DNA from: Terrimonas ferruginea DSM 30193 | GTDB lineage: Bacteria; Bacteroidota; Bacteroidia; Chitinophagales; Chitinophagaceae | Assembly (NCBI RefSeq): GCF_000425585.1 | Contig: NZ_AUDS01000009.1 | Location: forward strand, 275,708-339,707 | Direction: 5' to 3' | Length of the DNA: 64,000 bases | Part shown: positions 1 through 64,000 of the stretch, one piece after another | How positions within the stretch are numbered: position 1 is the stretch's first letter | Layout of the letters: every line of letters starts with the position of its first letter | The notes under the pieces: model-generated | Database searches by the model: none | Seen by the model: only the letters and a program-made list of their open reading frames with translations | What the model was told of the DNA's origin: nothing | Program-made: the position numbers and the translations under genes

Positions 1-446
1 CCAACAGGATACAAAGCAAACACGGCGGGTGTTTCATTATAGTTGAGTGTAACTGCCGTACCGAAGAAATAGGCAGCGCCGGCAGGAATCGTAAATTCAT
101 AATATCCATTATCGTCGGTCAGCGCGCTTCCGCTGGAGTAAAAACCGCCGGTCATCGATGATGATACACCTATGTGTGCACCTTTTATCGGTCTGCCGGT
201 TAAGTCGGCCACATAACCACGCGCCACTCCGGCTTTCACCGGCAGCGAAGGGTAATTCGGCATTTCAGGAATGGCATTACCCATCACATTGGCATAATAC
301 TGCGTACCTGAAATATTGAAGCGTGCTTCGCCGTCAATCACGGGCAAATCGGGCTGATCTCCCCAGGAGCCGTTGCCGGAATTGGAGTTTTTGGAACAAC
401 CTGTTATGGCCATAAAAGGAACCAGCAGGAGATAGAGAAATTTCAT
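1..446 (-). CDS. Lipoprotein with carboxypeptidase-regulatory-like domain (3' end outside window)
   Basis: The reading frame starts at the ATG at 446 on the minus strand and stays open to the window edge, so about 148 residues are visible and the C-terminus is missing. The N-terminus is a lipoprotein signal: MKFLYLLLVPFMAITGC with lipobox ITGC, followed by a Ser/Asn/Gly-rich linker. Around residues 80-140 a segment of the type GVARGYVADLTGRPIKGAHI then TDDNGYYEFTIPAG resembles the CarboxypepD_reg beta-sandwich common on Bacteroidota surface proteins. It is probably an outer-membrane-anchored lipoprotein. The full domain content and function cannot be judged from the fragment. Confidence 0.75.
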   Translation of the reverse strand, partial: MKFLYLLLVPFMAITGCSKNSNSGNGSWGDQPDLPVIDGEARFNISGTQYYANVMGNAIPEMPNYPSLPVKAGVARGYVADLTGRPIKGAHIGVSSSMTGGFYSSGSALTDDNGYYEFTIPAGAAYFFGTAVTLNYNETPAVFALYPV

Positions 447-490
447 TTTAATGCTTGTTTAATGATTGTATAATAAATGGTGGCTGGTTA

Positions 491-1090
491 TCAGTTTGTC
501 CGGATGAAGAACAGTTTGAGGCTAATATCGATATCCGGAAGGATATACATGTTTTGTTCCGGATCATTGAAGCTCTTCATGCCCCATTTCAGGCGATCCA
601 GTTTAAAGGTGCTCTGCGCCGATATTTCATCTGTTCCCATTTCTATCACGGCGGGAAGCTGCATGCTGATCGTTTTTCCAATCAATGTAAAGTCGCCGGT
701 GATCGTAGCGGAGGAAGAAGCATTGTCCTGCATATCTACTTTGGTGATGTGAAATTTAGCCTCAGGGAAAACAGCGATATTGAAGAAGTCGGCACTCTTT
801 AAGTGGTTTAACAATTGCATCCGCGGACCATCTTCTTTGAGATCGGAATTGCTGATGCTGCTGATGGGAATCGTAAAATCGCCGCCGGCTATTTTACCGG
901 TCGCGTCCGTTTGCAGTGTGCCGGATACTTTAAATCCGCCCGTGTGAGCGTGAGTGGGAGCGCTTCCTTTCCACTCAATGGAAGAGCGTTTTTCATCCAC
1001 CTTGAATGTGGCTGACGGAGTGGCTTTCTTTTGTGCGCAGGATGCCAGTACAGCTATCGCGATAAGTGCGCAGGAAATCTGGTACTTCAT
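491..1090 (-). CDS. YceI family lipoprotein
   Basis: This is a 199-residue YceI-like protein. The family forms a lipocalin-like barrel that holds an isoprenoid or other amphiphile in the periplasm; the exact ligand is unknown here. The segment TFKVDEKRSSIEWKGSAP is the usual YceI opening and FTLIGKTISMQLPAVIEM fits the later barrel strands. The start chosen is the ATG at 1090, because it gives a clean lipoprotein signal (MKYQISCALIAIAVLASC, lipobox LASC). A longer frame starting 39 nt upstream would put charged residues in front of the signal. The gene follows the partial lipoprotein at 1-446 on the same strand, and an operon link is not evident. Confidence 0.88.
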   Translation of the reverse strand: MKYQISCALIAIAVLASCAQKKATPSATFKVDEKRSSIEWKGSAPTHAHTGGFKVSGTLQTDATGKIAGGDFTIPISSISNSDLKEDGPRMQLLNHLKSADFFNIAVFPEAKFHITKVDMQDNASSSATITGDFTLIGKTISMQLPAVIEMGTDEISAQSTFKLDRLKWGMKSFNDPEQNMYILPDIDISLKLFFIRTN

Positions 1091-1297
1091 TTTTAGTTTG
1101 TTTGACCGGCATAGCAATGCCTGCTGCACTTTACGGCAGACGTTTGGAACGCCGGTAAATTGTTAGCTGATAAGTTCAGTAGTTGAATTACGCTGCAAGA
1201 TTGGCGCTATTTGCGTAGTTGTACAAATAGGATCGATGAATGCGGACTTTGGTCGTTGTAAACCGTTTGGCGTTGCTGAATGCGATACAGAATTGCC

Positions 1298-2050
1298 TTA
1301 ATCTATAAACACCGGTGCACTTTGATTGCCGGGATTGAATTTGTCGAGACAGATCTGTTTATAATTTCTTCCGATCGGGATTTTGGTATTGTTCACCATC
1401 AGGTAATTGGGATTATATCCTGTTACCTTGTTGAGCGGAACGATAAAGGAACGATGCACGCGGAGAAAAGCCTGGATGGGCAGCAGGTTTTCCATGGCAC
1501 TGATCTTTTGCTTGGTCATGTAGGTTTGCGTCGGCGTGAAGATTTTAATGTAGTCTTTGTCACTTTCAATCCAGCAAATTTCTTCTGTGTCCAATTTTAT
1601 CAACTGGCGGTCGATACGCACATAAAGGTAGAAGGGCTGAGCCGTTGCGGTTGTTGCAGGTGAGGTGACAGGCTGCGTGATCGACTGCAGTTTATGGAGG
1701 TTCATTACTTTGTCGACTGCACGTAAGAAACGATCAAAGGAGATAGGTTTCAGCAGGTAGTCTACTGCATTCAGCTCAAATCCTTCGACTGCATGTTCCT
1801 GGTGGGCCGTGGTAAAAATAACGAGCGGCGGATTTTGCAGGCTTCTTACCAATTCAGTACCTGATAACCCGGGCATATTGATGTCGAGGAATATGAGGTC
1901 GGTTTCATTTTTACGCAACTCCTGGAAGGCTGTTACCGCATTGGCATACGTGCCTTGCAATTGAATCTCCGGTATCTGCGCCGCATATTTCTTTATCACC
2001 TCAATGGCATGCGGCTCATCATCTATTATCAGTGTTCTGAGTGATGTCAT
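1298..2050 (-). CDS. LytTR-family response regulator
   Basis: This is a 250-residue two-component response regulator. Residues 5-120 are a receiver domain with acidic pocket D10/D11, phospho-acceptor D56 in LIFLDINMPG and conserved K101 in LLKPISFDR. Residues about 140-235 are a LytTR DNA-binding domain, with ICWIESDKDYIKI and FLRVHRSFIV typical of the family. It lies 6 nt downstream of a LytS-type kinase on the same strand, so the pair is very probably co-transcribed and cognate. Targets are not visible; LytTR regulators usually bind direct repeats upstream of a few genes. It ends 207 nt before the YceI gene. Confidence 0.95.
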   Translation of the reverse strand: MTSLRTLIIDDEPHAIEVIKKYAAQIPEIQLQGTYANAVTAFQELRKNETDLIFLDINMPGLSGTELVRSLQNPPLVIFTTAHQEHAVEGFELNAVDYLLKPISFDRFLRAVDKVMNLHKLQSITQPVTSPATTATAQPFYLYVRIDRQLIKLDTEEICWIESDKDYIKIFTPTQTYMTKQKISAMENLLPIQAFLRVHRSFIVPLNKVTGYNPNYLMVNNTKIPIGRNYKQICLDKFNPGNQSAPVFID

Positions 2051-2056
2051 AAACGG

Positions 2057-3112
2057 TCAATTGGTCAGGTCAATATTGAGTACGGTGATGAAACAATCTT
2101 CTTCATCAAAAAAATCCAGCGAATACCTGCCCGGATACAACAGTTGCAATCGCTTTCGCACATTTTCAATACCTATTTTTCCAGCGGTACTGTTAGCGGT
2201 GTCAGTTGTTTCGGGTTTGCTGTTGCTGATATTCAAAGTAAGATGATTGCCTTGTATACGCAACTGAATATTGATCCAGGGCGTATCGATGGTCCCGGCT
2301 GTTCCATGTTTGAAGGCATTTTCGACCAGGGGCAGCATCAGCAGGGGCGCTATCTGCAGGGTTTGTGTATTATCTGCGATAAACAGATTGAGCTCAAGTC
2401 TTTCTTCATACCGGATCTTCTCCAGTTTGATATAGTCCTGCAATATTTCGATGTCTCTTTTCAGGGAAACCTGTTGCGCTGTACACTCGTACAATGAGTA
2501 CCGGAGAATATTGGAAATACCCAGCACGACCTCCGGTGTTTTTTCCGATTTTTCCAAAGAAAGTGAATAGATATTGTTCAGGGAATTAAACAGGAAATGC
2601 GGGTGTAGTTGCGCCTTCAGCGAACTCAGTTCTGCCTGCAATGCGGATTGTTTTCTTTCATGAGAAAGGGTAAACAGGCGCAGGGTAATACCGATCCATA
2701 CAACGGCATTGCTTCGCTCGATGGCGGTAACGAAGAGGATGGGATCGGACAATTGCGCTTCCGCGCTTCGCTGACGGCTGGCCCAGGTAAAGTTGGCGTT
2801 GCGTGCCTTGTAAAACCGGTAGATATAGGGATCTGTGATGAAAATTTCAACAACACGGTAAAGCAATGCGATGAAAAGCATGATGGCCAGTGCCACCAGG
2901 AAGGCTTTCAGGTATTGTCCTTTTATGTAGAAATGCCGCACAACGATATAATCTACCAGGTAAAAATAAAGCAGGTGCACCGGCAAAAGCATAAGGATAA
3001 CCTTTACGCCCAGCTCGAAATTTTCGTAAGCCGTTCCGTAGATATAGGTCAGGAGCACAAATGCCGCCAGCCAGAAGTAAAGATGTTTTAATACCGGGTA
3101 TCTGCTGATCAC
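2057..3112 (-). CDS. LytS/YehU-type sensor histidine kinase
   Basis: This membrane-bound kinase phosphorylates the LytTR regulator encoded 6 nt downstream. From the GTG at 3112 it has 351 residues. The first about 150 contain four hydrophobic segments (about 10-27, 36-56, 68-88 and 126-146). The His_kinase box LKAQLHPHFLFNSLNN is at about 166-180, and a GHKL ATPase follows with LVENAFKHG and IGIENVRKRL. An upstream ATG at 3250 keeps the frame open, but that extension is translated through a Rho-independent terminator (3213-3238), so it is rejected. A TAATTTTG -7 box at 3133-3140 lies just before the GTG and supports the shorter form. The exact start is moderately certain. Confidence 0.9.
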   Translation of the reverse strand: MISRYPVLKHLYFWLAAFVLLTYIYGTAYENFELGVKVILMLLPVHLLYFYLVDYIVVRHFYIKGQYLKAFLVALAIMLFIALLYRVVEIFITDPYIYRFYKARNANFTWASRQRSAEAQLSDPILFVTAIERSNAVVWIGITLRLFTLSHERKQSALQAELSSLKAQLHPHFLFNSLNNIYSLSLEKSEKTPEVVLGISNILRYSLYECTAQQVSLKRDIEILQDYIKLEKIRYEERLELNLFIADNTQTLQIAPLLMLPLVENAFKHGTAGTIDTPWINIQLRIQGNHLTLNISNSKPETTDTANSTAGKIGIENVRKRLQLLYPGRYSLDFFDEEDCFITVLNIDLTN

Positions 3113-3132
3113 GTCAGTTTTTTTTACCGGCT

Positions 3133-3140
3133 CAAAATTA
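3133..3140 (-). promoter_or_regulatory. Probable -7 box (TAATTTTG) for the LytS/LytTR operon
   Basis: On the minus strand the sequence is TAATTTTG, a full match to the Bacteroidota -7 consensus TAnnTTTG. It lies 20 nt before the GTG chosen as kinase start and after the terminator of the upstream gene. No clear TTG is seen at -33. Confidence 0.4.
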
Positions 3141-3212
3141 GCTGCTAATCGCAGAAAGTGGAAGCGAACGTAGACGAACGGGATATTTTGTCGACATACG
3201 GACCGGGTAAAC

Positions 3213-3238
3213 AAAAAGGCAGGAATAAATCCTGCCTT
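3213..3238 (-). terminator. Rho-independent terminator after the 3276-4109 lipoprotein gene
   Basis: A 9-bp perfect stem (AAGGCAGGA with TCCTGCCTT) and a 5-nt loop are followed by a T-run on the minus strand. It separates the lipoprotein gene from the kinase operon. Confidence 0.85.
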
Positions 3239-3275
3239 GTCTACCATCAAACCTGCTATTCCTGTTCGTAGAGCC

Positions 3276-4109
3276 TTATTGAATATCTTTCAAGGTGGTA
3301 GATGAGTTGGTCAGGGAAACGACTTCTCTTACTTCACCCGTTGGTAAGGGCACCATTGTAACCAGCCGGGCTGAAGACTGCTGCTTCACAATGCCGATAC
3401 CATGGGCTACCCATACGTCGATCTGCTCTTCACCGTTGCCTACCAGGGTTCCATATCTTGTTGTGCTCGTTATTTCATTGTAGTAAGCGTAGCTGAATTT
3501 GTTGCAAACAAAACTGCCTGCGGGCACCTGGATCGTTTCTACCACGGAAGTGCCTGATTCCAGCATAATGTTCTGCACCATAGAACATTGATCACCATTG
3601 CTGATGTAATCAATGCGCTGGCCTTGTTGCAGCGGGCCGTCCAGTGATAACACACTTCCGTTTTTGATCACATTTTCCATCGTCATGTAAGCGGGAAAAC
3701 CGAACAGTTCTGCTTTGGTAACGGTAGTATTGGGCATGTTGTTGAGTAATGTAATCACATAATTCCAGGCTTCGGGAACTTTGATCTCATTGTAGGTTTT
3801 TCCATTGAGGGTAAAAATCTTGTTGTCGAGCGGCATGGTAGTACCAGAACTTTCGATCTCGGAATGGAGGTTATAAACTTTGATGCCGGAAGAGTCTTTT
3901 TGACCGGAGATCCATTGGGTAGCGGTGCCCGTGCTGCCATCGGTCTGAATATCGTAGACGAATTTTTTATTCTGGGCAGGAATAAACGTTTTCGAAACAT
4001 CCGGGCCGTCTTTCTTTTCCGAACTCTTTGTGCAGCTTACCATTAAAGCGGCTGCTAACAGCATGCCTGACACTTTTGTTGTGCAGGAGAATAAATTACT
4101 TGTGCGCAT
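3276..4109 (-). CDS. Uncharacterised lipoprotein
   Basis: This is a 277-residue protein that I do not recognise as a named family. It starts at the ATG at 4109 and has a lipoprotein signal ending in lipobox MVSC at residues 23-26, followed by a Lys/Asp/Ser-rich linker. The rest looks like a soluble beta-rich domain with a regular alternation of polar and hydrophobic residues and no membrane segments. Phrases such as FVYDIQTDG and VPAGSFVCNKFSY resemble the beta-rich lipoproteins of unknown function common in Chitinophagaceae. It has its own terminator (3213-3238), so it is probably a single-gene transcript. Confidence 0.75.
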   Translation of the reverse strand: MRTSNLFSCTTKVSGMLLAAALMVSCTKSSEKKDGPDVSKTFIPAQNKKFVYDIQTDGSTGTATQWISGQKDSSGIKVYNLHSEIESSGTTMPLDNKIFTLNGKTYNEIKVPEAWNYVITLLNNMPNTTVTKAELFGFPAYMTMENVIKNGSVLSLDGPLQQGQRIDYISNGDQCSMVQNIMLESGTSVVETIQVPAGSFVCNKFSYAYYNEITSTTRYGTLVGNGEEQIDVWVAHGIGIVKQQSSARLVTMVPLPTGEVREVVSLTNSSTTLKDIQ

Positions 4110-4219
4110 ATATCAAAAAATGAATGAAGCGCGAAAATATTCTACCCGGACTGCCGGTTCAAAACAAAGCGATGGGTGTCAAATTTTGTAGCCGGACAAC
4201 CGGAAGTGTCGACGAAAGA

Positions 4220-4248
4220 GCAAAGCTCTCCTGGAAGAAGAGCTTTGC
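4220..4248. other. Hairpin downstream of the AHSA1 gene, possible weak terminator
   Basis: A perfect 10-bp stem (GCAAAGCTCT with AGAGCTTTGC) has a 9-nt loop. No T-run follows on either strand, so a terminator role for the gene at 4299 is uncertain. Confidence 0.35.
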
Positions 4249-4298
4249 CGGAAGAGGATATGTCGCATGACGCACCTGATCAAATTTTCAAATGAATA

Positions 4299-4748
4299 TC
4301 AGGCATCAGGTATTTCGGGCTCTACGAGTTTTGCCAGTTTTTCCAGTGACTCCTGCCAGCCGAGATAGCACATGTCTGCAGGGATCATAGCGGGAATGTT
4401 TTCCTGTTTTATTTTGATCTCTGTTCCCGCAACACTTTTCTTTAACCAAACCGAAGTGGTCATTTCTCCGGGCAGGGCAGGGTCGTCGAACTTATCGGTG
4501 TATTGCAGGAATTCATTGGCCTGGAATTCGATATAAGTGCCGCCGAAAGAATGGCCATTGCCGGTAGTGAAGTTGTGGAAAGACATTTTGAACGTACCGC
4601 CTTTTTTCGCCTCCATTTGCTGTACGGTACAAAGGAAGCCGTAGGGTGGAAGCCAGGAAGCGATGGCAACAGGATCGGTAAAGGCGCGGAATACTTTTTC
4701 CGGCGAAGTCTTGAGCACTCTGTGCAGGGAAACTGTGTTGTCTGACAT
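4299..4748 (-). CDS. SRPBCC family protein of AHSA1 type
   Basis: This is a 149-residue START-like (SRPBCC) protein of the activator-of-Hsp90-ATPase homologue type. The family folds as a helix-grip cavity that binds hydrophobic ligands; in bacteria the ligand is usually unknown. The sequence opens with VSLHRVLKTSPEKVFRAFTD and continues with ASWLPPYGF, GGTYIEFQANEFLQYTDKF and the C-terminal GWQESLEKLAKLVE, all standard for AHSA1 proteins. The length matches the family. It is monocistronic by appearance, and a CATCTTTG sequence on the minus strand at 4769-4776 resembles a -7 box. Confidence 0.92.
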   Translation of the reverse strand: MSDNTVSLHRVLKTSPEKVFRAFTDPVAIASWLPPYGFLCTVQQMEAKKGGTFKMSFHNFTTGNGHSFGGTYIEFQANEFLQYTDKFDDPALPGEMTTSVWLKKSVAGTEIKIKQENIPAMIPADMCYLGWQESLEKLAKLVEPEIPDA

Positions 4749-4835
4749 AAAATGTGTTTTTGTTTACACAAAGATGGTCAGACGTTTTGATCCGGAAGAT
4801 GGCCGCTCACGACATTCTAAGGGGCCGGATGCGGC

Positions 4836-4943
4836 GTGAATGGTCAATCGTCAATCGTCAATCGTGAATAGTGAATGGTGAATAGTGAATAGGCAGCATT
4901 GACTTACTACTTAATACTTACTACTTAATACTTATAACTTAAA
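4836..4943. repeat. Composite intergenic repeat: GTSAATN heptamers followed by ACTTANW heptamers
   Basis: 4836-4892 is eight tandem 7-bp units (gtgaatg, gtcaatc three times, gtgaata, gtgaatg, gtgaata twice). After a 9-nt spacer, 4902-4943 is six tandem 7-bp units (acttact, acttaat, acttact, acttaat, acttata, acttaaa). The second array ends one base from the stop codon of the GLPGLI gene at 4945, and it reads WWTAAGT in that gene's sense direction. Confidence 0.9.
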
Positions 4944-4944
4944 C

Positions 4945-5682
4945 TCAAATCAGCCAGGCCAGCATCATCTTTTTACCATATTGATCCCAGTCTTTCAACG
5001 CTTTTTCCAAAGCCGTCATCATGCCGGTGCGATCTACCTTTTTCCCTTTGGTAGCCGGTATCACCACCTTCATGCCTGCCTCATTGAGCAATTGCACGCG
5101 CGTGGCAAACCAGGTCGTATGCAGGCGGGGAATGCCCATGCCCAATATCATTCCGGGTAAACCGGTTATGCCTTCGGGGCCACCGCTCACCGGAATTTCT
5201 TCTGCATAAAAAGCAAATACGGCGATTGTATCATAAAGAATACCTACTGCTTTGCGGCACTCGAAACCCGCAATCGTACGTGTATCGGGCGTGATCTTCC
5301 ATTTGATCTTGAGCAGGCTGTCCTCCACGAGATAAGTTTGTTCGTAGATCGGTTTTTGTGCAGTGGTGGTACCGGTGGTATAGTTGTTATATACCACGTT
5401 GTTGTCGGCAAACGGCTCAAACCATTTACCACGCGCCACCACGGCGGCCTTGGTTTGTTTGTACAGGGAATGACTGGCATCTCCCGTAAAATTGAAATAG
5501 GAAAATACTTCCTGTGGACGATTGTCTTTCGAGCGTTCAAACCATTCGGGTTGAATTTCTTTGAGCAACGGCCATACCGCTACCCGTTTTTCAAATTCAA
5601 CACTTACCTGGTTGAGGAAGGTGGTTTGTGCGCTTGCAGAAAACGCAACCAATATCAATGCTATTGAGAATATCTTTTTCAT
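4945..5682 (-). CDS. GLPGLI family protein
   Basis: This is a 245-residue secreted protein with signal peptide MKKIFSIALILVAFSASAQ. The start at 5682 is chosen for that signal; the frame extends 34 codons further upstream without a plausible leader. The family signature GITGLPGMILGMGIPR lies near residue 180. GLPGLI proteins are periplasmic or surface proteins of unknown function found in Bacteroidota, often next to a large outer-membrane beta-barrel. The same arrangement occurs here: the barrel gene ends 22 nt upstream, and the two probably form an operon. A joint role in export or uptake of a peptide is inference. Confidence 0.92.
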   Translation of the reverse strand: MKKIFSIALILVAFSASAQTTFLNQVSVEFEKRVAVWPLLKEIQPEWFERSKDNRPQEVFSYFNFTGDASHSLYKQTKAAVVARGKWFEPFADNNVVYNNYTTGTTTAQKPIYEQTYLVEDSLLKIKWKITPDTRTIAGFECRKAVGILYDTIAVFAFYAEEIPVSGGPEGITGLPGMILGMGIPRLHTTWFATRVQLLNEAGMKVVIPATKGKKVDRTGMMTALEKALKDWDQYGKKMMLAWLI

Positions 5683-5704
5683 ACTAATGTCTTTTTTAGC
5701 GGTA

Positions 5705-8473
5705 TTATTTGCCCGGCATTTTGTTGAAAGTCCAGCTTGCCTGTACCAGGAAGTAACGTCCCAGCAGATCATAGCGTTGCTCACTGAAGAAGTTGCTGTT
5801 AATCGTACGCTGGAACCCGATGTTCTGATTCAGGATGTCATGCGCAATAAAGGAGAGCTTCAACGTTTTTTCTTTAAAGAAACGACGGCTTAGTTCTGCA
5901 TTCCACACGATCTGCCTGTTGCTGGCAAAACGGTTGGTGCTTTGGCGGATATTAGCTTCCACTTCTGTAGACAGTTCGAATTTTGCCGGCAGCATTACCC
6001 ATCCTTCAACGTCGCCGCTGTATACCCAATAGTTATTATTGACATCCGGGCTCAGCGATGATTTGGAGATACTTCTTTCCACTTTGGGATACATGGCAAA
6101 GTTGTATTTCTGATCCAGGCTGTAACGCAGACCGTAACGCAGCGAGAAGGTATAGTATGTGTTCTCGTTACGGGCATTGTTCAGGAAGTTGGCTGTACGT
6201 CCGCCACTGGCATTCGGCGATATTTCATGGATCAGTTTTTTGTCACCGCCACCGCTGTTCCAGTCTCCATACAGGTACCAGTTATAGTTGCCGTTTACGT
6301 TCACGGGCATATAAGTGGTTTTGCCGGTTTCCAGGTCTACCACGCTGGTTGTACTTACTGTATTGCGAAGAAAATTGATGCCGACGCCCACCCAGGTATA
6401 TTGCTGGGTCAGTACTTTATAGTTGTTATAGTTCAGGTTGAGGTTGTGATTGAACGCCACTTTCAGATCGGGGTTGCCCACATATATCCGCAGGGGATCG
6501 TCGTTGTTGCGCAGCGGTTGCAATTGATTCAGGGTCGGCTGCACCGTGTTGCCTTTATAACTGAGCGAAATGCCTTCCTGTTGCTTGAGCTGATAACGGA
6601 ATTGCGCCTGCGGCGTGAAACCGGTGAAGTTATAGGTTGTACGCGTGGCAATATCCAGGTTATCGAGGCGCAGGCGGATGGCGGACAAACCGGAACCGAA
6701 AGCCATACGCAGTTTTTTACCGGTGTAACGGGCAAACAATGTTCCGGCGTTGCTGGTGGCGTCCAGGTCGGCGTTGTTGCTGAAGGTCGGATTGAGGTCT
6801 GTATATTTTCCGTCCACATCTTTATCGAAACTGTTGCGATGCGAGGATGATTTACTTTGGTTAAAACTATATTCCGCAATCAGGTTCCACAGCTCGGTCA
6901 GCGGTTCGTTATAGGTGAACTTCACGCCATAGTTGGTGGCGTTACCATTATTACGTTTTTGCTGATCGATCACTTCCAGTGAATCCAATACATTCGGCGG
7001 ACCGTTTCTCCTTACAAAACGTGACACGGATTGCAGCAGCGCCGTTTGCTGGTCGTCGATCAGCGTAAGACGTGCGGTAGTTACTAGTTGGCGGTTCTTT
7101 TTCTTAAAGAGTTGCTTATAAGTAAGTACGTTGTCGAGCTGGCGCTTTTCCGTATGTTGTTCGTTGTTTCTGTTATTGGTGTTGAGCGTGTCGAGGTTGT
7201 CGTTCAATGCCTCACTATAGGTATTTCCGTAGTTGTCGTTTTTCTTAAAACTGCCGGCAATAACATATTTGATACTGGCCAGTGAATCGATCTTCCATTC
7301 GTATTTTCCATTCAAGGAATGTTGCTGGGCCAGTCCCTCTGTACGCGCTACCGAATTGTTATAGTTGCTGATATCACCGATAGTGGTCTGCGATACGGTG
7401 CGGGTGGTATTGTTTGTACCCAAACGGTTATAGAGGTAGGAGAAATTCAATTTGTGCTTGTCTTCTCTCCATTTGTTTCCATACAAACCGCCGGCAGTAT
7501 AGGAATTGGGCAAACCGCGGAGACTCCAGTTGCTGAATTCATCGGTAGAACCGAAGCTGTAATAATAACCGCTGATTTCATCATATTCGTAGTCGTTCTC
7601 GATACCGAGTTTGTTACGGTCTTCCCAGCCTAAGGCACCGGTGTTTATCTGGCTTTTGGTGCCGTAAACAGAGAACTTCTGGTTGCCCGTAAAACGGTTG
7701 TACATTACTTTACCATTTACCAATTTATCAAAGTCGGTGCTTCCTTCCACACGTCCGAAATAACCTTTTTTCGCACTTTCCTTTAATTTGATATTGATGG
7801 TTTTTGACCCTTCACCTGTGGCGCCGATGCTTTTCAACTGATCCTGGTCGCTTTTGCTTTCGAATACCTGTACCTTATCTACGGCTTTGGCACCTATATT
7901 TTGTGTGGCAATGGTGGGATCATCCCCGAAAAACTCTTCACCATCTACCAATACTTTGTCTACTTTTTTACCTTGTGCGGTGATTTCGCCTTTGCTGTTG
8001 ACCTGCAGGCCTGGTAACACTTTGAGTAATTCTTCCACGGTGGCACCTGGTCTTACGCGGAAACTATCTGCCGTAAATTCGGTGGTGTCGCCTTTTATTT
8101 TCATCGCGCTGCCGCTGCGGATCACGATTTCCTGAAGCAACTGACTGCGAAGGGTAAAGGCTACATTGCCCAGATCGAGGCTTTGGCCGGATGAAAGCGA
8201 GATCTTATCTGTCCAGTCAACAAATTTTGGGTAAGTAATTTGTACTACATAGTCGCCCGGCGCGATACTGTCGAGACGAAACTGACCCTGCGCGTTGGAG
8301 CGCGTAAACGTAACGAGCACGGAATCCTGCGCACGCAACAAAACAACAGAGGCCTGGTGAAGGACTTTATTGTCGGCAGTGTCACGAACGGTGCCGTTGA
8401 TGGATCCGGTGGATTGACTGAATACGGGAAAGGCAAAAAAAAGCAGGCACGAAGCCAGGAGGAGTCGTCTCAT
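5705..8473 (-). CDS. TonB-dependent-receptor-like outer membrane beta-barrel protein
   Basis: This is a 922-residue outer membrane protein. A signal peptide (MRRLLLASCLLFFAFPVFSQ) is followed by a CarboxypepD_reg-like domain at about 24-105 (GSINGTVRDTADNKVLHQAS), a plug-like region at about 130-230 (GATVEELLKVLPGLQVNSKG, then KVDKVLVDGEEFFGDDPT), and a long series of beta-strands to the C-terminus, ending FLVQASWTFNKMPGK. This is the OMP_b-brl_3 type, which often lacks a TonB box, so true TonB-dependent transport is unproven. The ATG at 8473 is preferred over an in-frame TTG two codons upstream. The GLPGLI gene follows closely. The substrate is unknown. Confidence 0.92.
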   Translation of the reverse strand: MRRLLLASCLLFFAFPVFSQSTGSINGTVRDTADNKVLHQASVVLLRAQDSVLVTFTRSNAQGQFRLDSIAPGDYVVQITYPKFVDWTDKISLSSGQSLDLGNVAFTLRSQLLQEIVIRSGSAMKIKGDTTEFTADSFRVRPGATVEELLKVLPGLQVNSKGEITAQGKKVDKVLVDGEEFFGDDPTIATQNIGAKAVDKVQVFESKSDQDQLKSIGATGEGSKTINIKLKESAKKGYFGRVEGSTDFDKLVNGKVMYNRFTGNQKFSVYGTKSQINTGALGWEDRNKLGIENDYEYDEISGYYYSFGSTDEFSNWSLRGLPNSYTAGGLYGNKWREDKHKLNFSYLYNRLGTNNTTRTVSQTTIGDISNYNNSVARTEGLAQQHSLNGKYEWKIDSLASIKYVIAGSFKKNDNYGNTYSEALNDNLDTLNTNNRNNEQHTEKRQLDNVLTYKQLFKKKNRQLVTTARLTLIDDQQTALLQSVSRFVRRNGPPNVLDSLEVIDQQKRNNGNATNYGVKFTYNEPLTELWNLIAEYSFNQSKSSSHRNSFDKDVDGKYTDLNPTFSNNADLDATSNAGTLFARYTGKKLRMAFGSGLSAIRLRLDNLDIATRTTYNFTGFTPQAQFRYQLKQQEGISLSYKGNTVQPTLNQLQPLRNNDDPLRIYVGNPDLKVAFNHNLNLNYNNYKVLTQQYTWVGVGINFLRNTVSTTSVVDLETGKTTYMPVNVNGNYNWYLYGDWNSGGGDKKLIHEISPNASGGRTANFLNNARNENTYYTFSLRYGLRYSLDQKYNFAMYPKVERSISKSSLSPDVNNNYWVYSGDVEGWVMLPAKFELSTEVEANIRQSTNRFASNRQIVWNAELSRRFFKEKTLKLSFIAHDILNQNIGFQRTINSNFFSEQRYDLLGRYFLVQASWTFNKMPGK

Positions 8474-8730
8474 GAACAAATAGCTGGTGATGGTGCAAAA
8501 TATGGTTTGGTTCCGTTCTAAGCCGGGCGTTTTATATAAGCGCCGTAAAAATGATGATTTCCGGTTGAAGAACCACGAAGGCCTTCTTATTTCGCTGTTA
8601 ATGTTTTAATAAAAAGGGTGAGATGCAGCGGTTAGCAGAATCCACAAGGTGGCGGATTAAATTTTTTTAATAACGCGGGTAGTACGTGAAAATTGCGCGA
8701 ACTTACCGTTGTTTCAAAAACTATAACATA

Positions 8731-10674
8731 ATGAGCGATCGCTACGAAGATTTGCATTTTATCGATACCACAAAAAATGTCTGGAACTATTCGTTGCTGA
8801 CAGCAGAAGACATTGCAAATTTTCAGGCAGGCACACACTACCGGCTTTATCAAAAATTTGGCTCGCGTTCCTGCCAGGTAAATGGAACCTGGGGCGTTTA
8901 TTTTTGTGTGTGGGCGCCGAACGCAACTGAAGTATCCGTTACCGGCAATTTCAATAACTGGGAAAAGCGATCGCATCTTTTAACCGCACGCTGGGATAAA
9001 AGCGGCGTGTGGGAAGGATTCATCCCGGCACTTGGGTTGGGCGAGATCTATAAATATTACATTATCGGATTTGAAGGGCGCGCAACAGAAAAAACAGATC
9101 CCTTTGCCAATTATTGCGAAGTACGCCCATTGACTGCTTCCATCACCTGGGACATGTATTACGATTGGAAAGATGCGGCGTGGATGAAGCAACGCAAAAA
9201 ACGCAACGCACTCGATGCGCCGTGGAGTGTGTATGAGGTGCATCTCGCCAGTTGGCAAAGACCCGATGCATTTGATGAAGAATCATATAATACCTATGAC
9301 CAGATCCGCGAACGCCTGGTTCCGTATGTGAAGGAAATGGGATTTACCCATGTCGAATTCATGCCGGTGATGGAACATCCCTTCGACGGAAGCTGGGGCT
9401 ATCAATGCACCGGTTATTTCGCCGCTACCTCAAGATTCGGCGATCCGCAGGGACTGATGCGGTTGATCGATGCATTTCATGCTGAAAATATCGGTGTCAT
9501 TCTCGATTGGGTGCCTTCGCATTTTCCCTATGATTCACACGGGCTCTTCATGTTCGACGGCACACATACCTATGAGTATGCGGACATGCGCAAAGGTTTT
9601 CATCCTGATTGGAACAGTTATATTTTTAATTATAAACGTGGCGAGGTAAAATCCTTTCTCATCAGCAGTGCACGTTTCTGGTTCGACTATTTTCATATCG
9701 ATGGTATTCGTGTGGATGCGGTGAGCTCGATACTCAAACTTGATTACTCGAGAGAAGAAGGAGAGTGGGAGCCGAATGAATTTGGTGGAAACGGAAATAT
9801 CGAAGCCATTGCCTTCATCCGCGATCTCAATGAAACGATCTATCGCGATTTTCCGGATGTGCAGACTATAGCGGAAGAATCCACCGACTGGCCGGGCGTG
9901 TCGCGGCATACCTGGCACGGAGGCCTGGGATTCGGGATGAAATGGATGATGGGCTGGATGCACGATACACTCGATTACTTTGCACTCGACCCCATCGAAC
10001 GGCGCAATCATCAGCATAAGTTTTCATTCAGCATGATGTATTATTATGATGAAAATTTCATGCTGCCGCTGAGTCACGATGAAGTAGTACATGGCAAGAG
10101 TCCGATGTTGTATAAAATGCCGGGTGATGAATGGCAGAAATTCGCCACGCTGCGCCTGATGTACACGTATATGTGGATGCACCCCGGCGCCAAGCTGCTT
10201 TTCATGGGCAATGAAATAGGACAAACCACCGAATGGAATTATAAGTCGGAACTCAATTGGGGGCTGCTGCAATACCCGTTGCACAAAGGCGTGCAAACCT
10301 GTATAGCCGACCTGAACAGTCTTTTGACGACCGAACCCGCTTTATACGAATACCAGTTCAGGGAAGAAGGGTTCGCCTGGTGCGACCTCAACCATGCGGA
10401 AGAATCGGTCATCAGTTTTATCAGAAAAGGAAAAGACCCCAAAGACGACCTGCTCATCGTCCTCAATATGACACCGGTGGTGCGCAACGACTGGGCCATT
10501 GAGGTAAGTGAAAAGCCTTATTCTGCGGAAATATTCAATAGCGATAAGCCGGTTTACGGAGGAACAGGCGATAGCTACAATCCCGATATCCGCACAGAAA
10601 TCATTGATAAAAAGGCCAAAAAGGTAAGAATATTGGTGAATTTGCCACCGCTGGGTGCCATTGTTCTCAAATAA
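8731..10674 (+). CDS. glgB: 1,4-alpha-glucan branching enzyme
   Basis: This enzyme creates alpha-1,6 branches in glycogen by cutting and transferring alpha-1,4 chains in the cytoplasm. From the ATG at 8731 it has 647 residues. An N-terminal CBM48-like domain covers about 40-140 (FCVWAPNATEVSVTGNFNNW). The GH13 barrel carries the nucleophile D329 in DGIRVDAVSS, the acid/base Glu in TIAEESTDWP (382-383) and the stabiliser D450 in LPLSHDEVVHGK. A C-terminal all-beta domain ends at LPPLGAIVLK. A frame extension to 8686 lacks support. No other glycogen genes are adjacent, though a 4-alpha-glucanotransferase lies at 25240. Confidence 0.95.
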   Translation: MSDRYEDLHFIDTTKNVWNYSLLTAEDIANFQAGTHYRLYQKFGSRSCQVNGTWGVYFCVWAPNATEVSVTGNFNNWEKRSHLLTARWDKSGVWEGFIPALGLGEIYKYYIIGFEGRATEKTDPFANYCEVRPLTASITWDMYYDWKDAAWMKQRKKRNALDAPWSVYEVHLASWQRPDAFDEESYNTYDQIRERLVPYVKEMGFTHVEFMPVMEHPFDGSWGYQCTGYFAATSRFGDPQGLMRLIDAFHAENIGVILDWVPSHFPYDSHGLFMFDGTHTYEYADMRKGFHPDWNSYIFNYKRGEVKSFLISSARFWFDYFHIDGIRVDAVSSILKLDYSREEGEWEPNEFGGNGNIEAIAFIRDLNETIYRDFPDVQTIAEESTDWPGVSRHTWHGGLGFGMKWMMGWMHDTLDYFALDPIERRNHQHKFSFSMMYYYDENFMLPLSHDEVVHGKSPMLYKMPGDEWQKFATLRLMYTYMWMHPGAKLLFMGNEIGQTTEWNYKSELNWGLLQYPLHKGVQTCIADLNSLLTTEPALYEYQFREEGFAWCDLNHAEESVISFIRKGKDPKDDLLIVLNMTPVVRNDWAIEVSEKPYSAEIFNSDKPVYGGTGDSYNPDIRTEIIDKKAKKVRILVNLPPLGAIVLK

Positions 10675-10722
10675 GCGTAAATTGGAATAGATATTGGTAT
10701 AAAATTTAACATCAAAAGACTG

Positions 10723-10751
10723 TTGTGTTTTATATATTAAATCTACCTTTA
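10723..10751 (+). promoter_or_regulatory. Probable promoter of the TPR-protein gene
   Basis: TTG at 10723-10725 is followed after 18 nt by TACCTTTA at 10744-10751, a 7 of 8 match to TAnnTTTG. The ATG at 10791 is 39 nt downstream. Confidence 0.5.
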
Positions 10752-10790
10752 CATGCAGAATCCTATTAAAGACCCAATAATAAATACCCT

Positions 10791-11840
10791 ATGAACCGGA
10801 TTATTCGTCATACTTTATGTGGCATGTTTCTGTTTGCCGCGGTGGAAGCCGGAGCCTCTCCGGTTAATAACAACGACAGCGTTGATTACTATCTTCAAAA
10901 AGGTTTGGTAGAAAAACAAAATGGTCGCCGGCTCGAGTCGTTGAAGCATTTTGAAAAAGCAATCAAGTTCGACAGCAACAGCAAACCTGTGATTACCGAA
11001 CTTGCTTCTGCTTATTATGATCTTCGCCGTTATCCTCAATCACGCGAATTTTATCTCAAGCTGGTAAATATGGGAGAGACTTCGGCTGAAAACTACCGCC
11101 AGGTGGTGCAGTTGTCTTTTAACCTGCGTCAGTTTGACGACGTTATTCTTTATGCAGACAAATGGAAAAAAGTCGATCCTGCTGCACAAACAAGCTTCTA
11201 TCTCGGTAAAATTCACTACGATCGTGAAAATTATGGTGAGGCGATCCGTATGCTGAACCAGGCTGTGAAAGAAGATCCCACCAACGCGGAAGCACCCTAT
11301 ATGATTGCCCGTAGTTATGCAGACATGATGAACTACAAGCAGTCAATTCCGTTTTTCCAGAAAGCGATCGAGCTTGATCCGAAGAAAAACTATTGGATAT
11401 ATGAAATGGCGCTGGTTTACTACGCCATGAATGACGATAAAAATGCACTCAAGTACATGCTCGAAGCCGGTGAAAAAGGCTACAAGCGTGACAATGATTA
11501 CCTGGAGAACCTCGGTATCGCTTACCTGAACGTAGGTAAACTCGACGAAGGTGTTGCCATCATGAAAGAAGTGCTGGTAAGACGCCCGACAGACATGAAC
11601 ATCCTCAACATGGTAGCCGAAGCTTACTATTACAAAGGAAAATTTGATAACGCCATTGAATATTGGGACCAGATGCTGGCGGTTGATAAAACCAATGCAT
11701 CTCCGTTATACATGATTGGTATGGCTTATCAGAAAAAAGGCGAGAAGGAAAAAGGACAACGTCTTTGCGACAAAGCGATTGAAATGGACCCCAGCCTGGC
11801 TTCCCTGAAACAGAAAAAACAATTGATGCCCGGACTTTAA
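10791..11840 (+). CDS. Secreted tetratricopeptide repeat protein
   Basis: This is a 349-residue protein with a signal peptide (MNRIIRHTLCGMFLFAAVEAGAS) and about nine TPR units from residue 30 to the end. Examples are YLQKGLVEKQNGRRLESLKHFEKAIKFDSNS (first unit, about 33-63) and PYMIARSYADMMNYKQSIPFFQKAIELDP further on. TPR arrays are protein-interaction scaffolds, and here the array is presumably periplasmic. Nothing shows the partner. A probable promoter sits at 10723-10751 and a strong terminator at 11871-11900, so this appears to be a single-gene transcript between glgB and the convergent argS. Confidence 0.88.
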   Translation: MNRIIRHTLCGMFLFAAVEAGASPVNNNDSVDYYLQKGLVEKQNGRRLESLKHFEKAIKFDSNSKPVITELASAYYDLRRYPQSREFYLKLVNMGETSAENYRQVVQLSFNLRQFDDVILYADKWKKVDPAAQTSFYLGKIHYDRENYGEAIRMLNQAVKEDPTNAEAPYMIARSYADMMNYKQSIPFFQKAIELDPKKNYWIYEMALVYYAMNDDKNALKYMLEAGEKGYKRDNDYLENLGIAYLNVGKLDEGVAIMKEVLVRRPTDMNILNMVAEAYYYKGKFDNAIEYWDQMLAVDKTNASPLYMIGMAYQKKGEKEKGQRLCDKAIEMDPSLASLKQKKQLMPGL

Positions 11841-11870
11841 TAACGTCGCTTCATTCTAACAAAATAGAAA

Positions 11871-11900
11871 AGCGTCTGCAGGTAACTGTAGACGCTTTTT
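11871..11900. terminator. Bidirectional terminator between the TPR gene and argS
   Basis: An 11-bp stem with one G-T pair (AGCGTCTGCAG with CTGTAGACGCT) and a GTAA loop has T-runs on both strands. It lies between two convergent genes. Confidence 0.85.
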
Positions 11901-11922
11901 CATTGCCCGGGTTTTTATAACC

Positions 11923-13824
11923 TTACATTCGTTCCGGTACGCGGATGCCAAGCAATCCCATGGCGCCGGCTATGGTATGCCCGGTTAGTTCGCTGATACG
12001 CAGACGCAATTGTTTTTTTGATTCCGACTCCGCTTTCAATACGCGGTGGTCTGCGATAAAGGAATTATAAGTCTTCGCTACCAGGAATACATAATTCGCG
12101 ATGAGCGAAGGGCTTTGTTCCTGGCGGGCCTGATCGAGCGTATGACTGTATTGTTCGAGTAATACAATGAGTTCTTTTTCTTTCGGAAGCAATGTTTCCT
12201 CCATGCGCGGACCTGCCGCCGGCTCTTCTTTACGCAAAATAGAGCGGATACGCGCGTGCGTATACTGAATGAACGGACCGGTAAAACCGTGGAAGTCGAT
12301 ACTTTCTTCCGGGTTAAAGATCATGCGTTTTTTCGGATCAACACGGAGCAGGAAAAATTTCAAAGCTCCAAGCGCCAGCGTATCATACAATTCATTCAGC
12401 TCGCCGGGATTAAAGTCCTGTACTTTTCCTAACTCTTCGGTTTTGGCTTTGGCGACGTTCTTGAGTTCAGCAATGATGTCGTCGGCATCTACCACATTTC
12501 CTTCACGTGTTTTCATACGGCCATCGGGAAGTTCCACCATGCCATAGCTCAGGTGCAAAACGCCGTCTGCATAAGGCTTTTCAAGTTTCTGCAGGATCAA
12601 TTGCAGTACTTTCATGTGATAGATCTGCTCATCCGCGATCACATAAAGACTCTGGTCATAATGAAAGTCTTCATACTTTTTATCGGCGAGTCCAATGTCT
12701 TGCGTGATATAAACGGACGTGCCATCTTTACGAAGGACAAGTTTTTCATCGAGGCCGTCGGCTGTCAGGTCGATCCATACGCTGCCGTCGGGTTTGCGGT
12801 AGAAAACGCCTTTCTTCAAACCGTCTTCCACAAATTCTTTTCCGAGCAGATAGGTCTCGCTTTCAAAATAATTTTTATCGAAATCGCTGCCGATCACTTT
12901 GTAAGTTTCCGCAAAACCTTCGTATACCCAGTTGTTCATTTTGAACCACAGGGCGCGTACTTCGGGGTCGCCATTTTCCCAGTCGATCAGCATTTGCTGC
13001 GTGATCTTCATGAAAGGGCTGTGTTTGCGCGCGAGTTCTTTCAGTTGATCGAGTGTTTTGTCGGCTTCTTTTTCTTTTCCTTCTTCGCCTTGCAGTTGGT
13101 GATAGATGCCGGTGAGTCTGGCGGCTTCTGCTTTGTCTGCTTCGGCTTCAATGCCGCTGGTGTCGCCGGCTAACAGGGCTTTTAAAAGTTCTGCTGCCTG
13201 CGCCTTGATGGTATTCTCCGCTTTTACATAATAGTCGCCTACGAAATGATCGGGTTTGATACCGGTTGATTCCGGTGTGGCGCCGTCACTAAGATATTTC
13301 CAGCCTGCCATGGATTTGCAGATATGGATGCCGCGGTCGTTAAGGATAGCGGTTTTAAATACTTCATGGCCGGTCTGCTTCAGGATTTCGGCAACACTCC
13401 AGCCAAGGAAATTATTCCGGAGGTGACCAAGGTGAAGCGGCTTGTTGGTATTCGGTGAAGAGTATTCAACTATTACTTTACGGCCATTGGAGGGTTGGTG
13501 GCCAGGGTTTTTGTCCTGGTAGCTGGTATCGAGATATCCCAGCCAATAGGCGTCCGCAATCACCAGGTTGAGAAACCCTTTGATCACATTGAAACCCTGA
13601 AAAAGTGCAGGGTGGGTGGTAGCCAGGTGCTGACCGATTGCCTGTCCGATCTGTTCAGGAGATTGTCGCAATTGTTTCACGAAAGAAAACAATACCAGGG
13701 TATAATCTCCTTCGAATTCGGGTTTAGTGGTATTAATGGTCAGGTCTTTTTCGGCAAAATCCTGTCCGTACACGTCTTTCAGCGCTGCGGTAATAAGGGG
13801 TTTGATGGTCGTAGTTACACCCAT
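11923..13824 (-). CDS. argS: Arginyl-tRNA synthetase
   Basis: This class I aminoacyl-tRNA synthetase charges tRNA-Arg with arginine. It has 633 residues. The N-terminal Add-1 domain spans about 1-110. The Rossmann catalytic domain carries the HIGH motif as HLGHLRNN at 131-138 and the KMSKS-equivalent loop as GRMKTREG. The C-terminal DALR anticodon-binding helix bundle ends at GLLGIRVPERM. The ATG at 13824 gives the usual N-terminus, and a TATCTTTG -7 box sits at 13844-13851. A Lys/Glu-rich insertion near residues 220-260 (EGEEGKEKEADKTLDQ) is a loop also found in other Bacteroidota ArgS proteins, from memory. Confidence 0.96.
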   Translation of the reverse strand: MGVTTTIKPLITAALKDVYGQDFAEKDLTINTTKPEFEGDYTLVLFSFVKQLRQSPEQIGQAIGQHLATTHPALFQGFNVIKGFLNLVIADAYWLGYLDTSYQDKNPGHQPSNGRKVIVEYSSPNTNKPLHLGHLRNNFLGWSVAEILKQTGHEVFKTAILNDRGIHICKSMAGWKYLSDGATPESTGIKPDHFVGDYYVKAENTIKAQAAELLKALLAGDTSGIEAEADKAEAARLTGIYHQLQGEEGKEKEADKTLDQLKELARKHSPFMKITQQMLIDWENGDPEVRALWFKMNNWVYEGFAETYKVIGSDFDKNYFESETYLLGKEFVEDGLKKGVFYRKPDGSVWIDLTADGLDEKLVLRKDGTSVYITQDIGLADKKYEDFHYDQSLYVIADEQIYHMKVLQLILQKLEKPYADGVLHLSYGMVELPDGRMKTREGNVVDADDIIAELKNVAKAKTEELGKVQDFNPGELNELYDTLALGALKFFLLRVDPKKRMIFNPEESIDFHGFTGPFIQYTHARIRSILRKEEPAAGPRMEETLLPKEKELIVLLEQYSHTLDQARQEQSPSLIANYVFLVAKTYNSFIADHRVLKAESESKKQLRLRISELTGHTIAGAMGLLGIRVPERM

Positions 13825-13843
13825 TCGTTCTGTTTTTTGGTCA

Positions 13844-13851
13844 CAAAGATA
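13844..13851 (-). promoter_or_regulatory. -7 box (TATCTTTG) for argS
   Basis: A full TAnnTTTG match on the minus strand, 19 nt before the argS ATG. No clear TTG at -33. Confidence 0.55.
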
Positions 13852-13869
13852 GGGTTGAGAAAAATGTAA

Positions 13870-14027
13870 TCCGCCTTTGGCGGAATGTGAAAATGTGCAA
13901 ATGTGAAAATTAAGACCCGTTTTGGCTTTAAATCAATTGAGTTACAAAGACTGGCTCAACGATTGAATCAGCGTTCTCCCCATTTCCACATTTTCACATT
14001 TACACATTTTGCGACGTAGTCGCAAAA
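13870..14027. repeat. Composite element with inverted octamer arrays and terminal hairpins
   Basis: The left end is a small hairpin (TCCGCC-TTT-GGCGGA, 13870-13884), then aaatgtga-type octamers (13884-13910). After about 70 nt come the same octamers in inverted orientation (13981-14010, units of the type CATTTNCA), overlapping a 9-bp hairpin (TTTTGCGAC-GTA-GTCGCAAAA, 14007-14027). It fills most of the gap between argS and the double-VOC gene. No open reading frame is supported inside. Confidence 0.75.
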
Positions 14028-14122
14028 CACCCTGCAAACAGTCACAAACGCACCCGCCTGTACCGGAAAAGGCGCACTATTTTTGGATGGACAAAGCATC
14101 GATCACAACTAAATTGAAAATT

Positions 14123-14959
14123 ATGGCTGCTCCTCTTTATCCCTGTATATGGTTCAATGGTGATGCCGCAATGGCGGTACAGCGCTATGTCTCTGTTTTT
14201 CCGGATGCAAAAATCACCACTGAAACGCCGATGGTTACGATGTTCCGCATCGCCAATCAATCGTTCATGACCTTGAACGGTGGCCCGCAGTTCAGTCCCA
14301 ATCCTTCGATATCGTTCTACGTCACTTTTCCGGATACAGCCGTATTGGAAGAAGTATGGAAACAACTGGCTGCCGATGGCCACGTATTGATGCCGCTGGA
14401 CAAATACGACTGGAGCCCGCGGTACGGCTGGTTGCAGGATGCCTGGGGTGTTAACTGGCAATTGACCGTTGCCGACGGAAAACAGGGCTACAGCATTACA
14501 CCCTTATTGATGTTTTGCGGAGAACACCAGAACCAGGCCGGGCAGGCAATCGACTACTATCAACAACTCTTTCCTGCCAGCAGCGTCGATTTTGTGATGA
14601 ATTATCAGCCTGGTCAATCAAAAATGGGTGAAGGCATCGTGCATGCAATCTTCCATTTGGCCGGCAGTCCTTTCAGAGCCATGGACAGCGCGGTGGAACA
14701 GCCGTTTACTTTCAGCGAGGGGCTATCGTTGGTGGTGAATTGCGACACGCAGGAGGAAATCGATCATTATTGGGAACAATTGACGGATGGCGGTCAGGAA
14801 AGCCAATGCGGCTGGTGCCGCGATCGCTTCGGCGTATGGTGGCAGGTAGTGCCGTCCGTATTGGGTCAACTGATGACCGATCCGGTACGCGCACCAAGGG
14901 TAATGCAGGCACTGCTCAAGATGAAGAAATTTGATATCGGTGTGCTGGAAAGGGCATGA
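14123..14959 (+). CDS. Tandem VOC-domain protein (PhnB / 3-dmu-9_3-mt like)
   Basis: This is a 278-residue protein made of two vicinal-oxygen-chelate modules of the PhnB-like type. The first covers about 1-130 (YPCIWFNGDAAMAVQRYVSVFPDAK, with GWLQDAWGVNWQL) and the second about 135-270 (TPLLMFCGEHQNQAGQAIDYYQQLFP, with DRFGVWWQVVP). These families are often annotated as demethylmenaquinone-methyltransferase-like, but most are of unknown function. Metal-ligand residues of true glyoxalases are not obvious. The start at 14123 begins directly with the first beta-strand; an ATG at 14087 would add 12 residues without domain support. The gene stands alone. Confidence 0.9.
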   Translation: MAAPLYPCIWFNGDAAMAVQRYVSVFPDAKITTETPMVTMFRIANQSFMTLNGGPQFSPNPSISFYVTFPDTAVLEEVWKQLAADGHVLMPLDKYDWSPRYGWLQDAWGVNWQLTVADGKQGYSITPLLMFCGEHQNQAGQAIDYYQQLFPASSVDFVMNYQPGQSKMGEGIVHAIFHLAGSPFRAMDSAVEQPFTFSEGLSLVVNCDTQEEIDHYWEQLTDGGQESQCGWCRDRFGVWWQVVPSVLGQLMTDPVRAPRVMQALLKMKKFDIGVLERA

Positions 14960-15073
14960 TGTATGATCCGGGTATATCTTTTCATGCGCCGGTATTGTCG
15001 GCGTGAAAGCTTCGTGCCCGGTTTTGATTTCGGTTGTTAACAACCATGAGGGCATATGAATCCTGGTTAAGTG

Positions 15074-15892
15074 CTATTCTTCCAACCCGGCGGGCGGAGC
15101 GGGGATGGTAAATAATAATTGCGTGCCACTGCCGGGATACGACTCGAGTTGCATCGTTCCGCCTATTAATTTTATCCGTGATTGTAAATTGCGGAGTCCG
15201 CTTTTTCCACCTTTCCGGTAAGCTTCGCTGGTGAGATCATTCATCGAAAAACCTTTTCCATCGTCATTGATGCTGATCTCCAGACGGCAGTGCGAATAGC
15301 TCAATTGCAGACGTACATTCCGGGCATTGGCATGTTTAAGAATATTGTTAAAGGCTTCCTGTATTAAACGCAATACCACGATTTCCTTTTTGTTATCCAG
15401 ATGAACAGGTTCTCCCCGGGTGCAAAACTCGATACGACACGCGCCCAGTTGTTCGATCCTTTCTACTTCCGCCTGCAGGGCAGATAAAAAACCACGGCTT
15501 TCCAATACATCCGTATTCCAGCTTTTCGCCAGTTGCGATACCTGCCTGCTCACATTATCCAGCGACAATAAAGAGTTGTTCAGTTCTGCCTGATCTCCGG
15601 CATTGAGACGGCTTCTGAAGCCATTTAAATGCAATTTCACCAGTGTCAGTGAAAGATTGACGTTATCATGCAGTTCCCTTGCCAGATAAGCGAAGGTTTC
15701 CTCCTGTACCGCTAACTGCAGGCGTAACGACTGCTGGTCGTGCAATGAATGAATGGCGGATAACAATTCCGAATGTTTTAATTGCTTTCTTCTGTGCAAA
15801 AACAAAAGCACCAAAACAAGCACCAACAGAAAAAGAAGCAGCACAGTTATTATCAGCAAAAACAAACTCATATCTGCATACGTATGCTCCAT
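15074..15892 (-). CDS. Orphan NarL-type sensor histidine kinase
   Basis: This is a 272-residue membrane kinase with a single N-terminal transmembrane segment (about 8-32, Leu/Val-rich) and no recognisable sensor domain outside it. A HisKA_3 dimerisation domain carries the phospho-acceptor in FAYLARELHDNVNLSLTLV (about residue 75). The HATPase_c domain follows with LIQEAFNNILKHANA, INDDGKGF and SGLRNLQSRI. The start at 15892 is preferred because the longer frame adds a low-complexity stretch without an initiation context. No NarL-type regulator is adjacent, so the partner is encoded elsewhere. Confidence 0.88.
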   Translation of the reverse strand: MEHTYADMSLFLLIITVLLLFLLVLVLVLLFLHRRKQLKHSELLSAIHSLHDQQSLRLQLAVQEETFAYLARELHDNVNLSLTLVKLHLNGFRSRLNAGDQAELNNSLLSLDNVSRQVSQLAKSWNTDVLESRGFLSALQAEVERIEQLGACRIEFCTRGEPVHLDNKKEIVVLRLIQEAFNNILKHANARNVRLQLSYSHCRLEISINDDGKGFSMNDLTSEAYRKGGKSGLRNLQSRIKLIGGTMQLESYPGSGTQLLFTIPAPPAGLEE

Positions 15893-16130
15893 ATAAATAG
15901 TATTAATGTGACGCAATACCGGATATGCTGTAAAGCGAAAATAAAAAGAAAAAGAAGGTAAAGCCGTAGAATAAGTATTTAAGTTGTAGAAAACGGTAAT
16001 AGAAAAAAACGTCTTTTTCAGGAGGTTTTTCCCTTGCTTTTGCCCCATCGCCGTAGTTAGTTTTGCTCAACACCACTCGTGTCACGGGAAAGCCGAAAAC
16101 CGGTCATCTAACAGAGTAGGCACAAAAAAT

Positions 16131-16760
16131 ATGTTTATTATGAAAGGCTTTATTGCGTTCGTCCTGACGGCTTTGTTATCTATCACATTACCTGTTCATG
16201 CGCAGGACGCAAAAGAAAAACCCTTCTCGTTTACCGTCGCCGGAATAACCATCACCGGCACTTATTCGGAAGGTGCTCTTTACAAAACATCCAAAGGCGG
16301 GGTCAATATTCTTTGGGGACTTGTCAGTTGGGGCAGCAGCGAAACAACCGAATGCCGGTCGGGAAATGGTATCTGCCGTATTGAAACAATTGTCAACCTT
16401 TCCGGACCCGGCGTAAAAACCTCGCAAAAAGGAGAGACCTGTTTCGAAGAAATTAAAACCTGGGTATCCGATCAGTTTCCGATCGTTATTTCTGTAGACA
16501 AAGACCAGCGGATACATTTTAGTCTGGATGTAGATCAGCTTCCGCTTTCGTCCAAAATGCGTTACGAATCGGATGTCTATCACCAGGATACACCTATACT
16601 GCTCGGGCCGGAACTGACACGCTATCTCGGCTTATACGACGGCCCGGAAGAAATGGGTTACCTGGTCCCGGCGGGAGACTACCTGCTTCAAAAAGATGGC
16701 AGAATACGATCCTGGTCCTGGCAAATTCCCGCCGTTCCTGACCAAAATGAATATGACTGA
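16131..16760 (+). CDS. Secreted protein of unknown function
   Basis: This is a 209-residue protein (206 from the second ATG at 16140) with a clear signal peptide, MKGFIAFVLTALLSITLPVHAQ. I do not recognise a family. The mature part is beta-rich and contains three Cys (in TECRSGNGICRIE and GETCFEE), which could form a disulfide in the periplasm. It has no membrane segment and ends with a Trp/Ser patch (RSWSWQIPAVP). It stands between the divergent orphan kinase and the LptF/G gene; no operon link is visible. Coding character is supported by the signal peptide and regular composition. Confidence 0.7.
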   Translation: MFIMKGFIAFVLTALLSITLPVHAQDAKEKPFSFTVAGITITGTYSEGALYKTSKGGVNILWGLVSWGSSETTECRSGNGICRIETIVNLSGPGVKTSQKGETCFEEIKTWVSDQFPIVISVDKDQRIHFSLDVDQLPLSSKMRYESDVYHQDTPILLGPELTRYLGLYDGPEEMGYLVPAGDYLLQKDGRIRSWSWQIPAVPDQNEYD

Positions 16761-16948
16761 CAACACCCGTATCAGTCTGAGGTGACGGACAAGTTATTTT
16801 AAGTTCTTTGACATAACACCAGCTGGCTGAAATGTCTGAAAGCGAAGGCCTGAGGTTGCCGAACCTGATCAAAGCCCTTTCTCCCCGGGGAAAGTCCGGA
16901 TCAGCAGCCTCTGCCGACGCTTTAGGAGTATCACAACACATTTTCGCC

Positions 16949-16956
16949 TACTTTTG
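16949..16956 (+). promoter_or_regulatory. -7 box (TACTTTTG) for the LptF/G gene
   Basis: A full TAnnTTTG match 31 nt before the ATG at 16988. The -33 element is not clear. Confidence 0.45.
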
Positions 16957-16987
16957 AGCCCGGAAAAGTAAAAAGACGCCGACGGGC

Positions 16988-18082
16988 ATGAAAAAAATCG
17001 ACTGGTACATATTACGAAAGCTGCTGACTGCCTTCTTTTTCTGTATGCTGCTATTTACCGTGGTAGCAGTAGCTGTTGACAGCAGTGAAAAAACAGACGA
17101 TTTTGTAAAAACTGGTCTCAGTACCTGGGATATCATAAAAAAGTATTACCTCGGTTTTGTTCCCTGGATCTGGGGTTTACTGTTCCCGCTCTTCGTTTTT
17201 ATCGCAGTAATATTTATCACCAGTAAAATGGCCGGTAAGTCGGAAGTAATTGCGATTCTTGCGAGCGGCACCAGTTACAACCGCTTCCTGCGCCCTTATA
17301 TCGTAGGGGGAATTTTTCTGGCAAGCATCCTTTGGGTAGGAAGCCGCTACCTGATCCCGAAGGCTAATTCCATCCGCGGAGAATTTCAGACCGAATACAT
17401 CGATAAAAACGACCGGAGCAAAAAGAACCAGGAGGTTTGCCCTGATTGCTACTTTTTACGCATCGACAGCAACACTTACGTGGGTATTAAAGATTATGAT
17501 GCAACCACCCATACTGCCAACCGTTTTTTTCTGGACCGGACAAAAAATAACCAGGTCGTCTATAACCTACGCGCTTACAGTTTGAAATGGGATACCGCTT
17601 CAAAAAAATGGACGGCCATTACGGTAACGGAACGCAGAGTCGACAGCATCGGAGAACGCATCACCCAGTATCCGGAACTCATCGTCAACCTGCAGATCAA
17701 ACCTGAGGAACTGATCAAGGACGAATACCTGAAGGAAAAACTGACGACGCCGGAACTGACGAAATTCATCGCCCGGCAGGAACTACGTGCGAATGAGGGG
17801 TTGAGCGCACTGAAAGTTGAACGGTACAGACGCAGTGCCACCGCTTTTTCTGTTGTGCTGCTGACCTTGATCGGTGCTGTTATTGCCAGCCGTAAAACGC
17901 GTGGAGGAAGCGGCATGCACCTCGCCTTGGGGATTATCATCGCTGCACTTTTCATTGTGTCGGACCGGTTCTCAACAGTATTTGCAACGAAGGGCAGTTT
18001 CCCGCCTTTGCTGGCCGCCTGGGTACCCAATATCGCTTTCGCTACCGTTGCTTATTGGCTCTACCGCAAAGCGCCAAAATAA
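16988..18082 (+). CDS. LptF/LptG family permease
   Basis: This is a 364-residue inner-membrane permease of the YjgP/YjgQ family. With LptB it would power transfer of lipopolysaccharide from the inner membrane to the periplasmic LptC-LptA bridge. Three N-terminal membrane helices (about 15-33, 54-80 and 99-118) precede a periplasmic jellyroll domain (about 130-270), and three C-terminal helices follow (about 282-300, 307-326 and 335-355). The opening MKKIDWYILRKLLTAFFF is typical. Whether it is the F or G subunit cannot be decided by eye; Bacteroidota usually encode both at separate sites. Confidence 0.92.
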   Translation: MKKIDWYILRKLLTAFFFCMLLFTVVAVAVDSSEKTDDFVKTGLSTWDIIKKYYLGFVPWIWGLLFPLFVFIAVIFITSKMAGKSEVIAILASGTSYNRFLRPYIVGGIFLASILWVGSRYLIPKANSIRGEFQTEYIDKNDRSKKNQEVCPDCYFLRIDSNTYVGIKDYDATTHTANRFFLDRTKNNQVVYNLRAYSLKWDTASKKWTAITVTERRVDSIGERITQYPELIVNLQIKPEELIKDEYLKEKLTTPELTKFIARQELRANEGLSALKVERYRRSATAFSVVLLTLIGAVIASRKTRGGSGMHLALGIIIAALFIVSDRFSTVFATKGSFPPLLAAWVPNIAFATVAYWLYRKAPK

Positions 18083-18106
18083 TGCTGGCAAGGCTCGTCA
18101 ATTTTA

Positions 18107-18114
18107 TTACTTTG
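18107..18114 (+). promoter_or_regulatory. -7-like box for pdeM
   Basis: TTACTTTG matches TAnnTTTG in 7 of 8 positions and ends only 5 nt before the ATG at 18120, which would give a leaderless or nearly leaderless mRNA. Confidence 0.35.
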
Positions 18115-18119
18115 CAAAC

Positions 18120-18821
18120 ATGCAAGGCTTGTTGTCTCATATTATTCATGATCAGCATTTGATACTTACTGCTGAACGCAGCATTTTTTGGGAAGCCGAA
18201 AAAACGCTGATCGTGGCAGATCTTCATCTCGGTAAAACCGGGCATTTCAGGAAAGCAGGTATTGGCATCCCGCAGGGCGTTTATAAACACGACCTGCAGC
18301 GTCTCATGCATCAGCTGTATTTTTTCAAAGCTGACAGGCTTGTTATTGTTGGTGATTTCACACACAGTGTTGTAAACAATGAACTGGAATTATTCAGGAA
18401 ATGGCGACAGGATTTTGCCTTGCTTGACATCCTGCTTGTAAAAGGCAATCATGATATTCTCGCCGATAAATGGTATGAAGAGACGCAAATAACCGTAGAA
18501 GCAAAAAGCTGGGAAGCCGGACCTTTTACATTTGTTCATGACCTGAACGATATACCCGAAGATCCATTGCTGCGTAATTCTTTTTATTTATCCGGTCACA
18601 TGCATCCGGCCGTGCTATTAAGAGGAACGGGTAAACAATCATTGCGATTTCCCTGCTACTTTTTTTCAACTGAATATGGCGTGTTACCGGCGTTCAGTCG
18701 CTTCACCGGGTCATTTTTGGTGGAGCCAACCCCGGGCGATCAGGTCTTTGCAATAGTCGATAAAGAAATTATGCTCATCGAAAAGAAAGTCCGCCGTAGC
18801 CGCAAAACCACCGAAGACTAA
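18120..18821 (+). CDS. pdeM: Ligase-associated DNA damage response endonuclease PdeM
   Basis: This is a 233-residue calcineurin-like metallophosphoesterase of the PdeM type, a predicted DNA repair nuclease named for its frequent linkage to an ATP-dependent DNA ligase and an Lhr-like helicase. Metal-binding motifs appear in order: IVADLHLGKTGHFRKAGIGI (D34, H36), GDFTHS, KGNHD and SGHMHPA. The start is the ATG at 18120; a longer frame overlaps the end of the LptF/G gene and is rejected. No ligase or helicase lies in this window, so the usual partners must be elsewhere. It is followed by gtrA. Confidence 0.9.
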   Translation: MQGLLSHIIHDQHLILTAERSIFWEAEKTLIVADLHLGKTGHFRKAGIGIPQGVYKHDLQRLMHQLYFFKADRLVIVGDFTHSVVNNELELFRKWRQDFALLDILLVKGNHDILADKWYEETQITVEAKSWEAGPFTFVHDLNDIPEDPLLRNSFYLSGHMHPAVLLRGTGKQSLRFPCYFFSTEYGVLPAFSRFTGSFLVEPTPGDQVFAIVDKEIMLIEKKVRRSRKTTED

Positions 18822-18861
18822 TTGCCGGCAACCTCGAAAGCCGTTCTGTTTTTTTTACTTT

Positions 18862-18891
18862 TTGATTTTGCATTTTTACGTTTTAATTTTG
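18862..18891 (+). promoter_or_regulatory. Consensus Bacteroidota promoter for gtrA
   Basis: TTG at 18862-18864, exactly 19 nt, then TAATTTTG at 18884-18891. Both elements match the Bacteroidota vegetative promoter. It lies 35 nt before the ATG at 18927 and inside the longer open frame that begins at 18822, so it helps to set the gtrA start. Confidence 0.7.
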
Positions 18892-18926
18892 ATCTTTTTG
18901 CCGGACAGGCTGAGAGCCTTGATTTT

Positions 18927-19442
18927 ATGCGGAGACAACTTCATCATGCCAGGGATTTTATTTTGCCGGTAATAGATTTTTTCTATCCGCCGTTCAGGAA
19001 ATTTATGAACCTGCAGACATTCCGTTATGCAGCGGCGGGCGGAGGGAATACATTACTCGGGCTTTTGATCTACATGATCGCCTACGAATACGTGATTCCT
19101 GAAACCGGTCTTAATTTTGGATTCTACGCTTTTAAAGGACACAGTGCCGCGCTGTTTATTTCTTTTTGTATCACTTTCCCGATCGGCTTTTTCATGTCGA
19201 AATATGTCGTATTCAGCGATTCGCTGATGAAAGGTCGCATACAACTCTTTCGTTATTTCATGATCTGCCTGTTTAACCTGGCACTCAACTTTATTCTGCT
19301 GAAAATACTGGTGGAGAATTTTCATGTCTACCCCGTATTTGCACAGATGCTGACAACCGTGGTGGTGATTATTTTCAGTTACCTCGCACAACGCCATTTT
19401 TCTTTCCGGGCCGCAGCACCTGATAGCGAGATTACCGATTAA
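18927..19442 (+). CDS. GtrA family membrane protein
   Basis: This is a 171-residue protein with four transmembrane segments (about 38-56, 73-95, 112-132 and 137-157). GtrA-like proteins are thought to flip or help flip polyprenyl-linked sugars, or act with glycosyltransferases in cell-surface decoration. The family pattern is seen in FMNLQTFRYAAAGGGNTLLG at the start and FSYLAQRHFSFR at the end. The frame runs back to a TTG at 18822, but the promoter at 18862-18891 lies within that extension, so the ATG at 18927 is chosen. No glycosyltransferase is adjacent here. Confidence 0.88.
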   Translation: MRRQLHHARDFILPVIDFFYPPFRKFMNLQTFRYAAAGGGNTLLGLLIYMIAYEYVIPETGLNFGFYAFKGHSAALFISFCITFPIGFFMSKYVVFSDSLMKGRIQLFRYFMICLFNLALNFILLKILVENFHVYPVFAQMLTTVVVIIFSYLAQRHFSFRAAAPDSEITD

Positions 19443-19461
19443 GCGCAGTCGTCATTTTATA

Positions 19462-20892
19462 TTACAAGCTGAAATCAATCGATTCCACGCTGACCGCCAG
19501 TTCCCCGCGGCAACTTGCTCGTACCACCAGTCTTTTATCCAGCGGATAAACACCAATGAGCCGGATATCCTGCACCGAGCCAGATGTACGGATTCCCTTA
19601 CGCCATTCCTGGTTAAGTTGGGCATTTACAGAAACTTTGGCGCTGTCAACAAATTGCTTGAGGTCATATTGGGCATACGACTCAATCGTATGCGTGATCT
19701 TGCGATTGAACAACCAGTCTGCCGTTTTTAGCAATGCATCTTTTGAACGGATGTCGAACTCTATGTCTTTAATTGCCAGGTGTTGTTTTTCGGCATCGTA
19801 ATGTGGTTTGCCGGTCAGGTACATCACGCCCTGATCTGTTCCTTCAAAATTCACTTCAATGACCAATCGCTCATTGTTGGCGCCAAGCAGCCGGCATTTT
19901 TTAAATATAAATTTCTTATTGACCGGCCCTTTTTTAAAATCGAATGATTGACCCACAATCTGGCTATTCAGGATATTACTCAGCGAATCATAATCCAACT
20001 GACCATCGATGAATAAATTAAAACCCCGGTTGCCTGAAAACTGACTCAGATTAGGCACCCATGAACTTTGCTCCTCCGGTTTATCCAGCCTCAGTACCGG
20101 ACGCGCGGAAAGACCAAGATTGATGTGAAGCGAATCATTACGGATAAACAGGCTGTTGATGCGCACACGACGGGGATTTACCTGCAACCAGCCCTTGTCA
20201 TAAAGGTTATAAGTCTTGTTAAGCAGATCCCATACTTGTTGAAACTGCGGCTTCAGATCTACTATCCCATAGTTTTTTTCTATTTCGGTTTTCGACGCAT
20301 CGAGTTCTGCTTTCAATCCACCCAATACCTGCGTAGTAATGTCCTGGCCCCAGAAACAGACTTCGCATTTATCGAGCGCTTTGGGTTCATTTCTTTTTAC
20401 CTGCAGTTTTACTTTATAGTCAGGCGAGATAGAGAAATTATTGGTGAATGAAACGGTTACCCTGCGCTCCGGTTCATCGAACCCGCAACGACAGGCAGGT
20501 GTCCAGGGCGAAAGCGCCGTACCGCTTACACATACGCGTGTCGAACCTATTATGCGATAGTAGCCGGTAAAATTCAAGGTCATTGTTGTACCCGTTCCGC
20601 TCATTTGAAAGGGACTTCTGCGGAAACTGTATTTGTAACGCGTATCACAACCGGGCTGTACCCAGTCGTTCGGATAATTAGGCGAAGTGAAGACCTGGTC
20701 CACATTTTTTTCTGCCAACGCGTAGATAGGTTTCAGGTTTACCTGTATGGGAATATCAATTTCTGAGTCGGGTAATGAATCGAGTTTAAATGCACTGGCC
20801 GCAAGTTGCGGTTTCGCTGGGTTGATTTTTTTTGAACAGGAGCTGAGCCACAAAGTAGCTGACGCAATAAAAAGCAGGAGATAGGTTTTCAT
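19462..20892 (-). CDS. DUF4403 family lipoprotein
   Basis: This is a 476-residue lipoprotein with signal MKTYLLLFIASATLWLSSC (lipobox LSSC). The rest matches the DUF4403 pattern: paired domains built of long beta-strands, with the opening SEIDIPIQVNLKPIYALAEK and the closing QDIRLIGVYPLDKRLVVRAS. DUF4403 proteins resemble tubular lipid-binding (TULIP/BPI-like) folds in shape; the role is unknown, and lipid binding is inference. The start at 20892 is chosen for the signal peptide. It is convergent with gtrA (19 nt apart) and lies downstream of the YdeI gene on the same strand. Confidence 0.85.
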   Translation of the reverse strand: MKTYLLLFIASATLWLSSCSKKINPAKPQLAASAFKLDSLPDSEIDIPIQVNLKPIYALAEKNVDQVFTSPNYPNDWVQPGCDTRYKYSFRRSPFQMSGTGTTMTLNFTGYYRIIGSTRVCVSGTALSPWTPACRCGFDEPERRVTVSFTNNFSISPDYKVKLQVKRNEPKALDKCEVCFWGQDITTQVLGGLKAELDASKTEIEKNYGIVDLKPQFQQVWDLLNKTYNLYDKGWLQVNPRRVRINSLFIRNDSLHINLGLSARPVLRLDKPEEQSSWVPNLSQFSGNRGFNLFIDGQLDYDSLSNILNSQIVGQSFDFKKGPVNKKFIFKKCRLLGANNERLVIEVNFEGTDQGVMYLTGKPHYDAEKQHLAIKDIEFDIRSKDALLKTADWLFNRKITHTIESYAQYDLKQFVDSAKVSVNAQLNQEWRKGIRTSGSVQDIRLIGVYPLDKRLVVRASCRGELAVSVESIDFSL

Positions 20893-20975
20893 CTGATGAT
20901 AAACCTGTGTTACAGGCATTGTTTTAATGCCTCCAAAATAACTCAAAGAATCCAAAAAGAAAGTGAAGAAATCGT

Positions 20976-21614
20976 TCAGGATTGCTGCTTCAGTTTTTCG
21001 ATAAATTGTTCGAGCCTGCGTGCAATCGTTTCTTCCCTTTTTGCGCTCATGATCCATTCAACATATTCACGTTTGTGCGTAAAGGCCATTTTTTCAAATA
21101 CAGCCGCTTGTTTCGGGTGTTTCTTCAATACGGCTGACATGGACGGCGGTAGTGTTACTGTACGATTAACGCGGTCGATCCAGGGCAACTCTTCGCATTG
21201 GGGTTTGGTGGTGACCGGTTTACGGCCTGCTTCCACACGACGAAGGCCGGCACCCGACCATGTTTCATTCAGCGATATCAGGTTATTCCATTGCAATTCC
21301 GGCATATGTTCATCCAGGATATCCCAGCCCTTGTCGCGTGTCAGGTCAGTTTGAACACCTGAGTTGCCTTTCGGATAATAAAACCACACAAGATCGCCGG
21401 GACGCAAATATTTCTGGATTTTTGGCCATACCTGCGACAACTGAAGACGGTTTTTCACGAAACAATGCCATTGTTCGGCTGCACCGCGCGTAACTTCGGT
21501 AACGGCTTCGGGAAGTGGCCCAAGCAACATCATAAAATCATCCGGAGCATTGATCAGCCGGAGACGTTGTCCGGCACGGATACGCAGTTTTTGGGCTAAA
21601 GTCTGGGCAGGCAT
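20976..21614 (-). CDS. YdeI/OmpD-associated family protein with DUF3052-like N-terminus
   Basis: This is a 212-residue cytoplasmic protein with two parts. Residues about 1-125 resemble DUF3052 (LAQKLRIRAGQRLRLINAPD, then VWFYYPKGNSG). Residues about 140-210 carry the YdeI signature region (TVTLPPSMSAVLKKHPKQAA, then EYVEWIMSAKREETIARRLE). YdeI-like proteins are linked in other bacteria to resistance to cationic peptides, but the mechanism is not known. The start at 21614 lies in the divergent region shared with dnaK. The fusion is seen in other Bacteroidota, from memory. Confidence 0.82.
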   Translation of the reverse strand: MPAQTLAQKLRIRAGQRLRLINAPDDFMMLLGPLPEAVTEVTRGAAEQWHCFVKNRLQLSQVWPKIQKYLRPGDLVWFYYPKGNSGVQTDLTRDKGWDILDEHMPELQWNNLISLNETWSGAGLRRVEAGRKPVTTKPQCEELPWIDRVNRTVTLPPSMSAVLKKHPKQAAVFEKMAFTHKREYVEWIMSAKREETIARRLEQFIEKLKQQS

Positions 21615-21851
21615 GGATCAGGTGTTAATTGAAAAAGCAGAAATACCGTCGGTGGAAGATAGCGCTTTACTGCAGGTTTTTCAGGCTCATCCTCACAAGA
21701 TTGCGCCGTTTGCACCCGACCGGATTAACCGTCAGGGGATATCTTTCTTAATATACCTGACATTTTTGCATGTTTGTCTGTCACGGCATAAAGATTGAAG
21801 ATTGCTATATGCCTGCTCAAAAGGGGAGGCAAAAAGGAGAAATATTTTAAT

Positions 21852-23756
21852 ATGGGAAAAATTATTGGAATAGACTTAGGTACCACCAATAGCTGCGTAG
21901 CAGTTATGGAAGGCAATGAGCCGGTGGTAATTGCCAACGACGAGGGACGCCGTACGACCCCGTCAGTTGTGGCTTTCCTGAAAAACGGAGAGCGTAAAGT
22001 AGGTGATCCGGCCAAACGTCAGGCCATTACCAACCCCCAGAATACCATTACTTCCGTAAAACGGTTCATGGGTCGCGGCTTTAACGAAGTAACTGAAGAA
22101 ATCAGTCACTGGAGTTATAAAGTTGCGCAAGGTGACAATAATACCGTACGGATTGACATAGATGGCAGACTCTACACGCCGCAGGAAATTTCGGCGATGG
22201 TGCTGCAAAAAATGAAAAAAACAGCCGAGGACTACCTCGGGCAGGAGGTAACAGAAGCGGTGATCACCGTGCCTGCTTACTTTAACGACGCTCAGCGTCA
22301 GGCGACGAAAGAAGCCGGTGAAATTGCCGGTCTTACCGTACGCCGTATAGTAAACGAGCCTACCGCAGCAGCCCTGGCTTATGGCCTGGACAAAGGCAAA
22401 CACGATCAGAAAATCGCTGTATTTGACCTTGGTGGTGGTACGTTCGATATCTCCGTACTCGAACTGGGTGACGGTGTATTTGAAGTAAAATCTACCAATG
22501 GTGATACACACCTCGGTGGTGACGACTTCGACAAAGTGATCATGGATTGGCTCGCCGACGAATTCAAAAGCGACGAAGCAATCGATCTGCGTAAAGACCC
22601 GATGGCCCTGCAACGCCTGAAAGAAGCATCCGAAAAAGCAAAAGTTGAACTGTCTTCTTCTACAGAAACAGAAATCAACCTGCCTTATATCACTGCTGTG
22701 GACGGCGTGCCTAAACACCTGGTGAAAAAACTGACACGTGCCAAATTTGAACAACTGGCAGATGACCTGTTTGCCCGTTGCCTGAAGCCTTGCGAGGCTG
22801 CGCTGAAGGATGCCGGCATGTCCGTATCAGAAATCAACGAAGTAATCCTGGTGGGTGGTTCTACACGTATCCCCAAAGTACAGGAGATCGTAGAGAAGTT
22901 TTTCGGTAAAAAACCAAACCGTGGCGTAAACCCCGATGAAGTGGTAGCCGTAGGTGCCGCCATCCAGGGTGCCGTTCTTACCGGTGAGGTAAAAGACGTA
23001 TTGCTGCTCGACGTTACACCTTTGTCTCTTGGTATTGAAACCATGGGAGGTGTAATGACCAAACTGATCGACGCCAATACGACGATCCCTACCAAAAAAT
23101 CTGAGGTGTTCTCTACCGCCAGCGATAACCAGCCCGGCGTACAGATCCATGTGCTGCAAGGCGAACGCACCATGTCCAAAGACAATAAGAGCCTCGGTAT
23201 TTTCAACCTTGACGGTATTCCTCCGGCTCCGCGTGGTGTTCCCCAGATCGAAGTAACCTTCGACATCGATGCCAACGGTATCCTTCACGTTACTGCTAAA
23301 GACAAAGGCACCGGCAAAGAACAGAAAATTCATATTGAAGCCGGTTCGGGCCTGAGCAAAGACGAAGTGGAAAGAATGAAGGCCGAAGCTCGTGCCAACG
23401 AAGCCACCGATAAAGCTGAACGCGAAAAGATCGACAAACTCAACGCAGCCGACAGTCTCGTATTCCAGACAGAAAAACAACTGAAGGAATATGGCGACAA
23501 GATTCCGGCTGATAAGAAGACGACCATCGAAACGGCTGTTGAGAAATTGAAGCAGGCTCACAAAGCACAGGATGTTGCCGGTATCGATACCGCGATGACC
23601 GAGCTGAATGCTGCCTGGACAGCCGCCAGCGAAGATATTTACAAATCCGGAGCGGAAGGACAGCCCGGTGCTGAACAACAACAACCCGGCGCTGAAAGCG
23701 CAGCACAGGATAACGGCGATAACGTTACCGATGTGCCCTACGAAGAGGTGAAGTAA
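21852..23756 (+). CDS. dnaK: Molecular chaperone DnaK (Hsp70)
   Basis: This ATP-dependent chaperone folds and refolds cytoplasmic proteins with DnaJ and GrpE. It has 634 residues. The ATPase domain opens with [19 protein letters not shown], with phosphate loop [18 protein letters not shown] and [13 protein letters not shown]. The substrate domain starts near 385 ([20 protein letters not shown]), and the disordered Gln/Pro-rich tail ends in VPYEEVK. The start is the ATG at 21852. The sequence AGGAGA lies 13 nt upstream, a clearer Shine-Dalgarno than at most genes here. dnaJ and grpE are not adjacent. A strong terminator follows. Confidence 0.98.
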
Positions 23757-23778
23757 AAAATCTTCAGAATAAACTATA

Positions 23779-23806
23779 AGAGGACGCTGTTAGCGTCCTC
23801 TTTTTT
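23779..23806 (+). terminator. Rho-independent terminator of dnaK
   Basis: A 10-bp perfect stem (AGAGGACGCT with AGCGTCCTCT) and GTT loop are followed by a run of T. Confidence 0.92.
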
Positions 23807-23854
23807 GTGCCGTCCGCATCCGAAAAGTTATCTTTAGGAAAATCAGGATCAATA

Positions 23855-24289
23855 ATGATAAAGCATTCCATACTGATCTTATTATTTTCGGCCGGAAGCA
23901 GGCTGTTTGCCCAGACCAGCAATGACAGCAGTTATCTGCTGCAACTTAATCAGCAGATCGACCAATATGTGGTGGAACGGAACGTAGCGGCACTCGACTC
24001 TCTTTATGCGCCGGATTTTGTGTTCAGCCACGGCAGCGGAAGAATTGAAGGCAAGGCAGGTTGGATGGAGACCGTAGGCCGCGCCGACTATCCGTTGCGT
24101 CAACATGACTCGGTAAGGGTGGAGTTGCATGGCAACCTGGCATTGCTGCGCGGTAAAATGAATATCGAAAAGAAGGGCAAAGAAAAAACGGATAAGTATT
24201 TCCTGCGTTATATCCGTCTTTATGCCCGGCGTGATCACCACTGGCAACTGGTTTCTCATCAGACATTCTACGAACAACATTTGAATTAA
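23855..24289 (+). CDS. Secreted NTF2-like (DUF4440/SnoaL-type) protein
   Basis: This is a 144-residue protein with signal peptide MIKHSILILLFSAGSRLFAQ and one NTF2-like fold, suggested by INQQ-type first helix QLNQQIDQYVVERNVAALDS, then YAPDFVFSHGSGRIEGKAGW and the final strands YIRLYARRDHHWQLVSHQTF. Members bind small molecules or act as enzymes, and the role here is unknown. The start at 23855 is set by the signal peptide; a TATCTTTA box at 23829-23836 matches the -7 consensus in 7 of 8 positions. The DinB gene follows after one base, so the two are probably co-transcribed. Confidence 0.88.
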   Translation: MIKHSILILLFSAGSRLFAQTSNDSSYLLQLNQQIDQYVVERNVAALDSLYAPDFVFSHGSGRIEGKAGWMETVGRADYPLRQHDSVRVELHGNLALLRGKMNIEKKGKEKTDKYFLRYIRLYARRDHHWQLVSHQTFYEQHLN

Positions 24290-24290
24290 T

Positions 24291-24809
24291 ATGGCTCAAC
24301 CTGAATATTGGCTCAGAGGTCCTGTGGCGGGTATTCCCGCTTTGCTTCAGCCCGCAGCACATGCGTTGCTACAGGCGCGTGATGAAGTGGCGGCTGCTAT
24401 GGAAAATTTCCGGGACGAATGGCTCTGGATCCGGCCCGCTGCAAATGCATCAGTCGCTTTTCATCTGCAACATCTGGCCGGTGTGCTCGACCGACTGTAT
24501 ACCTATGCATCGGCGCAAACTTTAAACGAAGAGCAGTTAGAATACCTGCGCGCCGAGGGCAGGGAAGAAGCAGGAGTAACGGTAGAGGAATTAGTATCGC
24601 ACTTCAACCTCCAGGTAGAAAAGTCACTGGCTTATCTCGCAGGTGTGGATGAACAAACACTAACGGACATTCGCGGTGTGGGGCGTCAGCAGGTTCCGTC
24701 GACGGTGATCGGGCTGCTGTTTCATGCGGCGGAACATACTACCCGGCATACCGGACAACTGCTGGTCACGGCCTCCGTGGTACGACATGAATATGGAGAC
24801 AGTCTTTAA
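24291..24809 (+). CDS. DinB family protein
   Basis: This is a 172-residue four-helix DinB/YfiT-type protein. The fold carries a three-His metal site, here likely from HLQHLAG (about 54-60) and HAAEHTTRHTGQ (about 145-156). Related enzymes use bacillithiol, mycothiol or similar thiols; others have no known reaction. The gene starts one base after the NTF2-like gene ends, which suggests co-transcription. A second, different DinB protein is encoded at 54207-54716. There is no evidence for DNA damage induction. Confidence 0.9.
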   Translation: MAQPEYWLRGPVAGIPALLQPAAHALLQARDEVAAAMENFRDEWLWIRPAANASVAFHLQHLAGVLDRLYTYASAQTLNEEQLEYLRAEGREEAGVTVEELVSHFNLQVEKSLAYLAGVDEQTLTDIRGVGRQQVPSTVIGLLFHAAEHTTRHTGQLLVTASVVRHEYGDSL

Positions 24810-24811
24810 AT

Positions 24812-24845
24812 AAAAAAGCCATCCCGGTGAAACACCCGGATGGCT
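24812..24845 (-). terminator. Terminator of the 51-residue protein gene
   Basis: A stem of AGCCATCC-CGG with CCGGATGGCT is followed on the minus strand by six T (24812-24817). The T-run exists only in the minus direction, so it serves the gene at 24870-25025. Confidence 0.8.
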
Positions 24846-24869
24846 CTATAATAGAAAAAGGAAGAATGA

Positions 24870-25025
24870 TTACATGATGTCCATGGCCTTAACAAACGAT
24901 GTGGTCTGGAACGGCAGGATCAGCGTCAGCCACTCCCAGTGAGCATAAATCGCAAACAACAGGGCTGCCGTTGATGCAAAGAAAATTAACCAGTACAGTC
25001 CTTTGTATTTTTTCGTCTGTTCCAT
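24870..25025 (-). CDS. 51-residue single-span membrane protein
   Basis: This small frame starts with ATG at 25025 and ends with TAA at 24870. The product begins MEQTKKYKGLYWLIFFASTA, has one hydrophobic segment at about residues 10-28, and ends with an amphipathic, Trp-rich stretch (HWEWLTLILPF, then TTSFVKAMDIM). It is too short to assign to a family. Support that it is real comes from its surroundings: a perfect TTG-19 nt-TATTTTTG promoter at 25041-25070, 15 nt before the start codon, and a one-directional terminator at 24812-24845 right after the stop. It is transcribed away from the glucanotransferase gene. Confidence 0.75.
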   Translation of the reverse strand: MEQTKKYKGLYWLIFFASTAALLFAIYAHWEWLTLILPFQTTSFVKAMDIM

Positions 25026-25040
25026 GCTTATTTGTTTTCG

Positions 25041-25070
25041 CAAAAATAAGCCCTGCGGTTAAAAAAGCAA
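25041..25070 (-). promoter_or_regulatory. Consensus promoter of the 51-residue protein gene
   Basis: On the minus strand TTG (25068-25070), 19 nt, then TATTTTTG (25041-25048). Both elements fit the Bacteroidota consensus. Confidence 0.75.
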
Positions 25071-25135
25071 AGAAAAATAGCAGAAGAAGCAAAATGCCGC
25101 CCGCTTAACCTGGCAGCGGGTGCTGCGATTCCGCT

Positions 25136-25143
25136 TATCTTTG
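25136..25143 (+). promoter_or_regulatory. -7 box (TATCTTTG) for malQ
   Basis: A full TAnnTTTG match 96 nt before the ATG at 25240, implying a 5' untranslated region of roughly 90 nt. No clear TTG at -33. Confidence 0.45.
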
Positions 25144-25239
25144 CCTCACTTCAAAAAAGGCAGTGCAGTAAATTTTATTTACATTCGCATAAATGTGTCT
25201 TTTTCACACAATAATCTTTTAATAGCATCAACGATTGCG

Positions 25240-27933
25240 ATGAAGCTTCAGTTTTATATACGGTTCCGCACAGAATTTGGAGAAAGCCTTTGGCTTGGGG
25301 GTAATCACCCGTCACTTGGATCGGATCAGCCGGAGAAGGCGGTTGCCATGGAATATCTCAACGAGGAATGCTGGAAGGCGGAGATCACCATCGATCGCAA
25401 AGACCTCAAAACCGCCCTGCAGTATAAATATTATTTCCAGAATAAGGATGGCGCACGCGTGGCAGAATGGGGCAATGACCGTGTACTCGATGCTCCTTCC
25501 AAAGATATTCGCGAAGTAATCCTGACCGATACCTGGAACCATGCCGGCGAGTTTGAGAACGCTTTTTATACCACTCCTTTCAAGGAAGTATTATTGCCGC
25601 AGCACAAAAGAACCAGCCGTTCCCGCAAGAAAAACAGCTTCACCCATCTCTTCAAGATAAAAGCACCCTTGCTGGGCAAACACGAAGCCGTTTGTATTTG
25701 TGGTGGCGCAGATGATTTGGGACACTGGAATACCGAAAACCCGGTATTGCTGACGGCAGAGGGAGATTGGTGGACGATTGGGGTTGACCTTTCCAACGCA
25801 GCCTTCCCGCTCGTTTATAAGTATGGCGTTTATGATACGCACGAAAAAACATTTGTCCGTTATGAAGACGGTGATAACCGCATGTTGCCTTTCGCTGCGC
25901 CGGAAGCAACACAAACGATCATTCATGATGGCTTTATTGCTTTACCCAATAATACCTGGAAAGGCGCCGGCGTTGCGATCCCCGTATTCAGTCTCCGCAG
26001 CAAGCACAGCTTTGGTGTAGGTGAATTTTCCGATATTAAATTGCTTGTGGACTGGGCAAGAAAAACAGGGCTCCGGCTTATTCAGTTGCTGCCGGTCAAT
26101 GATACGGTGGCTACGCACACCTGGGTTGATTCATATCCATATGCAGCTATTTCCGCTTTTGCGCTGCATCCTTTGTACATAAACCTGTCAAAGGTTGCCG
26201 GGAAAAAATATGCCGCACAGGTAACGGCATTGCGCAAAAAACAAAAACAACTCAACGATCTTCCGGAAGTGGACTATGAAGAAGTGATGCGTTTCAAAAT
26301 GGCAATGCTCAAAGAATTGTACCTGGAGATGGGCAAGGAGTGCCTCGAGTCGGAAGAGTATAAAGTTTTCCTCGAACGCAATCGTCACTGGCTGTTGCCT
26401 TATGCCGCTTTTTGTTATTACCGCGACAAATACGATACCTCACGTTTCGAATCCTGGAAAACAAACAGCGTGTTTAATCGCCAGGAAATTGAAAAATTCA
26501 TGACTTCACGCGCTGCCGCAGCACGCGAAGCTGGGTTGTATTGCTTTATACAATATCATCTTCACCTGCAACTCAAAGAAGCGGCAGATTATGCGCATCG
26601 CCATGGTGTGGTGCTCAAAGGTGATATTCCTATTGGTATTTACCGCTATGGCAGCGATGCCTGGGTAGCACCCGAACTGTACAACATGGACCAGCAGGCA
26701 GGCGCGCCACCCGATGATTTTACCGTAGTGGGCCAGAACTGGGGGTTCCCGACCTACAACTGGAAAAAGATGCAGGAAGACGGTTTTGATTGGTGGAAGA
26801 AACGATTCGAACAAATGAGCGAGTACTTCGATACGTTCCGTATCGATCACATCCTCGGATTCTTCCGTATCTGGAGTATTCCTGCACATGCCGTGCAGGG
26901 AATTCTCGGACATTTCGTTCCCTGCATTCCCGTTCATTATACCGAATTTGGCGAGAACGGCATCTGGTTTGAAAAAGAACGTTTCTGCCGCCCTTTTATA
27001 AATGACACGGTGCTGCATGAAATATTCGGCGACGACGCCGATACGGTGCGCCAGCACTACCTGACGCCAAACACACATGGCGGTTATGATCTGTTACCTG
27101 CATTTGATACGCAGAAAAAAGTGGAAGCACATTTCACCGCCATTGCTTCCCCGGAACAGGAAAAGATCAAATTCGGTTTATACGAACTTGTGGCCAACGT
27201 GATTCTGTTTGAAGAAGAAGGCAGCAATGGCCTGTCTTATCATTTCCGCATTTCAATGGAATCGACCTGGTCTTACCGCTTCCTGATACCACATGTGCAG
27301 CAGAAACTCCGCGAACTGTACATCAATTATTTCTATCACCGGCAGGATGATTTCTGGAAAAAGGAAGCGATGCAAAAACTTCCTTACCTCAAGGCTGCGA
27401 CAAACATGCTGATCTGCGGCGAAGATTTGGGAATGGTGCCGCACAGCGTACCGGAAGTGATGCAGGAACTGGGTATCCTCAGTCTCGAGATCCAGCGCAT
27501 GCCGAAAGATCCGTCGAAGCCGTTCTTCATTCCCTCCGAAGCGCCTTATTTATCTGTCATCACGCCTTCCACACACGATATGAGTACTGTGCGTGCCTGG
27601 TGGGAGGAAAATCGTGAACGTACACAGAACTTCTATAACCACGTGCTGGGCCAATGGGGTGATGCGCCTTTTTATTGCGAAGCATGGGTGAACCGTGCCA
27701 TCGTGCTGCAACATCTTTATTCACCAGCCATGTGGAGTATTTTCCAGTTACAGGATCTTCTCGGAATGAGCGATACACTGCGCCGCGAAAACCCGCAGGA
27801 AGAACGGATCAACAATCCGGCCGTACCGCAACATTACTGGAGATACAGAATGCATATAAAACTGGAAGACCTGCTGAACGAAGATGCTTTCAATGAAGAA
27901 TTGAAAGAATACGTGAAAAACAGCGGACGTTAA
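25240..27933 (+). CDS. malQ: 4-alpha-glucanotransferase with two starch-binding domains (GH77)
   Basis: This enzyme transfers alpha-1,4-glucan segments between maltodextrins in the cytoplasm. It has 897 residues. Two CBM20-like domains come first (about 1-100 with SLWLGGNHPSLG, and about 138-240 with AVCICGGADDLGHWNTENPV). A GH77 barrel then runs from about 250 to the end, with catalytic Asp in FDTFRIDHILGFFRIWSIP, Glu in MLICGEDLGMVP and Asp in TPSTHDMSTVRAWWEE. The architecture is that of plant DPE2, which acts on maltose and branched glucan, rather than the shorter E. coli MalQ. The start at 25240 matches the first CBM strand. Confidence 0.94.
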   Translation: MKLQFYIRFRTEFGESLWLGGNHPSLGSDQPEKAVAMEYLNEECWKAEITIDRKDLKTALQYKYYFQNKDGARVAEWGNDRVLDAPSKDIREVILTDTWNHAGEFENAFYTTPFKEVLLPQHKRTSRSRKKNSFTHLFKIKAPLLGKHEAVCICGGADDLGHWNTENPVLLTAEGDWWTIGVDLSNAAFPLVYKYGVYDTHEKTFVRYEDGDNRMLPFAAPEATQTIIHDGFIALPNNTWKGAGVAIPVFSLRSKHSFGVGEFSDIKLLVDWARKTGLRLIQLLPVNDTVATHTWVDSYPYAAISAFALHPLYINLSKVAGKKYAAQVTALRKKQKQLNDLPEVDYEEVMRFKMAMLKELYLEMGKECLESEEYKVFLERNRHWLLPYAAFCYYRDKYDTSRFESWKTNSVFNRQEIEKFMTSRAAAAREAGLYCFIQYHLHLQLKEAADYAHRHGVVLKGDIPIGIYRYGSDAWVAPELYNMDQQAGAPPDDFTVVGQNWGFPTYNWKKMQEDGFDWWKKRFEQMSEYFDTFRIDHILGFFRIWSIPAHAVQGILGHFVPCIPVHYTEFGENGIWFEKERFCRPFINDTVLHEIFGDDADTVRQHYLTPNTHGGYDLLPAFDTQKKVEAHFTAIASPEQEKIKFGLYELVANVILFEEEGSNGLSYHFRISMESTWSYRFLIPHVQQKLRELYINYFYHRQDDFWKKEAMQKLPYLKAATNMLICGEDLGMVPHSVPEVMQELGILSLEIQRMPKDPSKPFFIPSEAPYLSVITPSTHDMSTVRAWWEENRERTQNFYNHVLGQWGDAPFYCEAWVNRAIVLQHLYSPAMWSIFQLQDLLGMSDTLRRENPQEERINNPAVPQHYWRYRMHIKLEDLLNEDAFNEELKEYVKNSGR

Positions 27934-27996
27934 ACGTGGAAAAACCAAGGTGTGTTGATTGCATTTGCCTAATTTCACGGCACAATTTACGCACGC

Positions 27997-29034
27997 ATGA
28001 AACTCCATTATAATTCGTTCGATCTTCGTTTTCATCATCCTTTTACCATTTCAAAAGGAACCAAAACGCATCAGCCCATGCTGATCGTTGCGTTGGAACA
28101 TCTGGGCATCACCGGCTATGGTGAAGCGCCCGCTATTACCTACTATGATATCACGGTAGATAAGATGATCGCCGATATACAGGCAAAGAAAATGTTTATC
28201 GAAAAGTTTGCCTTCACCGAACCTTCCCGTTACTGGCATTATCTCCATCATCTGCTGCCGCAAAATCCTTTCCTCGTGTGTGCACTCGATATTGCCGCAT
28301 GGGATATGTATGGAAAATTCAAAAACAGCCGCCTGGATGAACTGTTCAAAGCAGAGTTGGCTCCTTTGGATAAGCCGTTACCGCTCTGCGATTTTACCAT
28401 TGGTATCGACTCTGTAGAAAAGATGGTTGCCAAGATGCAGGAGAAACCCTGGCCGATCTATAAAGTGAAAGTAGGCACAGCCGATGATATCGCAATCGTA
28501 AAAGCATTGCGTGAGAAAACGGATGCCGTTATCCGTGTAGATGCCAATGCCGGATGGGATCTGGAAACAGCACTCAAACTGATGCCGCAACTCAGCGAAC
28601 TGGGTGTCGAGTTCGTTGAACAACCATTGGCTAAGGACAACTGGGAGGGCATGAAAGTACTTTACAGGGAATCTTCATTGCCGCTGTATGCAGACGAATC
28701 ATGTGTGTTCGAATCAGACGTTGCACGTTGTAAAGATCATTTTCACGGGATCAATATCAAACTGACCAAATGCAGCGGCCTTACGCCTGCACTCCGCATG
28801 ATCCGCCAGGCGAGAGAACTGGAGCTGTCAGTTATGGTAGGCAGTATGAACGAATCCACCGTCGGTTCGGCAGCCATCGCACATTTGCTTCCTTATATCG
28901 ATCATGTAGATATGGATGGCCCCCTGTTGCAGGACGAAGACGTGGCCACCGGTCTGGTGTATGACCAGGGCGTGGTCACTTATGGCCAGGGCCCCGGCCT
29001 TGGGATCAACTATACCGGTCTCTACGAACGATAG
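27997..29034 (+). CDS. Dipeptide epimerase (enolase superfamily)
   Basis: This is a 345-residue member of the mandelate racemase/muconate lactonizing group, closest by motif to L-Ala-D/L-Glu epimerases. Acid-base lysines lie in YKVKVG (K156, K158) and KLTKCSG (K258). Metal ligands are D182 (RVDANAGW), E208 (EFVEQPL) and D233 (ADESC), and the end has DMDGPLL. The probable reaction is epimerisation of a dipeptide from peptidoglycan recycling; the exact dipeptide cannot be told from sequence. It is 63 nt downstream of malQ in the same direction. No peptidase or murein permease is adjacent. Confidence 0.9.
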   Translation: MKLHYNSFDLRFHHPFTISKGTKTHQPMLIVALEHLGITGYGEAPAITYYDITVDKMIADIQAKKMFIEKFAFTEPSRYWHYLHHLLPQNPFLVCALDIAAWDMYGKFKNSRLDELFKAELAPLDKPLPLCDFTIGIDSVEKMVAKMQEKPWPIYKVKVGTADDIAIVKALREKTDAVIRVDANAGWDLETALKLMPQLSELGVEFVEQPLAKDNWEGMKVLYRESSLPLYADESCVFESDVARCKDHFHGINIKLTKCSGLTPALRMIRQARELELSVMVGSMNESTVGSAAIAHLLPYIDHVDMDGPLLQDEDVATGLVYDQGVVTYGQGPGLGINYTGLYER

Positions 29035-29110
29035 TCCGGTCTCTTCCGCTCCCGGAATCGCATATACGGCCCACTGCGGGGGAAAACCGCAATGCCCTTC
29101 ATCCCGGCCT

Positions 29111-29118
29111 TAAATTTG
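29111..29118 (+). promoter_or_regulatory. -7 box (TAAATTTG) for the DUF6089 gene
   Basis: A full TAnnTTTG match 24 nt before the ATG at 29143. Confidence 0.45.
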
Positions 29119-29142
29119 CTGTTTGCGTAATCAAACTTAGTT

Positions 29143-29997
29143 ATGCGTAAATCCGGTTTCCTGGTGTTCGGGCTTCTTTTGCTTGGACATTTTGCTGACG
29201 CCCAGCGTTTTCACCTGGGATTATTTGGTGGAGCAGCGGCCTACAACGGCGATCTGACGGAGAAGATTTTTCCCCGGAAAACAACCAACGGCGCTGTCGG
29301 GCTTACCGGCAACTACGAATTGACCGATAAACTGATGCTCAGAGCAGGGTTTACCTACGCAGTAGTCGGCGGTGCGGATCGCTTCAGTTCCAAACCCGAC
29401 CTCGTTGCCCGTAACCTGTCTTTTGAAACGTCCCTGGCTGAATTCAGCCTTGTTGGAGAGTATTATCTCTTCAATCTGAACGAAAACCGTTTTTCGCCTT
29501 ATGTGTTTGCGGGGCTTGGCGTTTTTCGTTTCAATCCTTACGCTTATACAACCTCCGGGGAAAAAGTATACCTCAAACCGCTCAGCACGGAAGGACAGGG
29601 CCTTGAAGGCTATCCCGACAGAAAACCGTACAGTCTTACCCAACTCAATATACCGTTCGGTGGTGGCGTTAAATATGCCATTACAGAGAATCTTCGTGTG
29701 GGGCTGGAACTGAACATGCGCAAGCTGTTCACCGATTATCTCGATGACGTGAGCAAGAATTACATTGACGCCACCGACCTGCTGACAGCTCGCGGCCAAC
29801 TGGCCGTGGATATGTCGTACCGCGGCGATGAACTGCCCGGCGGCAACCCTGATTATCCCGCCAAAGACCTTCAGCGCGGAAGCCCCAAAAGCAATGACTG
29901 GTATTATACGATGGGCCTGCACCTGACTTATCGTTTTGGTAACGGAGGTGGCGGTGGCCGCAGAAGCCGTTATGGCTGTCCGACTGTACCGCTTTGA
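29143..29997 (+). CDS. DUF6089-type outer membrane beta-barrel protein
   Basis: This is a 284-residue protein with signal peptide MRKSGFLVFGLLLLGHFADAQ and an eight-stranded-looking OmpW/DUF6089-like barrel. Characteristic pieces are LGLFGGAAAYNGDL at the start, YYLFNLNENRFSPYVFAGLG in the middle, and YTMGLHLTYRFGNG as the last strand. The tail after it is Gly- and Arg-rich (GGGGGRRSRYGCPTVPL). In Bacteroidota such proteins are common beside polysaccharide or gliding genes, but no such neighbour is seen here. The function is unknown. Confidence 0.88.
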   Translation: MRKSGFLVFGLLLLGHFADAQRFHLGLFGGAAAYNGDLTEKIFPRKTTNGAVGLTGNYELTDKLMLRAGFTYAVVGGADRFSSKPDLVARNLSFETSLAEFSLVGEYYLFNLNENRFSPYVFAGLGVFRFNPYAYTTSGEKVYLKPLSTEGQGLEGYPDRKPYSLTQLNIPFGGGVKYAITENLRVGLELNMRKLFTDYLDDVSKNYIDATDLLTARGQLAVDMSYRGDELPGGNPDYPAKDLQRGSPKSNDWYYTMGLHLTYRFGNGGGGGRRSRYGCPTVPL

Positions 29998-30035
29998 GAA
30001 GGTTTAAAGCGTAAGGTGTAAGGTTTAACAGCCTT
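29998..30035 (+). repeat. Heptamer array after the DUF6089 stop codon (variant of the WWTAAGT repeat)
   Basis: Beginning four bases after the stop codon there are about four 7-bp units of the type NNTAAGG (tttaaag, cgtaagg, tgtaagg, tttaaca), then ccttaag. The pattern is related to the WWTAAGT arrays at other sites and has the same orientation relative to the gene. Confidence 0.55.
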
Positions 30036-30399
30036 AAGTAGTCCTTTGCTTGAAATTGACGCTGGTTGGTGAACGACACCACAACTGTTCGGGACGTTTA
30101 TGCCCAGGAGCTTCTTTTCATTTTTAAACGTAAAGGCGGCGTGAGGTATAAGCTAGCGCCCTTGTTGGTCTCCCGACCAAGAAGGCGTCGGGAGACCAAC
30201 AAGGGCGTGATGTCGGATTGACAGGGTTTAACATCTCGCTGGTTCCTGTCGACACCTCACGATTGACGAGTGCTCTTGGTTAGGCCGATACTTCGGCCTC
30301 AAGGGAAATATCGGGAACTCTCAGGTTGCCTCAACCCGCATTCCCCGCAATTCTCAAAATTATCAAATCCCGAAGCCTCGGGATCAAATTATCTCCACG
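30036..30399. other. Intergenic region with nested inverted repeats, no gene seen
   Basis: No supported reading frame lies here. The region has a large hairpin: a 21-bp perfect stem (30157-30177 with 30187-30207, 9-nt loop), enclosed by an outer 8-bp pair (CGTGAGGT at 30140-30147 with ACCTCACG at 30254-30261). Further right are AGGCCGA-TACT-TCGGCCT (30283-30300) and ATCCCGAAGCCTCGGGA (30367-30383); the latter occurs again at 47903-47919. Confidence 0.7.
30157..30207. repeat. Perfect 21-bp-stem inverted repeat
   Basis: The left arm 30157-30177 begins CGCCCTTGTTGG and the right arm 30187-30207 is its exact reverse complement, separated by 9 nt. There is no T-run next to it on either strand, so it is not a simple terminator. 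Confidence 0.9.
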
Positions 30400-30407
30400 T
30401 ACCTTTG
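30400..30407 (+). promoter_or_regulatory. -7 box (TACCTTTG) for the ubiD-like gene
   Basis: A full TAnnTTTG match that ends 8 nt before the ATG at 30416. The transcript start would be at or very near the start codon. Confidence 0.5.
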
Positions 30408-30415
30408 CGTCTATT

Positions 30416-32341
30416 ATGGCATACAAAGATCAGCAGGCTTTTATCGACGCACTTGAACAGGCAGGAGAATTGATACGCATCAAAACTTATGTTGATCCGA
30501 AGCTCGAGATCGCAGAAATAACCGATCGCGTGAGCAAGGAACCAGGTGGAGGAAAAGCACTGTTATTCGAAAATACCGGCTACGATTTTCCCGTGCTGAT
30601 GAACGCATACGGCAGCGACAAACGGATGTGCATGGCACTTGGTGTCAATCATCTTGATGACGTAGCCGCTGATATTGAAGGACTTTTCAAATTACTGGCT
30701 TCTCCCAAGGAAAGTATTCTTGATAAACTGAGACTGCTTCCCAAACTCGGGCAATTTGCCTCCTGGATGCCCAAAGTAATAAAAGGCAGAGGCGCCTGCC
30801 AGGAAGTAGTAATGGAGCAACCCGATATCACCAAACTTCCGGTGATCACCTGCTGGCCCAAAGACGGCGGCCCGTTTGTTACGCTGCCCGTGATCCATAC
30901 CCGCGATCCGCTGACCAAAACGCGCAACGTAGGTATGTACCGGATGCAGGTGTTTGGCCCGACGCTTACCGGTATGCACTGGCATAAGCACAAGGTGTCG
31001 GCACGCCATTTCGCCGAATACAAAAAACTCAACAAACGCATGCCTGTAGCTGTGGCATTGGGCGGAGACCCTGCTTATGCTTATTCCGCTACTGCACCGT
31101 TGCCCGACAACGTTGATGAATACATGCTCGCCGGTTTTCTCCGTAAAAAGAAAGTAGAACTGGTAAAATGTATCAGTCAGCCCGATATCGAAGTGCCTGC
31201 CGATGCCGACTTCGTGATTGAAGGATACGTTGATCCCAATGATGAACTCATCTGGGAAGGACCTTTTGGCGACCATACCGGTTATTATTCACTGCCTGAC
31301 TGGTATCCTCGTTTTCACATCACCGCCATTACACATAAAAAAAATCCGGTGTATCCTGCTACCATCGTTGGCATTCCTCCACAGGAAGATGCCTGGCTGG
31401 GTAAGGCTACAGAGCGCATTTTCCTGGCACCGATAAAAATGACGATGATTCCCGAGATCACAGACATGGATATGCCGGTTGAAGGTGTCTTCCATAACCT
31501 CGTGATCGCGCAGATTCAGAAAGATTATGCAGGGCAGGGACAGAAAGTGATGAATGCCATGTGGGGCGCCGGACAGATGATGTTCAATAAAATATTGGTG
31601 ATCGCCGACAAGGGCGTTTCCATTACCAATTATGGCGAACTCGCACGGTATGTATTCCGCAACCTCGATCCATCCATGGATGTTTATTTTTCACAAGGTC
31701 CGATGGATGTACTCGACCATAGCTGCAGCAAACTGGGCTTCGGCGGTAAAATGTGCATCGATGGCACAAAGAAAACAACCGAAGAAATCAACGATCATGT
31801 TGCACCATCGCCGGATAAAATAACCATAGACGGAGCGCAATGGCTCGAAACGTTTAAGGAAATAAAATCGGTCAATACTTCACTGCTGGCACAGGATATT
31901 CCCTGCCTGATTGTAGGGATAAAAAAAGAACGCCGCGGGCATGTGCGCGAACTGCATGCCCAACTTGCCGGTCTTCCTGAAACGGAAGGGGTGAAGATGA
32001 TTCTCTATGTAGAACATACCGTCAATGCAAATGATCTCGCTACTTCACTGTGGAGATTTTGCAATAACCTCGATCCCCGGCGTGATAGCGTGGTGCACGA
32101 ACGTCCATCAACCCGCGTGCCGGGGAAAACCGTGGCCTGTATGGGATTGGACGGCACGTTGAAAACAAAAGAACTCGACGATTTCCAGCGCGACTGGCCC
32201 AATATCATCGTAGCAGATGAAGCAACGATTAAAGCGGTTGATGCGAAGTGGGATCAGTTGAATATCGGGCCATTCATTGCTTCGCCATCACTGAAATACA
32301 AAGATCAGCAGTATGGTCTCGAAGCAGTGGCCAATGCTTAA
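30416..32341 (+). CDS. UbiD family decarboxylase (menaquinone biosynthesis type)
   Basis: This is a 641-residue UbiD family enzyme, a prenylated-FMN-dependent aromatic acid decarboxylase. The long form is the one annotated for menaquinone biosynthesis in Bacteroidota. Family motifs are NVGMYRMQVFGP, THWHKHK-type GMHWHKHKVSARHFAEY, VAVALGGDPAYAYSATAPLP, the acidic segment ELIWEGPFGDHTGYYS, and LDHSCSKLGFGGKMCID. The start at 30416 fits the family N-terminus and the -7 box just before it; a frame extension to 30326 is rejected because it passes through the palindromes. An ATP-grasp gene follows after 9 nt. The FMN prenyltransferase partner UbiX is not in the window. Confidence 0.92.
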   Translation: MAYKDQQAFIDALEQAGELIRIKTYVDPKLEIAEITDRVSKEPGGGKALLFENTGYDFPVLMNAYGSDKRMCMALGVNHLDDVAADIEGLFKLLASPKESILDKLRLLPKLGQFASWMPKVIKGRGACQEVVMEQPDITKLPVITCWPKDGGPFVTLPVIHTRDPLTKTRNVGMYRMQVFGPTLTGMHWHKHKVSARHFAEYKKLNKRMPVAVALGGDPAYAYSATAPLPDNVDEYMLAGFLRKKKVELVKCISQPDIEVPADADFVIEGYVDPNDELIWEGPFGDHTGYYSLPDWYPRFHITAITHKKNPVYPATIVGIPPQEDAWLGKATERIFLAPIKMTMIPEITDMDMPVEGVFHNLVIAQIQKDYAGQGQKVMNAMWGAGQMMFNKILVIADKGVSITNYGELARYVFRNLDPSMDVYFSQGPMDVLDHSCSKLGFGGKMCIDGTKKTTEEINDHVAPSPDKITIDGAQWLETFKEIKSVNTSLLAQDIPCLIVGIKKERRGHVRELHAQLAGLPETEGVKMILYVEHTVNANDLATSLWRFCNNLDPRRDSVVHERPSTRVPGKTVACMGLDGTLKTKELDDFQRDWPNIIVADEATIKAVDAKWDQLNIGPFIASPSLKYKDQQYGLEAVANA

Positions 32342-32350
32342 TCAGCTTAT

Positions 32351-33397
32351 ATGACGGATCAATCCGCAACGATCAATATTCTCATGACGGGTGGCGGCGC
32401 TCCCGGTGCCGCCGGTATTTTGCATTGCCTGAAACAATGCCCCGCATTCAGGATATGGACAGCAGATGCATCGCCTGATGCCGTATCGCGGCATTTGCAC
32501 GACCGGTTCGAATTGATTCCCGTAGCAGCGGATACGGATTATATCCCGCAAATGCTTTCGCTTTGCCACGCCAGAAATATCCAGGTAGTCATGCCGCTCG
32601 TAACACGGGAGCTGATGACGCTCGCTGGTTTTGCCGATCTCTTCAAAATGCATGGAACAGAAATATTGGTATCGCCGGTAAACTCGTTGGAACTGGCCAA
32701 TGATAAAGGAAATTTATACCGCGCTTTACAAATGCACGGATTGCCCGTGCCAGCCTTCCGCATCGTGCATACCATAGAAGAGTTTGATAATGCCGTTAAC
32801 GAATTGGGTTATCCCGCGCGTCCGGTTTGCTTTAAACCATGCCAGGGAAATGGCAGCCGTGGTTTTCGCGTACTCGATGCATCGCTCGACGAGGCCGACT
32901 GGTTGTTCCATCAAAAACCTTCAGGCATTCACATCACTTTGTCCGAAGCGCAACGCCTGCTGCAATTAAAACCGTTTCCACCACTACTGGTGGCCGAGTT
33001 TCTTCCGGGCGAAGAATATTCAGTGGATTGCCTCGCGAACCACGGCGAAACCGTTATTGCCATACCTCGTTTGCGCAGCAAAATGATCAACGGCATCAGT
33101 GTCAGTGGCACGTTTATGCAGGACGAAGAAATAATCAACTATTGCACCGCCATTATCCGGATGCTTGGGCTGCATGGCAATATTGGCATACAGGTAAGGC
33201 GTTCGGTCAACGGGCAGCCTTTGTTACTGGAAGTGAATCCCCGTGTACAGGGAACGATTGTTGCGGCATTGGGTGCGGGCGTAAACCTGCCGGTACTGGC
33301 AGTAAAGCAGGCACTGGGTTGGCCTGTCGCGACGGATGAGCTAAAAGTGAAATGGGGAACACATTTCATGCGTTACTGGCAGGAAGTGTTTTATTAA
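32351..33397 (+). CDS. ATP-grasp enzyme of unknown substrate
   Basis: This is a 348-residue ATP-grasp ligase similar in layout to the carbamoyl-phosphate-synthase/PylC-like group. A Rossmann pre-ATP-grasp domain (INILMTGGGAPGAAGILHCL) covers 1-110. The ATP-grasp fold follows, with KGNLYRALQMHGLPVPAF, VCFKPCQGNGSRGF, LLVAEFLPGEEYSVDC and metal-binding LLLEVNPRVQGTIVAALGAG. It should join a carboxylate to an amine or similar with ATP hydrolysis; the substrates are unknown. It starts 9 nt after the UbiD-like gene, so co-transcription is likely, and a shared pathway is possible but unproven. Confidence 0.88.
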   Translation: MTDQSATINILMTGGGAPGAAGILHCLKQCPAFRIWTADASPDAVSRHLHDRFELIPVAADTDYIPQMLSLCHARNIQVVMPLVTRELMTLAGFADLFKMHGTEILVSPVNSLELANDKGNLYRALQMHGLPVPAFRIVHTIEEFDNAVNELGYPARPVCFKPCQGNGSRGFRVLDASLDEADWLFHQKPSGIHITLSEAQRLLQLKPFPPLLVAEFLPGEEYSVDCLANHGETVIAIPRLRSKMINGISVSGTFMQDEEIINYCTAIIRMLGLHGNIGIQVRRSVNGQPLLLEVNPRVQGTIVAALGAGVNLPVLAVKQALGWPVATDELKVKWGTHFMRYWQEVFY

Positions 33398-33442
33398 CAA
33401 CCCATCCTTTATTTTTTAAGTAAATTGTTATCCTAAATAATC

Positions 33443-34363
33443 ATGATGAGAAAATTAAGCGCCAGCTTCCTGTTGAGTTTTGCCACCTTATTGGGCTGTG
33501 CACAACCCGATATCAAGAAAGCTGATTCTGACAATACCCTGCTCTGGCGTATCAGCGGTAAGGATCTGAAACAGCCATCTTACATCTTCGGCACTATTCA
33601 CCTGTTGTGCAAAGACGATGCGGGCATCAGCGGTAATATGGAAAAACTGATCGGTCGCGTAGATGAGGTTTATTTTGAAGTGGACCTCGACAATATGCTC
33701 GAAATGATGCAGTCCATGAAGCAGATGAAGATGAAAGGCGATACTACGTTAAAAGATCTGTTGAGTGAAGCCGACTACCTGATAGTAAAAGAATACTTCG
33801 ATAAAAAAGGAGGGATGCTTCCGTTCTCCATGCTGGAAGGGTATAAGCCGATGCTGGCGGCTTCCGTGATCAGCGAATCATCCCTGCCCTGCGGCAAAAC
33901 GGCAATGATGGAACAGATTCTCATGGAAAAAGCCAAGGGAAAGAAAAAAACGATCCAGGGACTGGAATCGATGTCTTATCAGTTAAGCATTCTCGACCAG
34001 ATTCCTTATAAACAACAGGCCGAACAACTGGTGGCCTATATCAAAAAAGTAGAAGCCGGAGACGGAGATAACAAGGAACTAGACGAACTGATGTCGGCCT
34101 ACCGCGAGCAGGATTTGAAAAAACTTGAACAGTTGATGTTGAAATCGGAAGTGGGGCTTACCGAGTTCACTGAAATATTGTTATTCAAACGCAACCGCAA
34201 CTGGGTGGAAAAACTGAAAACGTTGCTGCCCGGTAAAACATTACTGATAGCCGTAGGTGCGGGCCACCTGCCTGGAGCCGAAGGAGTGATCAACCTGCTT
34301 CGTAAAGCCGGCTATACCGTAGAGCCGCTGGACAATACTGTGGTGGCCGGAACGACGATTTGA
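33443..34363 (+). CDS. TraB/GumN family lipoprotein
   Basis: This is a 306-residue TraB/GumN protein. The family is related to Tiki-type metalloproteases by the paired GX2H motifs, here FGTIHLL (about 50-56) and AVGAGHLPG (about 271-279). A signal with lipobox LLGC at residues 16-19 suggests anchoring in a membrane. Glu and Asn/Arg residues typical of the active site lie in EVYFEVDLDNM and FKRNRNWVEKL. Peptidase activity is an inference from the family. The stop codon at 34361-34363 is followed by octamer and heptamer repeats. Confidence 0.9.
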   Translation: MMRKLSASFLLSFATLLGCAQPDIKKADSDNTLLWRISGKDLKQPSYIFGTIHLLCKDDAGISGNMEKLIGRVDEVYFEVDLDNMLEMMQSMKQMKMKGDTTLKDLLSEADYLIVKEYFDKKGGMLPFSMLEGYKPMLAASVISESSLPCGKTAMMEQILMEKAKGKKKTIQGLESMSYQLSILDQIPYKQQAEQLVAYIKKVEAGDGDNKELDELMSAYREQDLKKLEQLMLKSEVGLTEFTEILLFKRNRNWVEKLKTLLPGKTLLIAVGAGHLPGAEGVINLLRKAGYTVEPLDNTVVAGTTI

Positions 34364-34485
34364 GGAAATGTGGAAATGTGCCCGCCTGGCGGGAGGTGTA
34401 AAATAGTGAATAGTGAATAGTCAATAGTGAATAGTCAATAGTGAATAGTGAATGGCTGGTTTACTTAATACTTATAACTTAAAAC
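34364..34485. repeat. Composite intergenic repeat: octamers, small hairpin, GTSAATA heptamers, ACTTAWW heptamers
   Basis: Just after the TraB stop come two ggaaatgt octamers (34364-34380), then hairpin CCCGC-CTG-GCGGG (34381-34393), then seven 7-bp units gtgaata/gtcaata (34406-34454), then acttaat, acttata, acttaaa (34463-34483). The last array sits beside the ndk terminator and reads WWTAAGT in the ndk sense. Confidence 0.88.
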
Positions 34486-34512
34486 TAAAAAAGCGCCTTT
34501 AGAGGCGCTTTT
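34486..34512 (-). terminator. Terminator of ndk
   Basis: A 7-bp stem (AAGCGCC with GGCGCTT) and 6-nt loop are followed on the minus strand by a run of T. It is 22 nt past the ndk stop codon. Confidence 0.85.
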
Positions 34513-34533
34513 ACTATCATAAGAAATGAGATC

Positions 34534-34950
34534 TTAGAACTGCTCCAGACCGCTGAAGAAGAAGTCGCCTTCGATCTTCGCGTTCTCGTCGCTGTCGCTT
34601 CCGTGAACGGCATTCTCACCAAGAGAAGTTGCATACAATTTGCGGATCGTGCCTTCGGCCGCCTGCGCAGGATTGGTAGCACCGATCAGCTCGCGGAAAC
34701 CGGCAACTGCATTGTCTTTTTCCAGGATTGCTGCGTAAATCGGACCGCTGCTCATGAACTCTACCAACTCTCCGTAGAAAGGACGCTCTTTGTGAACGGC
34801 GTAGAACTCACCTGCTTTTTCAGCAGACAGTTTGGTCAGTTTCAACGCTACAATGCGGAAACCTTCTTTGATAAAGCGATCGATAATTGCGCCGCTATGC
34901 CCGTTTTTTACGGCGTCGGGCTTGATCATGGTAAATGTGCGGTTGCTCAT
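34534..34950 (-). CDS. ndk: Nucleoside diphosphate kinase
   Basis: This enzyme moves the gamma phosphate of ATP to other nucleoside diphosphates through a phospho-histidine. It has 138 residues, the usual length. The family start [20 protein letters not shown] is followed by the active-site His H116 in [18 protein letters not shown]. The start at 34950 is the conserved one; a longer frame to 34998 is rejected since it crosses the -7 box at 34972-34979. The gene has its own promoter and terminator and is divergent from nrnA. Confidence 0.97.
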
Positions 34951-34971
34951 TTTTTGTTTGTTTTTGGGCCG

Positions 34972-34979
34972 CAAAGGTA
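34972..34979 (-). promoter_or_regulatory. -7 box (TACCTTTG) for ndk
   Basis: A full TAnnTTTG match on the minus strand, 21 nt before the ndk ATG. Confidence 0.55.
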
Positions 34980-35083
34980 GGATAAGTTTACCGTACACGT
35001 CCAGCCCGCCACCGATTATTTTCCCGGCACCGCACGAGGCCCCGTACGCAATGGCCCAAACACCTTATCTTCGCAACCGTTTT

Positions 35084-36094
35084 ATGAAGCCTGTTTCAGA
35101 AATATATGGCCAACTGGCCGGCCCCGCCCGCAAAGTAGTGATTACGATGCACCAGAAACCTGACGCCGATGCCATGGGCTCGTCGCTGGGACTGGCTAAT
35201 TTCCTCATTCAGTTCGGACACCAGGTGACCGTCATTTCGCCCACCAATTGGGCGCGCTGGCTCAATTGGATGCCCGGCTGCGATGCTGTGCTCAACTACG
35301 AAGCGGAAAAAGAAAAGGCTTCGGCCGCACTCGATGAAGCAGAATGGCTGTTCTGCCTCGATTTCAACATTTTCTACCGCACCAAAACCATGGCCGATCA
35401 CCTCAAAGCCATGAACTGCGTAAAGGTGCTCATCGATCACCACCAGGAGCCCGACGCCCCGTCATTCGATTACGGTGTCAGCGACACGCGCAAGAGCTCT
35501 ACCTGCGAAATGGTGTTCGACCTGATCACGGCTTCAGGCCATGGCGACAAGATCACCCTGCAGGTGGCCGAATGCCTCTATGCCGGCGTGGTGACGGATA
35601 CCGGTTCCTTCCGCTTCGCTTCTGTTACTGAAGGCGTTCACAGAATGGTGGCCGATCTTAAAGCCAAAGGCCTTGATCACGCCACGGTGCACGACAACCT
35701 GTTCAATAATTTCCTGGAAAACCGCCTGCGCTTTATCGGTCATGTACTGCTGCACCGCATGGAGATTTTCTACGAATTCAATACGGCACTCATCGCTATT
35801 ACCAAAGCAGACCTCCTGCGTTACCAGGTAAAAACAGGCGATACGGACGGGCTCGTTAATTTTCCGCAATCCATCCAGGGTATTAAACTCGTGGCGCTGG
35901 TGATCGATCGCGATGAGGAACGCAAATGGAGTTTCCGCAGCAAAGGCGACTTTGATTGCAACACATTCGCCCGTAAATATTTCAATGGCGGTGGGCATTA
36001 CAATGCTGCCGGCGGACACTCCAAAGAGTCACTGAATGATACGGTTGGCCGCTTCAAAGAAGTAATGAGAGAGAACTACGATCTTTTGCAATAA
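35084..36094 (+). CDS. nrnA: DHH/DHHA1 phosphoesterase (NrnA-type)
   Basis: This is a 336-residue DHH-family phosphoesterase. NrnA enzymes degrade short oligoribonucleotides and dephosphorylate pAp; some relatives act on cyclic dinucleotides. Motif I is VITMHQKPDADAMGSSLG (H23, D27, D29), motif II FCLDFN, motif III LIDHHQEPD (D118-H120), and motif IV includes the Asp of VVTDTGSFRF. The DHHA1 domain ends with FNGGGHYNAAGGHS. The start at 35084 is chosen over 35051 because a TATCTTCG box (35066-35073) lies between them. The FKBP gene follows 21 nt later. Confidence 0.92.
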   Translation: MKPVSEIYGQLAGPARKVVITMHQKPDADAMGSSLGLANFLIQFGHQVTVISPTNWARWLNWMPGCDAVLNYEAEKEKASAALDEAEWLFCLDFNIFYRTKTMADHLKAMNCVKVLIDHHQEPDAPSFDYGVSDTRKSSTCEMVFDLITASGHGDKITLQVAECLYAGVVTDTGSFRFASVTEGVHRMVADLKAKGLDHATVHDNLFNNFLENRLRFIGHVLLHRMEIFYEFNTALIAITKADLLRYQVKTGDTDGLVNFPQSIQGIKLVALVIDRDEERKWSFRSKGDFDCNTFARKYFNGGGHYNAAGGHSKESLNDTVGRFKEVMRENYDLLQ

Positions 36095-36115
36095 ATCAAT
36101 TCTAAAAAAACAAAT

Positions 36116-37120
36116 ATGAAACGCTTAAAGGGTTTATCCTTTGTGCTCGCTGCAGCGGTTTTATTCGCTGCCTGTAATTCGGTCAGCTATAAAAAGACCA
36201 AGAGCGGTCTGCTCTACAAAATTTTCCCGTCTTCCGGTAAAGATTCAACGATCCGTTCCGGTAACGTGGTAAAATTTAATGTGCTCACCAAATACAATGA
36301 TTCGGTGATGTACAACAGCATTGGTAAAATGCCCGGTTTCATTAAATATGCCGAAGATCCTGTCAACAACGAATACAGCATCGCCGAGATCATGCCGCTG
36401 CTGAAAAAAGGCGACAGTGCAGTGGTGGTACAATTGATCGATACCCTGATGAAGAAAGGGCTCAGCGAGCAGCTTCCTGCTACGGCTAAAAAAGGTGACC
36501 GCATCACGGTGGCTATCCGCATCACGGAAGTGTATACCGACGACAGCCTTGCCCGTAAGGATTATGATGCTGAAATGGCAAAAGATGCTCCCCGCCAGCA
36601 GGAAGAGCGCCGCAAGATGATGGAGAAAGCACAGAAAGAACAAGCGGAAGCACAAAAGAAAGCGGACGAAGAACGTCTGAAAGAACTCGCTGAAATCGAA
36701 AAGTCAGGTGAAAAAGCACGCCAGATCAAAGAAGTGCAGGACTACATCGCACGCAAAGGCGCAAAAGCTATTCAAACACCCAAAGGAACTTTCGTAACGA
36801 TCACCAATCCCGGCACAGGCGAACAGATTGCAGACGGAAAAGTAGTGGAGATCAAATACGAAGGACGTACTTTATCGACCGACAGCGTTTTTCAGGCCAG
36901 CCAGTTTGCCATGCAGGTAGGTTCACAAGGCGCCATCGCCGGTATGGATGACGGTATCCGTTTATTCAAACAAGGCGGTAAAGGCACTATTTATATTCCC
37001 GGTTACCTGGCGTATGGAAAAAATCCTCCTCCGGGTTCTCCGTTCAAGCCCTGGGATGCGCTGATCTTCGATATCGAAGTGATCACCGTAAGAGCCGGCG
37101 ATACACCTCCTCAGCAATAA
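36116..37120 (+). CDS. FKBP-type peptidyl-prolyl isomerase lipoprotein with two FKBP-like domains
   Basis: This is a 334-residue lipoprotein, with signal MKRLKGLSFVLAAAVLFAAC and lipobox FAAC. A first FKBP-like domain covers about 30-145 and is degenerate. A charged, Lys/Glu/Gln/Ala-rich coiled coil covers about 155-205. The C-terminal FKBP domain (about 215-325) is complete, with GKVVEIKYEGRTLSTDSVFQ, GMDDGIRLFKQGGKGTIYIP and YGKNPPPGSPFKPWDALIFD. It would speed up Xaa-Pro isomerisation in exported proteins. It follows nrnA closely and ends at a strong terminator (37191-37221). Confidence 0.93.
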   Translation: MKRLKGLSFVLAAAVLFAACNSVSYKKTKSGLLYKIFPSSGKDSTIRSGNVVKFNVLTKYNDSVMYNSIGKMPGFIKYAEDPVNNEYSIAEIMPLLKKGDSAVVVQLIDTLMKKGLSEQLPATAKKGDRITVAIRITEVYTDDSLARKDYDAEMAKDAPRQQEERRKMMEKAQKEQAEAQKKADEERLKELAEIEKSGEKARQIKEVQDYIARKGAKAIQTPKGTFVTITNPGTGEQIADGKVVEIKYEGRTLSTDSVFQASQFAMQVGSQGAIAGMDDGIRLFKQGGKGTIYIPGYLAYGKNPPPGSPFKPWDALIFDIEVITVRAGDTPPQQ

Positions 37121-37190
37121 TTATCCACGGCTGTGAACAAATTGTTTTGGACGAAATCGATCTGACAAAACAAGAAAACCACATCTTTGT

Positions 37191-37221
37191 AACCGTCCCG
37201 ATATACTGGGACGGTTTTTTA
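37191..37221 (+). terminator. Terminator of the FKBP gene
   Basis: A 9-bp perfect stem (AACCGTCCC with GGGACGGTT) and 8-nt loop are followed by a T-run. Confidence 0.9.
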
Positions 37222-37437
37222 TTTTCCTACCCTGCGAATTGAATTGGCCCCGTTTTTAGTCCAACATCCAATTTACCCTTGCGAAGACTAACCGCCACCT
37301 TATCACCACCAAAAACACCACAAAATCCTGTAGCTAACGAATGCTCCATTTCTATTGAAAAACCACGCCTGTTAAGGCAAGTCTGATTACAAAGTCTTAT
37401 TGACTGCGAAGGGGCAATGTAAGTTGCCCCTTTTTTT
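37222..37437 (+). ncRNA. Possible small RNA ending at an orphan terminator
   Basis: The 216-nt gap between the FKBP terminator and the folP stop codon has no supported reading frame on the plus strand, yet ends in a strong plus-strand terminator (GGGGCAA with TTGCCCC, then seven T, 37409-37437). TACCCTTG at 37274-37281 matches the -7 consensus in 7 of 8 positions. A transcript of about 150 nt is therefore possible. I see no match to 6S, SRP RNA or another known RNA. Confidence 0.35.
37409..37437 (+). terminator. Plus-strand terminator overlapping the folP stop codon
   Basis: A stem AAGGGGCAA with TTGCCCCTT and a 6-nt loop are followed by a T-run on the plus strand only. There is no T-run on the folP strand. 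Confidence 0.8.
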
Positions 37438-38266
37438 ATGCGTGGTTGTATCGTTCGAGCAACAGCACGCATTCCCGCGCTTCTTTTACATCATGTACAC
37501 GAAGAACAGCGGCGCCTTTTTGTAAAGCAATTGTGTTGAGGACAGTTGTGCCATTCACGGCTTCTTCCGCGGTTATGCCAAGCGTTTTGTAAATGGTTGA
37601 TTTGCGTGAAAGTCCCGCCAGTAAAGGCATCCCCATAGATGCAAAGACTTCCAGCTTGCGCAGCAGCTGAAAATTATGATCGATCGTTTTGCCAAAGCCA
37701 AAGCCCGGATCGATTAAGATATCATGCACGCCTGCTTCGCGCAACTCCACAATTTTCTGCGCCAGAAAATCAAACACCTCGGTCACCACATTGCCGTATT
37801 GCGGTGCCTGCTGCATGTCGCCCGGCGTTCCCTGCATGTGCATTAACACATAAGGCACCTGCAATTCCGCGACGGTTTTAATCAATGCTTCATCCATTGA
37901 ACCCGCGCTGATATCATTCACGATTGAAGCACCTGCTTCCACTGCACGCCGCGCTACCAGCGCGTGAAAGGTATCGATGGAAATAACAATCTCCGGAAAC
38001 CGTCTGCTGATCGCTTCGATCGATGGCAACACGCGGGAAAGTTCTTCCTCCGCGCCAAGCCAGCGGCTTCCCGGGCGCGTGCTTTGCCCACCGATGTCGA
38101 GTATCGCGGCGCCGGACTTTATCATTTGCTCCGCTGTCCGCAATACTTCATCCGTTTCCGCGTGCCGGCTTCCCTGATAAAACGAATCCGGCGTGGTATT
38201 GATGATGCCCATGATCAGCGGCCTGTCAAATGCCAGTAATCTTCCTTTGCAGTTGAGGGTAAACAT
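37436..38266 (-). CDS. folP: Dihydropteroate synthase
   Basis: This folate-pathway enzyme condenses 6-hydroxymethyl-dihydropterin pyrophosphate with p-aminobenzoate and is the target of sulfonamides. It has 276 residues with a TIM barrel. The signature MGIINTTPDSFYQGSRHAE is at about 19-37, followed by AAILDIGGQSTRPGS, SIDTFHALVARRAVEAGASI, VNDISAG, DPGFGFGKTIDHNFQLL and GLSRKS. The start at 38266 gives the normal N-terminus, and a TATCTTCG sequence on the minus strand (38291-38298) resembles a -7 box. It is divergent from the DUF1599 gene, an arrangement common in Bacteroidota. Confidence 0.96.
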   Translation of the reverse strand: MFTLNCKGRLLAFDRPLIMGIINTTPDSFYQGSRHAETDEVLRTAEQMIKSGAAILDIGGQSTRPGSRWLGAEEELSRVLPSIEAISRRFPEIVISIDTFHALVARRAVEAGASIVNDISAGSMDEALIKTVAELQVPYVLMHMQGTPGDMQQAPQYGNVVTEVFDFLAQKIVELREAGVHDILIDPGFGFGKTIDHNFQLLRKLEVFASMGMPLLAGLSRKSTIYKTLGITAEEAVNGTTVLNTIALQKGAAVLRVHDVKEARECVLLLERYNHA

Positions 38267-38362
38267 CGGGATTTGTTTGTTATTTTTGAACGAAGATAAC
38301 TTTTCGGGAATTGCGGACCTCCGTTTCTCCCACATCATCGCCCGAAGGGCTTTTTAACGAAC

Positions 38363-38902
38363 ATGACAATCACGAATCAGCAATACGAAGCGGTCGTTCA
38401 CGAATGCAGGGATCTGTTTCTGAAGAAAAACAAAGACTACGGCACGGCCTGGCGGGTGCTCCGTACCATCTCCATCGTTGACCAGATCTATATCAAAGCG
38501 CAGCGCATCCGCACCTTGCAGGAAAAAACAGAACAACGCATCGGCGATGATATACCCGGCGAATTCCGCGGCATCATCAATTATGCAGTGATCGGGCTTA
38601 TCCAATTGCAACTGACAGACAACGATCCCGAAGACCTCGATGCGGACACGGTTGCTGCGCTCTATGAACAAAAGGTAGCAGACACGCAACAACTGATGAA
38701 CGACAAAAATCATGACTATGGTGAAGCCTGGCGACAGATGAGCCAGGAAAGTTTTGTAGACCTGATATTGATGAAACTGCATCGTATGCGACAGATATTG
38801 TCCAACAAAGGCCAGACACTGGTCAGTGAAGGACTGGATGCCAATTACCAGGATATTCTCAACTACGCGGTGTTTGCCCTGATCCTGCAGGGAGAGAACT
38901 AA
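38363..38902 (+). CDS. DUF1599 protein (tandem nucleotide-modification-associated domain)
   Basis: This is a 179-residue protein with two DUF1599 repeats. One covers about 8-85 (VHECRDLFLKKNKDYGTAWR) and the other about 95-175 (QQLMNDKNHDYGEAWRQM). The conserved K-x-KDYG-x-AW core appears in both. Pfam lists the family as nucleotide modification associated; the reaction is unknown. In Bacteroidota it is regularly next to folP and to a DoxX-type BT_3928 protein, as here, which hints at a shared but undefined role. The BT_3928-type gene follows after 23 nt. Confidence 0.9.
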   Translation: MTITNQQYEAVVHECRDLFLKKNKDYGTAWRVLRTISIVDQIYIKAQRIRTLQEKTEQRIGDDIPGEFRGIINYAVIGLIQLQLTDNDPEDLDADTVAALYEQKVADTQQLMNDKNHDYGEAWRQMSQESFVDLILMKLHRMRQILSNKGQTLVSEGLDANYQDILNYAVFALILQGEN

Positions 38903-38925
38903 AGACCGGCCGCATAAAAACTTCG

Positions 38926-40050
38926 ATGATGAAATTGACGACGAATCTTGTAAGGATCATTGTAGGGGTGCTGTTTATTTTCTCCGGATTGGTAAAAGCC
39001 AACGACCCGCTGGGGCTGAGCTATAAGATGCAGGAGTTTTTCGAAGTATGGGGCGTGTCAAGGCTGGATCCCACCACATTAGCTTCCTCCGTGATCATGA
39101 ACGCATTCGAAATCATCGCGGGTTTTGCACTGCTGCTTGGCTGGCGTATCCGCCTGTTTAGCTGGCTGCTGCTTGCATTGATTATTTTCTTTACTTTCCT
39201 CACCGGTTATACTTTTATTACGGGCAAACCTACCAATTGCGGCTGCTTCGGGGATTGTCTTCCTATCAGTTCCCGCACCTCTTTCCTGAAAGATGTGGCC
39301 TTAACCGTGCTGATCGCATTTATCTGCTGGCAGCGTAAATACATCCAGCCTTTGTTTGCCGCCAAACTCAACAACATCCTGATGGTGCTGGTGATCATCT
39401 TCAGTTTCGGTTTCCAATGGTATACTTTGCGCTACCTGCCGGTGGTGGATTGTCTTCCTTATAAAAAAGGCAACAACATCACCGATCTGCGCAAAGTACC
39501 GGCCAACGCGATACCTGACAGCTCTGTTATTCTTTTTGTTTATAAAAAAGGAAACGAAGAAGTGCGTTTTACCGCCGAAAACTTCCCGGCCGATTTCAGT
39601 GATTCACTATATACTTATGTAGATCGCGAAGACAAACTGATCCGTGCGGGCGTCAACAATCACCCGCCGATCAAGGATTTTGTGCTCAATACGGCAACAG
39701 GCGCAGACACAACAGAAGCCATCCTCGCCGAACCACGCGTGGTATTGCTGTTTGTGCAGACCGCCAAAGACGCCGCTTCCGGCTGGCAGAAAAAATTTGA
39801 ACCTGTTTACAAAGCGGCTGTGCAATCCAATGTACCCGTGCATCTGGTAACAGGAACAAGAGCGGATCTGGAAAGAGCCATTCAGGGAACACCGTTGCAA
39901 GGCGCCAGTGTATTGACCTGTGACAACACCGCCATACGCACCGCTGCCCGGACCAATCCCTGCCTGTATGTGGTGGAAAAAGGAACGATCCTCGGAAAAT
40001 GGGCTGCTCCTAATATGAGCTCGGCCATTCCGTTACTGGAAAAGAAATAA
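38926..40050 (+). CDS. BT_3928 family protein (DoxX-like membrane part plus periplasmic domain)
   Basis: This is a 374-residue membrane protein. Residues 1-160 form a four-helix DoxX-like module, starting LTTNLVRIIVGVLFIFSGLV and with the Cys-rich loop GKPTNCGCFGDCLPIS. A further hydrophobic segment is at about 147-166, and the C-terminal 200 residues form a thioredoxin-like domain. The Cys pair arrangement suggests a redox role similar to MauE/DoxX proteins, though this is inference. It directly follows DUF1599 and precedes a permease gene by 26 nt, so the three are probably co-transcribed. Confidence 0.9.
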   Translation: MMKLTTNLVRIIVGVLFIFSGLVKANDPLGLSYKMQEFFEVWGVSRLDPTTLASSVIMNAFEIIAGFALLLGWRIRLFSWLLLALIIFFTFLTGYTFITGKPTNCGCFGDCLPISSRTSFLKDVALTVLIAFICWQRKYIQPLFAAKLNNILMVLVIIFSFGFQWYTLRYLPVVDCLPYKKGNNITDLRKVPANAIPDSSVILFVYKKGNEEVRFTAENFPADFSDSLYTYVDREDKLIRAGVNNHPPIKDFVLNTATGADTTEAILAEPRVVLLFVQTAKDAASGWQKKFEPVYKAAVQSNVPVHLVTGTRADLERAIQGTPLQGASVLTCDNTAIRTAARTNPCLYVVEKGTILGKWAAPNMSSAIPLLEKK

Positions 40051-40076
40051 GCTGTTCATTTTAAAAACTGCATTGC

Positions 40077-41123
40077 TTGGCACGTTACATTCTCCGCAAA
40101 TTCTTGTACAGCCTGCTCGTTCTGGCAGGCGTGGTATCGCTGGTTTTTTTCCTGTTCCAGGGATTCGGCGATCCCTCCAGGCTGGTGATGGGGCAAAGCG
40201 GCGATGCCGCCACCCAGGCCAGCATTCGCAAAGAACTGTATCTCGATCAGCCGCGCTGGAAACAATTTCTTTACTACGTCAATGACGTATCACCCGTCGC
40301 TATTCATTCAACAGAAGAAATCAACAGAAAAAAACTCAAAGGTTTTTTTATTGGTGGCGAAACCAAACTCGCTTTCAAAGTGCCTTATCTGCGCACATCC
40401 TATCAAAGCAAGCGTGATGTATGGAGTATTCTCATGCAGGCTTTACCCGGTACTTTATTACTGGCCGTAGCGGCCATGTTCATCGCCGTGCTGATCGGCA
40501 TTCCTTTAGGCGTATTGGCCGCAGTCCGGCAGAATACCTGGTGGGATACTACTGCCATTTTCTCCAGCATCATAGGCATCTCGGCGCCCTCATTTTTCAT
40601 GGGCATTATCATCGCGTATATTTTCGGATTTGTACTCAGCGACTGGACAGGGTTACATATATCCGGCAACTGGTTTTATATCGATAATGACGGACATAAA
40701 AGGCTGAGTTTGCAAAACCTGATACTGCCCGCTATTACTTTAGGTATTCGCCCGCTGGCGATCATCACACAGTTGACCCGAAGTGCCATGCTGGATGTAC
40801 TCGATCAGGACTATATCCGTACGGCTTATGCAAAAGGTCTGGGGAAAAAAATCGTTATCTGGAAACATGCATTGCGCAATGCGCTCAATCCGGTGATCAC
40901 AGCCGTAACGGGTTGGTTCGCCGAATTGCTGGCAGGCGCATTTTTTGTGGAATATATTTTTGGCTGGCAAGGTATTGGTAAAGTAACGGTGGATGCGCTG
41001 GAAAAACTGGATTATCCCGTAGTAATGGGATCAGTGCTGGTGTCTGCCGCTTTTTTTACGCTGATAAATATCCTGGCCGATATTCTGTACGGTGTGGTTG
41101 ATCCGCGTGTAAGAGTACGATAA
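40077..41123 (+). CDS. DppB/OppB-type ABC transporter permease
   Basis: This is a 348-residue inner-membrane permease of a peptide/nickel-type ABC importer. The N-terminus MARYILRKFLYSLLVLAGVV is typical, but the start codon is TTG; no ATG or GTG is available after the in-frame stop at 40062. A periplasmic insertion (about 45-110) and five further membrane helices follow. The EAA-like loop lies in DYIRTAYAKGLGKKIVIWKHALRNALNP, and the C-terminus is GVVDPRVRVR. No DppC permease, ATPase or binding protein is adjacent, so the rest of the transporter is elsewhere or absent. The next gene starts right after its stop. Confidence 0.9.
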   Translation: MARYILRKFLYSLLVLAGVVSLVFFLFQGFGDPSRLVMGQSGDAATQASIRKELYLDQPRWKQFLYYVNDVSPVAIHSTEEINRKKLKGFFIGGETKLAFKVPYLRTSYQSKRDVWSILMQALPGTLLLAVAAMFIAVLIGIPLGVLAAVRQNTWWDTTAIFSSIIGISAPSFFMGIIIAYIFGFVLSDWTGLHISGNWFYIDNDGHKRLSLQNLILPAITLGIRPLAIITQLTRSAMLDVLDQDYIRTAYAKGLGKKIVIWKHALRNALNPVITAVTGWFAELLAGAFFVEYIFGWQGIGKVTVDALEKLDYPVVMGSVLVSAAFFTLINILADILYGVVDPRVRVR

Positions 41124-43544
41124 ATGCAAGTAATGAACAGGGCAATACAATGTTTCTTCTTCCTCATAGCTTTTTATAGCAGTAACAGACTACATGCGCA
41201 GGACACCGTGCTGCCTGCGGCTGTGGATGCTTATGTAGAAAAAAGCGCAGCCCTCTTTCACAATACGCAGATCTATCTGCACACCGACAAAACACAGTAT
41301 GTTTCCAACGAAAACATCTGGTTTTCGGCTTACCTGCTTCAAACACCTTTTTCGCTCAACGATTATACGACATTGTATGTTTTTCTGTCTCACCGGCAAT
41401 CGAAGAAAGTGGTGTTGTCGTCACAGTTCGTGATGAGCCAGGGAATGGGGGCAGGGTATCTTTTTATTCCCGATACATTGGAGACCGGCGATTACCAGTT
41501 GGTGGCTTATACCAATATGATTACTCAGGAGCAACATCCGGTTGTATTTCGTCAGTTGATACAGTTGCGCAGCAGAAAAACGAGTGCTCACTCGCTTTCA
41601 TTTGAAAAGGCTGTTGCATGGCCGGCATCAGGCGACAGCTGCCGCCTGATGTTGCGCGTAACGAATGAGCATAACTATTATGCCAAAGGCGCCACTGCCC
41701 GTTATACCATTCTTGCAGATGAAAAACCCATTGTCAATGGTTCGGTCCTCATCAACTCTTTCGGCGAATTGCCCATCGCTTTTATGCCTGTGGCCGGCGC
41801 CACCCGTTATGAAGTGGAAACTACCATTCAAAAGGATACGCTTGTTTCTTTCAACCGTCAACCCATCAACTGGATGCAGCCGCCTGTAAGGATTCGCTGG
41901 TACGCAGAAGGAGGCAACCTGTTGAATGAACAACCTGCCAGGCTGTTGTTCGAAGCCCGCGGAATCGACGGCCGCCCCGTTGCTATTGATGCAACCCTGT
42001 TGGCAGACGGACAACCGGCCGGTAAACTCAAAACCGGTACTGATGGTATAGGTGAACTGCGTTTCACACCATTGTCGGGGAGAGAGTATACCGTTTCTGC
42101 TGCAGGAAGCCGACCGCTTTTGGCAGATGTTTTTCCGGTGGTGGAGAAAAACGGCTATTCCCTCCAGGTACAGGAAGGGGTGATCAAAGACACTATTCAA
42201 CTGCGTATTGCCAGCACGGCAGATGCAAAGGTGAAGGTGCTGCTGCACAATTACCGTGATATAGAAGGGTACTGGTCATTGACAGTAACGAATAAAACAC
42301 TGACGGTAAAAATTCCGCAGAAGGAAATGCCGAAGGGACTTTATACCTTAACGATGTTTGATGCCCAGGACCGGCCGGTGGCGGAACGTACGATATTCGT
42401 TGGCTATTATCAGCAACCGCAACTCTCCGTGGTTACGGATTCCAATGCTTATCATCATCGCTCGAAGGTGAAGGTGAAAATCAATGTCAAGAATCCGGAT
42501 GGCAAACCACAACAAACCTTGTTTTCCGCGGCCACCGTACAGCTCAGACGCGTTCAGCCGGCTTACTTCCAGGATATCGTTCCTTTTAATTATTTCCAGG
42601 GTTATATCAATGCCGGCATCATTTCTACCCGGCTTCCGGCCGAGTTAGGGGATGCTGCCACACTTGAGAAATTTTTACTCACGCGTTGCTGGACGCGCTA
42701 TAATTTACCGGAACCAGCTATGGCTTTACGGAATATGGCGCAGGGAAAACAACTCGGTCTTTCCGGCGTTGTGGAACCGCTTGTTAAAAGAGCGACGTTG
42801 CCGGTAGAACTTTCAGTGATCACCGACAACGGATTGTTTTTTGTGAGCACAGATGATAAAGGAAAATTTGTGGTGCCGGATGAGATGACCATTCTGGAAC
42901 CCGACCGCAGGATGGGACTGGTGGTCAACGGCAAGCGGAATGAAGAATACAAAATCATCCTGCATCACGAGGTGGATTCGCTCGATAAGAATGCAGCACG
43001 ATTACCTTACACAACGCCCTTTATTCCCGGCGCAGGAGCGATAGATCCGGGCCCCGAACCATTGGGACAAGGCAAAACACTGACAAATGTGATTGTGAAA
43101 AGCAGACCGGATATCGGCGTATACCATGGCAAAGACGGCTGTAATGATTACGTGTGCATGTACAACGTGCTCAATTGTACCAATCACCCCTATGGAGGTT
43201 CGGTACCGGTGAATGGCGGCTCTTATTACCTCAATAACGGCTCAAGCGTTACTTATGTATGCAAAAGTGCAAAGCAGGAAAATCAGTTTCTGCTCAAGAT
43301 CGCAGGCCGTTATTATTCCAAACTTTTTTACGTGGCGGATTACGCACAGTTCAGTCCACCCGAGCCGGAAGTATTGAGCACCATTTATTGGTCCCCGCAA
43401 TTGATCACAAATGAAAAGGGTGAGGCTGAGCTTAGTTTCTATACAAATGACCTGCCCGGTTCATTTACGGTAATAATAGAAGGGGTGAGTCCTGCCGGAG
43501 TGGTGAGTGGAAAAGCGGTGTTCAATGTTGGTAAGGAAAAATAA
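41124..43544 (+). CDS. Large secreted MG2-like protein
   Basis: This is an 806-residue exported protein (803 from the second ATG at 41133), with signal peptide ending HAQ. It begins with an alpha-2-macroglobulin MG2-like motif, IYLHTDKTQYVSNENIWFSA, and continues as a row of beta-sandwich domains. The C-terminal part (about 640-800) holds a Cys-containing loop, HGKDGCNDYVCMYNVLNCTN, and ends with a domain of the type PQLITNEKGEAELSFYTNDL. Similar proteins in Bacteroidota often carry a TonB plug-like piece (here LTNVIVKSRPDIGVYHGKDG, about 653-672). The function is unknown. It has zero spacing from the permease stop, which implies translational coupling. Confidence 0.85.
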   Translation: MQVMNRAIQCFFFLIAFYSSNRLHAQDTVLPAAVDAYVEKSAALFHNTQIYLHTDKTQYVSNENIWFSAYLLQTPFSLNDYTTLYVFLSHRQSKKVVLSSQFVMSQGMGAGYLFIPDTLETGDYQLVAYTNMITQEQHPVVFRQLIQLRSRKTSAHSLSFEKAVAWPASGDSCRLMLRVTNEHNYYAKGATARYTILADEKPIVNGSVLINSFGELPIAFMPVAGATRYEVETTIQKDTLVSFNRQPINWMQPPVRIRWYAEGGNLLNEQPARLLFEARGIDGRPVAIDATLLADGQPAGKLKTGTDGIGELRFTPLSGREYTVSAAGSRPLLADVFPVVEKNGYSLQVQEGVIKDTIQLRIASTADAKVKVLLHNYRDIEGYWSLTVTNKTLTVKIPQKEMPKGLYTLTMFDAQDRPVAERTIFVGYYQQPQLSVVTDSNAYHHRSKVKVKINVKNPDGKPQQTLFSAATVQLRRVQPAYFQDIVPFNYFQGYINAGIISTRLPAELGDAATLEKFLLTRCWTRYNLPEPAMALRNMAQGKQLGLSGVVEPLVKRATLPVELSVITDNGLFFVSTDDKGKFVVPDEMTILEPDRRMGLVVNGKRNEEYKIILHHEVDSLDKNAARLPYTTPFIPGAGAIDPGPEPLGQGKTLTNVIVKSRPDIGVYHGKDGCNDYVCMYNVLNCTNHPYGGSVPVNGGSYYLNNGSSVTYVCKSAKQENQFLLKIAGRYYSKLFYVADYAQFSPPEPEVLSTIYWSPQLITNEKGEAELSFYTNDLPGSFTVIIEGVSPAGVVSGKAVFNVGKEK

Positions 43545-43548
43545 AGGA

Positions 43549-43830
43549 TCATTGGATGATCACTTCGGTGACCATTTTCCGTCCCATCACTTCATTTACA
43601 CGGCGGATGATATTTTCCCGCTGATAAAGTAATTCCTGCTTGAGCGGCGCCACAGAGGTGGTAATGATGAGTTTTCCTCCGAATAACTGCAATTTCTCTG
43701 TATACCGGGCGACGGTTTTTCCCATGATTTCCTCCCATACGTCGTGTATCTGCATAGCCTGGATATCACCCTTGAGGGGGCTTTTATTCAGGAACAGTTG
43801 CATGGCGTCGCCGATAGAGAATTCACCCAT
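43549..43830 (-). CDS. DUF721 (DciA-like) protein
   Basis: This is a 93-residue DUF721 protein. The fold is shared with DciA, the ancestral loader of the replicative helicase DnaB, though Bacteroidota members are short and untested. The pattern is QLFLNKSPLKGDIQAMQIHDVWEEIMGKTVARYTEKLQLF-like: opening helix (about 9-18), VWEEIMGKTVARYTEKL (about 31-47), then strand LFGGKLIITTSVAPLKQELL. The start at 43830 is preceded by a TACTTTTG box at 43848-43855. It is convergent with the MG2-like gene, 4 nt apart. In many Bacteroidota it lies next to recF, which is not seen here. Confidence 0.9.
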   Translation of the reverse strand: MGEFSIGDAMQLFLNKSPLKGDIQAMQIHDVWEEIMGKTVARYTEKLQLFGGKLIITTSVAPLKQELLYQRENIIRRVNEVMGRKMVTEVIIQ

Positions 43831-43847
43831 GGATAAAAATTGTTTTA

Positions 43848-43855
43848 CAAAAGTA
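43848..43855 (-). promoter_or_regulatory. -7 box (TACTTTTG) for the DUF721 gene
   Basis: A full TAnnTTTG match on the minus strand, 17 nt before the ATG. No clear TTG at -33. Confidence 0.5.
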
Positions 43856-43943
43856 CGAAATCGGCCCGGGAGGCCCGAGACAGATATTTAGGTTTTTTGA
43901 AGCGAAAGAATGCGTTATTTTGCAACTATATAATAATCACCGT

Positions 43944-44633
43944 ATGGCCGACGCTATCATTGATCTGCAGCACGTAAATATTTATCAGGGCGACAATCTG
44001 ATCTTACAGGACGTTAATCTCCGCGTAAATGCGGGAGAATTCGTTTATCTCGTAGGTAAAACAGGTTCGGGTAAGTCGAGTTTGCTCAAAACCCTGTACG
44101 GTGAACTGCTGCTGAAGGAAGGCGAAGGTACGGTGGCCGGATTTTCGCTCCGCCAGCTCGATTGGAAAAAAGTTCCTTTTCTGCGCCGTAAAATGGGCGT
44201 GGTGTTCCAGGATTTCCAATTGCTCACAGACCGGAATGTAAACGATAACCTGAAGTTTGTGCTTCGCGCCACCGGCTGGACCGACGATAAACTGATGGAT
44301 GAAAAAATTGCCGACGTACTGGATAAGGTCGGACTGAAGGCCAAAGGTTTCAAAATGCCTTTTGAACTCAGCGGCGGTGAGCAACAGCGTATCGATATCG
44401 CACGTGCATTGCTCAATTCACCCAAACTCATTCTCGCAGACGAACCGACAGGTAACCTCGATCCGGAAACCTCCGACGAGATCATGAACCTGTTGTTCCA
44501 TATCTCACGCGATTTCAATACGGCCGTAGTAATGGCAACGCATGACTATATTGTTGTGCAGAAATTTCCGGCACGCATGATCCGCACCGAACGTGGCCGC
44601 GTGATAGACAATGCTACCATAGCCATTGAATAA
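43944..44633 (+). CDS. FtsE-like ABC transporter ATP-binding protein
   Basis: This is a 229-residue ABC ATPase. Walker A is VGKTGSGKSS (37-46), the Q-loop is VVFQDFQLLTD, the signature is ELSGGEQQRIDIARAL, Walker B is LILADEPTGNLD, and the switch His is in VMATHDY. Size and the lolD/ftsE-like sequence fit FtsE, which with FtsX regulates peptidoglycan hydrolysis at division. No FtsX is adjacent, so a LolD-type or other role is possible. The start at 43944 follows a TTATTTTG box (43915-43922). The 3' end overlaps the convergent glycosyltransferase gene by 20 nt. Confidence 0.9.
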   Translation: MADAIIDLQHVNIYQGDNLILQDVNLRVNAGEFVYLVGKTGSGKSSLLKTLYGELLLKEGEGTVAGFSLRQLDWKKVPFLRRKMGVVFQDFQLLTDRNVNDNLKFVLRATGWTDDKLMDEKIADVLDKVGLKAKGFKMPFELSGGEQQRIDIARALLNSPKLILADEPTGNLDPETSDEIMNLLFHISRDFNTAVVMATHDYIVVQKFPARMIRTERGRVIDNATIAIE

Positions 44634-45753
44634 GCGATTGGGCATTCTGATCGTTGTCGTAGGTATGGGCAAGCAACGATTTGCGCAAACGGATTTCTTC
44701 CTCTGAAAAAGGCTGGTGATAGAGCTGTGCAATGATGGCGGCAAAGGCATTGGCATTGGAGCCGATATGACAAGCCGGTTCGAGCCCCGTTCCTTCCACC
44801 ATCGGTGCATTCACCACGCAATGGCGTCCCTGGAACAATGCATGCAATAATTTGAGACGGATACCTGTAATGTTTTTATTGAAACTGGGAAGCACATGAA
44901 TATGGGCCTTCCTGACCAGGTCATTCATTTCCGTTTCCGTCGGATTGGAAACAAGACAGGTATGCTGACAGAGATGCGCAGCTTTTTGTAAACGTTTCGA
45001 AGGTTTTTTGCCGGCAATGACCAGCGGTACACGGATCTTGGTAAACACACGGCACAACAACCACAAGGCGGCCTCCTCATTTTCCGGAACGGAAAGATTG
45101 CCGTGGTAAAGGCAAAGATTACCAATTCCTTCTTCACCGGTTACTTCCTGCCAGCTTGGAAATGCGGGAATAAACCGCACATTCGGCAAGTCATATTTTT
45201 GCTGAAGAATAGCTTTGTCCGACTCCGTGATGCAGGCATAAAGTGCCTCATGCGGCAAGCCCTTTGAATATTTTTTCAGCAAATGACTTTCATGGCTGAA
45301 ATACATTTTCTTCAACGGGTTGAAAGACGAACGCGCGAGTTCCTTGTAATAAAGACTTTCTTCATTATGTACCCGCACGACCACTTTTCGCACCGACAGG
45401 TCCAGGAACGGGAGAATGCCGGTGCAATGAATGCCTTCTATTAAAATCGGATGCTGATCCTGTTGAAGATTGTCGATCAGTTTATCGTTGACACGCGAAC
45501 CGACAATAAAGGGTTGTGAAAAAGAGAAACCTTCTTTCAAAGACTTGCGGTCGTACACACTGATGGATTCGCAGAATTGGTTCAGCTCATTCGGGGTGCC
45601 GCGGTCATTGTAGCAGAAATAATGCAGATGAATACCGATTCCCTGTTTATGAAAGGCTTTGATCCGGTTGAACATATCAATCGCCCCGCCATAATCGGCA
45701 GGAAACGGCACGTCCAGGCACACAATATGTAGGTAACGTTTCAACGTGGTCAA
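44614..45753 (-). CDS. Glycosyltransferase (GT4-like)
   Basis: This is a 379-residue GT-B enzyme. The N-terminal Rossmann domain begins YLHIVCLDVPFPADYGGAID, a donor/acceptor loop typical of GT4. The C-terminal domain has LCLYHGNLSVPENEEAALWL, VPLVIAGKKPS and the retaining-GT pattern around ITGIRLKLLHALFQGRHCVV followed by GTGLEPACHIG. It should transfer a sugar to a glycan or lipid acceptor; the specificity is unknown. Start codon TTG at 45753 overlaps the stop of the upstream glycosyltransferase (TTGA), which implies translational coupling; a second TTG lies three codons later. It converges with the FtsE-like gene. Confidence 0.88.
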   Translation of the reverse strand: MTTLKRYLHIVCLDVPFPADYGGAIDMFNRIKAFHKQGIGIHLHYFCYNDRGTPNELNQFCESISVYDRKSLKEGFSFSQPFIVGSRVNDKLIDNLQQDQHPILIEGIHCTGILPFLDLSVRKVVVRVHNEESLYYKELARSSFNPLKKMYFSHESHLLKKYSKGLPHEALYACITESDKAILQQKYDLPNVRFIPAFPSWQEVTGEEGIGNLCLYHGNLSVPENEEAALWLLCRVFTKIRVPLVIAGKKPSKRLQKAAHLCQHTCLVSNPTETEMNDLVRKAHIHVLPSFNKNITGIRLKLLHALFQGRHCVVNAPMVEGTGLEPACHIGSNANAFAAIIAQLYHQPFSEEEIRLRKSLLAHTYDNDQNAQSLIQWLW

Positions 45754-46838
45754 CTCAATGTTTCGTAAAAGGTTAGCAATTTTTTCGACTCCTGTTCCCA
45801 GTTTAACACTTCTCTGGCTTTCAGGCAGTTGTCTTTCAGCTTAGTATATAAAACAACGTCTTCCTGTAAATTGTTCAGGGCGGCCGCAATCGTATCTGTT
45901 TTCAGGTCGGTAATCAGCACCGCTATTTCATATTCATCATTGATGCGGCGGTATTCGGGAAAATCCATTGTCACCTGCGGCAAACCCGCCTGGATGTAGT
46001 CAAAAAATTTATTGGGAAGTGCGTAATACTGATTCAGGCCCTCGTTTTCGGCAATACCGATGCCGATTGTTGCCTGCCGGGTGATTTCCCATAGTTGATC
46101 GGGCGGCAACATGCCGAGCAAGGTTACTTTTTCTTCCACACCATGCTCTGTGACCAGTTTTTTTAGCTGCGGCATAAAATTACCATCACCACAAACCACC
46201 AGGGGCAGGCGAATATGTTTCAACGCCGGGATCAGGTACTCAAATCCGCGGGCTTCATTGACGGCACCGGAATAAAGCAGGAAAGGCGAGGAGGGAAGTT
46301 GTGTAGCAGCTAATATACGTTTCACCGGCACATTTCTTATTACATCATATTGCACGCCGTATCGGCGCTGAAATTCTTCGGCAATACTTTGACATACCGT
46401 ATAACCATTTTTGAATTGCGATACTGCCCAGCGTTCAATCTTCGTCCACATTTTATGAACGCGGGGTCGTGTTACCACTTCCTTCAACTCCGTAAACAAT
46501 TCATGTGCATCATATACGCGTCGAGCGCGTTTTATTTTCGATATCAGCAAACAGGGAACGATGGTATCGAGGTCGATGGCGCAGATGATATGCATGCGCC
46601 GGAACAGTAAAAAGAAGAAGAGACGAAGATTGTATTCTGCGTAAAACGCTTTGCCGCGCTTAAAAAAGCAGGGCAGTCTTTTCTGGGCGAATGACCGTTC
46701 TTTTAAAGGAAGTGATGTGGGCAAGTTGCGGCCCACCAGCGTTACCTCGTACCCATGCGATGCAAGCGCCGAACAGATGCGGTGCATGCGCTGGTCAAAG
46801 CTGAGGTCATTCGTAACGGTGAAATAGATTTTTTTCAA
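45750..46838 (-). CDS. Glycosyltransferase family 4 protein
   Basis: This is a 362-residue GT-B enzyme with KIYFTVTNDLSFDQRMHRIC at the N-terminus, ARRVYDAHELFTELKEV near 110-125, and in the C-terminal domain LLYSGAVNEARGFEYLIPAL, VTLLGMLPPDQLWEITRQA and GLNQYYALPNKFFDYIQAGLP with the acidic residue set of GT4. The sugar and acceptor are unknown. No ATG fits; the TTG at 46838 (LKKIYFTV) begins 13 nt after the upstream oxidoreductase stop. A longer frame overlapping that gene is rejected. It forms a cassette with the next glycosyltransferase and the Gfo/Idh gene. Confidence 0.88.
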   Translation of the reverse strand: MKKIYFTVTNDLSFDQRMHRICSALASHGYEVTLVGRNLPTSLPLKERSFAQKRLPCFFKRGKAFYAEYNLRLFFFLLFRRMHIICAIDLDTIVPCLLISKIKRARRVYDAHELFTELKEVVTRPRVHKMWTKIERWAVSQFKNGYTVCQSIAEEFQRRYGVQYDVIRNVPVKRILAATQLPSSPFLLYSGAVNEARGFEYLIPALKHIRLPLVVCGDGNFMPQLKKLVTEHGVEEKVTLLGMLPPDQLWEITRQATIGIGIAENEGLNQYYALPNKFFDYIQAGLPQVTMDFPEYRRINDEYEIAVLITDLKTDTIAAALNNLQEDVVLYTKLKDNCLKAREVLNWEQESKKLLTFYETLS

Positions 46839-46851
46839 CGTAAAATGGTGG

Positions 46852-47862
46852 TCAACGTAAAGAAAGGGATTTATATATTGTCTCGATGGCACTGACGGTA
46901 CGTATACCATCTTTTGCATTGGCAAATGGATGTTCTCCGTCGGCAAGCGCTTTTACCAGGTTGAGATAAACATGATCATGATTGCTCATCGAACCCTGGT
47001 AAGCGCCGTAATCATTCGGGCCGCCGCTTTCAGCAATATCAAGTGATCCTTGTTCCAATAGCTGATATTCCACGCGATTCATGTATTCGCCTCCGATGCG
47101 CACGCTGCCTTTTGTGCCCAATAGACTCAGCGATACTTCCATGTTTTTGCGAAAGCTGTTCACCGACCAGGTGATGCCGCCCCATACACCTTTGGAAAGT
47201 TGTACGGCGGCAATGCCTTCGTCTTCAAATTCTATTTCTTCCTGGTGACAGTGGTTGCGGCGGTATCCGCTTGCAGCGGTAAGTTCATCGTCGGTGAGCC
47301 AGAGCAGGGCGTCGATATAGTGACTGAATTGTGTAAACAAAGTGCCCCCGTCCATATCGAGCCGGCCTTTCCAACTGTTGGCATAATAAGCGGCGGGGCG
47401 GTTCCAAAGGCAGGTAAGCTGAAAACTCAGCAGTTCGCCCAGGGAACCGTTGCGGATCAGTTCTTTTAAGGCGGCCAGTGCGGGATTGTACCTCGTCGAT
47501 TTTACAACAAATAATTTCCTGCCGGCCGCGATCGCCGTTTTTTCCATTTGCAGGGCGTCGGCAGTGGAAATGCTCAGCGGCTTTTCGCAAAGCACATGAC
47601 ATCCGGCCTCCAGTGCAGCAATGGTGTGTGTACTGTGCAATCCATTAGGGGAACAGACCGCGATGACATCGCAGAGTCCGGCCTGCAGCATTTCATCTAC
47701 AGAAAAAAAAGCCTGCGCATTATAGGGTTGCGCGAGTGCCTGCGCACGCTCCGGAATAATATCACATACGGCCGTCAACCGTCCGTGAAGGACAGCCTGC
47801 GCGGCATGCCGGGGAGCGATCTTGCCACAGCCGATTATTCCAAAGCGAAGCGGTTGCTGCAT
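46852..47862 (-). CDS. Gfo/Idh/MocA family oxidoreductase
   Basis: This is a 336-residue NAD(P)-dependent sugar oxidoreductase. The Rossmann motif is RFGIIGCGKIAPRHAAQAV (about 6-24), followed by VIAVCSPNGLHSTHTIAALE, the catalytic Lys motif VLCEKPLSIS, and a C-terminal substrate domain with GGTLFTQFSHYIDALLWLTD. Close relatives act on nucleotide-linked sugars such as UDP-GlcNAc(A). The link to two downstream glycosyltransferases, 13 nt and then a 4-nt overlap away, suggests it prepares an activated sugar for them; this is inference. The start at 47862 is 8 nt after a perfect -7 box, so the message may be leaderless. Confidence 0.92.
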   Translation of the reverse strand: MQQPLRFGIIGCGKIAPRHAAQAVLHGRLTAVCDIIPERAQALAQPYNAQAFFSVDEMLQAGLCDVIAVCSPNGLHSTHTIAALEAGCHVLCEKPLSISTADALQMEKTAIAAGRKLFVVKSTRYNPALAALKELIRNGSLGELLSFQLTCLWNRPAAYYANSWKGRLDMDGGTLFTQFSHYIDALLWLTDDELTAASGYRRNHCHQEEIEFEDEGIAAVQLSKGVWGGITWSVNSFRKNMEVSLSLLGTKGSVRIGGEYMNRVEYQLLEQGSLDIAESGGPNDYGAYQGSMSNHDHVYLNLVKALADGEHPFANAKDGIRTVSAIETIYKSLSLR

Positions 47863-47870
47863 AAAGGGGG

Positions 47871-47878
47871 CAAAGATA
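47871..47878 (-). promoter_or_regulatory. -7 box (TATCTTTG) for the oxidoreductase/glycosyltransferase operon
   Basis: A full TAnnTTTG match on the minus strand that ends 8 nt before the ATG at 47862. Confidence 0.5.
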
Positions 47879-47880
47879 AG

Positions 47881-47919
47881 CAATAGTGAACCGTCAATCG
47901 TCATCCCGAAGCCTCGGGA
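47881..47919. repeat. Degenerate GTSAATR heptamers and a REP-like palindrome
   Basis: caatagtgaaccgtcaatcg (47881-47900) is a short, imperfect form of the GTGAATA/GTCAATC array. It runs into ATCCCGAAGCCTCGGGA (47903-47919), an exact copy of the palindrome at 30367-30383. Confidence 0.6.
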
Positions 47920-47932
47920 GTGAATCGGCAAT

Positions 47933-47965
47933 AAAATAATCCCCTGCGCGGCAGGGGATTATTTT
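47933..47965. terminator. Bidirectional terminator-like hairpin
   Basis: A 15-bp perfect stem (AAAATAATCCCCTGC with its complement) with a GCG loop; the A/T ends give T-runs on both strands. It probably ends the beta-barrel transcript coming from 48104. Confidence 0.8.
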
Positions 47966-48015
47966 CAATAAGGCAATAAGTCAATGGGTGAATGGGGCGT
48001 CGGTTCTACAACAAC

Positions 48016-48041
48016 CATGGTTCGTGTATACACGAACCATG
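48016..48041. repeat. 26-bp perfect palindrome, copy 1
   Basis: Half-site CATGGTTCGTGTA followed directly by its reverse complement. The same core occurs at 54130-54159. Confidence 0.9.
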
Positions 48042-48052
48042 ACTTAGACAAC

Positions 48053-48095
48053 ACTTGTTACTTAAAACTTATAACCTTAGCCCGAAGTGTCGGGC
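48053..48095. repeat. ACTTAWW heptamers and a GCCCGA hairpin
   Basis: acttgtt, acttaaa, acttata, accttag (48053-48080) read WWTAAGT in the sense of the beta-barrel gene that ends at 48104. They overlap by one base a GCCCGA-AGTG-TCGGGC hairpin (48080-48095). Confidence 0.75.
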
Positions 48096-48103
48096 CTTAT
48101 GCC

Positions 48104-50779
48104 TTACTGGGCTCCCTGCATGCTGTTTTGCATATTTTCCTGGTCGCCGCGTGTATTCTTTCTTTTGAACAGCGACATATCGAATTTGCCAAAACGATAA
48201 GAGAAGTTCAGGCGGAAGAATTGCTGATCACGAACACGCACTACATGCTGGTCGAAACTTTCAGACATCGTATAGATATCACTCACCCGCGTGCGGAAGA
48301 TATCCGATGCACTCAGCGTGAGCGAGGCCACTTTGTTCTTCATGAATTCATATTTCAACGCAGCATCCACACCATAAGTGGGTTTGGAATATCCCTGTGC
48401 GTTGCCGCTGGATACCTGGCCGAATCCGCCCATACGACCGCCGCCACCACTGCTGGATGAACCACCGGGCGCCAATACGGTACGTGATGTGTAATCACCC
48501 GTCAACTGCATGCTGAAATTATAAGGCAGCTTGAAACTGTTATTGATTTTGGCGAACCAACTGTAGATCTGTCCCGCCGTAGCGATCGTTTCATCATCGA
48601 TGTTGATCTTCGACGTATACACATTCAGGTTGGTGGTAAGATCCCACCATTTGGTGATTTTGTTTTTTACAATGAATTCAAGACCACCGACAAAACTTGA
48701 ATTGGCATTGATATAAGTATTCACAAATACCAGCGAATCAGTGATCGGATTTTTCTCGCGTGATTGATAACGCGTAATCAGGTCTGTCGTGCGTTTGTAA
48801 TAAGCAGAGATCAGCAAACTGGTATTCTTCGGTAATGTTTTTGAATACGAAAGTTCGAATGAATTGGTGAATTCAGGACGCAGATTCGGATTACCTCTGT
48901 TCAGGTTGAGTGAGTCCGAGTAATCGGTAAACGGAAACAACTGGAAGAAGTTAGGCCGGTTGATCCGGCGGCTGTAGTTCAGTTGCAGGTCAGTTGTGTT
49001 GTTCAGTTTCTGCGAAAGGAATACACTGGGGAACAGGCTCACCGGATAGCTGATGCTATAGGTGCTGGACGTGTCTTTGAAGGCACTGCCATCGCGCACA
49101 CTGGTGTGTACGGTGCCGCTGTAATCGGAGCTTTCCAGGCGCAGGCCAAGCTGGTAACCAAAACGTTCACCCATTTTTCCACTATAGGTACCATAACCTG
49201 CATACACCCGGTCGGTGTAGGAATAATTGGAAGAAAGGGGAGGGAGTACGGTTACGGAACCATCCGGATTGATCACGCCGATATCGTTACGGCTGTTCAC
49301 ATCGCGTTGAGACATCCGGGCACCGAGTTCCATTTTGCTGTTAGCGGTCAGCGGATTGGTGTAATCCGTCTGTATGGTAAACTGTCCGTTTGTGCCTTTA
49401 CCTGTTTGCAACTGCCGATACAATCCTGTCTTAGGACCACCGGCGACTGCATAGATATCATTGTTGAGAATGTTCTCGTTGTTGTTGCGGCTCTTGTTTA
49501 CGTTAACGTCGGCGGTAAGCTGATGTCCGCTCTTTGGAAAATTGTGCAGGTAGCTCAATGCACCGCCTAAGTTGCGGAAGTTGCCTTCGCTGTTGGACAA
49601 ACGTTTTGTATAAGCCGATGAAATGCCTGACGGGAAAGAGGAGTCGACAAAAATATCGCTGTTCACATTTGTTTTGAACTGACCGCGCACGGCTGTACCG
49701 GATATGGTAAACGTGTTGCGGTTATCGAGGAAATAATCCATGCCTACTCTTCCGAAAGCAAAGAATCCGCGGTTGATGTTGCGGTCGTGCTGGCGGAGAA
49801 TGAGTGTGGTGTCGGCGCTCAGGTAGGTAGAACGGTCGGTGGTACCATCGGAGATCGATTTACGCTGACCGAAGTTGGCATTGGCAAATACGTTCACTTT
49901 GCCCTGGCGCACATTGATATCGCCACCGGCATTCACACGTCCGCGCATGTCTACACCGGCACGTACGTTGCCGTTGTAACCAACGCGGCGGGCTTTTTTC
50001 AGAACGATATTCAGGATACCAGCCGTGCCGCCTGATGCGTCGAATTTGGCGGAAGGGTTGGTGATCACTTCCACGCTTTGTATCTGATCGGCAGGAATCT
50101 GCTCTAATGTCAATGTGGTAGGACGCCCGTCGACAAAGATCTGCGGGCTGGCATTACGCAGCAATACGTTTCCATCGATGTCTACATTGAGCGACGGTAC
50201 ATTTTTAAGAATGTCTGTTGCTGTTCCGCCAGCAGCGCTCAGGTCTTTTTCCACGTTGTAAATCTTACGGTCAATGCCGAGTTGAACGAGTGGTTTGGAG
50301 CCGGTAACGGTTACGTTGTTGAGCAGTTGCTCGTCTATTTTCAGTTTGATATTACCGAGGTCTTTATCGAGCTGGCTGAACAATGAGCTCACATCCTGGT
50401 TGTTGGCGCGCATGCGTTGCATGGCGGCCATGTCAACGAGACCGACGGTTTGTTCTGAAGTTTTGAAACCAATGGCTGAGATGGTGAGTTTGTATCTTCC
50501 CATCGCAGGAATACCTTCGATGCGGAAGTCGCCGTTTGACTGCGTGAGCATACCGCCTACGATTACTTCGCTGCGGGTTTTGGTAACGGAATCGAATTTT
50601 TGCTGAAGCAGTTGTACGGAAGCCGCGTCGATGGGTTTACCGGTGATCGAGTCGACGATTTTACCGTAGAAAGACCCCGTTGGCATCTGACCGCCGCCGG
50701 GACGGCCGCCACCAGGACCCTGTGCCATAACGGCTGCTGCAAGTGTAAGAGCAATAAAGGTTAACAGAAGTTGTTTCAT
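48104..50779 (-). CDS. TonB-dependent-receptor-like outer membrane beta-barrel protein
   Basis: This is an 891-residue outer membrane protein of the OMP_b-brl_3 type. A signal peptide MKQLLLTFIALTLAAAVMAQ is followed by a Gly/Pro-rich linker, a CarboxypepD_reg-like domain (SFYGKIVDSITGKPIDAASV, about 36-135), a plug-like domain (TDILKNVPSLNVDIDGNVLL, then IFVDGRPTTLTLEQIPADQI) and a 22-strand-type barrel ending FRLNFSYRFGKFDMSLFKRK. A Gly/Met-rich tail follows. There is no clear TonB box. A TGTCTTTG sequence on the minus strand at 50830-50837 may be the -7 box. The substrate is unknown. The protein differs from the barrel at 5705 and has no GLPGLI partner. Confidence 0.92.
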   Translation of the reverse strand: MKQLLLTFIALTLAAAVMAQGPGGGRPGGGQMPTGSFYGKIVDSITGKPIDAASVQLLQQKFDSVTKTRSEVIVGGMLTQSNGDFRIEGIPAMGRYKLTISAIGFKTSEQTVGLVDMAAMQRMRANNQDVSSLFSQLDKDLGNIKLKIDEQLLNNVTVTGSKPLVQLGIDRKIYNVEKDLSAAGGTATDILKNVPSLNVDIDGNVLLRNASPQIFVDGRPTTLTLEQIPADQIQSVEVITNPSAKFDASGGTAGILNIVLKKARRVGYNGNVRAGVDMRGRVNAGGDINVRQGKVNVFANANFGQRKSISDGTTDRSTYLSADTTLILRQHDRNINRGFFAFGRVGMDYFLDNRNTFTISGTAVRGQFKTNVNSDIFVDSSFPSGISSAYTKRLSNSEGNFRNLGGALSYLHNFPKSGHQLTADVNVNKSRNNNENILNNDIYAVAGGPKTGLYRQLQTGKGTNGQFTIQTDYTNPLTANSKMELGARMSQRDVNSRNDIGVINPDGSVTVLPPLSSNYSYTDRVYAGYGTYSGKMGERFGYQLGLRLESSDYSGTVHTSVRDGSAFKDTSSTYSISYPVSLFPSVFLSQKLNNTTDLQLNYSRRINRPNFFQLFPFTDYSDSLNLNRGNPNLRPEFTNSFELSYSKTLPKNTSLLISAYYKRTTDLITRYQSREKNPITDSLVFVNTYINANSSFVGGLEFIVKNKITKWWDLTTNLNVYTSKINIDDETIATAGQIYSWFAKINNSFKLPYNFSMQLTGDYTSRTVLAPGGSSSSGGGGRMGGFGQVSSGNAQGYSKPTYGVDAALKYEFMKNKVASLTLSASDIFRTRVSDIYTMSESFDQHVVRVRDQQFFRLNFSYRFGKFDMSLFKRKNTRGDQENMQNSMQGAQ

Positions 50780-50915
50780 GTATCAATTGTTGTGGATATA
50801 TACTGGTTAAAATCCGGCTATTAGACGCGCAAAGACACCGGAACCTGCTGCGGCCTGGCCGACAATCGACCAACAGGCCAAATGAAAGGATGAGTGGACA
50901 AAAAAACGGATGAAA

Positions 50916-51491
50916 TCAGGACGCGGCTGAACCCAATAGCCAGAAAAGCAACACATTGATCAAACCGATTGCCAGGCCGCCGATCAGGCCTGCCATGCGG
51001 ATACGCGCTGCCGGTTGGGCAAATGCTTTCGTGATATTGGCTTTTAATTCGGCCGCGGGCTGATCGGTAAGTCCTTTGGTCACAAGCGACTGCACATTAA
51101 AGCGTTCTTTCAGGTTGCCGGCCAGTTGCCCCATAATGGTAGGAAAAAGCTGGCGCAGCTGCGTGATAAAAACTTCTTTGAGTTTGTCGGTGGTCTTGTT
51201 GCCAATAAACATACTGATCATCGGCATCTCTTCTTTGAGTTTGACGTTGAGGAACTCATCGATATGCTGTTCGATAACGGGCATGGCGTTATCGAGCAGG
51301 GAAGGATCCGCCAACTTCTCTTCAAGGTTGAGGCTGCCTTCCAGGCGCTGCGCAGCAAACTGACCGGCCTTATCGGCCAGCGACACACGGTTGGCAACGA
51401 GCTGACGAACCAGCATGGTAAGTCCCCACTGGCAGAACAGCCATCCGAGAAAAGCCGACACGAGGGGAACCAGCAGAAATAAATAAGTCAT
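50916..51491 (-). CDS. DUF445-like membrane protein
   Basis: This is a 191-residue protein with N-terminal (about 2-25) and C-terminal (about 168-186) hydrophobic segments. The middle, including EFLNVKLKEEMPMISMFIGN and TTDKLKEVFITQLRQLFPTI, matches the short DUF445 proteins of Bacteroidota. The usual first motif (GWFTNWIAIKMLF-like) is replaced by GWLFCQWGLTMLVRQ, so it is a divergent member. The function is unknown. The ATG at 51491 is preferred over an in-frame TTG at 51509 that would run into the tRNA terminator hairpin. Confidence 0.75.
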   Translation of the reverse strand: MTYLFLLVPLVSAFLGWLFCQWGLTMLVRQLVANRVSLADKAGQFAAQRLEGSLNLEEKLADPSLLDNAMPVIEQHIDEFLNVKLKEEMPMISMFIGNKTTDKLKEVFITQLRQLFPTIMGQLAGNLKERFNVQSLVTKGLTDQPAAELKANITKAFAQPAARIRMAGLIGGLAIGLINVLLFWLLGSAAS

Positions 51492-51506
51492 GGATATATA
51501 TTTCAA

Positions 51507-51540
51507 CAAAAACCCCGAATACTTTGCAATATCCGGGGTT
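51507..51540 (-). terminator. Terminator after tRNA-His
   Basis: A stem AACCCCG-ATA type with one mismatch is followed by TTTTTG on the minus strand, 9 nt past the tRNA. Confidence 0.8.
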
Positions 51541-51548
51541 TTGATCGG

Positions 51549-51623
51549 GGTGGCTAACCGGGTTCGAACCGGCGACCCTCAGAACCACAATCTGATGCTC
51601 TAACCAACTGAGCTATAGCCACC
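51549..51623 (-). tRNA. tRNA-His (anticodon GTG)
   Basis: On the minus strand the 7-bp acceptor stem is GTGGCTA/TAGCCAC, the D-arm starts GCTC-AGTTGGTTAG, and the anticodon stem TCAGA/TCTGA has loop TTGTGGT with anticodon GTG. The T-arm is GCCGG-TTCGAAC-CCGGT-like. The discriminator is C and the base before the acceptor stem is G, so the histidine identity pair G-1:C73 is present. The 3' CCA is not encoded. A terminator follows. Confidence 0.97.
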
Positions 51624-51774
51624 ATCTTTTCAGGCTGCAAAAATAGAAAAAAAACTAAACCAAAATAAAATCCATTAAAAAATAGTTGGTTAGACCGTAT
51701 AACCCACGTTAAAACCTTTTGGCAAAAACCCTTGTTAAAAGGTTGGGAAAACACGAAATCCATCGTTTTTGTGT

Positions 51775-51782
51775 TATTTTTG
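51775..51782 (+). promoter_or_regulatory. -7 box (TATTTTTG) for the processing protease gene
   Basis: A full TAnnTTTG match 33 nt before the ATG at 51816. It lies inside the longest open frame, which supports the later start. Confidence 0.5.
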
Positions 51783-51815
51783 GTAATGCGATCTGCAGTA
51801 AAATATTTGACGAAT

Positions 51816-53972
51816 ATGAAGAGACTACCCTTTGTGCTGTTGTTAATTGTGGCCGGTTTTTTTGTCGCTTTCCGTACCATTGGCGCAGGCACCTCCGACC
51901 CTCCCACCAAGTATGAAGAAATCCTGCGAATGGTGGGAGAAATGCTTACACAAGCTCATTTCAGTCCCCAGGACATCGATGATAAGTTTTCGGAAAAGGT
52001 TTTTGATAAATACATCAGCGGCCTCGATCCGGAAAAAACCTTTTTCCTGCAAAGTGATGTAGATGCACTGCGCGCGAAATATGGCAAAAGCATCGACGAA
52101 GAAATCAAAGGCGGCAAAGTGGAATTTTTCCTGGAAGCCGGAAAAGTATTCCGTACACGCATGGAAGAAGCCAATAAAATGGCAACCTCCCTGCTCGCAC
52201 AACCCTTTCACTACAATGTAGATGAAGAAGTGCAGATGGACCCTGCTAAGATTGGGTATACAAAAACAGAAGCCGAACGCCAGGAACGCTGGCGCAAGAA
52301 AATAAAGTTCATGTCGCTTGAACGTTATGTAGACCTGCTCGATGCCCGCGAGAAAAACAAAGGCACCGAAGGGTTTACCGTAAAGAACGACACGGAACTG
52401 GAAAAAGAAGCGCGTGAGAAAACCAAAAAGGTCACCGATCGCGTATTCGAACGTTATCGTTTCAAATTCAGTGATGATGATATGTTCAGCATTTTCGTCA
52501 ATGCAATTACTACCATCATGGACCCGCATACGGAATTTTTCCCTCCGGTAGATAAGCGTTATTTCGATGAAGAAATGAGCGGTACATTCTACGGTATCGG
52601 CGCTTCCCTGCAATATGATGAAGGAACGATCAAGATCACCAGCGTGGTAACAGGAAGCCCTGCCTTCAAATCCGGCGAAATCCAAGTGGGTGATGTCATC
52701 ATGAAAGTGGCGCAAGGCAAAACTGCCGAGCCCGTTGAACTGATCGGGTACCTGGTAACGGACGCCGTAAAACTGATCAGAGGCAAGGAAGGATCAGAAG
52801 TAACGCTGACACTGAAACGCAAAGACGGAACGATCAAAGTAGTAACGCTGAAACGCGAGAAGATCGAAAATGACCTCGATACCTACGCGCGCAGTGCGGT
52901 GGTCAAAGAAGGCAATTCGAAGATCGGTTATATTTATCTGCCCGAATTCTATGCACACTTCGACGATCCCAATGGACGCCGCAGCTACATCGACGTGGCA
53001 CGTGAAGTGCAAAAGCTGAAAGATGAAAAAGTCGACGGTATCGTGATCGACCTGCGCAACAACGGCGGCGGATCACTGTATGATGTAGTGCAAATGGCCG
53101 GGCTCTTTATCGACGAAGGACCGATCGTGCAGGTAAAAGACAAAGACAACAAGCCGAGTGTACTGAAAGATAAAGACAAGAGCGTCCTCTATTCTGGCCC
53201 GCTGGCAGTAATGGTCAATGAATTCAGTGCTTCGGCCTCTGAAATATTTGCCGCAGCGATCCAGGACTATGGACGCGGTGTGATCATCGGCAGTACGTCT
53301 ACCTATGGAAAAGGTACGGTGCAGCGCAACATCGGTATCGATAAAAATGGTTTCTCTTTCTCCAACTCCGAACTCGGAAGTGTGAAACTGACCTTGCAGA
53401 AATTCTACCGTATCAATGGCGGCTCTACACAATTGCGTGGGGTGAGTTCTGACATTGTTCTTCCTGATCAGTACGAGTACCTGAAAGTGCGCGAGAAAGA
53501 TGATGAAAATGCATTGCCCTGGGACGAAATATCGAAGTCTCCTTACACAGGATGGAACGGCGGATATGATCTGAAAACAATCCAGCAACTGAGCGCACAA
53601 CGTTTGCAGCGCGACAGCACGTTCCGCATGATCCAGCGCAATACACAATGGTTGTCGAAGGAAAATGACAAAACATATTCGCTGCAACTGGACAAATACC
53701 GCAAAGAGCAGAAAGCGATTCGTGAAACGGTATCGCAAACAGAAAAGCTGATGAAGCTGAAGCAGGAGATTGCGGTAGATCCGTTGACCGGAGAAGCTGA
53801 TAAATGGGCGGCTGACAAGAACAAACAAGACCGTTTCAATCAGTGGCTGAAAAACCTGCGTCAGGATATATATCTTGATCAGGCGGTAAAAGTGGTGAAT
53901 GATGTGATCAACCAGCAAAACCTGGCTCGTGGCAATAAACCTGTGGAAGAACAGCCGAAGAAGGCGTTTTGA
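51816..53972 (+). CDS. Carboxy-terminal processing peptidase (Prc/Tsp type)
   Basis: This is a 718-residue S41-family protease with an N-terminal signal/anchor (MKRLPFVLLLIVAGFFVAFR). The helical N-terminal domain of Prc covers about 35-225. The PDZ domain covers about 230-330 (GTFYGIGASLQYDEGTIKIT, then SGEIQVGDVIMKVAQGK). The peptidase core has catalytic Ser in VNEFSASASEIFAAAIQDYG and Lys in STSTYGKGTVQ. The C-terminal DUF3340-like region is Lys/Gln-rich. It trims or degrades periplasmic proteins from their C-termini. The ATG at 51786 is also possible. A strong terminator follows. Confidence 0.94.
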   Translation: MKRLPFVLLLIVAGFFVAFRTIGAGTSDPPTKYEEILRMVGEMLTQAHFSPQDIDDKFSEKVFDKYISGLDPEKTFFLQSDVDALRAKYGKSIDEEIKGGKVEFFLEAGKVFRTRMEEANKMATSLLAQPFHYNVDEEVQMDPAKIGYTKTEAERQERWRKKIKFMSLERYVDLLDAREKNKGTEGFTVKNDTELEKEAREKTKKVTDRVFERYRFKFSDDDMFSIFVNAITTIMDPHTEFFPPVDKRYFDEEMSGTFYGIGASLQYDEGTIKITSVVTGSPAFKSGEIQVGDVIMKVAQGKTAEPVELIGYLVTDAVKLIRGKEGSEVTLTLKRKDGTIKVVTLKREKIENDLDTYARSAVVKEGNSKIGYIYLPEFYAHFDDPNGRRSYIDVAREVQKLKDEKVDGIVIDLRNNGGGSLYDVVQMAGLFIDEGPIVQVKDKDNKPSVLKDKDKSVLYSGPLAVMVNEFSASASEIFAAAIQDYGRGVIIGSTSTYGKGTVQRNIGIDKNGFSFSNSELGSVKLTLQKFYRINGGSTQLRGVSSDIVLPDQYEYLKVREKDDENALPWDEISKSPYTGWNGGYDLKTIQQLSAQRLQRDSTFRMIQRNTQWLSKENDKTYSLQLDKYRKEQKAIRETVSQTEKLMKLKQEIAVDPLTGEADKWAADKNKQDRFNQWLKNLRQDIYLDQAVKVVNDVINQQNLARGNKPVEEQPKKAF

Positions 53973-54002
53973 GTTGTAAGTCTTAAGTAATAAGTTATAA
54001 GT
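53973..54002 (+). repeat. WWTAAGT heptamer array directly after the protease stop codon
   Basis: Two bases after the TGA come tgtaagt, cttaagt, aataagt and tataagt in the sense direction, running into the terminator hairpin. Confidence 0.8.
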
Positions 54003-54003
54003 T

Positions 54004-54032
54004 AGCGCGGAGTTCAGGCTCCGCGCTTTTTT
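54004..54032 (+). terminator. Terminator of the processing protease gene
   Basis: A 9-bp perfect stem (AGCGCGGAG with CTCCGCGCT) and 6-nt loop are followed by a run of T. Confidence 0.92.
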
Positions 54033-54053
54033 ATGAAAGTTCGTTCCAACGTC

Positions 54054-54186
54054 ATGATTCGTGTAGACGTGATGCACGATGTTTATTCGGGCTGGACATG
54101 AAGACCTGGATCAGGCTGGCAGCCTACTGCCCATGGTTCGTGTATACACGAACCATGGGTGTTTATCGGGGAAGGTATGAAGTCGC
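54054..54186. repeat. Imperfect direct duplication containing the 30-bp palindrome, copy 2
   Basis: A unit starting catgattcgtgtagac (54054) is repeated in altered form from catggttcgtgtatac (54132); both continue into tgtttat-cggg and a-atgaag. The second unit carries a perfect 30-bp palindrome (54130-54159) with half-site CCCATGGTTCGTGTA. No reading frame is supported. Confidence 0.75.
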
Positions 54187-54206
54187 TATTTAGTAACCTT
54201 ATTGTG

Positions 54207-54716
54207 TCATCCGAAATACCTCTCTTTAAACACATCCAGGTGATGCGCCGCATGCCCGGCAGTAATAAAACCAAATGCCAACGCACTGCAGGATTGCTCA
54301 CTTGCAATACCCACACGCTGAAGCTGCTCATCGGTAAGTCCCGCAAAGAACAACTCCGTGCTACGTCTTAACAACCTGAATTCTTCCAGCAAACTTTCCC
54401 AGGAGATATGTGCCGCATCGGCATTGTCGGCAAATGCATTTTCATCAAAGCCGGGCAGGGGAGTCTGGTCTGCTCGTGAGAAACGCAAGGCCCGGTATAC
54501 AAATACACGCTCCGCATCCATCAGATGTTGCACCACCTGCTTTACCGTCCATGTTCCCGGCGCATAGCTATAGGTTGTTTTTTCCTGCGGAATGGCTTCC
54601 AGGCAGGCAAACAACTCCTTTGAATTTTCATTCAGCGCCGCGAACAGGTTCTGCTGCTTTATTTTATTGATATAGCCATGATAGAAGACGGGGACTGTTG
54701 CGAGATCAGGAAGCAT
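54207..54716 (-). CDS. DinB family protein
   Basis: This is a 169-residue four-helix DinB/YfiT-type protein. The metal-site His residues are probably in VVQHLMDAERVFVY (about 61-74) and AGHAAHHLDVFKERY (about 152-166). The segment YSYAPGTWTVKQVVQHLMDA is a strong family match to the DinB_2 group. The ATG at 54716 is preferred over an in-frame TTG two codons upstream. The reaction is unknown. It differs from the DinB protein at 24291, and the two are not recent duplicates. The stop codon lies next to the palindrome region. Confidence 0.92.
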   Translation of the reverse strand: MLPDLATVPVFYHGYINKIKQQNLFAALNENSKELFACLEAIPQEKTTYSYAPGTWTVKQVVQHLMDAERVFVYRALRFSRADQTPLPGFDENAFADNADAAHISWESLLEEFRLLRRSTELFFAGLTDEQLQRVGIASEQSCSALAFGFITAGHAAHHLDVFKERYFG

Positions 54717-54741
54717 AAGCAATCAAAATTCAAAAGTGTTA

Positions 54742-54892
54742 CCCTGAGTTTATCGAAGGGTCAAAAGTCAAAAGATGTCAGTTGTCAATGGTGAATAGTA
54801 AATAAGAAAAAGAACCCAGGATTTCACGCAAAGCTACATAAGGAGCAAAGGCGCAAAGATTATCACCTATTACTTAATACTTATTACTTAAA
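54742..54892. repeat. Cluster of five short repeat types
   Basis: In order: palindrome-like ACCCTGAGTTTATCGAAGGGT (54742-54762; its first 20 bases resemble widely spread REP sequences), two gtcaaaa heptamers (54761-54774), three GTSAATG-type heptamers (54784-54804), a gcaaag-based stretch (54826-54859), and four ACTTAWW heptamers (54865-54892). The last array reads WWTAAGT towards the stop codon at 54907. Confidence 0.8.
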
Positions 54893-54906
54893 ACGTCTGT
54901 TCTCCC

Positions 54907-55353
54907 TCACTTCAAAGGCGCACCCACAGCCAGGTCACAACGATGGCCAGGCTGACCATGCTCCGGATTGGTACCCGGCGCTGCGGCAGTTGGTGTGGCA
55001 GGGATAGTGATCGGCGTGGCTGAACTTGTCGGCTGAATGACAGGAGCCGGTTGATTCGGTACAGGAACAGGAGAGGCTGCTCCCGGTGCACTCGTAAGTG
55101 GTGCGCCCACAGCCAGATCGCAACGATGACCCGGTTGCCCGTGCTCAGGGTTCAGCGTTACTCCTGCGGGTTGAGGAACAGGTGCCGTGATAGTCTGATC
55201 AGGAGGTAAAGGTGTTTGCGGCGCAGCAGCAGCCGGCATTTTAAGACTGGTGTCCTGCTCGGGATATTTTTTACCCGAGCCCGATTGACAGCCGGTCAAC
55301 ACAATACCAGACAACGTGATCGCAAATACGGGGAGGATATATTTCTTCATCAT
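54907..55353 (-). CDS. Proline-rich lipoprotein with a duplicated His/Cys motif
   Basis: This is a 148-residue lipoprotein, with signal MMKKYILPVFAITLSGIVLTGC and lipobox LTGC. The mature part is a low-complexity Pro/Ala/Thr chain that carries the same motif twice: NPEHGQPGHRCDLAVGAPL at about 68-86 and again at the very C-terminus (about 129-147). Each copy has two His and one Cys, and these are the only Cys besides the lipidated one. A related motif occurs in other Bacteroidota proteins, from memory. Metal or haem binding is possible but unproven. The stop is followed after 13 nt by a heptamer repeat cluster. Confidence 0.82.
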   Translation of the reverse strand: MMKKYILPVFAITLSGIVLTGCQSGSGKKYPEQDTSLKMPAAAAPQTPLPPDQTITAPVPQPAGVTLNPEHGQPGHRCDLAVGAPLTSAPGAASPVPVPNQPAPVIQPTSSATPITIPATPTAAAPGTNPEHGQPGHRCDLAVGAPLK

Positions 55354-55410
55354 GCGGGTTTGATTAACGAACCTAAAACAGCCGGTTCATTGTTTTGTTC
55401 GGTGTAAGAT

Positions 55411-55440
55411 AATAAAAACCCCCGCACTTTGGCGGGGGCT
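55411..55440 (-). terminator. Terminator of the subtilase gene
   Basis: A 7-bp GC-rich stem (GCGGGGG with CCCCCGC) is followed by TTTTTATT on the minus strand. Confidence 0.88.
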
Positions 55441-55464
55441 ACGTATTTTACCGAAACTAAACGG

Positions 55465-57138
55465 TTATGCTTTTTTCTTAGGCTTCACCGTTGTTTTGGG
55501 AGTTACGGTCTTGGGACGTTCACCTTTCAACGTAGAGGCCAGTTTAATGGCTTCATAAGCGTTGATAATACCACCGCTGCGGCTCAGTGTACCGAAATCC
55601 GCTTCTTCATGGGTACCCGGATCATACGCCTTCTGGCCAGGTTTGGTGGATGATTTCTCAATCACATATTTCACCTGCTCAGCGCTGAGATTAGGATAAT
55701 ATTCCAAGATGAAAGCAGCCAGACCAGCAACCACAGGAGACGCCATGCTCGTTCCCTGCAGGTTCTGATAGGTATTACCACCGGGAACGGTAGAATAGAT
55801 CTTCACGCCGGGCGCAAATACATCCACTTCATTTTTACCATAGTTGGAAAAACTCGCCGTAAGACCTCCGTCTTTGATATCGGCAAAAGGAGCGCTGGCA
55901 CCTACAGTGATCCAGTTGGCTGCACGTTTGCCGTTCTCGAATACAGGTGTAGGGAAATTCCAGGACGTGTCCAGGTTCTGAGCACTGTTACCTGCAGCGT
56001 GTACGAGTAATACACCTTTGCTGGCAGCATACTGAACAGCTTCGTCTACCCATTTTTTCTCGGGAGAGAATCCTTTACCAAAACTCATGTTGATCACTTT
56101 GGCTCCATTGTCGACTGCATAACGGATAGCCAGTGCAATGTCTTTATCATGCTCGTCACCATCAGGTACGGCACGTACTGTCATGATGCGAACGTTATCA
56201 GCCACACCGTCCATGCCCAGTCCGTTGCCGCGGGCAGCACCGATGATACCGGATACGTGTGTACCATGCAGCGCAGCACTGTTGCTCACCATTACGTTGT
56301 TATTGCCATAGAAACGATCGTTGAAGTCATTGTAGTTGTCTTTAACGATATCGTTACGGAATGCTTTTGGTGCTATATCAGCCGCATCGATCTTGGCCAC
56401 TTCACCTTCGAGTTCGTCAAGCAACATTTTGTTGGAGATTTCATCGGTATCGTTGGCTTTGCAGATCGCAACGAAACGGTCGCGGAAGGCAGCAGCTTGT
56501 TTGTTGGTAGTCGTGTAAGTGCTGAGATCTTTACAGGTGTATTCTTCTTTTTTCAATTCTGCACGAACGATAGAGTCGGCAGCTTTGAATTCATTCACCG
56601 TTCTGCGGATCATCATCACCATGGTGGGATCTTCCACATTGCTGGCTACATCACCTTTGGCCTTGGCCCACATGGCATATTCTTTCGCTTCCTCTCCTTT
56701 GAAGGAGGAAGGATCTTTGCCTTCGAATTTTGCTTTGTATTTGTGGTAAACGCGGGCAGCTTCATAAGAATCTTTTTCTACGTTCTGTCCATCACGGCCG
56801 CCGATAAAGTTCCAGCCGTAAACGTCGTCTACATAGCCGTTCTTGTCGTCGTCAATACCGTTACCGGGGATTTCTTTCGGATTTTTCCACAGCACGGGCT
56901 TGAGGTCTTCGTGCAGCGTATCGACACCGGAATCAATTACCGCTACGATAACCGCGTTGCTTTTCAGTTTTTTTGCTTTAACGAATTCATAGGCTTTTTC
57001 CAGGCTGATACCATAGTAGCCGCTGTCTTTTGCGTCCAGCAGGTGCCAGCCTTTCGGAACCTCCTTCTGTGCATACGACGATAAGCCGATCAATCCGCAC
57101 AGGGCAAACAGGGAGAGGTGTTTTGTTAACTGATTCAT
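55465..57138 (-). CDS. S8 family serine protease (subtilase)
   Basis: This is a 557-residue secreted subtilase with signal peptide ending SSYAQ. The catalytic triad is D69 (VIVAVIDSGVDTLHEDL), H291 (ALHGTHVSGIIGAARG) and S464 (LQGTSMASPVVAGLAA), with oxyanion N384 in HAAGNS. A 220-residue stretch separates Asp and His, far longer than in subtilisin; it contains a Lys/Glu-rich helical insertion (about 120-260). There is no obvious propeptide or type IX sorting domain; the C-terminus is a basic tail (TPKTTVKPKKKA). The protein is probably periplasmic or surface-bound. A TATTTTTA sequence at 57174-57181 may be its -7 box. Confidence 0.93.
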   Translation of the reverse strand: MNQLTKHLSLFALCGLIGLSSYAQKEVPKGWHLLDAKDSGYYGISLEKAYEFVKAKKLKSNAVIVAVIDSGVDTLHEDLKPVLWKNPKEIPGNGIDDDKNGYVDDVYGWNFIGGRDGQNVEKDSYEAARVYHKYKAKFEGKDPSSFKGEEAKEYAMWAKAKGDVASNVEDPTMVMMIRRTVNEFKAADSIVRAELKKEEYTCKDLSTYTTTNKQAAAFRDRFVAICKANDTDEISNKMLLDELEGEVAKIDAADIAPKAFRNDIVKDNYNDFNDRFYGNNNVMVSNSAALHGTHVSGIIGAARGNGLGMDGVADNVRIMTVRAVPDGDEHDKDIALAIRYAVDNGAKVINMSFGKGFSPEKKWVDEAVQYAASKGVLLVHAAGNSAQNLDTSWNFPTPVFENGKRAANWITVGASAPFADIKDGGLTASFSNYGKNEVDVFAPGVKIYSTVPGGNTYQNLQGTSMASPVVAGLAAFILEYYPNLSAEQVKYVIEKSSTKPGQKAYDPGTHEEADFGTLSRSGGIINAYEAIKLASTLKGERPKTVTPKTTVKPKKKA

Positions 57139-57215
57139 TTGCTATTTTTTATACTACAAATTTGGGAAAGACGTAAAAATAATGCATACCATTCATACAT
57201 TTTCACATTATATGC

Positions 57216-57246
57216 AAAACCCCGGCAGGGCTACTGCAGGGGTTTT
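57216..57246 (-). terminator. Terminator of the OmpA-like gene
   Basis: Stem AAAACCCC with GGGGTTTT plus an inner GCAG/CTGC pair; the A/T ends give T-runs on both strands. It lies 28 nt past the stop codon. Confidence 0.8.
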
Positions 57247-57273
57247 GGTTAGCTATGTGACGGTTATGTATGT

Positions 57274-58776
57274 CTATTGGTTGCTCACCACCATTTCCAC
57301 CCGGCGGTTCTGCGCTTTCTCTGCAGCCGTTTTGCCTTCGTTTAAGGGTTGATCCGGACCATAACCGGTGGCACTCAGCCGTTCCGCTTCTATGCCTTTG
57401 GAGATCAGGTAGTTTTTCACCGCATCGGCGCGCTGCTGCGACAGGCGGAGGTTGAGTTCGCGGCTGCCATCTGAACTGGTATGCCCGCCGATGGCCAGTT
57501 TCAATTCAGGCTGCTGGCGCAGGATATCGGCCACGCCGTCCAGCACTTTTTTCGATGCAGGCGTCAGCACGGCCTTGTTCACCGCAAACTGCACCTTACC
57601 GGCAGCATAGTTGATTTTTTCCACTACTTCTTTCTTCACTTCCTCAGGACAACCATTATTGGCGCGCGTGCCCGCTTTTGTGGGACATTTATCTTCTTCA
57701 TCATTGATGCCGTCACCATCGGTATCCGGCACAGGACAACCATCATAACGCGCTACACCGGCCTGCTGCGGACATTTGTCCGCCTTGTCCGGAACGCCGT
57801 CGCCGTCGCTGTCGGCAGGAGGACATCCTTTGTCTTCCGGCAGTCCGGGCTGATCAGGACATGCATCATCTTTGTCTGCAATACCATCTTTGTCGCGATC
57901 GGGCCACGGACAACCCTGGTTTTCTACGGGACCCGCTTCAGCCGGACAACGATCCGAAGGGTCGGCAACGCCGTCGCCATCCGCATCGGGACAACCGTTC
58001 AATGCGGCCGGGCCGGGCAGCGTAGGACATTTATCGTCTTTGTCAGGAATGCCATCCTTATCCTGGTCGCGAGGGGCAGGCTCCGGTTGTTTACCGAGGA
58101 AAATGCCCAGCGTTGCACCGATAGTACGATGGCGGAACTGGCTGGCTGTATAATCAACAGGTTTGTAAAAATTGCCTAGTCCCTGTGCATAATGAGCGGT
58201 GAGGAATACGCGGCCAAATTCAAAACCGGCCGTTCCATTTACACCGTAGTCATATATTTTGTAATCACCGGGTTCTTTGCCTACGCCGGGATCGTTGTCT
58301 TCTTCCAGCGTGTACTGACCATCTTTGGAAAATGTTTCCGTTTTATGTTTGGCGCTGTAGAAAAAAGAGAGGTAAGGACCTGCTCCGATCACAAATTTTG
58401 TGGTACGCCCGATGGGAATTTTATAAACAAGGTTGAGCGGAATATCGATGTAGTTCACAAACTGGCGTGAACTTACGCTTAATGTCTGTGATACGGTAGT
58501 ATCGAACACCTGCGCGTATTTGCGGCCTTTGTTGCTCAGGAAAACAGCGGGTTGGAAATAGAAACGCGAAGTGCCAAGCGGCATGTCTGCAATAAAACCA
58601 ATGCGCAGGCCTGTGCGTCCCTTATAGTTGCCTTTGATCGATTCCCAGTCGGGGAGATCATTTTTTTCCTGGACAGTAGCCTGGTGTCCGCCGATAAGCA
58701 GGCCGATGCGCGACTGAGCCGACGTTGTAAGGAAAGTGGTTAAGCTGAAGGAGAGAAGTAGCAGGATCCTTTTCAT
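57274..58776 (-). CDS. OmpA family protein with beta-barrel, TSP3 repeats and peptidoglycan-binding domain
   Basis: This is a 500-residue outer membrane protein. A signal peptide (MKRILLLLSFSLTTFLTTSAQ) is followed by an eight-strand porin-type barrel (about 22-235). Calcium-binding thrombospondin type-3 repeats cover about 240-380, with several copies of the DxDxDGxxDxxDxCP pattern (DQDKDGIPDKDDKCP and similar). The C-terminal OmpA domain (about 390-498) contains GGHTSSDGSRELNLRLSQQR and the peptidoglycan-contacting Asp/Arg. It links the outer membrane to the cell wall. The start at 58776 is set by the signal peptide; a TATTTTTG box lies at 58813-58820. Confidence 0.94.
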   Translation of the reverse strand: MKRILLLLSFSLTTFLTTSAQSRIGLLIGGHQATVQEKNDLPDWESIKGNYKGRTGLRIGFIADMPLGTSRFYFQPAVFLSNKGRKYAQVFDTTVSQTLSVSSRQFVNYIDIPLNLVYKIPIGRTTKFVIGAGPYLSFFYSAKHKTETFSKDGQYTLEEDNDPGVGKEPGDYKIYDYGVNGTAGFEFGRVFLTAHYAQGLGNFYKPVDYTASQFRHRTIGATLGIFLGKQPEPAPRDQDKDGIPDKDDKCPTLPGPAALNGCPDADGDGVADPSDRCPAEAGPVENQGCPWPDRDKDGIADKDDACPDQPGLPEDKGCPPADSDGDGVPDKADKCPQQAGVARYDGCPVPDTDGDGINDEEDKCPTKAGTRANNGCPEEVKKEVVEKINYAAGKVQFAVNKAVLTPASKKVLDGVADILRQQPELKLAIGGHTSSDGSRELNLRLSQQRADAVKNYLISKGIEAERLSATGYGPDQPLNEGKTAAEKAQNRRVEMVVSNQ

Positions 58777-58812
58777 TGGATAAGCAGTTGGGTTCAGGAT
58801 ATTGTTGTACCG

Positions 58813-58820
58813 CAAAAATA
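58813..58820 (-). promoter_or_regulatory. -7 box (TATTTTTG) for the OmpA-like gene
   Basis: A full TAnnTTTG match on the minus strand, 36 nt before the ATG, at the edge of an inverted repeat. Confidence 0.5.
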
Positions 58821-58906
58821 AGTTATAAGTATTAAGTAATAAGTTTTAGGTCATAAATCACCGTAAATACTTATAACCTAAAACTTACTACTTATAACTT
58901 AATACT
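58816..58906. repeat. Inverted repeat made of WWTAAGT / ACTTAWW heptamers
   Basis: The right arm (58865-58906) directly follows the ALDH stop codon and reads ATTAAGT, TATAAGT, AGTAAGT, TTTAGGT, TATAAGT in its sense. The left arm (58816-58857) is an imperfect inverted copy sharing the core GTTTTAGGT. Together they could fold into a hairpin with arms of about 40 nt. Confidence 0.85.
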
Positions 58907-60430
58907 TTACAGATCGAACTTAATCCCTTGTGCCAGTGGCAACTGGGTACTGTAATTGATCGTATTGGTCTGGCGGCGCATATATACTTTCCAGGCATCG
59001 CTACCGCTTTCGCGGCCACCGCCGGTTTCTTTTTCACCACCAAAGGCACCACCGATCTCCGCACCGGAGGTTCCGATATTGACATTGGCAATACCGCAAT
59101 CACTTCCCTGTTGCGACAGGAACAGTTCCGCTTCACGGAGGTTCAGGGTCATGATCGCAGAAGACAGTCCTTGCGGAACGCCATTCTGAATGGCCACGGC
59201 TTCTTCGATCGTTTTATATTTGAGCAGGTACAGTATTGGTGCAAATGTTTCGTGTTGCACGATCTTGTAGGCCGGTTGTGCTTCGGCGATACAAGGCTTC
59301 ACATAACAACCGCTTTCATAGCCGGCTCCTTCAAGTACGCCACCTTCTACCACAAATTTTCCGCCTTCGGATTTACATTGTTCAATGGCATCGAGGTAAG
59401 CTCTCACGGCGTCTTTATCGATCAGCGGCCCCACATGATTTTTCTGATCCAGCGGATCGCCGATGGATAATTGACTATATGCCTTGGTCAGTTTCGCTTT
59501 TACATCTTCGTAAATATCTTCATGAATGATCAGGCGGCGGGTGGTGGTACAACGTTGACCGGCTGTACCTACTGCACCAAACAAAGCACCAAGGATGGCG
59601 ATATCCAGATCCGCATCTTTGGAAATGATGATGGCATTGTTTCCTCCCAACTCGAGCAACGCACGGCCGAGACGCGCACCAACGGTAGCGCCGACTGCTT
59701 TGCCCATACGTGTGGAACCGGTGGCAGATACCAGCGGAATACGTCCGTCCTGGCTCATCCATTCGCCGCTTTCACGGCCACCGATCAGCAGACCGCTTAC
59801 GCCTTCAGGTACATTGTTGCGTTCAAACACTTCGGCAACGATGTGCTGGCAGGCTACTGCGCAAAGAGGTGTTTTTTCCGATGGTTTCCAGATGCACACA
59901 TCACCGCAAACCCAGCCCAGCATCGAGTTCCAGCTCCATACGGCTACAGGGAAATTGAAGGCGGAAATTATCCCCACGATACCCAGCGGGTGATATTGCT
60001 CGTACATGCGGTGTGCAGGGCGTTCGCTGTGCATGGTCAAACCATGCAACTGACGTGAAAGGCCAACAGCAAAATCGCAGATGTCGATCATTTCCTGTAC
60101 CTCACCGTATCCTTCCTGCAGGCTTTTTCCCATTTCATACGAAACGAGTTTGCCCAATGGTGTTTTGTATTTGCGCAGCGCTTCACCGATCTGGCGCACG
60201 ATCTCGCCACGCTTGGGAGCAGGCCAGGTGCGCCATTCAAGAAAGGCCGATTGCGCTTTGGTCACTAATGTTTCGTACGAAGCACGGTCGGCAGCAATTA
60301 CCGATGCAATTTTCTTTCCGTCTACGGGAGAAAATGATTCGATTACGTCACCACCTGCATCCAGCCAGGCAGTGCCGGTGCTTACACCTTTATTGACATC
60401 AGTAATGTTCAGTTCCTTTAAAAAATCCAT
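58907..60430 (-). CDS. ALDH7-type aldehyde dehydrogenase
   Basis: This is a 507-residue NAD-dependent aldehyde dehydrogenase close to ALDH7A1/AmaB, which oxidises alpha-aminoadipate semialdehyde in lysine breakdown. Catalytic residues are E260 (LLELGGNNAIII) and C294 (GTAGQRCTTTRRL); the cofactor region is GIVGIISAFNFPVAVWSWN and ATGSTRMGKAVG. The C-terminal segment GSDAWKVYMRRQTNTINYS is characteristic of ALDH7. The length matches the family. No other lysine catabolic gene is adjacent, so the physiological substrate is inferred. panB lies 34 nt upstream on the same strand and the two may be co-transcribed. Confidence 0.93.
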   Translation of the reverse strand: MDFLKELNITDVNKGVSTGTAWLDAGGDVIESFSPVDGKKIASVIAADRASYETLVTKAQSAFLEWRTWPAPKRGEIVRQIGEALRKYKTPLGKLVSYEMGKSLQEGYGEVQEMIDICDFAVGLSRQLHGLTMHSERPAHRMYEQYHPLGIVGIISAFNFPVAVWSWNSMLGWVCGDVCIWKPSEKTPLCAVACQHIVAEVFERNNVPEGVSGLLIGGRESGEWMSQDGRIPLVSATGSTRMGKAVGATVGARLGRALLELGGNNAIIISKDADLDIAILGALFGAVGTAGQRCTTTRRLIIHEDIYEDVKAKLTKAYSQLSIGDPLDQKNHVGPLIDKDAVRAYLDAIEQCKSEGGKFVVEGGVLEGAGYESGCYVKPCIAEAQPAYKIVQHETFAPILYLLKYKTIEEAVAIQNGVPQGLSSAIMTLNLREAELFLSQQGSDCGIANVNIGTSGAEIGGAFGGEKETGGGRESGSDAWKVYMRRQTNTINYSTQLPLAQGIKFDL

Positions 60431-60464
60431 ATGGTCTCAAATTTTGAAATGCAAAGGTAGACAA

Positions 60465-61277
60465 TCAGTATTGTTCCTGATCATTGGGGAAGTCCCCGGA
60501 TTTTACATCGGTGATATATTGTTGAATAGCACCGTTTATCTGTTCGGCCAGGTTGAGGTACTGACGCAAAAAGCGGGGTTTGAATTCGGTGTTGATGCCC
60601 AGCATATCATGCATCACCAATACCTGTCCGTCGCAATGACGGCCGCCGCCAATGCCGATTGTGGGAATGTGCAGGCTCTCGCTTACTTCTTTGGCCAGCG
60701 CAGCCGGAATTTTTTCCAATACGATGGCATAAGCACCGGCTTCCTGCAGCATCAGGGCATCGCGTTTAAGCTTTTCCGCCTCGGTGTTTTCGGTGGCACG
60801 TACCACATAGGTACCAAATTTATTGATCGACTGCGGCGTGAGCCCGAGATGTCCCATCACGGGAATACCGGCGCTTACGATTTTGCGAACGGATTCAATG
60901 ATCTCTTCGCCGCCTTCCAGTTTTACTGTGTTGGCACCGCTTTCTTTCATGATGCGAACGGCCGATGCCAGCGCGATCTCTGAATTGGATTGATAATAAC
61001 CAAAGGGAATATCGACGACGATGAGTGAACGCTCGCGTGCGCGTACCACACTCTGCGCATGATAGATCATCTGATCAAGAGTAATGGGAAGGGTAGTGGT
61101 GTGGCCGGCCATCACATTACTGGCGCTGTCGCCAACCAGGATGATATCGATACCGGCGTCATCGAACAACCGGGCAAAGGAATAATCGTAGGCAGTGATC
61201 ATGGCGATCTTATCGCCCGCTGCTTTCATTTTCTGCAGTGTATTGGTCGTTACTTTTTTGGCTTCTTTGGGGGACAT
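60465..61277 (-). CDS. panB: 3-methyl-2-oxobutanoate hydroxymethyltransferase
   Basis: This enzyme starts pantothenate and CoA synthesis by adding a hydroxymethyl group from methylene-THF to ketoisovalerate. It has 270 residues and a TIM barrel with metal ligands in [20 protein letters not shown] (D50), [10 protein letters not shown] and catalytic Glu in [12 protein letters not shown]. Other family segments are [19 protein letters not shown] and [20 protein letters not shown]. The start at 61277 is the normal one. A TACTTTTA sequence on the minus strand about 20 nt upstream is a 7 of 8 -7 box match. panC and panD are not nearby. Confidence 0.97.
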
Positions 61278-61333
61278 GGCATCAGTTTAGTCGGTAAAAG
61301 TACGTGTTTGCAGCAGAATACCTTGATTTGCGA

Positions 61334-62224
61334 TCAGACGCTTTTACCGGAAACTTCGTCGTAAAGACTACGGATCAGGCCGTCGGCAAGACCGATTTTA
61401 GGCACTACAATTTCTTCCGCATCGGCCCAGCGCATCACATTGATGTAAATGAGCAGGGCGGGCACGATCACGTCTGCACGGTCTTCACGCAGTTTATACA
61501 ACATCATGCGTTGCTGCAGCGTAAGGGTGCTGAATTCTTTATAGTAGTCGCGTAGCATGCCAAGCGTGAGCGGCTTGCCTTCCTTGCGTTTGGAAAGAGA
61601 AAAGATTTTGTTGATGTTACCACCGGAGCCGATGGCGGTGATATGATGGAGGCCGCGGGTGCTTTTTTTGATAAAATCTTTCATCGCGTCCCAGGTGTTC
61701 TCCGTCACCTGGTCTTTCAACAAACGGATGGTGCCGATGTTAAACGATTCTTTGGCCATCATCCGTCCGTCGCTGAAGAACGTGAGTTCGGTGCTGCCGC
61801 CGCCCACGTCGATATATAAATAGGATTCGTCGCTGGCAAGATGTTCGGCGAAATGGTTCTCATTGATCAGTGAGGCTTCCTGCTGACCGGAGATGATCTC
61901 GATGCTGAGGCCGGTTTCCTCTTCTATCCGTTTAATGATTTCCGGGCCATTCGCTGCATCGCGCATGGCAGAAGTGGCGCAGGCCCGCAGATGGCTCACC
62001 TCGTATACTTCCATCAGGTGCTTGTAGGCATAAATGGTTTTAAAGATCCTGTTGATCTTCTGTTCGGAGATCTCGCCTTTTTCAAATACATCGAAGCCCA
62101 GTCTTAAGGGCACGCGTATCAGGGCAATTTTAATGAATTCAGGTTCTTTTTGTGCGGACAGGATCACGTCGCTGATCAAAAGCCGGGCGGCGTTACTTCC
62201 AATATCAATGGCTGCCAATCTCAC
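61334..62224 (-). CDS. ppx: Ppx/GppA phosphatase family protein
   Basis: This is a 296-residue exopolyphosphatase/guanosine pentaphosphatase-type protein of the ASKHA fold. The phosphate loops are LAAIDIGSNAARLLISDV at the N-terminus and YLYIDVGGGSTELTFFSDG at about 136-154, with AIGSGGNINKIFSL near 195. It lacks the C-terminal HD domain of long Ppx proteins, which is normal for short members. The start codon is GTG at 62224; the gene overlaps the end of ppk1 by 20 nt. Joint transcription with ppk1 points to polyphosphate turnover, though (p)ppGpp hydrolysis cannot be excluded. Confidence 0.92.
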   Translation of the reverse strand: MRLAAIDIGSNAARLLISDVILSAQKEPEFIKIALIRVPLRLGFDVFEKGEISEQKINRIFKTIYAYKHLMEVYEVSHLRACATSAMRDAANGPEIIKRIEEETGLSIEIISGQQEASLINENHFAEHLASDESYLYIDVGGGSTELTFFSDGRMMAKESFNIGTIRLLKDQVTENTWDAMKDFIKKSTRGLHHITAIGSGGNINKIFSLSKRKEGKPLTLGMLRDYYKEFSTLTLQQRMMLYKLREDRADVIVPALLIYINVMRWADAEEIVVPKIGLADGLIRSLYDEVSGKSV

Positions 62225-64000
62225 GATGATTCGTCGTTTTTTTAATCAGGTAATTATAGATGGCTACCTGTGAGCGGATCTTCCGGCCTGGTGTCTTTAC
62301 GTAACGGTTATCGTTGGCATTGTTGAGATAACGGGCCTTTACGTTGTCGCTGAGCTGGATATTCAATATATCGATCAGCTCTTTCTTCAATCCTTCTTCC
62401 CACACAGGACAGGAGGCTTCGATCCGGTGATCCAGGTTGCGCAGCATCCAATCGGCCGAAGATAGGTAAACTTTTTCTTTGCCTTTATTGTGAAATACCC
62501 ACACGCGTGCGTGCTCGAGGTATTCGTCTACAATACTGATGGATACCACCGGCTTTTTAAATTTTTTGTCTTCCGGCAAAAGGCAGCAGATACCACGGAT
62601 GATCAGTTTCACTTCTACACCGGCACGCGCCGCATCGTACAGTTTGCTGATCATTTTTTCATCCGACAACGAATTCATTTTTGCAATGATCGAGGCCGGT
62701 TTTTTTCGCCTGGCCTGGTGAATTTCTTCCTGGATCAATCGTTCCAGTTCCTGCCTTACATAGTGCGGACTCGGAATAACGGTCTTGCATTCCTTGAGCA
62801 GCCCCACACCGAGTTTTGGCTGTTCGAGATACTGGAATATTTTGTTTACATCGACCATTATTTGTGCATTAGCTGTCAGCAGGCAATGGTCGGCATACAC
62901 TTTTGAGGTCTTTTCGTTGAGATTGCCGGTGCTGATAAACCCGTAATGACGCAATTTACCTTTGTGTTTTTTGGTAATCACACACAGTTTCGAGTGCACT
63001 TTCATTTTAGGGATGCCGACCAATACTTTGGCACCTTCTTCTTCGAGCCGTTCTTTCCATTCCAGGTTAGCTTCTTCATCAAAACGCGCGCGCAGTTCCA
63101 GCATTACCACTATCTCTTTGCCGTTGCGCACGGCGTTCAGCAGGGCGTTGATGATCTTGGAGTGTGATGCCAGGCGATAACAGGTGATCTTGATCGACAC
63201 CACTTCGGGATCGAATGCCGCCTCGCGGATCAGGTCGATCACCGGAGTGAAGGAATGATAGGGGAAATGCAACAGTATATCCCTTTGCATCACCGTGTCG
63301 GCGATCCTGTTCTGGGTGAGCAGCGGATGATCGAAGGGCTTTTTGCGTTTACGTGCGCCGGTGAACACATCCGGAAAGTCCATGAAGTGACGGAAGTTGT
63401 GAACACGACCACCCGGAATAATATTTTCTTTCTTACTGAGATTGAGACGACGGATCAGGTATTTCAATAATCCGGCATCCATTTCCTTATCATAAACAAG
63501 GCGCACGGGTTTGCCGCGCCGGCGGTTCTTGATGCCTTTTTCCAGTTTTTGAATGATGTTGGTGGAAATGTCGTTGTCGATATCCATTTCCGCGTCACGG
63601 GTCATTTTAAAAATGTAGGATTCATACTGGTCGTATCCGAAGAAATGGAAAATGTCCGGCAGGTTGAAACGTATCGCATCTTCCAGCAGCATAAGTTCGT
63701 GCTGGCCGGGCTTTGTGGGCAGGATGATAAAACGTCCGAGTACGCGGCTGGGAATTTCCACCAGCGCGTATTTGCGTTGCGAGGGATCGGTGCTGCGGCT
63801 CATCACCACGGCAAGGTAAATGGATTTGTCGCGCAGGTTGGGAACGCCCCGGGTATTTTCGATCATCAGCGGGATCAGGTTAGGGCTGATCTCTTCGTCA
63901 TAATAATCGCGGATAAATTCCTGTTGTTCGCTTGTCAGTTCTTTTTCGGAACGGAGAAATATTTTACGCCGGTTGAGTTCGACCTGGATGCCGGCCCAGA
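62205..64000 (-). CDS. ppk1: Polyphosphate kinase 1 (5' end outside window)
   Basis: This enzyme makes long polyphosphate chains from ATP through a phospho-histidine. The frame is open to the window edge, leaving 597 residues and missing roughly the first 80-100. Family segments are LMLLEDAIRFNLPDIF, LKYLIRRLNLSKKENIIPGG with RVHNFRHFMDFPDVF, LLHFPYHSFTPVIDLIREAA, VVMLELRARFDEEANLEW, the catalytic-His region MKVHSKLCVITKKHKGK, and the C-terminal PLD-like domain with SSADWMLRNLDHRIEASCPV. It overlaps ppx by 20 nt, so both probably form one translationally coupled operon. Confidence 0.96.
   Translation of the reverse strand, partial: WAGIQVELNRRKIFLRSEKELTSEQQEFIRDYYDEEISPNLIPLMIENTRGVPNLRDKSIYLAVVMSRSTDPSQRKYALVEIPSRVLGRFIILPTKPGQHELMLLEDAIRFNLPDIFHFFGYDQYESYIFKMTRDAEMDIDNDISTNIIQKLEKGIKNRRRGKPVRLVYDKEMDAGLLKYLIRRLNLSKKENIIPGGRVHNFRHFMDFPDVFTGARKRKKPFDHPLLTQNRIADTVMQRDILLHFPYHSFTPVIDLIREAAFDPEVVSIKITCYRLASHSKIINALLNAVRNGKEIVVMLELRARFDEEANLEWKERLEEEGAKVLVGIPKMKVHSKLCVITKKHKGKLRHYGFISTGNLNEKTSKVYADHCLLTANAQIMVDVNKIFQYLEQPKLGVGLLKECKTVIPSPHYVRQELERLIQEEIHQARRKKPASIIAKMNSLSDEKMISKLYDAARAGVEVKLIIRGICCLLPEDKKFKKPVVSISIVDEYLEHARVWVFHNKGKEKVYLSSADWMLRNLDHRIEASCPVWEEGLKKELIDILNIQLSDNVKARYLNNANDNRYVKTPGRKIRSQVAIYNYLIKKTTNHREIGSH

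Follow-up and report, generated by a model that had tools for sequence, protein, structure and literature searches.

Repeat arrays in the analysed window

The window (the whole 64,000-nucleotide stretch of DNA analysed) carries intergenic arrays of two 7-nt units, GTSAATN (the A word) and ACTTANW (the B word). Element 1 lies between an AHSA1-family gene (4299-4748, minus strand) and a Porph_ging gene (4945-5682, minus strand), with its B arm ending one base short of the stop codon of the latter. Element 2 lies where a TraB/gumN-family gene and ndk converge, and a terminator-like hairpin distinct from the array is found 3' of its B arm at 34489-34512. In the third element the two arms are separated by a GCAAAG stretch, and a homotypic element made of two B arms has genes for an OmpA-family protein and an aldehyde dehydrogenase on its two sides. 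The arrays are as follows:

4836-4891, plus strand: A arm of element 1, 8 exact GTSAATN units
4892-4901, plus strand: linker of element 1, 10 nt, GGCAGCATTG
4902-4943, plus strand: B arm of element 1, 6 exact ACTTANW units
34406-34454, plus strand: A arm of element 2, 7 exact units
34455-34462, plus strand: linker of element 2, GCTGGTTT, GGCTGTTT-like
34463-34490, plus strand: B arm of element 2, 4 units with 1 mismatch, units 1-3 exact
47881-48080, plus strand: decayed element with scattered A-like units, palindromes and B units
53968-54002, minus strand: B-word array that begins at the TGA stop codon (53970-53972) ending the plus-strand ORF 51732-53972
54757-54774, plus strand: repeat of the K word (GTCAAAA), purine-rich left side of the third element
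54777-54804, plus strand: A arm of the third element, 4 units with 2 mismatches
54865-54892, plus strand: B arm of the third element, 4 units with 1 mismatch
58817-58851, minus strand: left arm of the homotypic B<..B> element
58869-58903, plus strand: right arm of the homotypic B<..B> element

An initial annotation of this DNA had described eight A and six B units at 4836-4943, all of which proved exact, although the spacer, given there as 9 nt, measures 10 nt. At 34406-34483 it had read seven units and then three; the seven A and three exact B units are present, but a fourth B unit with one mismatch extends the array to 34490. At 54784-54892, described as three units and then four, the four B units and the intervening GCAAAG stretch were found as described, but the A arm consists of four units and begins at 54777. 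The copy at 47881-48080 is indeed decayed: it contains three B units with one mismatch at 48053-48073, a terminator-like palindrome at about 47933-47965 and the palindrome CATGGTTCGTGTATACACGAACCATG at 48016-48041, and no A array above the array threshold. The catalogue lacked the three B arrays at 53968-54002, 58817-58851 and 58869-58903, the first of which is followed by a terminator-like hairpin and then by the palindrome CCCATGGTTCGTGTATACACGAACCATGGG at 54130-54159. Ten first-order Markov sequences of the window length yielded 0 such arrays.

The Rfam search gave 0 matches at the gathering threshold at the elements. Elsewhere in the window there is a match to the DUF805b cis-regulatory RNA (16083-16122, plus strand, 35.8 bits against a threshold of 35.6) and a tRNA (51549-51622, minus strand).

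Abundance and pairing of the two words

In the directly read sample of 0.86 Mb of the genome (the window plus 40 stretches), period 7 accounts for 170 repeat segments, period 8 for 40, and each of the periods 4-6 and 9-13 for 1-4. Genome-wide, a paired pattern in which three A units are followed by 3-33 nt and then by two B cores gave 67 matches in the forward and 68 in the reverse direction (overlapping matches counted), against 0 and 0 for the reversed pattern, which confirms the earlier suggestion that the two arrays co-occur beyond chance. When A arrays of at least 3 units were compared with B arrays of at least 2 units lying within 150 nt, 47 of 85 A arrays had a same-strand B array downstream and 2 had one upstream in the opposite orientation; 46 of the 72 B arrays of at least 3 units had a same-strand A array upstream and one had an A array upstream in the opposite orientation. 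The co-occurrence proposed for the two arrays thus holds for many of them, but 36 A and 25 B arrays are without a partner at this distance.

The order of the arrays, also claimed to be fixed, is A> B> in 67 of 69 A-B pairs no more than 200 nt apart and A< B> in the other 2; in these counts the pairs sharing one gap are not independent. Further words take part in such pairs, namely D (YNCCTTA) and K (KTCAAAA), with A> D> in 19/19, K> A> in 9/12 and K> B> in 13/15 cases, and pairs of one word comprise 8 B< B>, 9 B> B>, 23 A> A> and 0 A> A<. The ends are combined as A-A', A-B and B'-B in 0, 67 and 8 cases, compared with about 15, 37 and 23 under random pairing. The full vocabulary comprises several words, A and B among them. 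Consequently, only a part of the proposal of one dispersed A+B element can be retained: the pairing is not random, but A and B belong to a larger set, and their order follows from a general rule given in the next section. An array of AAGGTGT, the complement of the D word, occurs at 29999-30028 of the window and starts two bases past the TGA of the plus-strand ORF 29143-29997.

In each paired element one arm is rich in purines (GTSAATV) and the other in pyrimidines (ACTTAHW), and the two flank a centre that was variable across the 53 cases compared. In some elements this centre contains GGCTGTT or another of the dispersed palindromic repeats; of 95 B arrays, 21 had GGCTGTT no more than 25 nt upstream, with 0.27 expected from its overall frequency, and centres and gaps contain other dispersed repeats as well. 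The palindrome GGTTCGTGTATACACGAACC, seen in the window at 48016-48041 and 54130-54159, is repeated in the centres of several elements of the same genome.

Placement and orientation relative to genes

Genes were called with a simple hexamer-based caller of our own, not taken from an annotation, and the called coding share of the two long contigs was 89-90%. The midpoint fell inside a called gene for 0/85 A and 0/72 B arrays of at least 3 units. Among gaps of at least 60 nt, A arrays were present in 24/54 convergent, 54/267 tandem and 4/91 divergent ones; genes and divergent gaps are thus avoided. Of the A arrays that follow a gene end, 8/63 start at offset -4, so that their own GTGA provides the TGA stop. 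A polarity derived from transcription or replication was rejected, since the orientation of arrays in tandem gaps shows no transcription bias (24 vs 31, p=0.42) and arrays occur on either strand along the two long contigs.

A different polarity is evident when the outermost pair of arrays is considered in every gap with at least two period-7 arrays, each array being scored as purine-rich (R) or pyrimidine-rich (Y). Of 52 such gaps in the genome, 45 were RY, 5 RR, 2 YY and 0 YR; in the relative G021, which uses other words, 42/42 were RY and none was reversed, and the 40 gaps listed for it include tandem, convergent and 6 divergent ones. In other words, in paired arrays the purine-rich strand runs 5' to 3' from the flanking gene toward the middle of the gap. 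The 5' side of the purine strand was the side nearer to a gene in 139/167 arrays (median distances 29 vs 139 nt) and in 109/130 arrays of G021 (20 vs 118 nt). Arrays in divergent gaps obeyed the rule in 11/17 and 16/18 cases, respectively. Single arrays followed it less strictly, in 40/47 and 18/30 cases, with 7/47 and 12/30 against it, and looser thresholds gave one YR pair in the genome itself and one or two in G021. With A purine-rich and B pyrimidine-rich, the inward rule accounts for the order A then B. It leaves unexplained why the partner of A is B and not the complement of A, for which a second, lineage-specific rule is needed. The arms share an inverted 9-mer in 43/46 pairs of G021, where they are mostly complementary, and in 5/51 pairs of the genome itself; in G021 the arms within one locus are slightly more alike than those across loci.

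For octamer pairs of the same genome (2 RY, 3 YY) the rule is not clear. In the window, the octamer arrays AATGTGAA (13884-13910) and CATTTTCA (13981-14010) are inverted relative to each other, with purines prevailing in the left array and pyrimidines in the right one. The looser threshold yielded 6 pairs in 38 other genomes (3 RY, 1 YR, 1 RR and 1 YY). The stretches examined from 36 other relatives (0.69 Mb) contained 14 period-7 segments, too few for pairs, and the rule is therefore supported by two genomes and a published report.

Variation among units

Unit profiles were built by requiring the five fixed positions in two neighbouring units and leaving out units with more than two fixed-position mismatches. 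In both words the variation is almost wholly confined to two of the seven positions, and the fixed positions are about 97-100% intact. Middle A units (n=356) have G 214, C 141, T 1 and A 0 at position 3, and C 155, G 130, A 67 and T 4 at position 7. B units (n=213) have A 84, T 64, C 61 and G 4 at position 6, and T 151, A 47, C 13 and G 2 at position 7. The B core ACTTA is the same-direction (unreversed) complement of the A core TGAAT, which may be due to chance.

Simple slippage should make neighbouring units alike, and no such likeness of A units was found at lag 1 (identity of 0.194 for adjacent and 0.187 for random units), with 0.279 at lag 2. The identity of A units was 0.214 within and 0.187 between arrays; for B units the respective values were 0.336 and 0.183. 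Recent copying should leave much string sharing among loci, and the sharing of A strings is weak: 2506 two-unit strings were common to loci against 2379±104 after shuffling, 398 three-unit strings against 331±25, and 14 five-unit strings against 3.1±1.9. The near-random, two-position variation of A thus fits neither of these two usual accounts well.

Distribution in related genomes

The scan of relatives covered 147 genomes, including the one under study, for four units in a row (GTnAATn or ACTTAnn), overlapping matches being counted. The A pattern was found in 47/147 genomes, with 939 matches in the genome itself, 7 in G001 of the same genus, and 244, 143, 91 and 53 in G110, G021, G444 and G055; the reversed A pattern matched in 8/147. 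The B pattern was found in 30/147 genomes (416 matches in the genome itself, 78 in G051 and 66 in G047). A reversed-B control was not used, because reversed ACTTA is ATTCA, a part of the complement of A, and hence not neutral. Both words occurred in 16/147 genomes against 9.6 expected (p=0.008, or 0.013 without the genome under study), and of the 15 genomes in which A matched 20 times or more, 10 lacked any B match. Close A-B pairing was seen in 2/99 genomes, and in 3/394 with a looser pattern, the genome itself being included both times. As judged from these scans, close A-B pairing is lineage-specific, since most A-rich genomes are without B and the paired pattern occurs in so few genomes.

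Among the matches listed, the free positions take genome-specific letters; position 7 is nearly always A in G099 and C in G120. GTGAATAGTGAATAGTCAATAGTGAAT is present at many places in G099, and G113 has long uniform ACTTAAC arrays; in these two genomes copying or slippage looks clearer than in the genome under study. A conserved position next to particular genes was rejected as an explanation, as no sharing of array positions with G021 was detectable among 121 reciprocal best hits, a comparison of low power: 5 of the 3' gaps had arrays in both genomes, 17 only in the genome itself, 4 only in G021 and 31 in neither (p=0.29), and for 5' gaps p was 0.44. The gumN-family protein, encoded beside element 2, was also scanned for in named genomes, which gave a single distant Moritella locus.

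Proposed origin of the elements

From these results a tentative explanation may be proposed, to which we assign a probability of roughly 0.42: the element is an intergenic repeat of the heptameric class, non-coding, dispersed and two-armed, promoter-avoiding and probably non-essential, that arose by the spread of a founder and subsequent remodelling of its arms. The founder, A - AACAGCC..GGCTGTT - B, would have spread among the promoter-free gaps of this lineage through a copying process. Exchange between the hundreds of similar arrays would then have extended, shortened and reshuffled the arms, and slippage, clearer in B, may also have remodelled them. The element would persist because the 3' ends of genes tolerate it, with no need for a function in the host. 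Such an origin is favoured by the order kept in 67/69 pairs, the heterotypic ends and GGCTGTT near 21/95 B arrays; by equal use of orientations and strands, as expected of an element landing either way round; by a placement that declines from convergent through tandem to divergent gaps and spares called genes; and by positions not detectably common with G021, the other dispersed repeats in the centres and the sharing of five-unit strings. Several observations speak against it. The search for a mobilising enzyme, confined to the Y1 transposase profile, gave only a weak match of 24.6 bits, the GGCTGTT motif is missing from most linkers, and two- and three-unit A strings are hardly above the shuffled level, less than recent copying predicts. 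The two-position variation, and the inward rule kept in G021 with other words, need more than a founder. The 5 RR and 2 YY gaps, the YR pairs at looser thresholds, the octamer pairs and the single-array exceptions are awkward for both this origin and the inward rule.

A bolder reading, which we consider unlikely, is that a hitherto unrecognised DNA process common to distant bacteria writes purine-rich heptamers, fixed in their core and free at two positions, into intergenic DNA inward from each flank, independently of transcription direction and of quadruplexes, the words being lineage-specific and the geometry constant.

The arrays could also act in RNA at the 3' ends of genes, as a two-way terminator, a hairpin or a translational stop in all frames, a rather improbable function. 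Arrays often start at stop codons, as do the 8/63 A arrays that supply TGA, and the arms of G021 are complementary in 43/46 pairs. Nevertheless, A-B hairpin arms were rejected, because the predicted A-B pairing (-7.1 kcal/mol) is no better than that of column-permuted units (-8.9 kcal/mol, 61% of permutations being at least as good) and an inverted 9-mer is rare in the pairs of this genome. A terminator-like core as the defining part was rejected likewise, with a fold z-score below -2 in only 9/42 elements. Three-frame stops are encountered inward in 124/169 arrays and in 110/133 arrays of G021, compared with 45 and 13 outward; however, the stop content is not enriched over permuted units in the genome itself (0.70 vs 0.66), although it is to some extent in G021 (0.80 vs 0.55), and the inward rule is kept by most arrays in divergent gaps, so that an all-frame stop function was rejected. 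The absence of orientation bias in tandem gaps is likewise not what a 3'-end element would show.

Improbable to a somewhat greater degree is an origin at breaks or gaps of non-coding DNA, where a common template or a repeating polymerase would supply both 3' ends with purine-rich heptamers and the extended ends would be joined in a head-to-head fashion, comparable to telomere fusions. It predicts the inward rule whatever the arrangement of genes, as seen in 45/52 gaps here and in 42/42 of G021 (0 reversed, 6 divergent among the 40 listed), and young arrays, with their fixed positions intact, varied at set positions in a near-random draw. On the other hand, with free ends A would often be expected on the two sides alike, and A-A' was found 0 times against 67 for A-B; moreover, the depth of the rule comes from two genomes, the few pairs of the 38 others were of all four kinds, and the octamer pairs of this genome include more YY than RY.

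To a similar extent we doubt that the arrays are binding sites kept for insulation, repression or chromosome organisation, where a putative protein would bind each heptamer at five specified positions with two free ones, by analogy with the omega protein of pSM19035. Units of both words in which five positions are near-invariant and the other two restricted would agree with it, as would cores that are the same across genera with differing free letters (among the matches listed) and the WATCACW heptads of the same design described in PMC9499535. The A copy number (939 vs 7 matches within one genus) and array positions not detectably common with G021 are difficult to reconcile with such a role.

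The least probable is that the arms are ordinary heptanucleotide microsatellites, each expanded at its site by slippage, which has been proposed for heptamers in general from a polymerase footprint of seven bases: the dominance of period 7, as in the surveys quoted in PMC4679880 and PMC4692102, the likeness of B units within arrays and that of A units at lag 2 would suit it, but the same few words at many loci and in many genera, adjacent A units no more alike than random ones and variation at only two positions do not, and the inward rule and the A-B pairing are left unexplained.

Relation to known repeats

REP elements are dispersed extragenic short palindromes with a tagged end, partnered by the Y1 transposase RAYT. 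The present repeats are likewise dispersed and extragenic, with palindromic centres in some, but they are heptamer arrays rather than short palindromic units. A RAYT origin is considered unlikely, the Y1 transposase profile search of the genome having given that single weak match (against a cut-off of 23 bits).

Among published repeats, the nearest counterpart found is the G-rich heptamer of Xanthomonas and Nostoc. The heptamers of Xanthomonas, GGGAATC or (GGGANTN)n, are described in PMC4692102 as dispersed, intergenic and rare between divergent ORFs, with 70 and 75 convergent pairs and a mean distance of 28 nt to the 5' neighbour vs 160 nt to the other; the GGGGA(C/T)T repeats of Nostoc are said there to form few pairs, and both were studied as G-quadruplexes. 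As far as that account goes, the present repeat resembles this class in its 7-nt unit, dispersal, intergenic location and scarcity in divergent gaps, and resembles the Xanthomonas repeats further in having the 5' side of the purine-rich strand near an ORF and convergent pairs. It differs in that both Xanthomonas arms are built of one word, whereas A is paired with a different word, B, and in that the A and B words exclude GGG and CCC, in contrast to the G-tract words described in PMC4692102. Accordingly, GGG or CCC was found in 0/106 A and 0/95 B arrays, while GGG occurs in 22/169 of all period-7 arrays of the genome and in 42/133 of G021. The element belongs to the wider heptameric intergenic class and not to the quadruplex family, because its A and B arrays are without G-tracts. 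A very similar geometry, with words unable to make G-runs, makes quadruplexes unlikely as its general cause.

TAACTGA repeats are described in PMC4679880 from Beggiatoaceae, Cyanobacteria and a few Bacteroidetes; in the main genome most of them immediately precede start codons, in one orientation. According to that description, they share with the present repeats the intergenic heptamer arrays, the sporadic distribution and, in some genomes, the mixing with other heptamers, but their word is different, and no two-armed rule is reported in the part of PMC4679880 that we draw on. The parS heptads of pSM19035 are contiguous 7-bp WATCACW units in direct or inverted order, and A and B units are comparable to them in having a fixed core and two variable positions; PMC9499535, however, describes six plasmid promoter sites whose ribbon-helix-helix protein is known, as opposed to hundreds of chromosomal arrays here.

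The initial annotation knew of no named family for the element, and no report of the A-B element was recognised among the open-licence PMC papers listed by literature searches, but the wider heptameric intergenic class has been published, in the parts of PMC4692102 and PMC4679880 used here. Since the inward rule amounts to a simple statistic, applicable to any genome, the old question why bacteria favour seven-base repeats becomes testable.

Other repeats of the same genome

Another dispersed repeat, distinct from these elements and reaching about 280 bp, occurs at C2 100993-101608, 227954-228365 and 256670-257079 and at C5 267601-268218; it contains TTGTTGGTCGGGAGACCAACAA palindromes and shows 83-90% identity among these gaps. 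At C2 334523-335272 there is a tandem array of roughly 140-bp units, each with B words, GGCTGTT and a palindrome.
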